In this document: positions 1-47,199 of the stretch, piece after piece
Layout: each line of letters begins with the position of its first letter
Numbering within the stretch: the first letter of the stretch is position 1
Assembly: GCA_002922725.1 (NCBI GenBank)
Contig: PNEW01000006.1
Coordinates: 1 to 47,199 of the forward strand
DNA from: Verrucomicrobia bacterium Opi.OSU.00C
Lineage (GTDB): Bacteria; Verrucomicrobiota; Verrucomicrobiia; Opitutales; PNEW01
Direction: 5' to 3'
Length of the DNA: 47,199 nt
Notes under the pieces: generated by a model
What the model was told of the DNA's origin: nothing
Seen by the model: the letters and a program-made list of their open reading frames with translations, nothing else
The model's database searches: none
Program-made: the position numbers and the translations under genes

Positions 1-2
1 AT

Positions 3-143
3 TCAGGACTCTGCCAATGGGTGGAGGCTGAAGCTGAGTGGAGATTAGGATCTTATCAAGTTGCCATCGATTTAAGGGTAGATACCAGTTTAAAAAGCCG
101 CTCGAGATATTTCATAAGGACATACTTGATAGTTATCTCCTAA
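3..143 (+). other. 3' end of an unidentified plus-strand ORF running off the left edge (..GLCQWVEAEAEWRLGSYQVAIDLRVDTSLKSRSRYFIRTYLIVIS*)
   Basis: Open in frame 3 from the window edge to a TAA at 141-143; protein-like composition; overlaps the 3' end of the truncated helicase ORF on the opposite strand. Confidence 0.4.
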
Positions 144-1145
144 TTCTTTGATTTTGCTTAGAGAAATCGTTCCATTTTCAAATAGTAGAATAGGAGTAAT
201 TCCTGCTTTTTCCCATTGTTCGTTTAACTTATACCTACAACCACGCCCATTGTTACAATGGCTAAGATTACAATCTTTAGCATGTTCTATTTTGTTGCGT
301 AATTGAAAATACTGTAATCCTCCGTCAATAGATAACATTGATTCTATTTGGCGAATAACCTGAATTTGACCAGTAGATTTACTAGTAAGAAAGACAATAC
401 GATCATAATGTCCATCATGTAAACGACCTAGAGCAAACTCGAGGGCAGAACCTGTTTTACCAAATCCTGTTGGAGCTTCAAAGAAAATTACTTTTGACTG
501 GTTACTTGCAATGTCGAGCATTTCACGTGTATGCTCCTGACCTAATCGTAAGGATGAAAATGGGGGGATATAATTTAATCGACGTAGGCGTTGTATTGAC
601 AACCAGCGTTGCTCAAGAAATGAATATAGAACCTCCATCTTTTTTAAGAAATAACCTTTAAAGTCAGGCCCGATGATTATTGATTGTGAACTCTCTTCTG
701 TTATATCTATAAATAGGAGTTCACCGTGTAAAATCATATCACGGAAGGAATTATTAATATCTGCGAGAACAAGATAAGTTGCTAGTTGAAGAAAATAGGA
801 GTGAAATCTACTTAATAATTCATCCTCAGGTAGAGGTAGCGTAGCATTAATTGTTTTTATCTCTCTTATTGTCACACTATCACTGCCGTATATTACTTGG
901 TCGATTCGTCCTTGTATAAAAACAGACCAATCTTTTTGAAGCCATGTCCCATTTATAGGGACTTCAAAGGATGCATTACTGTGTTCTATGATAGTTTTAG
1001 CTTTTATCTTATTGTGCCAAGTCTGACCTAGTTCACTACGCCAAAGTTCAGTCTGGCTATAATCAGAATTGCTTGGTCCCAGTTGGAATTCGGAAAATTC
1101 CCTGACGTTTAATGAAACTTTTCTATTATTTAGGAAAAGTCGCAT
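90..1145 (-). CDS. N-terminal PD-(D/E)XK (RecB/Cas4-like) nuclease region fused to an XPD/DinG-type helicase; appears C-terminally truncated
   Basis: Nuclease-like GRIDQVIYGSDSVTIREIKT; Walker A EAPTGFGKTGSALEFAL; cysteine region C-x4-C-x5-C ... CPYEISR as in FeS superfamily 2 helicases; ORF stops right after CPYEISRAAF. Confidence 0.7.
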   Translation of the reverse strand: MRLFLNNRKVSLNVREFSEFQLGPSNSDYSQTELWRSELGQTWHNKIKAKTIIEHSNASFEVPINGTWLQKDWSVFIQGRIDQVIYGSDSVTIREIKTINATLPLPEDELLSRFHSYFLQLATYLVLADINNSFRDMILHGELLFIDITEESSQSIIIGPDFKGYFLKKMEVLYSFLEQRWLSIQRLRRLNYIPPFSSLRLGQEHTREMLDIASNQSKVIFFEAPTGFGKTGSALEFALGRLHDGHYDRIVFLTSKSTGQIQVIRQIESMLSIDGGLQYFQLRNKIEHAKDCNLSHCNNGRGCRYKLNEQWEKAGITPILLFENGTISLSKIKELGDNYQVCPYEISRAAF

Positions 1146-1223
1146 TGATGCTAAGGAGTAATACTCTATCTATTTCCCAACCCATAATACTTTAATTAAT
1201 TTTAAGAATGATATGAAGGTGGT

Positions 1224-1664
1224 TTAAATTTGGACATTTGAGGGAAACCATTGATAGAGAAAGAAATAAACTAAGACGCCGGTTATGGAAACATAGTACC
1301 AGATAGGGAAAGTAATTTTAGCCCAAAAACGATGCTTTTCAAATTGATTTGTGAATGCCAGGAAAAGAGTTCGCAAGACGAATGGCACGATGATAATCGC
1401 TAAAATTATATGGCTGATCAGTATGCTATAATATAAGGTACGCCATAACCCTTCACCGTTGAAAGGGGTATGAATCCCCTGTGCAACAATTCTATGTGTT
1501 ACATAACTTATAAGAAATATAATTGAAATAATAAAAGCACTAACCATTAAAAATCGATGAGTTTTAATATTGTTTATTTTGATAAATATAAAACCCAGGG
1601 TCAGTAATATGGTTGCTACACCGTTTAAACTGGCATTCAACTCAGCAAATGGAAATCCCTTCAT
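1224..1664 (-). CDS. DUF420 family membrane protein (cytochrome oxidase biogenesis associated)
   Basis: Four-TM protein with NGVATILLTLGFIFIK...HRFLM...THR pattern; directly downstream of ctaA-ctaB on the same strand. Confidence 0.8.
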   Translation of the reverse strand: MKGFPFAELNASLNGVATILLTLGFIFIKINNIKTHRFLMVSAFIISIIFLISYVTHRIVAQGIHTPFNGEGLWRTLYYSILISHIILAIIIVPFVLRTLFLAFTNQFEKHRFWAKITFPIWYYVSITGVLVYFFLYQWFPSNVQI

Positions 1665-1748
1665 AAAATAGTCGGTTAGTAGTTTAGCTTTTAATAAAAT
1701 GTAATTATAAATACTGTTAAATTGATAGCGATTTATAGAAATAATGAA

Positions 1749-2690
1749 CTAGACGATAAACCACCGATCAATAACGAGTGCAGTTAACAGTAAGGGTAGA
1801 TAGATAATGGAAATCATAAAAAGTTTGTGTGCTGTTTTATCACGATTGAGCTCCATCATAAAACACAAGGCCATAATTAGAAATGAAACTCCCAGGCTAG
1901 TGGCAATCAACGCGTAAACAATAGAAGCATAACCTAAAAATGTTGGTGTAAGGCTGCTAATAATTAACAAAAAAGTAAAGATGAGAGATTGTCTTGCGAC
2001 ACGATTCCCACTTAAATCAATAACTGAGAGCATGGGAAAGCCCGCTTTTTCATAGTCTTTTCTGAATATCCAAGCAATGGCCATAAAATGTGGGATCTGC
2101 CAGGTTAAAAGAATGGTAAATAATATCCAACCCAGTGTTGAAATTGATCCTTCGGCTGCAGCCCAGCCAATTAAAGGTGGTATAGCCCCAGGAATGGCTC
2201 CTGTCTCTGTGCACCAATGAGAGTGTTGTTTCAGTGGTGTATAAACTAAGAGATAAGCTCCTTGGGTTATAAGAGCCATGCTAGCTGCCAAACTATTGAC
2301 CCCATGACAAAGTAAAAGATCACCGACTACAGAAATCACTACTCCATAGATAAAGGCGGTTTCAGGTTTTATTGATCCTTTTGGTATAGGGCGATTGCGG
2401 GTTCTAACCATTTTAGCATCAGTTTTTCTTTCTTGCCAATGATTTAGAACTGCTGCTCCACCTGCAGCTAATGATGTCCCAATTAATAGATTGATAAATA
2501 ATAGCAGATCTTTATCTGGTTGAGCTACTAGGTAGCCAACAATAGCTGAAATGACTGCAAGTAGACTCAGACGTGGTTTGGTTAATTCCCAAAAATCGTG
2601 AAAGAGAATGCCATGGCCAGAATCATCTCTTGAGGTGAGTTCAGGCTGTGATTCTGTTTCAATATTATATTGGGTGGCATTCGTTTTCAT
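1749..2690 (-). CDS. ctaB: Protoheme IX farnesyltransferase (heme O synthase)
   Basis: UbiA-family polytopic protein; NHWQERKTDAKMVRTRNRPIPKG matches the N-x3-D-x2-M-x-R-T-x2-R-P motif. Confidence 0.93.
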   Translation of the reverse strand: MKTNATQYNIETESQPELTSRDDSGHGILFHDFWELTKPRLSLLAVISAIVGYLVAQPDKDLLLFINLLIGTSLAAGGAAVLNHWQERKTDAKMVRTRNRPIPKGSIKPETAFIYGVVISVVGDLLLCHGVNSLAASMALITQGAYLLVYTPLKQHSHWCTETGAIPGAIPPLIGWAAAEGSISTLGWILFTILLTWQIPHFMAIAWIFRKDYEKAGFPMLSVIDLSGNRVARQSLIFTFLLIISSLTPTFLGYASIVYALIATSLGVSFLIMALCFMMELNRDKTAHKLFMISIIYLPLLLTALVIDRWFIV

Positions 2691-2740
2691 TTATAAAATC
2701 GCTAGCTTCTAAATAGGTTTTTTAAGTGACAAGTTTACCT

Positions 2741-3713
2741 TTATTGAGGATGGAAAAAAGGTGATAAACGTATACTTAAAAAAGTGAGCATCCAACAGCT
2801 GGCAAGAAGAAAAGCCCCAACTAGCATATGAACAGTTGCGATATGTTCATTGATTTGACTCCAGGTTACCATTGCACCAAGAAATATCTGCAATAAAAGC
2901 AATAAAAAGGGAAGGGTACTTACCCATCTTAAAGTAGGTGAAATTTGTGTGTGTTTCCATATTCTACTAAGGAATAAAAGAATGGTAATAGATGTAAGAA
3001 GGGCAGTAATGCGATGGGAAAAATTAATAGATACGGCCCAATTCCAATAAGTTGGTAACCAGTTACCTTCCCATGTTGAGTAAGGAAAGGTACTAATAGC
3101 AAGCCCTACGTTAGAGTGACGCATCATAGCACCCAATGCGATTGTAATAAAAAGGAATATACAGGCAATTAAACCAGTCCAACTAATACTACTTGGAGCG
3201 GGTTTAATTAGTCCCCCGTTTCGTTCAATCCAATGCCGTGAACATACAAGTGAAAGGGTTACCAGAAGACAAAGGACAATTTGTGCGCCACAAGCATGAA
3301 TTATGGCAAAAAGTTGTGCGATTAAATTGTTTTCGTTGTGGATATTAATTCTATCAAATAATACACGTGCACCTCCTAAACACCCTTGAAGTATAACCGT
3401 GAGCAAAATAATCATTGCAATTCGTCGAACCCAAGATCTCTCTTCCCGAATTTGCGTCCAAACAACTAAAATAATTGAAAGTATACCAATTTTTATTCCC
3501 AATAGTCGATGGCTATGTTCAGCACGCATTTCACGGTTTTCTGTCCAACCAGGTGGATTTATTGATCCATTAGAGAGAGGCCAATCAAGGAAGGCCATAC
3601 CAGCTTCAATGCTCGTGGTAAAGCCCCCCTGCATAGAGTAGTAGTGTTACCCAGAATAATACAAATATGCAAAACCAGGCTAGTCCTGGTTTATATTTAT
3701 TCGTTCGTTTCAC
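2741..3713 (-). CDS. ctaA: Heme A synthase, split by a frameshift at C6 (3624-3629, G6 on the coding strand)
   Basis: Main ORF FTTSIEAGMAFLDWP...AEHSHRLLG...; N-terminal TM helix KPGLAWFCIFVLFWVTLLLYAGG lies in ORF 3606-3788. Joining at G5 gives ...LLLYAGGFTTSIEAGMAFLDWP. Likely GTG start at 3713. Confidence 0.85.
3672..3692. repeat. Perfect inverted repeat AAACCAGG-ctagt-CCTGGTTT inside the 5' part of ctaA
   Basis: 8-bp perfect arms with 5-nt loop read directly; on the minus strand the arm is followed by an extra T. Confidence 0.7.
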
Positions 3714-3936
3714 CTTTAATAAAATTACTTTACAATAATCACTAGGGGGCAAATTTACCTTTAGCAAGAGCTTTGAATATAAATGCACTTAAAGCATAGT
3801 TTGCTGTTTTGAAAGAGTATATATTTCGTAAATGCTAATTGTAGGTTGATAGGAATAAAACGCTTAATTATTAAATACCCAATTTTTCAGTAAAATATTG
3901 CAGAATGATACAACACATCGTTGCATTAACAATCGG

Positions 3937-5565
3937 ATGAAAAAATTATATCTCATACTTATAAATAGCCTTTTAATAACAATCCTGAGTCTGATTAACT
4001 TTGGGTGTGGAGTTCAGGAAACTAATGTTGAACGTGGTAATCGTGAACAGATATTATATATTGGAAATGGATCAGAACCTGAAGGACTAGATCCTCATAT
4101 TGTAACAGGTGTTACAGAACATAATATTATTTCAGCTCTTTTCGAGGGGTTAGTATCGGAAGATCCAATTGATCTTCATCCAGTCCCAGGTGTGGCTGAA
4201 TATTGGGAGGTATTCGAAAAAGGAAAACGCTATGTTTTTCATATAAGGGAGGATGCTTTTTGGTCAAATGGAGATGCAGTTACTGCACATGATTTCGTCT
4301 ATTCTTATAAACGTATACTATCACCTGCATTAGCTGCAGAATATGCTTATATGCTTTATGTGATGAAAAATGCGCGTGCTTTTAATGCTGGTGAATTTAC
4401 AGATTTTTCAAACGTTGGAGCTAAGGCACTAGATGATAAAAGACTGGAGATTGTACTGGAAACTCAAATTCCATATTTTCTAGAACTTCAAAATCATTAT
4501 TCTTGGTGGCCTGTCCATAAATCGACAATAGAAAAGTTTGGTGAGATGACTGAACGTGGTACGAGCTGGACTAAGCCAGAAAACATAGTTTCCAATGGTC
4601 CCTTCAATCTAAAGAACTGGAGGATTAATCAAAGCATAAGTGTTAAGAAAAATCTAAACTATTGGGATGCAGAAAATGTGACATTAAATGGAATTAATTT
4701 TTTGCCTATTGATAGCAGAGATTCTGAAGAGCGAGCTTTTCGGGTAGGATATATCCATATTACGCAAAGTATTCCCTTACATCGTATCGATTACTATCGA
4801 AATGAAAGACCAGATTTGAGTCGCTTCGATACTTACCTAGGTACATATTGCTATCTATTTAATATCAAATTACCACCCTTGAATGATATACGGGTACGTA
4901 AGGCATTATCATTATCCCTGAATCGAGAAGAAATCACTCAGTATATAACACGTGCGGGCCAACAACCAGCATATCATTTTACTCCCCCAGATACGAGAGG
5001 CTATAATACAAAAGCTCGCATTGAATATGATATTGAAAAAGCAAAAGTTTTACTTGCCGAAGCAGGATATCCTGGAGGTCAAGGGTTCCCTGTACTTGAA
5101 TTGCTTTATAATACAAGTGAATCTCATCGTACTTTGGCTGAAGCAATTCAGCAAATGTGGAAGAAGACACTTAATATTGAGATCAAGTTGCTAAATCAAG
5201 AGTGGAAAGTGTTTCTTAACAGTATGCATAGTAAAAATTACCAAATAGGACGATTTGGTTGGATCGGCGATTATAATGACCCTAATACTTTTCTAGATAT
5301 GTGGGTAACGGATGGGGGGAATAATCGAACAGGTTGGTCAAATTCTGAATATGATAAATTAATTTCACTTGCCAGTAAAACCCTGGTTAAAGAGGAACGT
5401 TTTAACCATTTCCAAGATGCAGAAGCCATTCTTCTCGAGGAATTACCTGTTATGCCCATTTATTTTTATGTGCGTAGTTTACTCATTCAACCTAGTGTTC
5501 GTGGTTGGTACCCTAATATCCTTGATCACCACCCCTATAAATCTGTATCTCATGAATCCATGTAA
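3937..5565 (+). CDS. oppA: Oligopeptide ABC transporter, periplasmic binding lipoprotein
   Basis: Lipoprotein signal MKKLYLILINSLLITILSLINFGC; GSEPEGLDPHIVTGV, AYEL-like SBP family 5 layout; followed by oppB/oppC. Start set at 3937 rather than the ORF-track 3898. Confidence 0.88.
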   Translation: MKKLYLILINSLLITILSLINFGCGVQETNVERGNREQILYIGNGSEPEGLDPHIVTGVTEHNIISALFEGLVSEDPIDLHPVPGVAEYWEVFEKGKRYVFHIREDAFWSNGDAVTAHDFVYSYKRILSPALAAEYAYMLYVMKNARAFNAGEFTDFSNVGAKALDDKRLEIVLETQIPYFLELQNHYSWWPVHKSTIEKFGEMTERGTSWTKPENIVSNGPFNLKNWRINQSISVKKNLNYWDAENVTLNGINFLPIDSRDSEERAFRVGYIHITQSIPLHRIDYYRNERPDLSRFDTYLGTYCYLFNIKLPPLNDIRVRKALSLSLNREEITQYITRAGQQPAYHFTPPDTRGYNTKARIEYDIEKAKVLLAEAGYPGGQGFPVLELLYNTSESHRTLAEAIQQMWKKTLNIEIKLLNQEWKVFLNSMHSKNYQIGRFGWIGDYNDPNTFLDMWVTDGGNNRTGWSNSEYDKLISLASKTLVKEERFNHFQDAEAILLEELPVMPIYFYVRSLLIQPSVRGWYPNILDHHPYKSVSHESM

Positions 5566-5590
5566 AAGTTAACCAAGATCTTTTTAAACA

Positions 5591-6508
5591 ATGTTAATTT
5601 TTATTTGTAAAAGAATTATCTATGCCATACCAACCATCCTAGTTATCGCCACGATAACTTTTTTTCTGATTCGCCTAGCACCTGGTGATCCACTTAGTGA
5701 TGAAAAAGCTGTTCCCCCTGAAATTCAGGTAAATCTCGATGCCTATTACGGCTTCGATGATCCTCTATGGCTACAATATATTCACTTCATGGAAAACCTT
5801 TTCCAAGGCAATCTTGGTCCTTCTTTTAAATATGTTGGATGGACCGTAAATGAATTGATCGCACAAGCTTTTCTTACTTCTTTGGAACTGGGAGCACTTT
5901 CATTAGTAGTGGCTATTTTATTGGGATTAATTTTAGGTGTTATTGCAGCTTTAAAGAAAAATACGGCATTAGATTATTTTTCAATGTCTATAGCGATGGC
6001 TGGCATTTGTATGCCAACGTTTGTTATGGGGCCTCTTCTTGTTTTATTTTTTGGACTTTATTTAGAGTGGTTTAATCCATTAGGTTGGGAACACTGGAGT
6101 GACAGAGTCCTTCCAGCTTTAACTCTTGGTATTTATTATGCAGCTTATATCGCTAGGCTCACTCGAAGTGGTATACTTGAGATTTTAAATAGTGATTATA
6201 TTCGAACTGCTCGTGCTAAAGGATTACCTGAATGGCGTGTTGTCTTTGTACATGGAATTAAGACTGGATTGCTCCCCGTAGTTGCATTTCTTGGGCCAGC
6301 TTCGGCTGGTTTGATCAGCGGATCATTTGTGGTAGAGACGATTTTTCAAGTTCCAGGATTAGGTAGATTCTTTGTCATGGCTGCATTCAATCGGGATTAC
6401 ACGATGATTTTAGGTACTGTTCTATTTTACGCTGTTTTAGTAATCCTGATGAACCTCATTGTGGATATTTTTCAAATTATACTTAATCCACGTTTAAAGT
6501 ATGAATAG
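5591..6508 (+). CDS. oppB: Oligopeptide ABC transporter permease
   Basis: IRLAPGDPLSDEKAV; EAA loop RTARAKGLPEWRVVFVHGIK; C-terminal FQIILNPRLKYE. Confidence 0.92.
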   Translation: MLIFICKRIIYAIPTILVIATITFFLIRLAPGDPLSDEKAVPPEIQVNLDAYYGFDDPLWLQYIHFMENLFQGNLGPSFKYVGWTVNELIAQAFLTSLELGALSLVVAILLGLILGVIAALKKNTALDYFSMSIAMAGICMPTFVMGPLLVLFFGLYLEWFNPLGWEHWSDRVLPALTLGIYYAAYIARLTRSGILEILNSDYIRTARAKGLPEWRVVFVHGIKTGLLPVVAFLGPASAGLISGSFVVETIFQVPGLGRFFVMAAFNRDYTMILGTVLFYAVLVILMNLIVDIFQIILNPRLKYE

Positions 6509-7361
6509 GCATATATCAATATCTCCATGGAAAGGGGCCTATAGGCGGCTAATTAAAAATAAAATGGCCCAATTTGGACTGATCACTTTTATTTTAATGA
6601 CTGTTTTAAGTGTGGTGGGCCCTATTTTATCTCCATACAGTAATGAACAACAGAATCTTTTATATGGAGCACAAGCGCCTAATTTAAAACATTGGATGGG
6701 TACTGATGTACTCGGGCGTGATTTAATTACGAGAATGCTATATGGAGGGCGTATTTCATTAGGAGTTGGTTTTATGGCTACCTTAGTATCTATGGTTATT
6801 GGGGTAATATATGGTGCAATTGCTGGTTATTTTGGTGGGAAAATAGATTCTTTGATGATGCGTTTTGTAGATATCCTTTATGCAATGCCGTTCACTATTT
6901 TTGTCATTCTGCTTATGGTAGTATTTGGACGTAATATTATATTATTATTTATAGCTATTGGTGCTGTAGAATGGTTAACAATGGCACGGATTGTCCGAGG
7001 ACAGGTACAATATTTAAAAAAGCTTGATTTTGTTGATTCAGCCATTTCTTTAGGCTCTTCACAAAGCCGTATTATTTTTTATCATATTATTCCTAATTCA
7101 TTAGGGGTGATTATTGTTTATGCCACTTTGACCATTCCCGCGGTAATGCTTTTAGAAGCAGTATTGAGTTTTTTAGGACTTGGCGTCCAACCTCCAATGA
7201 GTTCTTGGGGCCTTCTGATTAAAGAAGGAGCCGAAAAAATGGAAGTATATCCTTGGTTGATTGTATTCCCTGTGCTTTTTTTCTCACTCACCCTTTTCTC
7301 ACTTAATTTTTTGGGAGATGGGTTACGTGATGCATTTGACCCTAAAACGGTTAGACAATAA
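6501..7361 (+). CDS. oppC: Oligopeptide ABC transporter permease
   Basis: HWMGTDVLGRDLITRMLYGGRISL; EAA region; LSFLGLGVQPPMSSWG; overlaps the oppB stop. Confidence 0.92.
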   Translation: MNRHISISPWKGAYRRLIKNKMAQFGLITFILMTVLSVVGPILSPYSNEQQNLLYGAQAPNLKHWMGTDVLGRDLITRMLYGGRISLGVGFMATLVSMVIGVIYGAIAGYFGGKIDSLMMRFVDILYAMPFTIFVILLMVVFGRNIILLFIAIGAVEWLTMARIVRGQVQYLKKLDFVDSAISLGSSQSRIIFYHIIPNSLGVIIVYATLTIPAVMLLEAVLSFLGLGVQPPMSSWGLLIKEGAEKMEVYPWLIVFPVLFFSLTLFSLNFLGDGLRDAFDPKTVRQ

Positions 7362-7400
7362 GCCATTCAATCAATAAATATTAATAGAAAATGAAATAAT

Positions 7401-8147
7401 ATGCCTAATATTGCAATTGTAGTTCCAGCACGATTAGCCTCCACACGCTTCCCAAGAAAGTTACTGCATCTTATTCAAAACAAACCATTAATATTGTGGA
7501 CAGCAGAACGGATTTCTTCTGAGGTTTCTAATATACCTTTGTATTTTGCTGTAGAAGATGAAGAGCTTTTTACCCTTCTTAAGCATCATGGATACAACCC
7601 TATAAAAACTTCAGATGGACATATAAGTGGGACAGATCGCATAGCTGAGGCTAATGAAAAAATACAAGCTGATTATATTATTAACGTGCAAGCGGATGAA
7701 CCTCTTGTGACTTCAAATCAGATTGAGATTCTTAAGGAACTTATATTCAAACCTGATATTGATATGGGGACAATGGCTACTTCATTTACTCGGATAGATT
7801 ATTTTAACGACCCTGATAAGGTAAAAGTTGTCTTAGATAAGCAGAATCGAGCATTGTATTTTTCGCGATCACCAATTCCAAATATAAGAAACGATGGAGA
7901 ATCCATTGAGAATGGGCTCTTGAAAGGAAGATGTTATTGGCATTTAGGATTGTATTCCTATACCGCAGAATTTATTAAAAAATTTACTACTATGCCGGCA
8001 GGATGGTTGGAAAAGGTTGAACGATTAGAGCAATTACGTGCAATTGAAAATGGCTATAGTATAGCAGTCGGAATGACTAATGAGCCATGCGCGGGAATTG
8101 ATGTTATAGAGGATATTAAGATATTTGAAGAAAAGGTAAGAACCTAA
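7401..8147 (+). CDS. kdsB: 3-deoxy-manno-octulosonate cytidylyltransferase
   Basis: IVVPARLASTRFPRKLL; SGTDRIAEA; NVQADEPLV; YFSRSPIPN; YSYTAEFIKKF. Confidence 0.93.
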   Translation: MPNIAIVVPARLASTRFPRKLLHLIQNKPLILWTAERISSEVSNIPLYFAVEDEELFTLLKHHGYNPIKTSDGHISGTDRIAEANEKIQADYIINVQADEPLVTSNQIEILKELIFKPDIDMGTMATSFTRIDYFNDPDKVKVVLDKQNRALYFSRSPIPNIRNDGESIENGLLKGRCYWHLGLYSYTAEFIKKFTTMPAGWLEKVERLEQLRAIENGYSIAVGMTNEPCAGIDVIEDIKIFEEKVRT

Positions 8148-8238
8148 GAAAGATAGATTTAAAAGAGTTTCCTGCTATATCTCCAAGATGTTTTTATAAA
8201 AAGTAGTCTAAATACTAATTTACCCTATTTAATATAAA

Positions 8239-9402
8239 CTATTTCTGACTACTTCGTTCTTCGACGAGCTTATAAAATTTACTAAACAATTTATCTGTAT
8301 CATGTGGTCCCGGTGAAGCCTCTGGGTGATATTGAACTGAAAACACCGGCTTATTTTTGAGGCGCAGGCCTGCCACTGTTTGATCATTAAGGTTTACTTC
8401 AGTTACAATAGCTTCTGTTTTTACTAGTTCTTCTCTCGTCGCGGCGAATCCATGGTTTTGCGAGGTAATATAGACTTCACCTGTTTCTAAATTTTTAACA
8501 GGTTGATTAGCGCCTCGATGGCCAAATTTTAGTTTGAAAGTTTTAGCTCCCAGAGCATGGGTAATAATTTGGTGCCCGAGACAAATTCCAAAAGTTGGAT
8601 AACGTTTAATTAAGTCAGCAACTGTTTTATGAGTGTAGGTAAGAGCAGCCGGATCACCAGGACCATTTGATAAAAATACCCCATCGGGTTTTATTGTATC
8701 AATTATACTTACCGGAGTATCAGCAGGTACAACTTTAACATCAAAGCCATGGTAACAGAGCTTTCGAAAAATATTATATTTAGCTCCAAAATCATAGGCT
8801 GCAATCTTATATCTTTTCTTTTTTTTAGTGACATTGAAAAGGCGAGTTCCTTTAACTGTAAAAGGTAACTTATCATTGCCCTCTGGATCCCAGGTATACG
8901 GTGATTTGCACGTGACTTCTTTAACATAGTCCACACCTAAAAGTCCTGGCCAGTCTCGCGCGTGTTGAATCGCTTCATCAGCAGAAATGTTTTCTGTACT
9001 GAGGCAAGCTTTGAGGGCTCCATGTGAGCGTAATGTTTTTGTGATCGCTCGGGTATCAACACCGCTCAATCCAGGGATCTTAAATTCCATTAAATATTCA
9101 TCAAGATTTTGCTGGCTTCTCCAGTTACTACTAAGATGGCTAAGTTCACGTACTATGAATCCTGCAACCTTTGGGGAATCTGATTCAATATCATATGGAT
9201 TAACCCCATAATTTCCAATTTGGGGTGCTGTCATTGTTACAAGTTGCGCATAATACGAAGGATCAGTCAGTATTTCCTGATATCCTGTCATACTTGTATT
9301 AAATACGCATTCTCCAACCACAGTTTTTGCAAACCCAAACCCTTTACCACGATATATGTTTCCGTTTTCTAAGGCTAAGATTCCGTCTTTAAATTTAGGC
9401 AT
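8239..9402 (-). CDS. carA: Carbamoyl-phosphate synthase small subunit
   Basis: FNTSMTGYQEILTDPSY; GVDTRAITKTLR; LSNGPGDPAAL; FGICLGHQI; SVQYHPEASPGPHD. Confidence 0.96.
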   Translation of the reverse strand: MPKFKDGILALENGNIYRGKGFGFAKTVVGECVFNTSMTGYQEILTDPSYYAQLVTMTAPQIGNYGVNPYDIESDSPKVAGFIVRELSHLSSNWRSQQNLDEYLMEFKIPGLSGVDTRAITKTLRSHGALKACLSTENISADEAIQHARDWPGLLGVDYVKEVTCKSPYTWDPEGNDKLPFTVKGTRLFNVTKKKKRYKIAAYDFGAKYNIFRKLCYHGFDVKVVPADTPVSIIDTIKPDGVFLSNGPGDPAALTYTHKTVADLIKRYPTFGICLGHQIITHALGAKTFKLKFGHRGANQPVKNLETGEVYITSQNHGFAATREELVKTEAIVTEVNLNDQTVAGLRLKNKPVFSVQYHPEASPGPHDTDKLFSKFYKLVEERSSQK

Positions 9403-9457
9403 TATTGATGAAAATAACTATTTTAATATATATGGTTTTAGTCAATTACTACCATAT

Positions 9458-9772
9458 TTATAATATTGCTTTTTCTTTGCAGTCTAGCTGTAACACTATG
9501 CGCATACTTTCTAAGACTGCATTTGTTGTTTCCAACTCGATCCAGTAGAAACAATCGCGGCACATTTTTTTATGTGAAACTAACCCTGCTTGTCTTAAAA
9601 TACGTAAATGATGTGATATGGTTGGTTGGCTTAAACCGAGAATCTCTGCTAGCTGAGATACATTATTATGAAGCTCAGAATTGGGTGTATGTGGTAACAG
9701 CTGAAGTATTTTGAGTCTTTGTGGGTCTCCTAGTGCCCAAAATTGTTTTGCTAAATTATCATTATTATCCAT
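9458..9772 (-). CDS. ArsR/SmtB-family winged-helix regulator
   Basis: FWALGDPQRLKILQLL; LAEILGLSQPTISHHLRILRQAGLV. Confidence 0.88.
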   Translation of the reverse strand: MDNNDNLAKQFWALGDPQRLKILQLLPHTPNSELHNNVSQLAEILGLSQPTISHHLRILRQAGLVSHKKMCRDCFYWIELETTNAVLESMRIVLQLDCKEKAIL

Positions 9773-9952
9773 AATGTAATCCTTTATTCTTTTTCTCTAT
9801 TCCTACTAGGACCATACATAGTATTAAGTATTTCTCTACTTACACATTGACTTATTTAAATATATTGATTCTTAGTGGCAAGATAAATATTTTAAAGCAG
9901 TTTAGTTAAATATATTAAATGTGAATCAAGATTAAAGATTTAATAAAAAAAT

Positions 9953-11140
9953 ATGTATCCAAAGGATAAATTGTGTAATTGGTACCATGGGCAAGGCCTT
10001 TGGGCTCATGTGCCAAAAAATGATTGGAACAACTGGGTTTGGCAACTACAGAATCGTATCACAACGGCAGCCCAGTTAAAACAATATATGACGCTTACCG
10101 AAGAAGAAAATGCAGGGTGTGAGTTTTCTGATTATAAATTGGCCGTAGCAATAACACCTTACTTTTTTAATCTTATTGATCGCGAAGATGCGGATTGTCC
10201 GATTAGGCGTCAAGTTATCCCACGTGTGGAAGAAATGAATATAGCACCAGATGAAATGCTTGATCCGGTTGGTGAAGAAAAGACGATGCCAGTGGAAGGC
10301 CTGGTTCATCGGTATCCGGATAGAGTTCTTTTTCTGGTAACTGATCGTTGTGCGGCATATTGTCGTTATTGTACGCGAAGTCGACTTGTTTCTAATGCTC
10401 AAGATTATAACTTTCATCCTGAAATGGAAAGTGGGTTAAAATATATTGAACAACATAAGGAAGTTCGAGATGTCCTCTTGAGTGGAGGAGATCCACTACT
10501 TCTTTCAGATAAAAAATTAGCCTATTTGCTTAAGCGTCTTCGTGCTATTGATCATATTGAATTTATTCGCATAGGAACACGGATTCCTCTCTTTCTCCCT
10601 CAACGTATTACACCTGAGCTATGTGAAATTTTAAAAAATCAAGGACCAATTTGGGTTAGTATCCATACGAACCATCCTAAAGAGTGTACGTTAGAGGTTA
10701 AAAAAGCTTGTGAACAGCTTTCTTTTTCCGGAATTCCTTTAGGAAACCAATCGGTTCTCTTAAAAAAGGTAAATGACAATGTTGATGTCATGAAATCATT
10801 AGTTCATAGATTACTTATGATGCGTGTTCGGCCTTATTATATATATCAATGTGACTTGATTACTGGTAGCTCTCATTTGAGGTCTGATGTAAAAACTGGT
10901 ATTGAAATTATAGAAGGATTACGTGGGCATACTTCCGGTTATGCAATTCCTCAATTTGTCATTGATGCACCGGGAGGTGGTGGGAAGGTTCCAATTAACC
11001 CTGAATATGTAGAGAGAATTACTGAGTCTGAAATTATAATACGTAATTATGAAGGGAAGTCCTATCGGTATGCATTAATCAATGGATCGGTACCAGTAAA
11101 ACATGATCACAACGACGTTATTGAAGAGATCTCAGTTTAA
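9953..11140 (+). CDS. kamA: Lysine 2,3-aminomutase family radical SAM enzyme
   Basis: CAAYCRYCTRSR (CxxxCxxC); DVLLSGGDPLLLSDKKL; PQFVIDAPGGGGKVPINPEYV. Confidence 0.9.
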   Translation: MYPKDKLCNWYHGQGLWAHVPKNDWNNWVWQLQNRITTAAQLKQYMTLTEEENAGCEFSDYKLAVAITPYFFNLIDREDADCPIRRQVIPRVEEMNIAPDEMLDPVGEEKTMPVEGLVHRYPDRVLFLVTDRCAAYCRYCTRSRLVSNAQDYNFHPEMESGLKYIEQHKEVRDVLLSGGDPLLLSDKKLAYLLKRLRAIDHIEFIRIGTRIPLFLPQRITPELCEILKNQGPIWVSIHTNHPKECTLEVKKACEQLSFSGIPLGNQSVLLKKVNDNVDVMKSLVHRLLMMRVRPYYIYQCDLITGSSHLRSDVKTGIEIIEGLRGHTSGYAIPQFVIDAPGGGGKVPINPEYVERITESEIIIRNYEGKSYRYALINGSVPVKHDHNDVIEEISV

Positions 11141-11244
11141 TGAATGATCAACTTCATATAAATTTACTGATGATTAATTCGTGGTAGAATTAATGTTGAT
11201 AAACAAGATATCTTTTACTTAATATTATTTAAATTTATTTTAAA

Positions 11245-11340
11245 AAGGGGAGCCCTGCGCGTTGGGCTGAGAATGAAGTGCGATCGATTTTGCTACCCAT
11301 GGAACCTGATCCGGGTCATGCCGGCGGAGGAATGCTAAGC
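11245..11340 (+). ncRNA. TPP (thiamine pyrophosphate) riboswitch
   Basis: ggggagccc..ggctgagaatgaagtg...acccatggaacctgatccgggtcatgccggcggaggaatgc matches the THI-box core GGCUGAGA ... ACCC..GAACCUGAUCCGGGU.AUGCCGGCG.AGG.A. Confidence 0.96.
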
Positions 11341-11386
11341 TTATAATTTTGCGTGTGGCCTTTGCTAGAGTGACTCTGTATGACAC

Positions 11387-13765
11387 ATGACAAAAAGAAA
11401 ATATCGAATTGAGAACAAATTATGGGCTCTGGGCTTAATAATTAGCTTTTATTTGCCTGGATTAGTTGTGGCACAGGAATCTGGGTCTGATGAACCTATC
11501 CATACATTAGATGAATACATTGTAGAAGGATTATCTTATGAAGATTCTATTAACCCCCTAGGGCGTTCTGTTACATCCTTATTTGGTTCTGAGCGTAATA
11601 TCCTTAATTCCCCACGTGGGATAACTCTAATCAATGAAGCTTTACTCCGTGACCAGGGAATTGAAACTGTAGAAGAAACAGTATTATTTAGTCCGAGTGC
11701 CTTTGCCCCATCACGTTTTGGAAATCTTACAACTCCAACTATACGTGGTGATATTGCAGAAACTTACTTAAATGGACAGCGTCGTTCTGCAAATATAAAT
11801 GGGATACAACCCGGATTTAATAATGTTGAATCAATTGATATTGTTCGAGGGCCAGGGTCTTCGGTATATGGTTCTAGTTTTTATAGTGGTGGGTATCTTA
11901 ACTATGTAACAAAACAACCCAACCTGAATGATTTCTTAATGAATATTCATATGCGATTTGGATCCTGGGTTCCAGAGAGTAATACGTATTTTAGCAGTTT
12001 GTGGCGTATAGATATTAATCAACCGGTTGTTGAAGACATTTTAGGTTGGAGGCTTAGTTATACAGGGCAGGAAAATGAAACAATATTCAATGCTAATGGT
12101 GCACGCAATGATCGACAGGATATTCATTTGGCATCTACCTGGAAACCTTATAAAGGACTGAAAATTGATTTTAATAGCCAATATAGTTGGCAGGCTATTC
12201 CTCAGCTTCTTGGTGTTAATCGCCCGTCACAGGAACTCATCGATCATGGAATATATTATACGGGTAATGTTGATGATATCGGTGGTCCTTTTATTGGACC
12301 TTGGTTTTTAACGCCTGACGGGACAACATCCATTCGGCCCACTGATACTCTTTACTCGGACAACGATTTTAGTAATGCGAATGTTTTTCATGCTCAATTA
12401 ATTACTACAGTAAACGAAGAAGATAATTTAGTATTTACTAATCGAACTTTTCTTGAATATATCAATAGACGTCGATTCCACGAACTGGAGTATATAGAAT
12501 ACGTTAATCAAATTACTTGGGAATCACGTTTTGAGTTCAATCTTAACGGTGATTGGGGAAGGGGAAAACATGAAGTATTTAGTGGCATTACCTTTCGCTA
12601 TGAAGAGCGTGAAAATTACATAAACTTTTTCAATGAGTATTTTTTTAATTTCGATATCACCGGACTACCAACTGATTTTAACATCAGCGAACAGTTTAGT
12701 CAGACTTATTTTCTTGGTTTGCCTGGACCTGGGGGGAGACCTTTTTTTGGATCCGAAATGTTCAGTCCAGAAACAACACACTCAAAACTATGGGATATAG
12801 GAGTATTTTGGCAACATGAGTTAGAATTAAAAAATAATTTACATCTTCTATATGGTTTAAGAGGTGACTTTTTTTTTGTAGATGTAACTGACCCATTACC
12901 GGATTCAAAGGTAGATCCCTGGCATGATAATCATAATTATCATCAATTTGGTGGTCATCTTAGCCTTTATTACAAACCTAACACATCATCTACTTTTTAT
13001 TTCACTTATAATAGTTCTCAAGCAGTCAATGGAAGTATGACTGGAGGTGGGATATTCCTTTTCGATAGCCAAATCGATAGAAATGATTTTGATAATCGCA
13101 GTATTCTTTATGAAGGTGGGGTACGGTTTAGTTTTTATGATCACAAAATTTTTCTTGGATTAACTTCTTTTTCTCAAGACCGTAAAAAAGTAGAGTTTCG
13201 TGGAGGTAAAAACGATATTCGTGTGCAAGGTTTTGAATTAGAAAGTGTTTATCAACCAAATAGAGATTTCTACTTTTATACTAACCTTACATTTACAGAA
13301 GGGCATTACCAACAATCTGCGCCTTTTCAACTGGGAGGACGATCAATATTTGATCTTTACGCTTTAGGTACTGGTCCGGCGAATAGTGGAACAGGTTTGG
13401 GTTATGAATCTTTTCCTGGAGCAAACCAAGCACCACCTGCCGATTGGCGTATTCCTGGAATGTCCCGGTGGATGTTTAATGCTGGGTGTAGTTACCGCCC
13501 TACTTCAGGATTAGGATTCAGAATCTGGGGTAATATAAAGAGTAAACAACTTGGTAATCTTGACGCAGAATTTTATTTCCCAACACAATTTTCTTTGAAT
13601 ACATCTGTTTCCTATAGTAAACCAAAATGGAAGGCAGAGATAACTTTAAACAATGTTACGGATGAGAAAAACTGGATCCATAATGGAGATACATTTGTCA
13701 ATAATTTACTTGTTTCCCGTGAATTACCTTTTCGATTAGAAGGGCGATTTGACTTATTCTTTTAA
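11387..13765 (+). CDS. TonB-dependent outer-membrane receptor, probably for thiamine or a thiamine precursor
   Basis: Plug region GIETVEETVLFSPSAF...VESIDIVRGPGSSVYGSSFYSGGYLNYVTKQP; C-terminal beta strand ending RFDLFF; located directly behind a TPP riboswitch. Confidence 0.9.
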   Translation: MTKRKYRIENKLWALGLIISFYLPGLVVAQESGSDEPIHTLDEYIVEGLSYEDSINPLGRSVTSLFGSERNILNSPRGITLINEALLRDQGIETVEETVLFSPSAFAPSRFGNLTTPTIRGDIAETYLNGQRRSANINGIQPGFNNVESIDIVRGPGSSVYGSSFYSGGYLNYVTKQPNLNDFLMNIHMRFGSWVPESNTYFSSLWRIDINQPVVEDILGWRLSYTGQENETIFNANGARNDRQDIHLASTWKPYKGLKIDFNSQYSWQAIPQLLGVNRPSQELIDHGIYYTGNVDDIGGPFIGPWFLTPDGTTSIRPTDTLYSDNDFSNANVFHAQLITTVNEEDNLVFTNRTFLEYINRRRFHELEYIEYVNQITWESRFEFNLNGDWGRGKHEVFSGITFRYEERENYINFFNEYFFNFDITGLPTDFNISEQFSQTYFLGLPGPGGRPFFGSEMFSPETTHSKLWDIGVFWQHELELKNNLHLLYGLRGDFFFVDVTDPLPDSKVDPWHDNHNYHQFGGHLSLYYKPNTSSTFYFTYNSSQAVNGSMTGGGIFLFDSQIDRNDFDNRSILYEGGVRFSFYDHKIFLGLTSFSQDRKKVEFRGGKNDIRVQGFELESVYQPNRDFYFYTNLTFTEGHYQQSAPFQLGGRSIFDLYALGTGPANSGTGLGYESFPGANQAPPADWRIPGMSRWMFNAGCSYRPTSGLGFRIWGNIKSKQLGNLDAEFYFPTQFSLNTSVSYSKPKWKAEITLNNVTDEKNWIHNGDTFVNNLLVSRELPFRLEGRFDLFF

Positions 13766-13816
13766 CCCAAAATTGACTTATAACTCTGAGTGGAACTCAC
13801 CATTAACAGTAATCTT

Positions 13817-14905
13817 TTATTGGTTGAGAGGAAGGGTTATGTAAAAGGTTGTTCCTTCACCTGATTTAGTTTTGAAGCTTATTTTTCCGTTATGTATATT
13901 GACGATAGATTTGACAATAGTACTACCTAATCCGGTGCCACGACTTTTCCCATAAGTAACAAAGGGATCGAAAAATATTTCTCGAATACTAACTGGAATC
14001 CCGGGGCCATTGTCTTTAATTTCTAATTTTAAGTTTTTATCTTCAATCTGACCTTTAACAGTTATTACACCTGGGTTCTCTTCAAAAGACTCAATAGCGT
14101 TACCAACAAGATTTTGTAGAACACGTAGGAGTTTGCTCTCTTCTCCTTCTATTATTGTCTCAGGGACGTTAATATGGATTTTAATGAGATCATTTTGAAA
14201 AAATGGAAAATTTAATGCTCTAAATCGATCGAGTAGAGTTTTTAAGTTAATTTTTTCTGGTTTCAATTTATGTTCACCTCTGGAGAATTGGGCTAATTCT
14301 TCAGCCATATCCACCATTCGCTGAACTTGCTCCTCAATATTGGAACATAGTTTCTGCGTTTTCTCATCAGTGTGTGATTCCATAATAATTTGAGCACCTA
14401 GGCTAATTAAGCAAAATGGATTTTTAAAATCGTGTATGATTGTATTAACCATATTGCCAAGGACAGCTAGCTTTTCATGTACTACTAAATCATCTACATA
14501 GTGTTTAGTAGTATCATGAAGATGACTAATAATACTCTGTAAAATATTATGAATAGGTCCCGGATTACTATTAAAAAATTTGATTAGGCAGTCACTCGGT
14601 ATTCGTGCGAGTTTCACGATGCCTTTTGATTGAGCTTGTAATGAGCGTGCTTCCCCAGTGAAAAACCCGATTTCACCAAAAAAATCACCGGTTGTAGAGT
14701 AACTAACAGTTCTAAATGCGTTCTCAGAAGTTTTTTTAGAGAACGCAACTGTTCCTGCTAGTACTAAATAGATTCCGTCGGAATTACTTCCTTCTTCAAA
14801 AATAATAACATTCGGCTTATACTCTTCAATAATTGAATACCCGATTAGTTTTTGACGTTGGGTACTTGAAACATTTTCAAAAAATGGATGTGATTCAATT
14901 TCCAT
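13817..14905 (-). CDS. Sensor histidine kinase with N-terminal cyclic-nucleotide-binding-like domain
   Basis: CNB fold VIIFEEGSNSDGIYLVLAGTVAF...GDFFGEIGFFTGEARS; H-box IIHDFKNPF; N-box LQNLVGNAIES; G boxes DNGPGIP and GKSRGTGLGSTIVKSIV. Confidence 0.88.
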   Translation of the reverse strand: MEIESHPFFENVSSTQRQKLIGYSIIEEYKPNVIIFEEGSNSDGIYLVLAGTVAFSKKTSENAFRTVSYSTTGDFFGEIGFFTGEARSLQAQSKGIVKLARIPSDCLIKFFNSNPGPIHNILQSIISHLHDTTKHYVDDLVVHEKLAVLGNMVNTIIHDFKNPFCLISLGAQIIMESHTDEKTQKLCSNIEEQVQRMVDMAEELAQFSRGEHKLKPEKINLKTLLDRFRALNFPFFQNDLIKIHINVPETIIEGEESKLLRVLQNLVGNAIESFEENPGVITVKGQIEDKNLKLEIKDNGPGIPVSIREIFFDPFVTYGKSRGTGLGSTIVKSIVNIHNGKISFKTKSGEGTTFYITLPLNQ

Positions 14906-15291
14906 TTATAGCTAGTTGCTTTAAGGTTAAATACAAGTCAAGTCGGTTAATCTTAAGCTCAAAACACGTATACTAGTTATTGACCTTTTAAAATAAAAAA
15001 TAGTTTAGGGTCGAGATTAAACGATTTATTGGTCAATAAGATTTAATTAAATTAAATTCATCAACCCAGTATTATTCTATCTGTTATATTGTATCAAAAG
15101 GCAGATTGTCATCAGATCTCTTTTAATTATTGCTATGAAAATATGAATACCTAAGAATATTTGGCGATCATTTAACGAGTTATTAATGGAATTGTTAGAT
15201 TTCTTAGACTTCATCTGAGTTAATTCATAGCGTCGGGCTGATCTATAAGTAAAAGAAATAATTAAAATTACTTTAAAATCTAGGAATACAA

Positions 15292-16406
15292 ATGCAGGGG
15301 ATAAAAATAAAATTCCATGGGGCAAGCAGTTTCAAGGTAAGTAATGAAAAAGTTGAATTTTATCTCAGTGGAGTAGGGGGGGGCATCTTGCTCCTGTTAA
15401 TTTCAAATTAAAACACCGATGGGTGTCTCCTTTTTCACTACCACCTTGGGAGCCACATGAAGTATCATCCGATACCTCACCGATTGATAAAATATTAAGA
15501 GGTGACTTCTTTTGTTTTCCCTTTGGCCTTAATAAAGGAATACCCTATGTTCATGGGGATGCTCCTAATTTAAAATGGAAATGTATAAAACACCGTAATC
15601 TCGAGAGCATAGAGATGCACCTACCGCTAAAATGTATAAAAGGGGAGATAACAAAAAGAATTTCGTTAAACTCAAATCACTGTGCAATATACCAAGAACA
15701 TTTTATTGAAGGAGTACAAGGATATTTTAATTATGGTCATCATGCGATTCTTCACTTTCCTGAAAAAGGTGGACCTTATTTTATTAATGTTAGCCCTTTT
15801 AAATATGGTGAGGTCTGTCCTATTCCTTTTAGCAATCCGGCAGTCGGTGAATACAGTGCTTTAAAAATTGGTGCTAAATTTAAATCTCTTGCTAAAGTGG
15901 CATTAGTTAACGGGGGTTTTACGTCTTTGCATGAATATCCGGCGCGTGCCGGATTCGAAGATCTTGCTATGGTCTCTAGTAGCAAAAATAAATTTGCGTG
16001 GACAGCGGCAACACTAGATGGTTATGTATGGTTTTCATTAAAAAATACGAAAACTTTACCGAGTACCATTTTTTGGTTTACCAATGGTGGTAGGCATCAG
16101 CAACCATGGGGTGGACGACATCGTAATCGTGTTGGGCTTGAAGAAGTAAATACTTATTTTGACTCTTTATACGATTCGCGGAAAAATCCACTCCTTAATC
16201 AAGGCATTTCAACTACCCGATATTTTTCTCGCTCAACCCCAACTACAATAAGGTTAATTCAAGCTGCTCATCAGGTGCCAACAAGTTTCGGGATGGTGAC
16301 TAATATTGTTACAGGAAAGAAAACCTCCGAAGTTTTTTTAATAAATAAGGAGGGACTTAAAATTAAGGTGCCTCTTGATTGGAGCTTTCTCCAGCTAGAT
16401 TCTTGA
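15292..16406 (+). CDS. Galactose-mutarotase/aldose-1-epimerase-fold protein, frame broken at G8 (15376-15383)
   Basis: N-terminal part MQGIKIKFHGASSFKVSNEKVEFYLSGVGG is in the ATG-15292 frame; HLAPVNFKLKHRWVSPFSLPPWEP... is in the frame of ORF 15423-16406. Joining gives VGGHLAPVNFKLKHRWVSPF. Confidence 0.6.
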
Positions 16407-16475
16407 TTAGTGATTAACTAAATTCTTTCTTTGAAGTTTATACTTTTAAGTATTTAAATATTTTGCTTTTACATC

Positions 16476-16507
16476 TAATTTTAAGTAACTAATGATTACT
16501 AAAATTA
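16476..16507. promoter_or_regulatory. AT-rich inverted repeat upstream of cysC
   Basis: TAATTTTaAGTAA-ctaatga-TTACTAAAATTA, one unpaired base; a second palindrome ATACTTttAAGTAT lies at 16440-16453. Confidence 0.4.
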
Positions 16508-16538
16508 AGTATAAACCCGAATTATTCTTGAGGATTTT

Positions 16539-17165
16539 ATGACACTTAAAAACGAAAATATTTATCAGCATCTAGATTTAATGGATACTCAAGGAGAAAA
16601 GGAACATCTTCTTAAGCAACATGGACACATTGTCTGGTTTTACGGATTATCTGGTTCTGGGAAAAGTACGTTGGCTCTAGCTTTGGAGAAACGTCTTAAA
16701 ACTGAGGGTTATTTAACCCAAATTCTTGATGGAGATAGCATTCGTTCAGGTCTTAATTACGACTTATCATTTTCTGATAAAGACCGGGCAGAAAATATTA
16801 GACGTATTGCAGAAGTAGCAAAATTATTTCTCAATGCTGGAATAGTAACACTTACGGCTTTTATAACACCAAAGATTGAGTTTCGTGACATGGCTAAGAA
16901 GATTATTGGAAGTGATAATATTTCGGAAGTATATGTAAAATGTCCTCTTGAAATATGTGAAGCAAGGGATGTAAAAGGACTTTACGCGAAGGCCGAATCA
17001 GGTCATATAAAAGAATTTACAGGCAAAGACTCAGTATTTGAGGAACCGACTAATTGTGATCTGACAATTGATACTAAAGAATGTAACATCGATGAATGTA
17101 TCGAAATACTCTATCCTCAAATTATTCCACAAATTTATTTTCAAAATAGATTAAAATCAAAATAA
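16539..17165 (+). CDS. cysC: Adenylylsulfate kinase
   Basis: Walker A FYGLSGSGKST; LDGDSIRSGLNYDLSFSDKDRAENIRR. Confidence 0.92.
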   Translation: MTLKNENIYQHLDLMDTQGEKEHLLKQHGHIVWFYGLSGSGKSTLALALEKRLKTEGYLTQILDGDSIRSGLNYDLSFSDKDRAENIRRIAEVAKLFLNAGIVTLTAFITPKIEFRDMAKKIIGSDNISEVYVKCPLEICEARDVKGLYAKAESGHIKEFTGKDSVFEEPTNCDLTIDTKECNIDECIEILYPQIIPQIYFQNRLKSK

Positions 17166-17213
17166 TAACATGTACATTACTACAGTTTTACTATACTCAC
17201 TTTAACGAAAGAT

Positions 17214-18122
17214 ATGTCCTACTCTTATACCGTAAACCATATAAAACACCTTGAATCTGAAGCCATTTATATTTTAAGAGAGATAGCAGCTCAGTTTCAA
17301 AATCCTGTAATATTATTTTCTGGTGGAAAAGATTCCATCGTAGTTACATATTTGGCTCAAAAGGCGTTTTGGCCAGCCAAGTTACCATTTCCCCTGTTAC
17401 ATATAGATACAGGGCATAATTTTTCAGAGACAATTGATTTTCGAGACCAGATGGTCGAGAGATTGGGCGCTCAATTAATTGTTGGTAGTGTTCAGAACTC
17501 TATCGAAAATGGTCGTGTTCTCGAGGAGAAAGGATCTAATGCAAGCCGCAATGTTTTACAAACGGTAACTCTTCTTGATACTATTGAGGAACACAAGTTT
17601 GATGCTGCTATTGGTGGAGCTCGCCGTGATGAAGAAAAAGCGCGTGCAAAAGAACGAATCTTTTCACACCGTGATGAATTCGGTCAATGGGATCCTAAAA
17701 ATCAAAGGCCAGAACTTTGGAATATATTCAACGGTCTTAAGAAAGTTGGGGAACACTTCCGAGTTTTTCCTTTAAGTAATTGGACAGAAATGGATATTTG
17801 GCAATACATCGAAAAAGAAAAATTGAGTTTACCAAGTATCTATTTTTCTCATGAACGCGAAGTTGTTCGGCGTAATGGTGTATTACTAGCAGTGACTAAA
17901 TATATTTCATTAAAAAATAAAGAAAAAACTGAACGGAAACGTATACGATTTAGAACTGTTGGTGATGCTACTTGCACTGGTGCAATAGAATCTGAGGCTA
18001 AGGATGTATATGCTATCATACGCGAGATAGCAGCAGCGCGAATCACTGAGCGCGGAACAAGAGCAGATGATAAACGTTCAGATACGGCTATGGAAGATCG
18101 AAAACGAGAGGGTTATTTTTGA
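17214..18122 (+). CDS. cysD: Sulfate adenylyltransferase subunit 2
   Basis: FSGGKDSIV PP-loop; GGARRDEEKARAKERIFS; RFRTVGDATCTGAIES. Confidence 0.96.
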   Translation: MSYSYTVNHIKHLESEAIYILREIAAQFQNPVILFSGGKDSIVVTYLAQKAFWPAKLPFPLLHIDTGHNFSETIDFRDQMVERLGAQLIVGSVQNSIENGRVLEEKGSNASRNVLQTVTLLDTIEEHKFDAAIGGARRDEEKARAKERIFSHRDEFGQWDPKNQRPELWNIFNGLKKVGEHFRVFPLSNWTEMDIWQYIEKEKLSLPSIYFSHEREVVRRNGVLLAVTKYISLKNKEKTERKRIRFRTVGDATCTGAIESEAKDVYAIIREIAAARITERGTRADDKRSDTAMEDRKREGYF

Positions 18123-18162
18123 TATTCTAGAAATTTTTTGGTTCCACAAAATTAAAATAACT

Positions 18163-19431
18163 ATGGAAGAAAATTTATTAAAGGAAATGGATCTATTACG
18201 GTTTACAACTGCAGGTAGTGTTGATGATGGTAAAAGTACGCTTATTGGAAGGTTGCTGTATGATTCAAAAACGATTTTTGAAGATCAACTAGAAGCGATC
18301 AAAAAGTCTAGTAAAAAGCACGGTGATGACTATATTAACCTTGCTCTTCTTACTGATGGGTTACGTGCAGAGCGTGAACAAGGCATTACAATAGATGTTG
18401 CTTATCGATATTTTGCTACACCGAGACGAAAATTTATCATCGCGGATACACCAGGTCATATCCAGTATACTAGAAATATGGTAACAGGTGCTTCGACAGC
18501 GAATCTTGCTGTAATATTAATTGATGCCCGAAATGGGGTAGTGGAACAAACTTGTAGGCATGCTTTTATTGCATCCCTGCTGCGCATCAAGCATTTGGTC
18601 ATATGTATAAATAAAATGGATCTTGTTGATTACAGAGAGTCGGTTTTTCACGAAATAATGAATGACTTCGGGGATTTTGCCTCACGAATGGATGTTTCTG
18701 ATATGACATTTATTCCAATCAGTGCATTAAATGGGGACAATATAGTCGATAAGTCTGAACAGATGCCTTGGTATAATGGTTCAACTTTTCTTTATCATTT
18801 AGAAAATGTTTATATTGGGCCGGATGCTAACCAGGTCGATCCTCGATTTCCTGTCCAGGGGGTTATACGTCCACATTCTAAGAAATACCACGATTTTCGT
18901 GGTTATTCAGGACGCGTAGCAGGTGGTGTATTTAAACCAGGAGATGAAATAATAGTGATGCCGTCAGGTTTCAGTTCTCGAATAAAAGGTATTCACTCTA
19001 TGGATGGAGAATTGAAAGAAGCATTTTATCCAATGTCTATATCTTTTACTTTGGAAAGCGAATTGGATGTAGGCCGAGGTGATGTAATATCAAAACCTAA
19101 TAATAAACCTAATATTGGTCAAGACATCGATCTTATGCTTTGCTGGTTTTCGGCGAATACAAAATTACAAGTAAAAGGTAAATATATTCTTAGGCATACA
19201 ACAAAAGAAGTAAAAGCTTTGGTTAAAGAGATTAGTTACAAAATAAACATTAATACTTTGCATAAAATAGAAAATGATCACGATATCGGTCTTAATGATA
19301 TTGGGCGTGTCATTCTTAGAACTTCGAGACCATTACTTTATGATAGCTATCGCCGAAATCGTATCATGGGAAGTGTAGTTCTCATCGATGAGTTCACGAA
19401 TGAGACTGTTGCTGCAGGAATGATTCGCTGA
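18163..19431 (+). CDS. cysN: Sulfate adenylyltransferase subunit 1 (GTPase)
   Basis: TTAGSVDDGKSTLIGRLLYD; ADTPGHIQYTRNMVTGAS; INKMDLVDY. Start set at ATG 18163 (MEENLLKEMDLLRF). Confidence 0.95.
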   Translation: MEENLLKEMDLLRFTTAGSVDDGKSTLIGRLLYDSKTIFEDQLEAIKKSSKKHGDDYINLALLTDGLRAEREQGITIDVAYRYFATPRRKFIIADTPGHIQYTRNMVTGASTANLAVILIDARNGVVEQTCRHAFIASLLRIKHLVICINKMDLVDYRESVFHEIMNDFGDFASRMDVSDMTFIPISALNGDNIVDKSEQMPWYNGSTFLYHLENVYIGPDANQVDPRFPVQGVIRPHSKKYHDFRGYSGRVAGGVFKPGDEIIVMPSGFSSRIKGIHSMDGELKEAFYPMSISFTLESELDVGRGDVISKPNNKPNIGQDIDLMLCWFSANTKLQVKGKYILRHTTKEVKALVKEISYKININTLHKIENDHDIGLNDIGRVILRTSRPLLYDSYRRNRIMGSVVLIDEFTNETVAAGMIR

Positions 19432-19563
19432 TGAATCTTCTGAACTTTTAATAAAATAGGGAATATGAAAATTTGGTCAAGTTGACTTCAAGTCAGGCTT
19501 AAAAGAAAAAATATATCTCGCTTCAATTTACTAGCTGATTATAGCCCCTGTCTTTTTTATAAA

Positions 19564-22239
19564 TTAATCTTTTGGAATTTGGAATTCATTAAGAACAGCT
19601 TCTAATTCCTTAATATTATTGCCTCCGCCCATAGCAAAGTCAGGCTTCCCTCCTCCTTTTCCATCTAATTTTTTAGATAAACTGCTTACTATTGTACCTG
19701 CATTATGACCTAATTCGACAGCTTTTTTTGAACACAATACAAGGATGGTAGCTTTCTTTTTAATAATACTTCCAAGGATAACGACAGATGCATCGATGTG
19801 TTCTGAAACACCAACCGCAAGAGAGCGCATTTCTTCAGTATTATTCAAGTCTATCTTGGCAATTACCCAGTTTAAATGAGAGATCTTATTTGCTTTTTTC
19901 GCTAAATTGTAAGCTAAATCTACAATGTTACGTTGTTTATAACTGTTAATTTGCTTTTCTAAATTATTACGGTGTTCAATAAGTGATTCGAATCTCTGAT
20001 TTAATTGGCCAAACTTACAGGATAACTTTTGTGTAAGATTGTGTAATAGATTATGATTCTGAGCCATGAGATCGTAGGCGGTCATACCAACAATGGCTTC
20101 AATGCGTCGTGTTCCAGACGCTATTGCAGATTCGCTTATGATTTTAAAGAGTCCAATTTGTCCTGTTTGTTTAACGTGAGTTCCCGCGCAGAGTTCTTTA
20201 GAATAGCCACCGATATCCACAATACGGACTATTGGCCCATATTTATCACCAAAAAAAGCTAGTACATCAGTCGGTTTTTTTGAATAAGGAATTTCATATG
20301 AGGAAACATCATCGTTTTCGAGAATACGCTCATTTATACAAGATTCTATCGCTTGAAGTTCATTTTTGTTTGTCTGTTCAATGTGATTAAAATCAAAGCG
20401 GAGGTAATCATGAGCCACAAGAGAGCCAGATTGATGGACATGCTGGCCTAATATATCACGTAACGCCCAGTGTAATAAATGGGTAGCAGTGTGGTTCCGT
20501 TGTATAGAATTTCGTCTAACTGTATCTACTGAAAGTAATGCGGATTTTCCTATAAATGTATCAATTCCTTGAAGGTTAGTTTTATGTAAATAGTAACCTG
20601 ATTCATTTTTAACAGTATCTAAGATAGGAACGTGCACGTCATCTATTAAGGCAAATCCAGAGTCTCCTAATTGACCGCCCATCTCTGCATAAAATGGTGT
20701 TTTATCAAAAATAACAAAATTATCATTTCCTTTCTGAATGACATCTTTGATTTTGGCTGAGTAAGCACTGAGATGCCCAGTCTCATATCCGACAAATACG
20801 GTCTTTTCTACTTGCGAATATGGATTTTCCTTAATCGAAATCAAAGTCTTTTTTTGTGCAGCTCTTGCTTGTTCACGTTGCTTATTCATTTCTTTCTTAA
20901 AACCAGAAAGATCAATTCCTATGCTTCGCTCATTTGCTATAATCTGGGTTAAATCAATAGGAAATCCATAAGTATCAAAAAGTTTAAAAGCTTCTTTACC
21001 AGTAATGCTTTTTTTCCGATTTGAAGTTAACTTTTCAAAGTGCTGTAAACCCCGGTCAAGTGTTCTTTCGAAGATATCCTCCTCAGTCCTAATATATTTT
21101 ATAATTAAATCTCTTTGTGCTAAAAGTTCGGGGAAAACATCTTTAAGTTTATCAATTAATGGGTCGGTAAGTTTTACAAGTGAGCCATGAGGTAATTGAA
21201 TCCTCTTTGCAAATAAAACTGCCCGTCTGAAAATTCGTCTTACGACATAATTCCGCCCCTCATTTCCTGGAACAATACCATCAGCAATTGAGAAAATTAG
21301 TGTACGAATATGGTCACTAATGACTCGAAATGCACAGTCTCGTTTCTCTGTGTCTGACATTTTATTTCTATCTTTAGGGATTGTCGCATGATATTCATAA
21401 CCAGTTAATTTGGTTAACAGAGTGAAAATATCTGTAAATAAATCGCTATCATAATTCGAGGCTGATTGGGAGAAATCCTGGAAATTTTTTGTGGATGCAA
21501 ATATACCTGCAATACGCTCAAAACCCATACCAGTATCAATATGTCGGGAGAGTAGGGGTGTGTACTTGCCATTGGTCTCCGCATTGAATTGTATAAAAAC
21601 AAGATTCCAGAGTTCAATACAATTTGGATTGTTTTTATTCACAAGTTTTCCCTGTGTGTCTCCCTTAATTGTGAGATCGATGTGAATTTCGCTTGATGGA
21701 CCACAGGGACCTGTATTCCCCATCATCCAAAAGTTTTCTTCTTTGTTTCCTGGACAAATATGAATAGAAGGATCCATCCCTTCAGATGAAAATATTTCCT
21801 TCCAACAATCGTATGCGTCCTGATCAAATTCTGCAGGATCATTTTCGCTGGGTTTATAAACTGTAGCATAAAGCCTATCCTTAGGTAGTTTCCATTCTTT
21901 AGTAAGCAGTTCCCAGGCCCAATTTATTGCTTCTTTTTTAAAATAATTACCAAAAGACCAATTACCCAGCATTTCAAAAAAAGTGTGATGATAGGTATCA
22001 AAACCAACTTCTTCTAGATCATTATGTTTACCACCTGCACGTATACATTTTTGAGTATTAGCAATACGTTTGTGAGGTGATTTTTGTTCACCAAGAAAAT
22101 ATGGAACAAATGCATTCATTCCTGCATTCGTAAATAGCAAGTTGGGAGCAGATGGTATTAATGAAACGGATGGTACAATTGCATGATCTTTTCTTTTGAA
22201 AAAATCAAGGAACGAACGTCTAATATCTCCTGACTTCAT
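19564..22239 (-). CDS. alaS: Alanyl-tRNA synthetase
   Basis: FLDFFKRKDH; FTNAGMNAFVPYFLG; RNHTATHLLHWALR; CAGTHVKQTGQIG; GKGGGKPDFAMGGG. Confidence 0.97.
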   Translation of the reverse strand: MKSGDIRRSFLDFFKRKDHAIVPSVSLIPSAPNLLFTNAGMNAFVPYFLGEQKSPHKRIANTQKCIRAGGKHNDLEEVGFDTYHHTFFEMLGNWSFGNYFKKEAINWAWELLTKEWKLPKDRLYATVYKPSENDPAEFDQDAYDCWKEIFSSEGMDPSIHICPGNKEENFWMMGNTGPCGPSSEIHIDLTIKGDTQGKLVNKNNPNCIELWNLVFIQFNAETNGKYTPLLSRHIDTGMGFERIAGIFASTKNFQDFSQSASNYDSDLFTDIFTLLTKLTGYEYHATIPKDRNKMSDTEKRDCAFRVISDHIRTLIFSIADGIVPGNEGRNYVVRRIFRRAVLFAKRIQLPHGSLVKLTDPLIDKLKDVFPELLAQRDLIIKYIRTEEDIFERTLDRGLQHFEKLTSNRKKSITGKEAFKLFDTYGFPIDLTQIIANERSIGIDLSGFKKEMNKQREQARAAQKKTLISIKENPYSQVEKTVFVGYETGHLSAYSAKIKDVIQKGNDNFVIFDKTPFYAEMGGQLGDSGFALIDDVHVPILDTVKNESGYYLHKTNLQGIDTFIGKSALLSVDTVRRNSIQRNHTATHLLHWALRDILGQHVHQSGSLVAHDYLRFDFNHIEQTNKNELQAIESCINERILENDDVSSYEIPYSKKPTDVLAFFGDKYGPIVRIVDIGGYSKELCAGTHVKQTGQIGLFKIISESAIASGTRRIEAIVGMTAYDLMAQNHNLLHNLTQKLSCKFGQLNQRFESLIEHRNNLEKQINSYKQRNIVDLAYNLAKKANKISHLNWVIAKIDLNNTEEMRSLAVGVSEHIDASVVILGSIIKKKATILVLCSKKAVELGHNAGTIVSSLSKKLDGKGGGKPDFAMGGGNNIKELEAVLNEFQIPKD

Positions 22240-22291
22240 AGAAAATTTCCCTAAACTTACTGATACCTTTTCATCTATGTGAACTACTATC

Positions 22292-23359
22292 TCAAGATGC
22301 TACTATTTCAGAAATTATATCACCCACTTCACTTGTGCTATAACCCATCTTACCTGCACCAAGACCTTTAAGTTTATTTGCAGTAACTTCTTTTACAGCT
22401 TTTTCAATTGTCTTCGCGGCTTGATCTTCACCGAGTGTTTCAAGCATCATCATTGAGGCACAAACAGAAGCAAGGGGGTTTATAATATTTTTCCCTGTAT
22501 ACTTTGGTGCTGAGCCACCAATAGGTTCGAACATACTAACTCCATTAGGATTGATATTCCCCCCCGCTGCAATACCCATTCCTCCTTGAGTAATTGCACC
22601 AAGATCTGTAATTATGTCACCAAACATATTCCCGGTTACTATTACATCAAACCATTCAGGGTTTTTTACCATCCACATGCACGTTGCGTCTACGTGATAA
22701 TATTCACGGTTAATATCAGGAAATTCCTTTTCTCCGATTTCTTCAAATGCACGTTCCCAAAGGTCATAAATATAGGTGAGGACATTAGTTTTCCCACAGA
22801 GTGCGAGGGTCTTCCTTTTATTTCTTTTGCGTGCATATTGAAAAGCATACCTAAGACAACGATCCACTTGGAATCGATTGTAGACGGAACTCTGGACTGC
22901 GACTTCATTAGGAGTTCCTTTCATGGAAATCCCACCCGTACCAGTATATAGATCCCCACTGTTTTCACGTACAACCACGTAATCGATATCTTCAGGCCCC
23001 TTATCCTTTAATGGTGTTTCGACACCTGGGTAAAGTATAACGGGGCGCAAGTTAATATATTGATCTAATTCAAACCTTAAATATAGCAGAATACCTTTTT
23101 CAAGAATACCCGGTTTTACATCAGGGTGTCCAATAGCTCCGAGTAGGATAGAGTTAAACTTCCGCATCTCTTCCAATGCGCTTTGGGGTATTACTTCACC
23201 AGTACGAAGGAAGCGATCTCCACCGAAATCATATTCATGCATATCGAGCGTAAATCCATATTTATCAGCAGCAACATTTAGTATTTTTGTAGCTTCACGT
23301 GTGACTTCTGGGCCTGTGCCATCACCAGGAATTATTGCAATTTTATAACTTTTACTCAT
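22292..23359 (-). CDS. leuB: Isopropylmalate/isocitrate dehydrogenase family, probably 3-isopropylmalate dehydrogenase
   Basis: [73 protein letters not shown]. Confidence 0.75.
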
Positions 23360-23897
23360 AATATATTTTACTTTAAGGTGTATAGCTTCAGGTTTAAAAA
23401 TAAAATTTAACCGATAGCAATAAAAACAACTGAAACATTAAATTCTAGGAGAGATGAACCACTTAAGTATTTTAGGTTCTTATTTACAGATGTTATGTAA
23501 AATTAATTTTAAAAATTAGAGTTATCCGTGATGCGTGTTGTTATCTCTCAATGTGCCAAAAATAATCATCCTGGGTCTAATGGAGTTGCTAGTAAAGCAA
23601 ATCTGTTTTTATAAATAGGAATGATTATGAATTTGTATTGTTTTGATGCTAATCATATCTAACGATTAATATAAATATTTAGTATATATAAGAATTGGAT
23701 TTTAAAGTTCAAACAGAGTAACAATTATAGTGAATATAAGGTTAGCTTTTATAAATCAATATTTTAAAAATTAAAGAGAATGCTAATAAACAATAATTAC
23801 TCTTGTGTCTGAAGGGTGGAAAAGATAAATTCCTAAGCTTCAAAATACTCTTATTCACTCTCAATTTGAGCAGTAAAATAATTTTATAGTAATTATT

Positions 23898-25301
23898 ATG
23901 ACATCCTTACTTAAAAATTGTCTAGTTTGCACTACACTATTAACCGGATCTGTCCTTTGTTTGATTGCGGCACCTGAAGGACAGGAAGTGTTCACAGACT
24001 TTGAAAATATCCCTGATGATTCAAACATGTTTTTCACTGTAGGGACACCTCCATTTACCGCTCTTTTTGAATATGGCGTTGCTGGCGATGGGTTATTAGC
24101 AACTCAACTTGCCCATACACCAACTCATGTTTGGTCTATACTTAATGGGGTCACAGGGAGTATAACTTTTGAAACTCCAGCTCACACCGTTGAATTTTAT
24201 GCAGCAAACTTAATTGGTGGTGATGGAACAATAGAAGTATATGACACCCATAATCAACTACTGATTTCTGTATCAAATTTACCACAAAGGATTTTACCCG
24301 AAGATAATCCTCAGTTTATTACATTTAATGCACTCAGTCTAGGAGCGCCTAATGGTATTAGTAAAATACTTCTTATAGATGATCCTATTGTAAGTTTTGG
24401 AATAACTCAAAGTCTAACCGCAATCGATGATTTTGGTTTCACTCCTTTACGAGGGGAAGGTGCTGAAGGAGTCGTGCTTGACGGGAGTGGTGATACTGTA
24501 GGAAGCGATATCCAACACCCTAATGGTAATATATTTGATCAGGTACTCCTAACAGGGGAAAGTGTTAGTGTTCGTGCGGGTATGAATAAAATAACCCGAG
24601 TTTCATTTATTGATGAAAATGACGATATTGTTCAAGCAGAGTTCTCAGGGAGTGGATCCCTAACTATTAACCTAGATTCCTCAACTTTTAGTGGTCAGGC
24701 ATTACCTTTGAAATATAATCAAAATGTCAAATATGTTAAAGGGCGGGCCAGTTTTGTAATTGAAAATACAGATATCGATACCTTTTTTAGCTTTTTCAGT
24801 GTAGGTACTATCAATGCGGTGAATCAGGCTCTTTTCCCGGCTGGTGAAGAATATAACGCTCAAGCGAATGCGGCATTATTAGAAATAATTAATTCAACAG
24901 CAATGGGAGCAATTAATTGTGCAAACACTATATTTACTGGATCAAGTGGAAAAATTGGTATTGATGCACGTGGTGTTCCAGTTGGGATACGTGCTACTTT
25001 AGGTGATATAGAGGCTACTGATAGTGCAAATCCAACTCTTATCGTTGGTGAAAGTTCTTTTACTGTAGCGGGAAACAATCAAGGAATGAGAATTACAGGA
25101 GGTGATTTATATCAAAGTAATGGAGGTTCAGTTGCTGTTTCACCAAGTGGATCGACGGTGGGTGGTTTTTCTACTTTAATTTCGCAAAATAATTTTAAGT
25201 CGGATGGAACCGCATTACCAACACAAAGTATCAATTCAAAATTTGTAAATGAAGATGGTGTGGAGATATTTATTATCGTGGTTGAAACAACGGTGAATTA
25301 A
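23898..25301 (+). CDS. Secreted hypothetical protein, 467 aa
   Basis: N-terminal signal MTSLLKNCLVCTTLLTGSVLCLIAAPEG; beta-rich, Gly/Ser/Asn-rich body; no family recognised. Confidence 0.7.
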   Translation: MTSLLKNCLVCTTLLTGSVLCLIAAPEGQEVFTDFENIPDDSNMFFTVGTPPFTALFEYGVAGDGLLATQLAHTPTHVWSILNGVTGSITFETPAHTVEFYAANLIGGDGTIEVYDTHNQLLISVSNLPQRILPEDNPQFITFNALSLGAPNGISKILLIDDPIVSFGITQSLTAIDDFGFTPLRGEGAEGVVLDGSGDTVGSDIQHPNGNIFDQVLLTGESVSVRAGMNKITRVSFIDENDDIVQAEFSGSGSLTINLDSSTFSGQALPLKYNQNVKYVKGRASFVIENTDIDTFFSFFSVGTINAVNQALFPAGEEYNAQANAALLEIINSTAMGAINCANTIFTGSSGKIGIDARGVPVGIRATLGDIEATDSANPTLIVGESSFTVAGNNQGMRITGGDLYQSNGGSVAVSPSGSTVGGFSTLISQNNFKSDGTALPTQSINSKFVNEDGVEIFIIVVETTVN

Positions 25302-25408
25302 TTAAGTTCAGTTCATTAGTTAAATATCTTTTAGTGTAAGGTTAGGATTTAAATTTACCTTTATTGATTACTTACTCATGGTTTTGGGTATATTTCTAAA
25401 CCTTAATT

Positions 25409-26542
25409 ATGATAGAACGAGACGTTAAAATCCATATGGAGCGGGCTTTGCAACTAGCAAATAAAGGATGGGGAAAAACACATCCCAACCCAATGGTGGG
25501 TGCGTTAGTATTTGACCAAGGTGTGGTAAGAGGCGAGGGCTATCATAAGCAAGTAGGCGCTTCACATGCTGAAATTAATGCTTTAAGTCAATTGACTGGA
25601 AAACTTTCCAGTGACGCGACTCTTTTCGTTACTCTTGAACCTTGTTCAACTCACGGACAAACTCCTCCTTGTATTGATGCTATTATTCGGTCTGGAATTA
25701 AACGTGTTGTTGTTGGAGCTATTGATCCAAACCCAAAACATAGAGGGAGAGGATTGGATATACTTAGAAAAGCGAGGATTGAAGTTATAGAAGGGATATT
25801 AAGTAGGGAATGTGAGGATTTAAATTTACTTTTTAATTTCTGGATAAAACGTAGATCACCTTTAATTGCAGGTAAAATAGCAATGACGATTGATGGTCGA
25901 TTAGCTACGAGAAGTGGGGATTCCAAATGGATCACTAATCTTCAGTCTAGAATGGACGTAATGAAGTGGCGAAGGCTTTTCCCAGCAATAGCAGTTGGTG
26001 CTAATACAGTTCTTACTGATAACCCAAGTCTAACTAGCAGAATGGATAACCGAGAAATATGGTGTCCTATTCGAATAATTATTGATCCTAAATTAAGAAC
26101 AGTGAATAGCAAATTGTGTAAAGTATATAATGATGAATATATGAAACGGACAGTAATAGTTGTTAGTAAAGATTTTAATACAAAAGAAAAAAGAAAATTA
26201 CTCGATCCAAGTATAGACTTATGGAAGATTGCCACAAGTCATGACGGAGTTGAATGGGATGCATTTCGCCGGAAATGTATAGAAAAAAATATATTCGGTG
26301 TTTTCTTTGAAGGTGGTGCGAAAACAATTAATTCCTTAATTAACTCAAGAGAACTCAATTATTTATTTTCTTATCGTGCACCTAAACTCTTAGGTGATCC
26401 TGAAGCATATTCGGTATTTACAGAATATAATCCTGAGAGAATAAATAGTGCAATCACCTTGGGGCAAGTCCAACATGCAACATTTGGTGATGATGAACTT
26501 ATGCGTGGATATATTAAATACCCGAATAAAGGTAGACAGTGA
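25409..26542 (+). CDS. ribD: Bifunctional riboflavin deaminase/reductase
   Basis: KTHPNPMVGALV; GASHAEINAL; TLEPCSTHGQTPPC; KIAMTIDGRLATRSGDSKWIT. Confidence 0.94.
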   Translation: MIERDVKIHMERALQLANKGWGKTHPNPMVGALVFDQGVVRGEGYHKQVGASHAEINALSQLTGKLSSDATLFVTLEPCSTHGQTPPCIDAIIRSGIKRVVVGAIDPNPKHRGRGLDILRKARIEVIEGILSRECEDLNLLFNFWIKRRSPLIAGKIAMTIDGRLATRSGDSKWITNLQSRMDVMKWRRLFPAIAVGANTVLTDNPSLTSRMDNREIWCPIRIIIDPKLRTVNSKLCKVYNDEYMKRTVIVVSKDFNTKEKRKLLDPSIDLWKIATSHDGVEWDAFRRKCIEKNIFGVFFEGGAKTINSLINSRELNYLFSYRAPKLLGDPEAYSVFTEYNPERINSAITLGQVQHATFGDDELMRGYIKYPNKGRQ

Positions 26543-27150
26543 AAAATATTTACCTGGCAACAAGTAATATAAATAAAGTTCAAGAATTAACAGACATTAT
26601 CAACTCATCGGGTTTAAAAATTAATATAGCTACGGCAATGGCTAGAGTTAATATGCCAGTTATCGAGGAAACGGCGGATACCTTTTCAGGGAATGCTAAA
26701 CTGAAAGCTTATACTTTTGAAGAACTGACAACGAAAAACACTTGGGTTTTGGCTGATGACAGTGGGTTAATGGTGGATGCCATCCAGGGGAATCCTGGGG
26801 TATATTCTTCTCGTTATGCAAAAGATGGTGCAAGTGATTCTGAAAATATAAATAAATTATTGAAGAACCTTAAAGATATTGATGGGATTAAAAGATCAGC
26901 CCGTTTTGTTTGTATTCTTGCGTTGATAGGTTCCGATGGATTTGAGATAACTTTTAAAGGAGTTTGTAAGGGATTTATAGCAAAAAAACCTGAAGGTAAA
27001 AATGGGTTTGGCTATGACCCTATATTCATTCCGGAGGGACATACTCAGACTTTTGGGGTACTAGATAAATCAATTAAATCTAAAATCAGTCACCGAGCAA
27101 GAGCATTGACAAAATTGATTTGTTGGCTTGGATCCAAATTTAATCATTAA
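26539..27150 (+). CDS. rdgB: XTP/dITP pyrophosphatase (GTG start, overlaps the ribD stop)
   Basis: YLATSNINKVQEL; ADDSGLMVDAIQGNPGVYSSRYA; GFGYDPIFIPEGHTQTFG. Confidence 0.93.
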   Translation: MKNIYLATSNINKVQELTDIINSSGLKINIATAMARVNMPVIEETADTFSGNAKLKAYTFEELTTKNTWVLADDSGLMVDAIQGNPGVYSSRYAKDGASDSENINKLLKNLKDIDGIKRSARFVCILALIGSDGFEITFKGVCKGFIAKKPEGKNGFGYDPIFIPEGHTQTFGVLDKSIKSKISHRARALTKLICWLGSKFNH

Positions 27151-27190
27151 AAGAGGAAATATATACTATTTGGAGTTTTATATGCAGCTC

Positions 27191-28345
27191 TTATATGGCA
27201 GAACCAGTATAATAGATCCTTGGTACGCGTTTAGTTATAGAACAAAATACTTCCCAAGGTATAGATAATGCCCAATTACTAAAGGTTTTAACATCTATAT
27301 TTTGATTTCCCTGTGTTCCTATGAATGTAACAGAATCTCCACTTTTTATATTCTCTAAATTCGTAATATCGACGATTGTTTGATCCATTGTCACATTACC
27401 AAGAATAGGACATCGTTGCCCATGTATTAGGACGGAACCTTTGTTACTTATTGCTGTTGGAATTCCGTCACCATAACCTGCTGTAATTACAGCAATGCGT
27501 GAATCACGTGATAAAATATGAGTGCGACCATAACTAATTCCAGTTCCCGAAGGTAAGTCTTTTACTATGCTAACACGACTGTGGAAACTCAGTACAGCTT
27601 CCACTTTGAGTTTTGAAAGTAAAGATTCGAAATGCGGTAGGACACCAAATTGGAGTAAACCAACACGTACGGCATTAAATAGATCATCATTTTTAAATGA
27701 TTCTAGTCCAGCGCTATTATCCGCGTGGATGAGTAACCTTTTAGGGTCGAATCCTGGTAATCCTCTAAGTGTTTGTAAAAATAATTTCCTTTGTTTATTA
27801 GTGAATTGAGGGTCACTATCTGCGCTAGAAAAATGAGTATAAATCCCTTCAAGGTTCATATTTGGGTTTTCTTGTATTAATTTATAAAGATCAAGTGCTT
27901 GTTCGTACCATACTCCTAACCGTCCAAGACCAGTATCAATTTTTAAATGAACGGCGATTTTACGTTTATTTCGCTTTCCTAGTTTAGAAAAACGTTTGAC
28001 TTCTTCTTCTGTCGATACTGTTGGGATTAAGTTATATTCTATAATTTGCTTATCTTCTTCTGGTAGGGTAGAACTTAATAGCAAGATTGGCCAACCAGAT
28101 CCTATTTCACGTATTGCTGCACCCTCAAGAAAATTGGCTACGCCAAATAGATCAGCACCGCAATGCATGAGACGAGTAACTGTCTGTGCCATACCGTGCC
28201 CGTAAGCATCGGCTTTAACTACCGCAATATATCGAATATGAGCAGGTAATGCTGATCTTATAAGCTTTAGATTACGTTCTAATGCAGAAAGATCAATTTC
28301 TACCCAGCAACGGCTTTGTTGCCTTAATACAAATGATTTGCTCAT
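27191..28345 (-). CDS. alr: Alanine racemase
   Basis: AVVKADAYGHGM PLP lysine motif; LKIDTGLGRLGV; ISYGRTH; GYGDGIPTAISN; LGNVTMDQTIVD. Confidence 0.94.
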   Translation of the reverse strand: MSKSFVLRQQSRCWVEIDLSALERNLKLIRSALPAHIRYIAVVKADAYGHGMAQTVTRLMHCGADLFGVANFLEGAAIREIGSGWPILLLSSTLPEEDKQIIEYNLIPTVSTEEEVKRFSKLGKRNKRKIAVHLKIDTGLGRLGVWYEQALDLYKLIQENPNMNLEGIYTHFSSADSDPQFTNKQRKLFLQTLRGLPGFDPKRLLIHADNSAGLESFKNDDLFNAVRVGLLQFGVLPHFESLLSKLKVEAVLSFHSRVSIVKDLPSGTGISYGRTHILSRDSRIAVITAGYGDGIPTAISNKGSVLIHGQRCPILGNVTMDQTIVDITNLENIKSGDSVTFIGTQGNQNIDVKTFSNWALSIPWEVFCSITKRVPRIYYTGSAI

Positions 28346-28357
28346 AATAAAATTCAG

Positions 28358-29041
28358 TCAATTTATTTTGCGATGTCGTTCGTTTTTCCATTTCGGAAAA
28401 TCAACTTTTCCAATATTAATTTTACTAATATCATCTATTTCATGAAAAAATGAGTATGGCTTGTTAAGTAAGGGTAATAATTTTAAGGAATATTTAAATT
28501 CTCTGACTCGTCGTGGAGGATATACATCTTTTCTCTGACGAATATACCAGACAGGGTCAGACAATATTTTTAAAGATTGGGTGTTAACTGGTTTCAAGTT
28601 CTGAATATTAGAATGATTTTTAATTGTAATTAAATTCCATATATTTTTTTTGAAAGCTGAAATGAGATGAAAAGGAGGAGAAATATTTTGCATTAACAGT
28701 AATTGAGCAGCAATCTCCAAGTTACGATAAAGATAGACTTTTGATGGTTGTGGGAGAAGTACAGACTGCCAGGTTTTGATAGCCATAATTATCAGACGAA
28801 GACCTAAAACTGAACCTGGGCCTTCACAAATTAGGAACCCATTTATCTGACTCATACTAATTTGTGCTTTTTTTAAACATTTAGCCGTATCTATAAAAAT
28901 GGCATTTAATGATTCATTTTTATTTTCACAAAATGCTAACCAATTCCCGTTGTACAATATTCCTACTTGAACAACTGAAGTGCTTGCATCCAATAAGAGT
29001 AGTGTCTGACTTTTGAGTGATTGTTTAATCTCTGTTGACAT
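28358..29041 (-). CDS. tsaB: TsaB-like tRNA t6A modification protein
   Basis: LLLLDASTSVVQVGIL; CEGPGSVLGLRLIIMAIKTW resembles GPGSFTGLRIG of TsaB/YeaZ. Confidence 0.65.
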   Translation of the reverse strand: MSTEIKQSLKSQTLLLLDASTSVVQVGILYNGNWLAFCENKNESLNAIFIDTAKCLKKAQISMSQINGFLICEGPGSVLGLRLIIMAIKTWQSVLLPQPSKVYLYRNLEIAAQLLLMQNISPPFHLISAFKKNIWNLITIKNHSNIQNLKPVNTQSLKILSDPVWYIRQRKDVYPPRRVREFKYSLKLLPLLNKPYSFFHEIDDISKINIGKVDFPKWKNERHRKIN

Positions 29042-29098
29042 TTTTCCTACAACTTCCCCTTTATTTATAGGTAAATTCTTAACTAAATTAGAAGTAAC

Positions 29099-29569
29099 AT
29101 GAATAAATTAATAAATTATAAAACCTTAGCGGTTTTGGTAGTATTATTGGTGGGTAGCTTTACATTCGATGCTTCCGCCCACTGTGAAATACCTTGCGGT
29201 ATTTACGGAGACGAGATGCGGTTTGATATGATTGAGGAAAACTGTCAAACGGTAGAGAAATCAATGGCAAAAATTATTCAGCTTAAAATGATGGATGTAA
29301 AAAGTGATCAGCTAGTACGGTGGGTAAATAATAAGGAAATTCACTCTAACAATATCCAAAATATCATCACACAATATTTCATGTTTCAAAGAGTTCAACC
29401 AGTGATGAGTGATGATTATGAAGATATGGAAGCCTACAGAAATAAGCTTGTCTTGTTGCATAAAATACTAGTGCAAGCGATGAAATGTAAACAAACAACG
29501 AAAATCAGTCATGTAAAGAAAATCAGAGAGCTTCTCTATTCATTCAAGATGGTTTATTTTAATGAATAA
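29099..29569 (+). CDS. sodN: Nickel superoxide dismutase with N-terminal Sec signal peptide
   Basis: Signal MNKLINYKTLAVLVVLLVGSFTFDASA followed at once by HCEIPCGIYGDEMRFDMIEEN, the NiSOD hook H-C-x2-P-C-G-x-Y; length and helical C-terminus fit. Confidence 0.88.
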   Translation: MNKLINYKTLAVLVVLLVGSFTFDASAHCEIPCGIYGDEMRFDMIEENCQTVEKSMAKIIQLKMMDVKSDQLVRWVNNKEIHSNNIQNIITQYFMFQRVQPVMSDDYEDMEAYRNKLVLLHKILVQAMKCKQTTKISHVKKIRELLYSFKMVYFNE

Positions 29570-29633
29570 GAAATATTCTTTTAGATGATCACTTTCTTCT
29601 GGGTCCTTTAGTAGTTATAAATATTAAGAGTGA

Positions 29634-31074
29634 TTAAGAATACTTTCTGCGAAGATTTGTAGAGGGAATACCTAATTCTACCCGATATTTAGCTACAGTC
29701 CTTCGTGCGATTTTAATATCCCGTTCAGCAAGTATTTTTACTACTTCTTGGTCACTATAAGGTTTAGACGAGTTTTCAGAGTGAATTATATTCGCGATCC
29801 GGTCTTTAATTGTGGTATTAGAAATAGCTTCACGACCTTCCGCTTGGTAGCCAGAGGTAAAAAAGTATTTAAAAGGTAAAACTCCTTGGGGTGTATCAAT
29901 GTATTTATTTGCGATGGCGCGACTCACCGTTGTTTCATGTACTCCTACTACATTAGCAATTTGATTCATTGTAAGCGGTCTAAGGTGTGATACGCCTTTT
30001 TCAAAGAAATCAATTTGGAAATTAAGTATTTTTCGTGTTATTCGCTCTATCGTCTTTTGTCTTTGCTCGATTGAACTTATCAGGAATTTCCCTGCTCTAA
30101 CTTTATCCTTGATATATATTTTCTCAGTAGATGATAGTTTACCTTTGGCAATTAGATCCTTATAGGTTGACGATAGTCTTAATCTGGGAATATAGTCATT
30201 ATTCATGACAATGGCCCATGTATCACCATCTTTTTCAACTTTTACATCGGGAACAACAACTAGATTATTGTCATCGCTAAATCTGCGACCGGGGGCCGGG
30301 TCAAGTGAAGCAATTTCTTTAATAGCATCTTCAACAAATTCAACAGTTACGTTTGTTTTTTTTCGCAATTTCTGGAATACGACGTCGTAAAAGAAGCTTA
30401 AATTGATTTTTTATAATATCAGCTGCTATAGTTTTCTCTCTACCTTGAATTTTGAGTTGTGTGAGGAGACATTCTTGTAAGTCAATACTTCCAATACCTG
30501 GTGGGTCGAGATTTTTGAGTAGCTTGTGCGCCTCTTGTAAGCTACTTAAGGAGAGTGATGACATGAGTCCTATGTCAGGGATTGAAATAGTAAGAAAGCC
30601 GTTATCATCGAGACTTCCAACAAGATACTCTAATGCTTTCATTATTTCCTCAGAAGCGTCAGAAAGTTCTGCTTGACGAACAAGATATTCTTGAAGAGAT
30701 ATTTCGCTAGTAAGTGAATCAAAAAGGTGCTGACGACGATCTGCTGTTTCAGAAGAATAACTTCCCCCTTCTAATGAGTATAATTCAGCCCAATCTTCTT
30801 CCACATGACTCAAAACCTGAAAGTCATCACTAAATTCTAATTCTTCTTTGGAAGAGGGTTTATCCATATCTTCATTCGTACCATTTGACCCTTCGATACT
30901 AATTCCTTCAATGGGTAATTCTTCAAGGGCTGGATTATTTTGTAACTCTTCTACAATAACATTACGTAATTCGAGTGCTGGTACCTGCAAAATTTTTAGC
31001 GATTGCCGCAATTGCGGAGCTAAGACCATATTTTGGGTCTGTTTCTGAACCTGATGAAATTCTTGTGTACTCAT
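29634..31074 (-). CDS. rpoN: RNA polymerase sigma-54 factor, frame broken at T8 (30356-30363, A8 on the coding strand)
   Basis: N-terminal ORF: QLRQSLKILQVPALELRN...RRIPEIAKKNKRNC*. C-terminal ORF: NVTVEFVEDAIKEIASLDPAPGRRFS...TVSRAIANKYIDTPQGVLPFKYFF...ARRTVAKYRVELGIPSTNLRRKYS (RpoN box). A7 restores one frame. Confidence 0.93.
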
Positions 31075-31148
31075 TTAATAATTCCAGTTTTAATTTGTAA
31101 TTATTTTTAGGATAAAGACTAATTATTTATCTGATGTACAGAAGGTTC

Positions 31149-32102
31149 TTATTTTTTCTTATCGAAGATATATTGTAAGTAATCAGCTAATTTTTCATTA
31201 GTTGGTCCATACCCGTCACTATAAAGATAAACTTCTAATGCGGTAAGTAATTCTGAAGCATTTTGATATCTTTTATTTCGGCTTCGTTGTAATGTTTTAT
31301 GAAGTATATCATTAAGTTCAGTATCGATTTCGGATCTTAATAGAGTAAAATCTGGTATTTGCATTTTTACAATATTACGCCGCGTTAATTTCGGGTTATC
31401 TTCTTCGAAAATATTTTTATCAAGTAATAATTCAGCTAAAACGATCCCACATGAAAAAAGGTCTGCCCTAGAGTCGGTGATCTCTCGTTTGGCCTGTTCT
31501 GGAGATAGATATTCATCTTTTCCTGCGATGACTTCCCCTTCAATATTATACATAAGGTCAATTGCCTTAGCGATTCCAAAATCAGTCAATTTTACATCTC
31601 CTTCGTAAGCCACCATAATATTTTTAGGATTAACATCTCGATGGACAATATTAAGAAGTTGCCCTTCTTTGTCACATTTAGTGTGTGCGTAGGCAAGGCC
31701 TCTACAAATCCTTGAGACAATAAATACTGCTAAATCAACAGGAACTGGAATTCCTAATGATAAATGTTTAAAATGAAATTCTTCAAGATTAATACCATTT
31801 ACATATTCCATTATAATAGAATATTGCCCTTCTATCTCACCTAAGTGATAAGTTTGAACAATATTTGTATGGATAAGATCTGCAACTAATTTGGCTTCCC
31901 CAATAAAATTACTTCGAAATTCTTTGATGTTGGAATACTCTTCACGGATTAATTTTATAGCGACTGTTTTTGAGAATTTATCAACCCCATGTTGCTGACC
32001 TTCATAAACTATGCCCATGCCGCCTTCTGCCAAGCGGCGAACGAGTCTATAATTAATTTCATGATCTAATTTTTTTAAACGCACCACGGTATTATTAAAC
32101 AA
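31149..32102 (-). CDS. Serine/threonine protein kinase
   Basis: [46 protein letters not shown]. Confidence 0.92.
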
Positions 32103-32243
32103 CCTTTAATCTTTTTTGCAAGAGGCTTATGTCATCCCAATTTGATTGGCTTTATTTCTCTATAAAAAAACTATTATTTTTAATCTATTTAAGAAATTTT
32201 CATGAATTGACAAAACTTCATTTGTTATTGTCTTATATATTGT

Positions 32244-32561
32244 ATGATTGTATTAACAGAAAATGCAGCTACGCGTATTGAGCAAATAAGATCTGAAGTT
32301 GCCGATGATAGTAAGTATCTTCGCTTATCTGTAAAGACTGGTGGGTGTTCTGGCTTAGAATATGGCATGTCATTTGATTATAAAAAAGATGATGATATTG
32401 TAGAAGAAAGTCAGAATATTAAATTCATCATAGATGTTAAGAGCATGGTTCACCTTGATGGATGCCGTGTGGATTTTGATGATGGATTAAATGGAAAAGG
32501 TTTTGAGATTCAGAATCCCAACGCACAAATAACTTGTGGTTGTGGTAAATCATTCAACTAA
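32244..32561 (+). CDS. A-type iron-sulfur carrier (ErpA/IscA family)
   Basis: VKTGGCSGLEYGMSFD ... FEIQNPNAQITCGCGKSFN. Confidence 0.92.
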   Translation: MIVLTENAATRIEQIRSEVADDSKYLRLSVKTGGCSGLEYGMSFDYKKDDDIVEESQNIKFIIDVKSMVHLDGCRVDFDDGLNGKGFEIQNPNAQITCGCGKSFN

Positions 32562-32735
32562 GAATAGCATGGGTTAATTGCCCTATAGATATGGTTTATA
32601 TTATAAAAGGCTATTGAACTTAATTAAGTCTGTAAGATATGGATAAACCATCGATTCCCTAATTAACTTTAAGATTGATTAGTGACGATAAGCTAAAGAA
32701 ACAGGAATAAGCTGTAATAAAAATATATAAAGATC

Positions 32736-33572
32736 ATGAAGTTTTATAAATATCATGCTTTAGGGAATGATTATTTAGTATTGGATCCTGAGAATACAAA
32801 AACAGTTCCTAATAATAAAAATATTCGTCGAATTTGTCATCGTAATTATGGGCTGGGTTCGGATGGAATCCTTTATGGTCCAGAAAATAGTAATATAGGG
32901 GATTTTGGTTTACGCATCTTTAATCCTGATGGTAGTGAAGCAGAAAAAAGTGGCAATGGACTACGAATCTTTGCGCGTTACCTATTGGATTGTGGGCGAG
33001 TTTCAAAAACTCCATTTACCATATCTACAGTAGGCGGATTAGTCACTTGTCAAATCCATGAAAATGGGAACCTAATCACTGTGGATATGGGAAATGTTAG
33101 TTTTAATAGCGATAATATACCTGTAACTGGGACTTCTCGAGAGGTAATAAATGAAGCTATCGTATTAGAAGGTAAAGAATATAAATATTCTGCTGCTACT
33201 ATTGGAAATCCACATTGTATTTTACCACTTAGTGAAATATCAGAAAAAACAACAAAATATCTTGGACCTATTCTTGAAAATCACCCTCTATTTCCCAATC
33301 GAACAAATGTGCAATTCTTGAAGGTTATAAATCGAAAGAATATTCAAATTGAAATTTGGGAACGTGGGGCAGGCTATACATTAGCTTCCGGCAGCAGTAG
33401 CAGTGCAGCCGCTGCTGTTGCACATAGATTGGGGATGGTTGATAATGATGTTACTGTGCACATGCCAGGGGGACATATAATGATCCATATCGGTGAGAAT
33501 TTCTCGATAACAATGATTGGGCCGGTGACATATGTTGGTATAATGTTATTTGATGAAGAAGCACTGAGGTAA
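32736..33572 (+). CDS. dapF: Diaminopimelate epimerase-like protein with both expected catalytic Cys replaced by Ser
   Basis: YHALGNDYLVLD; FNPDGSEAEKSGNGLRIFARYL (canonical ..CGNG..); GNPHCIL; ERGAGYTLASGSSSSAAAAVA (canonical GAGET.ACG.GA). Confidence 0.8.
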   Translation: MKFYKYHALGNDYLVLDPENTKTVPNNKNIRRICHRNYGLGSDGILYGPENSNIGDFGLRIFNPDGSEAEKSGNGLRIFARYLLDCGRVSKTPFTISTVGGLVTCQIHENGNLITVDMGNVSFNSDNIPVTGTSREVINEAIVLEGKEYKYSAATIGNPHCILPLSEISEKTTKYLGPILENHPLFPNRTNVQFLKVINRKNIQIEIWERGAGYTLASGSSSSAAAAVAHRLGMVDNDVTVHMPGGHIMIHIGENFSITMIGPVTYVGIMLFDEEALR

Positions 33573-33599
33573 ATACATTTTGGTGATTGTACATCAATT

Positions 33600-34178
33600 A
33601 TGTATACAAAAAAAAGTTTAGTAGAAATATCTCATGAAATGGCTGAGACCCTCATAAATAAAGGGGATAAAGTTATAGATGCTACGGTTGGGAATGGCTT
33701 TGATACATGCTTTCTAGCTGAACAAGTTGGAAACAAAGGTCATGTTTTCGGTTTTGATCTTCAAGAACAAGCAATTAAAAATACTCGTAAATATTTAAAA
33801 AATATTGGCGTTCTTGACCGAGTGACTCTCTTTAATGTAGGACATGAATCGATGTTTCAATATATACCAAAGGTATATATTGAAGAAATTAAAAGTGTTT
33901 TTTTTAATCTAGGATACCTTCCTGGATTTGTAAACTCAAGTATCACTAAACCTGAAACAACTCTATTAGCACTAAATATGGCATGGCGACTGATTTCAAA
34001 TGAAGGGTTTATTAGCATTATTTACTACCCAGGTCACTCAGGGGGTGAAGAAGAATCCCAGTGCGTCAAATCTTGGGTATCCAACAATAAAACGAAATAT
34101 ATATATTATGAATTTAATAGCCAATCGAAAAATAGGCCGGGATGTTTTATTATTGGGAAGTATCCATATAGCAGTTAA
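33600..34178 (+). CDS. YtqB/MnmM-like class I SAM-dependent methyltransferase
   Basis: KVIDATVGNGFDTCFLAEQVG; VFGFDLQEQAI; FFNLGYLPG; IIYYPGHSGGEEE. Confidence 0.82.
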   Translation: MYTKKSLVEISHEMAETLINKGDKVIDATVGNGFDTCFLAEQVGNKGHVFGFDLQEQAIKNTRKYLKNIGVLDRVTLFNVGHESMFQYIPKVYIEEIKSVFFNLGYLPGFVNSSITKPETTLLALNMAWRLISNEGFISIIYYPGHSGGEEESQCVKSWVSNNKTKYIYYEFNSQSKNRPGCFIIGKYPYSS

Positions 34179-34211
34179 TCTATATAGATTGATATATCGA
34201 TATTATATGAC

Positions 34212-36039
34212 TTATTTGATAGGTAATACTTTATCAACTATATCATTTTTAATATGAGAAATAAAATTATCGAGGCTATAACTACCTTCATAATTTTTGT
34301 TAACTCTTGATCTTACGGTTACATTTTTTGCTGCTTCTTCTTGTGTACCAACAATCAGGGTGTAAGGTATTTTGTCAATTTCTGAACGCCTGATTTTTGC
34401 ACCTAGTTTATCAGAAGCATAATCTACACTTGTTCGAATTTTACCATTTTTTAAAGAGAGTGGATATATTGTTAGCGTAACATTGAAGATTATCATTAAT
34501 CGGAAGAATACGAACTTGTTCAGGTGCAAGCCATGTAGGGAAATTACCTCCAAAATGCTCAATTAGCAGACCTACAAATCTTTCCATTGATCCAAATGGA
34601 GCGCGATGTATAATTACTGGACGGTGTGGTTTATTGTCAGAACCAATATAATTAAGATTAAAGCGTTTAGGGAGGTTGTAATCAACCTGCACTGTACCCA
34701 GTTGCCAATCACGTCCAATTACGTCTTTAATTACAAAATCTATTTTTGGTCCATAAAAAGCTGCTTCTCCTTGCTCTTCTTCGAAATCAACACCTAATGT
34801 TTGTGCTACTTGACGTAGGTTATTTTCGGCTTTGTTCCACAATACTGAATCACCAGTATATTTCGTGGAATCAGGATCGCGTAAACCAATTCTGACTCGA
34901 TAATCTAAAATACCTAGGGTGCGTAGAACAACTTTAACGACTTCAATACTAGCTTTAATCTCATTGCCAAGTTGGTTGTCGGTACAGAAAATATGTCCAT
35001 CATCTTGAGTTAACCCGCGTACCCGAACCAAACCATTTAGTTCACCAGATTGCTCCCAACGATAAACTGTACCGAATTCAGCGAACCGAATTGGTAAATC
35101 TCGATAAGAATGAGGTTGCGCATCAAAAAGTTTTATATGCATCGGACAATTCATTGGTTTTAATAGGTAACCATCAATTTCTCCTTCTTTTAAGCGATTG
35201 GCAAGTTGAGCGCAGGAACAATTCTCTGCAGCCATCATTTGAATCACGTCATCTTCAATAATAGGTGGATATTGGCTTTCTTGATAATAGGGGAAATGGC
35301 CTGACGTACGATAGAGCCCAAGTTTACCTATATGGGGAGTGAATACCTCATGATAACCCTGTTTAGTCAGCTCTTCACTAATAAAATTCTGTAGTTCTTT
35401 TCTGATTATTGAGCCGTTAGGTTGCCAAAGAATGAGTCCTTGACCAACACTATCATCAATATGAAATATATTCATATCTTTTCCCAATTTGCGGTGGTCA
35501 CGTTTTTTTGCTTCTTCCAACAGCTCCAAATATTGATTAAGTTCTTGTTTAGTTGGGTAGGCAGTTCCATAAATTCTCTGGAGTTGTTTATTGTTCTCAT
35601 TCCCGCGATAATAGGCTCCAGCAATGGAAAGTAACTTAAATGCTTTAACTTGCTTAGTATATTTCACGTGTGTTCCTGCACAGAGGTCTATAAATTCACC
35701 ATTCTTATAATATGTTATAACTTCATTTTCTGGGATATCTGCAAGACGTTCTAACTTATAGGGTTGATTTTGTTTTTTAAAAAATGTGACCGCTTCCTGA
35801 CGATCAACTTCTATACGAACAAATGGTTGATTTTCTTTGATTATCATTTTCATTTCGGATTCGATATTAATCAAATCATCAGCGGTCAAATTATGATCAA
35901 GATCTATATCATAGTAGAATCCATTAAATGTCGGAGGGCCGATATCTAATTTAGTATCAGGCCAGATTCGTTTTATTGCGGCAGCCATAATGTGAGCTGC
36001 AGAATGGCGAATTTCTTCTAAAGGTGTCATTGATTTCAT
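34212..36039 (-). CDS. thrS: Threonyl-tRNA synthetase, frame broken at T6 (34447-34452, A6 on the coding strand); no N-terminal TGS domain visible
   Basis: Main ORF: RHSAAHIMAAAIKRIWPD, DLCAGTHV, PMNCPMHIKLF, RVRGLTQDDGHIFC, HRAPFGSMERFVGLLIEHFGGNFPTWLAPEQVRILPI. Anticodon-domain C-terminus [33 protein letters not shown] is in the second ORF; A5 restores the frame. Confidence 0.94.
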
Positions 36040-36266
36040 ATTTGTTTTAAGTTTTTAATACCCTCACCAAGGCTTAAAACAGCGTTCGGATTTGGCTAAA
36101 AATTGAGAAATATACAGTTATGCTTTACTTTTCGTAAAACCAAGCGTCTACCCGCTCAGTTTAAGTCGTAGTATTTGTATTATCCAGACTAAGGATAGGG
36201 ATTAAACCTTTTAGTTTAAGATCAGCAATTCTAAAGTCAACTAGGTAAAATTGAGATGAATTTATT

Positions 36267-37703
36267 TTAAAGTGGTACAAGTTTATAAGTGTCTTTCCCA
36301 TCATGAACTTGCCACCCTTCAGCTTGAATTTCATCACGAAACTTATCTGCTTTGATAAAATCCTTACTATTTTTAGCTAACCAACGTTCTTCAGCAAGTT
36401 TGCGTATTTCATTTGGTACTAAAACGGTTTTTTGTTCTTTACTAAAAGGATCTAAACCAAGGGCATAAGTAATATGTGCAAGAGCTTTCAGGTTGGATGT
36501 AATTTCATTGGTCGTTAAATTTGCAGAACTTATTTTATTTAAAGCGCTAAAGATATTACCTAAACAAGCTGGTGTATTGAGGTCATTAATAAGAGCTTCC
36601 CATGCTTTATCTAAGTATCCCCAATCATCAGTAGAAGTTTCTAGTTGAAGAGAGATGAAATCTTCTTTGATCATTTTAATATTGCTCAACATTTCATATA
36701 TAAAAGTTTCCAATTTATTGATAGCACTTTGTGCAGCATCTATTCCATTAAATGTAAAATTAAGTGGTTGGCGATAATGGCCAGAAATTAGAAGATACCG
36801 TAGTGCCATAGCTGTATAACCCTTAAGTTTGATTTCTTCCAATGTGTACATATTTCCTAGACTTTTACTCATTTTTTTTCCATCAACTATTAAATGAGCA
36901 CTATGAAACCAGTGTTTGGAAAATGGTTTTATACCAGTTGCCATTTCACTTTGTGCAATTTCATTCTCATGATGCGGGAAACAAAGATCAATTCCTCCTC
37001 CATGCAAGTCAAAGCTTTCTCCGAGATACTCCATGCTCATAGCTGAGCATTCAAGATGCCATCCTGGTCGACCTTCTCCCCATGGACTTACCCAATAATT
37101 ATTGCCATCATTTGCCTTACGGGCCTTCCACAGAGAAAAATCAGCAACAGTTTCCTTTTCGTATTCATCTGCTAAATTCTGATGGTTATCGTTTGCGTCA
37201 GTTTGAGTTTTTAGCTCTACACGATCTAGTTGAGTTAGTTTTCCATAATCGGGGAATGTGCTAATTTTAAAGTATATTGATCCATCTTTTGCTTGATATG
37301 CGCACCCTTTATTTAGGAGGGTACTGATAAGTTTTATTTGTTGAGGTATATGTTCCGATGCTTTAGGTTCTTTATGCGGAGGGAGCATGTTAAGTTCCTG
37401 ACAATCAGCATGAAAAATATCTGTCCATTTTTCAGTTATTTTTTTTAATGATTTTCCTTTCGACTCACTTTGCCTAATAGTCTTATCATCGACATCAGTA
37501 ATATTACGGATATGATAAGGGTTCAAGCCGCTTATTTTTAATATTCGTCTTAATACATCTTGGAGGGTAAAAGTTCGGAAATTCCCAATGTGAGCAGGCC
37601 CATATACGGTGAGACCACAACAATAGAATCGAAATCTCTTTTCATCTGTAGGTGCAATACGTTTAACCTTACGGGTCATTGTATCATAAAGCTTTATTTC
37701 CAT
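36267..37703 (-). CDS. cysS: Cysteinyl-tRNA synthetase
   Basis: [62 protein letters not shown]. Confidence 0.97.
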
Positions 37704-37813
37704 GATAGTTAATTATTACTTTAATTATGGAGGTTTACAAAGAAAAGCTTGAAATGATTATATCTAATAAATTTTTCTGGCTTCTGCTTCATATAAAATT
37801 ATTTTAATAATAT

Positions 37814-38833
37814 ATGAGAAAAGATGAAAAATTCAAGTTAGAGAGAAGACCTCGCCGTTTGCGAAAATCTCCAGCCATTCGGTCCTTAGTACAGGAAACA
37901 GAGATTGATGTTCAGGATCTAGTTATGCCCTTCTTTGTTATTGATGGTGGTGGTCAACCTGAGATTATTGAATCTATGCCCGGTCAGTGTCGATTGGGAA
38001 TATCGCACCTCCAAAATAAATGCGAAGAGGTCTTCGGTCTTGGCATACAAGCCATTGCTCTTTTTCCTGTCTTGAATCCTTCACTTAAGAATGGAGAAGG
38101 ATCTGATGCGTTAAGTGAAAATACTCTGATATTACGCGCTATAAAAGCGGTTAAAGAAGCTGTACCGGAATTGATGGTAATTACAGATATAGCACTGGAC
38201 CCGTATACGAACCATGGACATGATGGTGTTTTAAATACTGAAAAAACTGATGTCGATAACGATCGAACATTGGGTTTTCTTGCACAAATGGCGATCCTCA
38301 ATGCTGAAGCCGGGGTTGATTTTGTAGCACCTTCTGATATGATGGACGGGCGAGTGGCTGTTATCCGTTCTTCACTCGATGAGGCAGGGTATGAAGATAC
38401 AGGTATTCTGTCTTATTCAGCAAAATTTGCTTCGGCCTATTATGGCCCCTTTCGAGAAGCTATTGGTAGTTCATTACCTACGTGTAAACAGCTTTTCGAT
38501 AAACAAACCTATCAATTAAACCCTGCCAATCGGCGAGAAGCAAGAATGGAGAGCTTGCTCGATGAAGAGGAAGGTGCAGATATTCTTATGGTGAAACCAG
38601 CAGGACCCTACCTAGATATAATTCGTGAATTGCGTAATAATACAGATTTACCTATTGCCTCCTTTCAGGTATCTGGCGAATATGCACAGATCTATGCCGC
38701 CGCAAAAGTAGGGTGGTTAGATTTAAACAAGACTAGAGATGAATCTTTAATTGCAATTAAGCGAGCAGGTAGTGATATGATTTTCACTTATTTTGCAGCA
38801 GAAGTGGCAAGAGACCTAAAACGTAACAGGTGA
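37814..38833 (+). CDS. hemB: Delta-aminolevulinic acid dehydratase
   Basis: RPRRLRKSPAIRSLVQET; DIALDPYTNHGHDGVL; APSDMMDGRV; SYSAKFASAYYGPFREA; MVKPAGPYLDII. Confidence 0.96.
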   Translation: MRKDEKFKLERRPRRLRKSPAIRSLVQETEIDVQDLVMPFFVIDGGGQPEIIESMPGQCRLGISHLQNKCEEVFGLGIQAIALFPVLNPSLKNGEGSDALSENTLILRAIKAVKEAVPELMVITDIALDPYTNHGHDGVLNTEKTDVDNDRTLGFLAQMAILNAEAGVDFVAPSDMMDGRVAVIRSSLDEAGYEDTGILSYSAKFASAYYGPFREAIGSSLPTCKQLFDKQTYQLNPANRREARMESLLDEEEGADILMVKPAGPYLDIIRELRNNTDLPIASFQVSGEYAQIYAAAKVGWLDLNKTRDESLIAIKRAGSDMIFTYFAAEVARDLKRNR

Positions 38834-38879
38834 AAGCTTTAAGGTTTATAAGAGTAATTGATAGATAGGCTTTAAAATA

Positions 38880-39614
38880 TCATTTTTTACGGGGACGTCC
38901 ACGACGAGGTTTTTCGATAATTGGTTCCTCACCCTCTATTACATCTTCATTCTCATTAGTGTCATCATCCCACTTCATTGTCTCATCTTCTTCGATTTTT
39001 TCTTCAATTACATCAATATCTGGGAATTCTTCGAGTTCTTTTTTTTGAGTCGTTTCTGAATCATCACCAACATCTAACTCAAATCCATCTGGTACATATT
39101 CAAGGATAGCTGTAATTTCGTTAAAGAAGTGAACTGCACGACCTTCAAAATAATCATTATTCTGGCGTGCGTTAATCTCTTCCTCCAACTCATCGATTGT
39201 TAAGTTTTCATCGAATTCAATAAGATCATTTAATAATTTAACACGGGATTTTGTTATTTGATCAAGAAAGTCAGCGTATGGACCTTTTTCTTCATCCATT
39301 ATCTCAGGTAGAGCGAAAAGTTGTTCTTCACTTTCCAAAAGAGAATCGCGCACCCGTACCAGACGTATAAGACTATTTTTTTGTTCTTTTTCAATGCGAA
39401 ACTTAAAAAAGGCTTCATTAATTATTTCAGGATCAAATCCATAGTCCTTTAAGGATTCGCATAAATCAATTATATGATTAATTTGATTAGGATCGATGAC
39501 TGAAAGTCCATCCATATCCCAATGAATCGCATTACTTATTTTCTCTACCCACCAATTCATATCATCACCAAGGCGGATAATACACCATTCTAGTTGTGAA
39601 CTTGATTTGACCAT
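38880..39614 (-). CDS. Hypothetical protein with acidic linker and C-terminal AT-hook-like motif
   Basis: 244 aa; Asp/Glu-rich region followed by EKPRRGRPRKK at the extreme C-terminus. Confidence 0.65.
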   Translation of the reverse strand: MVKSSSQLEWCIIRLGDDMNWWVEKISNAIHWDMDGLSVIDPNQINHIIDLCESLKDYGFDPEIINEAFFKFRIEKEQKNSLIRLVRVRDSLLESEEQLFALPEIMDEEKGPYADFLDQITKSRVKLLNDLIEFDENLTIDELEEEINARQNNDYFEGRAVHFFNEITAILEYVPDGFELDVGDDSETTQKKELEEFPDIDVIEEKIEEDETMKWDDDTNENEDVIEGEEPIIEKPRRGRPRKK

Positions 39615-39782
39615 ATCAATAAGATTAAACTTTTACTGCTTGCTGTTCTATATAAATCAACTGAATAACTAATGATTATTTTTTTTAAAGTATAAATTTT
39701 AAAAAAATAATATAATTTAAAGATTTTAAAAGTGTTCAATCGCTGCTTGCCCTTTCAGTTTGAATTAATCAAATTTTTATAA

Positions 39783-40832
39783 ATGGGATTATTCTATGAA
39801 AAGCTAGTTAAACCAATTCTATTTACTCAGGAACCAGAAGTAGCTCATGAAGTTGTTTGCACCATACTTCGATGGTTGAGTAACGCACCTTTATTCTGTT
39901 CTTTATTAGCGCATTATAATCAATTTTCAGACCATCAGGATGTTGAAGTATTTGGATTAAAATTCCCGAATATAGTGGGATTAGCTGCCGGTATGGACAA
40001 AAATGCTCAATTTTGGCCAGTAATGGGAGCATTAGGTTTTGGGTTTGTCGAGGTAGGAACCGTTACATATCAACGCCAAGAGGGGAATCTTAGACCTAGA
40101 GTTTTTCGCTATCCCGAACAAAAAGCACTCGTTAATCGTTTAGGTTTCAATAATGAAGGTGCTGAAATTATTGCAAAGCGATTAGAAGCAAATAGTCATC
40201 AAAAGAGAATTACACCTCTCGGTATTAATATTGGCAAATCAAAAATAACACCACTGAAAAACGCAACTAAAGATTATCTAGCATCATTTCATCTTCTTGC
40301 TGATTATGCTGATTATTTTGCGATTAATGTTAGTAGTCCTAATACACCTGGACTTCGAACACTCCAGGAACCTGATATGTTATCGGTTCTCTTAAGCACT
40401 TTACGTGAGGCAAACTTAACCCGTGCCAAAACACGAAATATACCCCCAATTCCTATGTTAATTAAAATAGCACCTGATTTATCTTTTTCTCAAATTGATT
40501 CAATTTTAGAAATTGTCTGTGAATTTAAGATCGATGGTATAATTGCAGCCAATACGTCAATAGAGCGTCCGGAGATTATGACTGGGATTAATGAAGCAGG
40601 TGGACTAAGTGGCGAACCTATACATAAACGTTCTCTGGAAGTAATAAGCTATATTCACCGTTCAACAGAAGGTAATTTACCAATTATTGGGGTAGGAGGG
40701 ATTACTGATATACGTACCGCTGAAGAGACTATAACTGCTGGGGCGTCGCTAATTCAGTTATACACAGGAATGATCTATAAAGGGCCTTTTTTAGCAAAAA
40801 CCATTGCTAAATCCTTATCTTCTTTTCCCTGA
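39783..40832 (+). CDS. pyrD: Dihydroorotate dehydrogenase, class 2 (quinone type)
   Basis: FGLKFPNIVGLAAGMDKNA; GFGFVEVGTVT; NRLGFNNEGA; INVSSPNTPGLR (Ser catalytic base); IIGVGGI. Confidence 0.95.
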   Translation: MGLFYEKLVKPILFTQEPEVAHEVVCTILRWLSNAPLFCSLLAHYNQFSDHQDVEVFGLKFPNIVGLAAGMDKNAQFWPVMGALGFGFVEVGTVTYQRQEGNLRPRVFRYPEQKALVNRLGFNNEGAEIIAKRLEANSHQKRITPLGINIGKSKITPLKNATKDYLASFHLLADYADYFAINVSSPNTPGLRTLQEPDMLSVLLSTLREANLTRAKTRNIPPIPMLIKIAPDLSFSQIDSILEIVCEFKIDGIIAANTSIERPEIMTGINEAGGLSGEPIHKRSLEVISYIHRSTEGNLPIIGVGGITDIRTAEETITAGASLIQLYTGMIYKGPFLAKTIAKSLSSFP

Positions 40833-40873
40833 TAATATGGTTAGAGTGAGGTTATAGATTAATATTTTTATAA

Positions 40874-40958
40874 TGGTGCTCAGGAGGGGACTCGAACCCC
40901 TACACCTTTCGGCATACGCCCCTCAAGCGTACGTGTCTACCAATTCCACCACCTGAGC
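40874..40958 (-). tRNA. tRNA-Leu(GAG), CCA end encoded
   Basis: Reverse complement GCTCAGGTGGTGGAATTGGTAGACACGTACGCTTGAGGGGCGTATGCCGAAAGGTGTAGGGGTTCGAGTCCCCTCCTGAGCACCA; acceptor GCTCAGG/CCTGAGC; anticodon loop TTGAGGG; class II variable arm. Confidence 0.97.
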
Positions 40959-41168
40959 TATTTAAAACAAGATTTAAGTGATATATAAGTGAGTAAAAAT
41001 GAATCAATATTATATTTTCATAAATTGTGAATTAAATATTTTTAATTAATAATTAATTGGCTTATTTGATGGCTTCTGCAGGAATAAATAATTTACTTTT
41101 ACTATGCTTGCCTATGATGGAATATTATGCTGTCTTAATAACCCTACTACCATTAGCCCCACTCAAAA

Positions 41169-42695
41169 ATGGAAGAGAAATCAGAGCACGGTATCACCCA
41201 AGGTAATAACCAACCTTTGGACTTAAGTGAATTATCAGGGATAACTATGGGGCCAGTTTGGAGTGAATCAGAAAGCTCTACAACTAAGGATAAATTTAAT
41301 AAAAAAACAGAAAATAAAGCCCCTTTATCAGTTTCGAGGAGAATTATTCGCCGTGACCGTAGACCAAACGTAGTTCGAGGGGGCGAAAAACGTGCGGAGA
41401 GTAGACCACAATTTCAACCAACTGTAGATGCAATCTTTTATCCGGAAGATATAGCTTTTAAAACATTGATAAAAGCAATTCGTACATCTAATAAAACTTA
41501 TGAGTTATTTGATATCACCCGGCTTTTTCTCGCTAAGTTTGATCGTTTTATTACAATGGTCAGACCTGCAGTTATAAAAGATAAGAATTCAGAACGTTTA
41601 TATATAGCTTTAGCTGATGGGTGTCCATTTGAAAGTAAAGAGAAAGCATTTGATTACTCTATTGAAAATTACATTGATGAATATTTTAACATAGAGACAG
41701 AGACAATAGATCCACCTAAAGGTAATTTTACTATGGTCAATCGTTGTTCTTTTACAGGGGAATTACTAGGGCCACCAAATTATCATCGGTATCAAGAATT
41801 GATTGTACAACACCACGCTATTCGTCTACCAAATATACCTTATGATTCTTTTGTTTCAGGAATTGAAACATTAAAGGAACAGAAAGTTATTGAAGAATGG
41901 CTTATTAAGATGACGAAACAAACGAACTATATATTGAAGAATGCTGATAATTCGGGTGAATCATTAATATTTGATAATTTAAAAAGTGCATCAAAATATT
42001 TGTACGATAATAAAATTAATAAAATTGTAAAACCAGTTTCTTCAATGCGTATATCTGGAAAATTACTATCGTCTATGCCAACTCAAAGTATGATTCGACG
42101 TTCAATTGAGTTTCATCTTGAAGCTCAGCGACGATTTCCTCTTGAAACGGCTAATCATTTGCGAGGTCGATTGCGGAGATTGAAAATTAATGTTTATAAG
42201 AAAGGATCAAGAGGTATTTCCTATATCTGTGCCATTAAGCGTAATTTCCAGATAGAAGGCCAGAATTTTGCGGATTCTATTCAAACTTTAATAAATTTTA
42301 TAGTGAAAACACCTCATGTCAAAATCTCTGATTTAGAGGGATCATTTCTACAAATTAATAAAAGAGAATTGACTAATCAGGATTCTCAAAATGATGAAAG
42401 AATTCATAGTGAATCTGTTGACCTCCCGTCTGAAGTCAAAAAAAGATTACACCTTATGCGCCAGGATTTATTCTGGCTAATATCAGAAGGATACGTTGTT
42501 GAGTATGAAGATGGCAGCCTTTATGCTTCCCCTCCACGGTCAAATATAAATGATTTATCACGGTCTGTAACTGGTGATACAGCTGAGTTAAAAATAAAAG
42601 AAAGCTCCTTTAATTCACCCTCAGAAGTAGCTCTGTCATCAAATCGGATCAAGACAAATAGTGAATTGAAAGCCATTGATAAAAGTAAAGATTAG
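41169..42695 (+). CDS. Conserved-looking hypothetical protein, 508 aa
   Basis: Low-complexity basic N-terminus (RRIIRRDRRPNVVRGG), then a structured region with NRCSFTGELLGPPNYHRYQELIVQHH; normal codon usage and length. Confidence 0.75.
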   Translation: MEEKSEHGITQGNNQPLDLSELSGITMGPVWSESESSTTKDKFNKKTENKAPLSVSRRIIRRDRRPNVVRGGEKRAESRPQFQPTVDAIFYPEDIAFKTLIKAIRTSNKTYELFDITRLFLAKFDRFITMVRPAVIKDKNSERLYIALADGCPFESKEKAFDYSIENYIDEYFNIETETIDPPKGNFTMVNRCSFTGELLGPPNYHRYQELIVQHHAIRLPNIPYDSFVSGIETLKEQKVIEEWLIKMTKQTNYILKNADNSGESLIFDNLKSASKYLYDNKINKIVKPVSSMRISGKLLSSMPTQSMIRRSIEFHLEAQRRFPLETANHLRGRLRRLKINVYKKGSRGISYICAIKRNFQIEGQNFADSIQTLINFIVKTPHVKISDLEGSFLQINKRELTNQDSQNDERIHSESVDLPSEVKKRLHLMRQDLFWLISEGYVVEYEDGSLYASPPRSNINDLSRSVTGDTAELKIKESSFNSPSEVALSSNRIKTNSELKAIDKSKD

Positions 42696-42773
42696 AGACT
42701 TAAAGTCGTTCAACTAGAGAATGGAAATTCAGATAAGTTTACTTGAAGCTTCACTTACAATTGGGTATTTTGC

Positions 42774-44183
42774 CTAATAGCTGTTGTTCAAAATATTGCC
42801 ATGGGCACTAATCAAGTTAGCAGCATATTTTTTCCCATTTGCAAGATCGTCAAACAATCCTTCAAGTTGCGCTTCATAACATTTACTGAGAATAAGCCCA
42901 AAGGATTTACCGGGTTTTACCCCAATATCAATAAGATGACGGCCAAGGATTAATGGCTCTGGAGGAGAATCTTTTACATTCAATACCTTGGCACGTCTTA
43001 ATAACCAATTAATCCCTTCTGGATTATATGATCTACATGATTTCCCTTGTTCATCAGCACTTACGACCCGCATTAACCTATCGATTCTCTTTACATCGTC
43101 TGCTAGGCGACGTATGTCAGAATCGCCTGCATTGGATTGAAAGAATTCTATTGGCTTCATATGATTGGAGACAAGAGTTACAACAGAATTAATAAGTCCC
43201 TCTTGATCTGTCATGCGTTCTAAATAGTATCGTGTAAGCGCTTTACCCAAATATTCATGTCTGGGAAATCGTATACAGCCATCTTCCAATTTTGTTGTAA
43301 CTGGTTTGCCAATATCGTGACATAACACAGCAAACCCAACAACAAGATCCTCCTCAAAATCATTGAGGCGTTCTTTAGCAAATACATCCATGCAGTGCAT
43401 CGTATGTGTCCAGACATCGACTTCCGGTTGAAAACTATTATCTTGTATACAACCAATCATAGCAAAAAGTTCAGGATAGTAACGAATCCACCCACAATTT
43501 CGAAGAAACTCTAATCCTAACGATGGGGTTACACCTTTTGTGAGTAGTTTTTTCCATTCTTCAAATATTCGTTCTTTCGGTAAAGTTTCCGGGGAAATAT
43601 CTTTACAAAGTTCAATTGTTTCAGGAGCTACTTTTAAATTAAAGCGAGCAGAAAATTGCATCGCTCGTAGAACACGAAGTGGATCTTCAGAAAATTGTGA
43701 CCCCGTATGTCTTAATATTCTTTTTTGTAAATCTTTACAACCAAGAAAAGGATCAATTAATTCTCCTGAAAGAGGATTGTAGAGTATTGAATTTATGGTG
43801 AAATCACGCCTTGATGCCGCAGTTTTCGGAGATAGATAAGGATTCCCCTTAACTGTAAACCCTCTATGGCCTGATCCTGTTTTTGATTCTAGCCGGGGAA
43901 GTGATATGTCGATATTGGCTTCAAGAATTTTGTAAACACCGAAAGATTTTCCAACTTCTACCAAAGTGAAATTATCCTGAAGAATATTTTCTAACGTTTC
44001 TCTATTTAATCCGTATACCTCGATATCAATATCTTTACTTGGGAGACCTAATAGAGCATCACGCACACAACCACCAACCAAGAAAGGTTGTCCTGAGGCA
44101 TTGGCAACTAATTCAAAAATCTTTTTACAATGCTTGTATACTTCATTCGGGAGAGATAGAGCAAGGTTGTTTTGTTGATTCAC
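42774..44183 (-). CDS. CCA-adding/poly(A) polymerase family tRNA nucleotidyltransferase with HD domain
   Basis: FLVGGCVRDALLGLPSKDIDIEVYG; DPLRVLRAMQFSARF; HTMHCMDVF...LCHDIGKP. Confidence 0.93.
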   Translation of the reverse strand: MNQQNNLALSLPNEVYKHCKKIFELVANASGQPFLVGGCVRDALLGLPSKDIDIEVYGLNRETLENILQDNFTLVEVGKSFGVYKILEANIDISLPRLESKTGSGHRGFTVKGNPYLSPKTAASRRDFTINSILYNPLSGELIDPFLGCKDLQKRILRHTGSQFSEDPLRVLRAMQFSARFNLKVAPETIELCKDISPETLPKERIFEEWKKLLTKGVTPSLGLEFLRNCGWIRYYPELFAMIGCIQDNSFQPEVDVWTHTMHCMDVFAKERLNDFEEDLVVGFAVLCHDIGKPVTTKLEDGCIRFPRHEYLGKALTRYYLERMTDQEGLINSVVTLVSNHMKPIEFFQSNAGDSDIRRLADDVKRIDRLMRVVSADEQGKSCRSYNPEGINWLLRRAKVLNVKDSPPEPLILGRHLIDIGVKPGKSFGLILSKCYEAQLEGLFDDLANGKKYAANLISAHGNILNNSY

Positions 44184-44198
44184 TGGCCATGTTTTACT

Positions 44199-44813
44199 TT
44201 ATGTGAAAAAGGCATCTTCTAGCATGTGGCATAAACAATGATAAATAGGCAAGTGGAATTCTTGTACATTTTCTACTTTTGAGGCAGGAGCACGGATACA
44301 TACATCAACATTGCTAAAAAGTTGTCCTCCACTATCTCCAGTTAATCCAATGGTCTTAAGTCCTTTTGCACGTGCAACAAATGTTGCATAAAGTACATTT
44401 TTAGAATTACCTGAAGTACTGATTCCAAAAAGTGAATCCCCAGGTACTCCTAAGGCCCATGTTAGTTGGGCGAAATTGTAGTAAGGATCGCAATCATTGT
44501 TAAATGCACTATTAAAAGCATTAAAACCCGTTAAAGGAATTGTTGGTAATGCGCCCTGTAATTTATCTGAAAGATTTGTTCCTAATTTTCTTTTCCACAT
44601 ATCATCAACAGGTCTTGGACAGGTGAATCCCTTTAGGAGTTCACCTGCCATATGATCACTATCTGCAGCACTGCCCCCATTTCCACATATAAGTAGTTTT
44701 CCGCCATTGGCATAAACTTCATGTAATACATCAAAAGCTTGCCGTATTTCATCTTGGCAAGAACTCAGGTTAGGAAAAGATTCTATAAGGGCATTTAAAC
44801 GATTATTCATCAA
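44199..44813 (-). CDS. gmhA: SIS-domain phosphoheptose isomerase / DiaA-like protein
   Basis: LLICGNGGSAADSDHMAGELLKGF; PGDSLFGISTSGNSKNVLYA; GLTGDSGG. Confidence 0.8.
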   Translation of the reverse strand: MMNNRLNALIESFPNLSSCQDEIRQAFDVLHEVYANGGKLLICGNGGSAADSDHMAGELLKGFTCPRPVDDMWKRKLGTNLSDKLQGALPTIPLTGFNAFNSAFNNDCDPYYNFAQLTWALGVPGDSLFGISTSGNSKNVLYATFVARAKGLKTIGLTGDSGGQLFSNVDVCIRAPASKVENVQEFHLPIYHCLCHMLEDAFFT

Positions 44814-45290
44814 ACTACTATCAATGTTAAATATACCTTGAAGGCAATCGAAATTGAATGTCCATCTTGTAGTGATTACGGATATTATTCGTCTGAATAT
44901 TATAATTATTTTTAAAAAGGTGAAATGGATAATTTAGACGAACAGTATAAAATATACTAATTAAAAGAGATTAGATCATTACCTATTTACTTCATTTTTG
45001 AATATATTTTGTAATTTTAAGTTTTAAAATATGGATATGATTTAGCCTTAGGTGGTAGGCCATAAATATTGGTAGTCGACAATTATAATTATTGACTCAA
45101 ATATTTTAGCATGAGTTTAAGTGAATGGTTGCTGCAGCTTTTCTATCAGATGTATAATTGGAATGCAGTTATGATAAGAAATAAAGGACATTAGGTATAA
45201 ATATGAGTCAGAATATTTATATTATGGATATGACCTATTATCTTTTATATAATTCTATTATAACTTGTGAATATTTTACTATTCGTATTC

Positions 45291-46862
45291 ATGGCTAAAA
45301 ATTCCGTAAATATTTTATTTGTAGTAAGTGCAACTGTAGGATCACGAGTTTTAGGTTTATTGCGCGATATATTGATTTTTGCATCATTTGGTACATCAGC
45401 CCTAAATTCGGCATTCATACTTGCGTTTACATTACCTAATTTATTTCGCCGTTTATTAGGTGAAGGAGCTTTAAATGCGGCCTTATTACCAACTTTTACG
45501 GAAGAATTAGAAGAAAATGGGAAAAAAAGTGCATTTATATTTCTTAATCAAGTGATAACACGGGTATTAATCATTCTTCTCATTATTATTTCAACACTGG
45601 GACTTACTCTTTTTGCCGTAGGATTTGTACCTGGACTCAATGATCGTTGGTACTTGGGGATTGAATTAGGTATAGTTTTGTTGCCTTACCTCGTATTGGT
45701 TTGTTTAGCAGCTATTATACATACGAGTTTGAATGTATTAAAACGATTTACTTTAGCTGCTTTATCACCAATTTGGCTCAATCTTTCCATGATTATTTCC
45801 TTAGGTATATTTGGGGTTTATTTGGCAGAATCTTCAATTGAGAAAATAACTTATTTATGTAGTGGAGTTATTATAGGAGGTATAATCCAACTTGTTTTAC
45901 CAGCGATTTTACTGAATCGAAATGGTTGGTATCCCAAAATGAATCTTGATCGAACAAAGAGAATAAATGAACTCACTTCACTATACATGCCTGGACTCGC
46001 TGGGGCTGCAATTTATCAAATAAATATTGTTGTAACACGTTTTCTTGCGTTTCACTTAGATGATACAGCAGTAGCGATTCTCTACTTGGGAAATCGGTTA
46101 CTTGAACTTCCTTTAGGAGTATTTGCTGTTGCTATAACAACAGTAATATTTCCATCTTTATCGAAATCTGCCGTACGTAATAATTTTAAAGAATTTAATC
46201 TTTTATTTCATCAAGGGGTAAGGATGATAATTGCCATTACAGTTCCAGCAGCAACTGGGTTAATTATACTACGTGAACCGATTCTTACTCTCCTTTTTGA
46301 GTGGGGAATGTTTGAGTCATATGACGTTAAGCAAACAATGCCTATAGTTTCTATCTTGGCTATTGCACTACCATTCTATGCAATCGGAGCATTTACCACA
46401 CGTGGATTTTATGCTCTGAAAGACACAACGACTCCATATCGACTGGCAAAAATAAACTTTATCGTTAATTTATTCTTTAGTATAACCCTTATGTCCTTTT
46501 TAGGTTTAATTGGCTTAGCTATTGCTAATGTGTTAGCGTCAGTAATTCACACTTTTTCTCTTTATTGGATAATAGGGAAAAAGATACCGTCATTAAATTT
46601 TGGTAATATCACATTATCTGTTATAAAAATAATCTTCGCTAGTTTTATTATGGGGTACTCAGTAGGATTGATATGGAGTGGGGTGAACGACAAGGGATTA
46701 GATCCAAAATTGGCTGCAATGATTGGAGTATTTATTCTTATTCCGAGCGCGGTAATATTTTACTTTATTTTACTTTGGGCTACACGATTCGATGAATTGA
46801 AAGAATTATGGGCATTTATAGTTAATGTATTAAAAAGGGAAAAACTTAAAGAGGGTAATTAG
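45291..46862 (+). CDS. murJ: Lipid II flippase MurJ
   Basis: SRVLGLLRDILIFASFG; LPNLFRRLLGEGALNAALLPTFTE; FYALKDTTTPYR. Start set at 45291. Confidence 0.94.
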   Translation: MAKNSVNILFVVSATVGSRVLGLLRDILIFASFGTSALNSAFILAFTLPNLFRRLLGEGALNAALLPTFTEELEENGKKSAFIFLNQVITRVLIILLIIISTLGLTLFAVGFVPGLNDRWYLGIELGIVLLPYLVLVCLAAIIHTSLNVLKRFTLAALSPIWLNLSMIISLGIFGVYLAESSIEKITYLCSGVIIGGIIQLVLPAILLNRNGWYPKMNLDRTKRINELTSLYMPGLAGAAIYQINIVVTRFLAFHLDDTAVAILYLGNRLLELPLGVFAVAITTVIFPSLSKSAVRNNFKEFNLLFHQGVRMIIAITVPAATGLIILREPILTLLFEWGMFESYDVKQTMPIVSILAIALPFYAIGAFTTRGFYALKDTTTPYRLAKINFIVNLFFSITLMSFLGLIGLAIANVLASVIHTFSLYWIIGKKIPSLNFGNITLSVIKIIFASFIMGYSVGLIWSGVNDKGLDPKLAAMIGVFILIPSAVIFYFILLWATRFDELKELWAFIVNVLKREKLKEGN

Positions 46863-46959
46863 GCCATAGTTCAATAGAGAACCATATTTATGTCCTTGTA
46901 GTTAAAATATTTACCTTATTAATGTCTGGTTATAATTTTAGAAAAGTGTCATATTTAAC

Positions 46960-47199
46960 ATGAGATTACCTATAAATGGTTTTTTATTAGGTCTATTAAT
47001 TTCTATTGGAGCTGCTTGTATTTTTCCAGAAGTAGGGGCGCACGGAGGGATTTTGAAAAGTGAAGTCACTACCAAGCTTGGAGTAATAGCTATTTTTTTT
47101 CCTTCAAGGAATTTTATTACCCACCGAAAAGTTAAAAAGTGCCATACTTGAATGGCGACTTCACCTATTTATTCAAACATTTAATTTTATTATAGTTCC
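46960..47199 (+). CDS. Bile acid:sodium symporter family (SLC10A7/YfeH-like), N-terminal part; frame broken at T8 (47093-47100) and cut by the window edge
   Basis: GFLLGLLISIGAACIFPEVGAHGGILKSEVTTKLGVIAIFF followed in the shifted frame by LQGILLPTEKLKSAILEWRLHLFIQTFNFIIV; T7 restores IFFLQGILLPTEKL. Confidence 0.75.

What the first reader, a model, noticed from the sequence alone, without database searches (positions are those of the whole stretch)
32943..33412. DapF homolog with both catalytic cysteines replaced by serine
Canonical DapF uses two Cys (in ..MCGNG.. and ..GAGET.ACG.GA..) as the acid/base pair. Here the motifs read EAEKSGNGLR (codon AGT) and ERGAGYTLASGSSSSAAAAVA (codon TCC), and the conserved Glu of GAGET is Tyr. 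The rest of the fold, including GNDYLVLD, GNPHC and the PGG motif, is retained. This could be a divergent subfamily with another substrate or a Ser/Ser mechanism, or an enzyme that no longer epimerises diaminopimelate. It may already be a known sequence subgroup; I cannot check.
Basis: partly seen in the sequence, partly recalled or inferred. Interest (0 to 1): 0.66.

Follow-up and report, generated by a model that had tools for sequence, protein, structure and literature searches.

The report
Cysteine-free Ser/Ser diaminopimelate epimerase clade
A whole order of bacteria, and scattered members of other phyla, appear to make a key cell-wall and lysine building block with a version of the enzyme DapF in which both catalytic cysteines are serines, a change that cripples related enzymes when made in the laboratory, so the textbook mechanism may not be universal.

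Summary
The gene (32736-33572 +, 278 aa) is a full-length DapF homolog with Ser72 and Ser218 at both catalytic Cys positions and Tyr214 for the GAGET Glu. It is not a sequencing error or an isolated decayed gene: 161 non-redundant homologs share both serines, against 56 Cys/Cys DapFs, and they form one branch of the tree. Every DAP-contacting residue is invariant in the Ser/Ser set. The clade is nearly universal in Opitutales, usually as the only DapF-family protein, and occurs elsewhere in Verrucomicrobiota, SAR324, Chloroflexi, Planctomycetota, Pseudomonadota, desulfobacteria and (beside a Cys/Cys copy) cyanobacteria. Six 99-100% complete Opitutales genomes have DapL and LysA, no Ddh, and only the Ser/Ser protein to make meso-DAP. 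Where it is missing from large genomes, Ddh is usually present (6 of 8); in two families a Cys/Cys DapF stands in its place. Ser/Ser dapF lies beside dapA-dapB, lysA-dapL or lysA in other genomes. Best reading: a working DAP epimerase whose two proton-transfer residues are serines, probably assisted by co-evolved Tyr214. Activity and chemistry are inferred, not shown. I found no paper describing it. New variant of a known kind.

The parts
32736..33572 (+). Ser/Ser dapF homolog, 278 aa
   Evidence: TIGR00652 249 bits; PF01678 two domains; AlphaFold model pLDDT 93.5, best PDB match Anabaena DapF 9mro TM 0.91
32949..32951 (+). codon AGT, Ser72, at the position of catalytic Cys73 (H. influenzae numbering); directly precedes helix 73-85
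32946..32948 (+). Lys71, Met in nearly all Cys/Cys DapFs; clade marker (155 of 161), lost in some reduced genomes
33375..33377 (+). codon TAT, Tyr214 (Hi position 213); 160 of 161 Ser/Ser proteins, absent from the three Ser/Cys proteins
33387..33389 (+). codon TCC, Ser218, at the position of catalytic Cys217; directly precedes helix 219-231
33600..34178 (+). downstream gene, MnmM-type tRNA methyltransferase (NF053511 182.7 bits); no evident functional link
32244..32561 (+). upstream gene, IscA/ErpA-type Fe-S accessory protein; no evident functional link
27191..28345 (-). alanine racemase, peptidoglycan D-Ala supply, showing a peptidoglycan-making context
   Evidence: TIGR00492 327 bits
45267..46862 (+). 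MurJ lipid II flippase, peptidoglycan context
   Evidence: PF03023 306.5 bits

Best explanation
The gene encodes a functional diaminopimelate epimerase (LL-DAP to meso-DAP) of a distinct, widespread Ser/Ser clade. The fold, the two pseudo-symmetric half-sites and the substrate contacts are those of ordinary DapF. The two residues that flank the reacting alpha-carbon, one at the N-terminus of each active-site helix, are serines instead of cysteines. Most likely mechanism (inferred): the helix N-termini and backbone amides that lower the Cys pKa in canonical DapF lower the serine pKa, one Ser acts as general base and the other as general acid, and residues that appeared together with each serine tune it: Tyr214, Ser221 and Gln193 with Ser218 on the C-domain face; Lys71 and Ile78 with Ser72 on the N-domain face. 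Shown here: sequence, conservation, co-variation, fold, sole-copy status, alternation with Ddh or Cys/Cys DapF, and operon context. Inferred: the activity itself, the substrate, and the roles of Ser and Tyr.
For: (1) 161 Ser/Ser, 56 Cys/Cys and 3 Ser/Cys non-redundant sequences; no Cys/Ser. Residues H-bonding DAP (Hi N11, N64, G74, N75, N157, N190, E208, R209, G218, S/T219) are invariant in the Ser/Ser set apart from alignment-end gaps. (2) Sole PF01678 protein in the own genome and in nearly all of 110 Opitutales genomes that have one. (3) Six 99-100% complete genomes (G013, G047, G062, G074, G096, G107) have DapL and LysA over the curated cut-offs and no Ddh match, with Ser/Ser as sole DapF. 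(4) Among 100 Opitutales genomes that are not size-reduced, strong Ddh occurs in 6 of 8 lacking DapF and 6 of 92 having it, Fisher p = 2e-5. (5) Families f8 and f22 carry Cys/Cys DapF instead. (6) Operons: dapF(SS)-dapA-dapB (L018), lysA-dapF(SS)-dapL (L059), dapF(SS)-lysA with dapB and dapA nearby (L056). (7) Twelve Ser/Ser-bearing genomes reached through other loci have no Ddh, all with dapA. (8) Own-genome MurE has the DNPR motif. (9) Retained in several 0.8-1.1 Mb reduced genomes. (10) DAP detected chemically in Opitutaceae (PMC5303756).
Against: No activity has been measured for any member I could find. Cys-to-Ser mutants of a DapF-fold racemase have greatly reduced turnover (PMC11602996), and Cys-to-Ser is used to hinder DapF catalysis (PMC12039745). 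Cyanobacteria keep a Cys/Cys DapF beside the Ser/Ser one, so there it may do something else. The own genome (82.6% complete) gave no LysA, DapB, Ddh or clear DapL, so its pathway is not shown complete. The DAP isomer in Opitutaceae was not determined. Related genomes are not independent in the Fisher test; DapF losses number perhaps two to three events. Most loci searched show no lysine-cluster neighbours. G075 and G123 lack both DapF and Ddh.
Confidence: 0.72

Rival explanations
1. Ser/Ser DapF is an epimerase, racemase or lyase acting on a different DAP-like or amino-acid substrate, and meso-DAP in these bacteria is made by an unrecognised enzyme.
For: Related enzymes racemise histidine or O-ureidoserine; cyanobacteria carry it beside a canonical DapF; several pocket positions changed (Y6, Y13, Q192, E205).
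Against: All DAP-contacting residues invariant; sole DapF with DapL and LysA and no Ddh in complete genomes; alternation with Ddh and Cys/Cys DapF; operons with dapA-dapB and lysA-dapL.
Confidence: 0.13
2. It is a catalytically dead DapF kept for a non-enzymatic role, such as the RppH-binding role known for E. coli DapF.
For: Both acid/base thiols missing; Cys-to-Ser mutation greatly reduces turnover in a relative; E. coli RppH-DapF complexes are solved.
Against: Substrate-binding residues would be expected to drift but are invariant across several phyla; sole DapF in DAP-making organisms; replaced by Ddh, which shares only the product.
Confidence: 0.08
3. It is a DAP epimerase, but the serines only bind or orient; the real bases are Tyr214 and a second residue or ordered water. 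(A mechanistic variant of the best explanation, not exclusive of its activity claim.)
For: Tyr214 is present in 160 of 161 Ser/Ser proteins and absent from the three sequences that keep Ser73 but have Cys217.
Against: Symmetric base/acid geometry requires residues at the two helix N-termini, where the serines sit in the model; no counterpart of Tyr on the N-domain face is known; Lys71 is lost in some members.
Confidence: 0.15
4. Sequencing or assembly error, or a decaying gene.
For: Two other genes in the window are split at poly-A runs, so indels occur in this assembly.
Against: Both serines are shared by 161 non-redundant homologs from independent assemblies and isolates, with mixed TCN and AGY codons; the frame is intact.
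Confidence: 0.01

Closest known systems
Canonical diaminopimelate epimerase DapF (TIGR00652, EC 5.1.1.7; e.g. H. influenzae 1GQZ, Anabaena 9MRO)
   Same: Fold (TM 0.91 to 9MRO), length, all DAP-contacting residues, helix N-terminal placement of the two acid/base positions, pathway context.
   Different: Ser instead of Cys at both acid/base positions, Tyr at Hi 213, plus co-varying K72, I79, Q192, E205 and S220; a separate branch at about 27-38% identity to the Cys/Cys enzymes sampled in the phylum.
Proline racemase superfamily (4-hydroxyproline epimerase, trans-3- and cis-3-hydroxyproline dehydratases)
   Same: DapF-like fold; from general knowledge some members replace one Cys by Ser or Thr.
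   Different: From general knowledge those one-residue substitutions go with dehydration rather than epimerisation; here both are Ser and DAP contacts are retained.
Laboratory Cys-to-Ser mutants: H. influenzae DapF C73S (2Q9H) and C217S (2Q9J), F. nucleatum HisR C67S and C209S
   Same: Same residue substitutions.
   Different: Single mutants in a thiol-adapted site, with hindered catalysis; the natural clade has both serines and many co-evolved changes.
Other DapF-like racemases: histidine racemases CntK/HisR, O-ureidoserine racemase, PddB
   Same: DapF fold, cofactor-independent.
   Different: HisR uses a Cys pair and acts on another substrate (PMC11602996); the others are named from the literature and were not aligned here.

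Membership tests
DapF (DAP epimerase) sequence family | Match to DapF equivalog model TIGR00652 over cut-off | tested here: met
   249 bits against 114.65; other clade members also pass
DapF (DAP epimerase) sequence family | DapF fold with two pseudo-symmetric domains | tested here: met
   AlphaFold pLDDT 93.5, TM 0.91 to 9mro
DapF (DAP epimerase) sequence family | Conserved DAP-contacting residues (N11, N64, N157, N190, E208, R209 and backbone G-N / G-S/T) | tested here: met
   invariant in the Ser/Ser set apart from end gaps; contacts from PMC12039745
DapF (DAP epimerase) sequence family | Catalytic Cys pair at Hi 73 and 217 | tested here: not met
   Ser72 and Ser218
DapF as enzyme (EC 5.1.1.7) | Epimerises LL-DAP to meso-DAP | not testable with these tools
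   supported indirectly by sole-copy status, Ddh and Cys/Cys alternation and operons
DapF as enzyme (EC 5.1.1.7) | DAP pathway present in the host genome | tested here: inconclusive
   own MAG: MurE with DNPR motif but no LysA, DapB, clear DapL or Ddh at 82.6% completeness; DapL and LysA met in relatives such as G013 and G107
Bifunctional DapF/glutamate racemase (NF038284) | Score over the curated cut-off | tested here: not met
   75.9 bits against 350

The most novel reading that the evidence does not exclude
A natural, thiol-free amino-acid epimerase: two serines (with a co-evolved Tyr on one face) carry out 1,1-proton transfer at an alpha-carbon, serving as the only DAP epimerase of most of a bacterial order, with natural Ser/Cys mosaics in reduced genomes suggesting that the two half-sites can be exchanged one at a time.
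Probability: 0.55. Interest if true: 0.85.

Novelty: new variant of a known kind. Interest (0 to 1): 0.72.

Why it matters
Cofactor-independent racemases and epimerases are explained by a thiol/thiolate pair, and the two cysteines are treated as essential in DapF annotation, mechanism and covalent inhibitor design (for example aziridine DAP analogues that alkylate them). A large natural clade that does the same job with serines would change how a proton of pKa about 29 is thought to be removed, give a ready-made comparison for the Cys-to-Ser question, and predict bacteria insensitive to thiol-directed DapF inhibitors. It also affects annotation: active-site rules that demand Cys would wrongly call meso-DAP synthesis missing across Opitutales.

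Tried and rejected
Sequencing error or pseudogene: rejected by 161 homologs with both serines. A displaced cysteine taking over: the only Cys nearly invariant in the clade are C34 and the GNPHC Cys (160 and 145 of 161), neither at the acid/base positions and both also found in many Cys/Cys enzymes. Second Cys dapF in the own genome: none found, though the assembly is 82.6% complete. Ddh bypass as the general explanation: strong matches in only 12 of 131 Opitutales genomes and none in twelve further Ser/Ser genomes. Conserved neighbourhood in cyanobacteria: none evident in the two loci inspected. Neighbours in the window (IscA, MnmM, ThrS, CysS, kinase): no functional link. Literature: none of the papers returned was found to describe a natural Ser/Ser DapF; the library is open-access only. 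With the clade-marker columns removed the tree still puts Ser/Ser on one side of a branch, but support for it against the Ser/Cys group falls to 59% while the Cys/Cys split stays at 98%.

Full report
What is there. The ORF at 32736-33572 (+) encodes a 278-residue protein. It passes the DapF equivalog model TIGR00652 at 249 bits (cut-off 114.65), matches PF01678 over both domains, and aligns end to end with solved DapF structures. In that alignment Ser72 stands on Cys73 and Ser218 on Cys217 of H. influenzae DapF; the codons are AGT (32949-32951) and TCC (33387-33389). Its 'conserved Glu' is H. influenzae position 213, which among the Cys/Cys enzymes sampled is E, I, V, A or N; the Glu-Arg pair that contacts DAP (208-209) is intact.

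It is a clade. A GTDB genome scan returned 67 loci; every one with readable motifs carries EAEKSGNG (or a close variant) and, where that end is present, ERGAGYT(L/F)ASGSS. Together with loci from whole-genome searches the non-redundant set has 161 Ser/Ser, 56 Cys/Cys and 3 Ser/Cys sequences, and no Cys/Ser. Ser/Ser proteins form one side of a branch (SH-aLRT 97). With 13 marker columns removed the topology holds; the Cys/Cys split has 98% support, but Ser/Ser against the Ser/Cys group only 59%. In the phylum search, clade members are 48-66% identical to the window protein and the others about 27-38%.

Active site. The residues that hydrogen-bond the inhibitor in Anabaena DapF (PMC12039745) correspond to Hi N11, N64, G74, N75, N157, N190, E208, R209, G218 and S/T219; all are invariant in the Ser/Ser set apart from end gaps. 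Positions that switch with the serines are K72, S73 and I79 on the N-domain and Q192, E205, I206, Y213, S217 and S220 on the C-domain. Three reduced-genome Opitutales (family f26) keep the N-domain serine but have Cys217 together with Gly220, Glu192 and no Tyr213; their N-half groups with Ser/Ser and their C-half with Cys/Cys, though on long branches. So Tyr213 tracks Ser217, which makes it the first candidate for a helper residue. The AlphaFold model (pLDDT 93.5) puts Ser72 and Ser218 immediately before helices 73-85 and 219-231, the places where the Cys pair sits in DapF; the best PDB match is closed, ligand-bound Anabaena DapF 9mro, TM 0.91.

What it does. The own genome has one PF01678 protein. 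In 131 Opitutales genomes, 110 have the family and nearly all have a single protein; the copies read are Ser/Ser except in families f8 and f22 (Cys/Cys, one f8 genome having both) and f26 (Ser/Cys). Six genomes at 99-100% completeness (G013, G047, G062, G074, G096, G107) have DapL and LysA over curated cut-offs, no Ddh match, and the Ser/Ser protein as sole DapF family member. DapL makes LL-DAP and LysA uses meso-DAP (general knowledge), so the only recognised route between them there is the Ser/Ser protein. Where DapF is absent from genomes that are not size-reduced, Ddh, which makes meso-DAP directly, is present in 6 of 8, against 6 of 92 with DapF (Fisher p = 2e-5; the genomes are related, so fewer independent events). 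Of the two exceptions, G123 is 88% complete and G075 also returned no match in the LysA and aminotransferase searches. In other genomes Ser/Ser dapF lies beside dapA-dapB (L018), between lysA and dapL (L059), or next to lysA with dapB and dapA nearby (L056). Twelve further Ser/Ser genomes have no Ddh and all have dapA. MurE of the own genome carries DNPR, the motif of meso-DAP-adding enzymes (the meaning of the motif is general knowledge). Opitutus terrae and Lacunisphaera contain DAP and sacculi were isolated from a Lacunisphaera strain, with DapF listed in the pathway (PMC5303756); whether that DapF protein is Ser/Ser was not read here, but the Opitutaceae loci read are.

Why it is surprising. 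Cys-to-Ser mutants of HisR have greatly reduced turnover (PMC11602996), and the same change is used to hinder DapF catalysis for crystallography (PMC12039745); that work attributes catalysis to a thiol-thiolate pair with no basic residues nearby. The most economical reading is that the clade re-tuned the site around serines. That it epimerises DAP I put at about 0.8; that the serines are the proton carriers at about 0.6-0.7 given activity.

Limits. Activity was not and could not be tested here. The own MAG is 82.6% complete and showed no LysA, DapB, clear DapL or Ddh. Cyanobacteria have both types, so a specialised role there is open; the biochemically studied Anabaena enzyme is the Cys/Cys one. 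The literature search covers open-access papers only.

Noticed in passing
window 29634-31074 (-): rpoN (sigma-54) is split into two overlapping ORFs; the frame changes near a poly-A run (gcgaaaaaaaacaaac on the minus strand). Could be an assembly indel, real decay, or slippage at poly-A.
   Followed up: partly
window 34212-36039 (-): thrS is split: the catalytic part ends in frame just after a poly-A run (ctctttaaaaaatggtaa) and the anticodon-binding domain continues in another frame. Second poly-A frameshift in the window.
   Followed up: partly
L224, L228, L231 (G117, G031, G126; Opitutales family f26, 0.9-1.0 Mb genomes): Natural Ser73/Cys217 DapF mosaics: N-half like the Ser/Ser clade, C-half like Cys/Cys enzymes, without Tyr213.
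   Followed up: yes
G014, G035, G049, G076, G097, G108: Opitutales genomes with no DapF family member but strong Ddh; apparent non-orthologous replacement of the epimerase step.
   Followed up: partly
L059 (G145, Clostridia MAG): lysA-dapF(Ser/Ser)-dapL cluster in a genome that also has two Cys/Cys DapFs.
   Followed up: partly
G131-G136 (Nostocales and other cyanobacteria): Carry a canonical DapF plus a Ser/Ser paralog; no obvious shared gene neighbourhood in the two loci inspected. Role of the second copy unknown.
   Followed up: partly
G081 (L194, 0.8 Mb genome): Only Ser/Ser member with Arg instead of Tyr at Hi position 213; in a reduced genome, possibly decaying.
   Followed up: no
window 38880-39614 (-), 23898-25301 (+), 41169-42695 (+): Sizeable ORFs without any Pfam match.
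   Followed up: no
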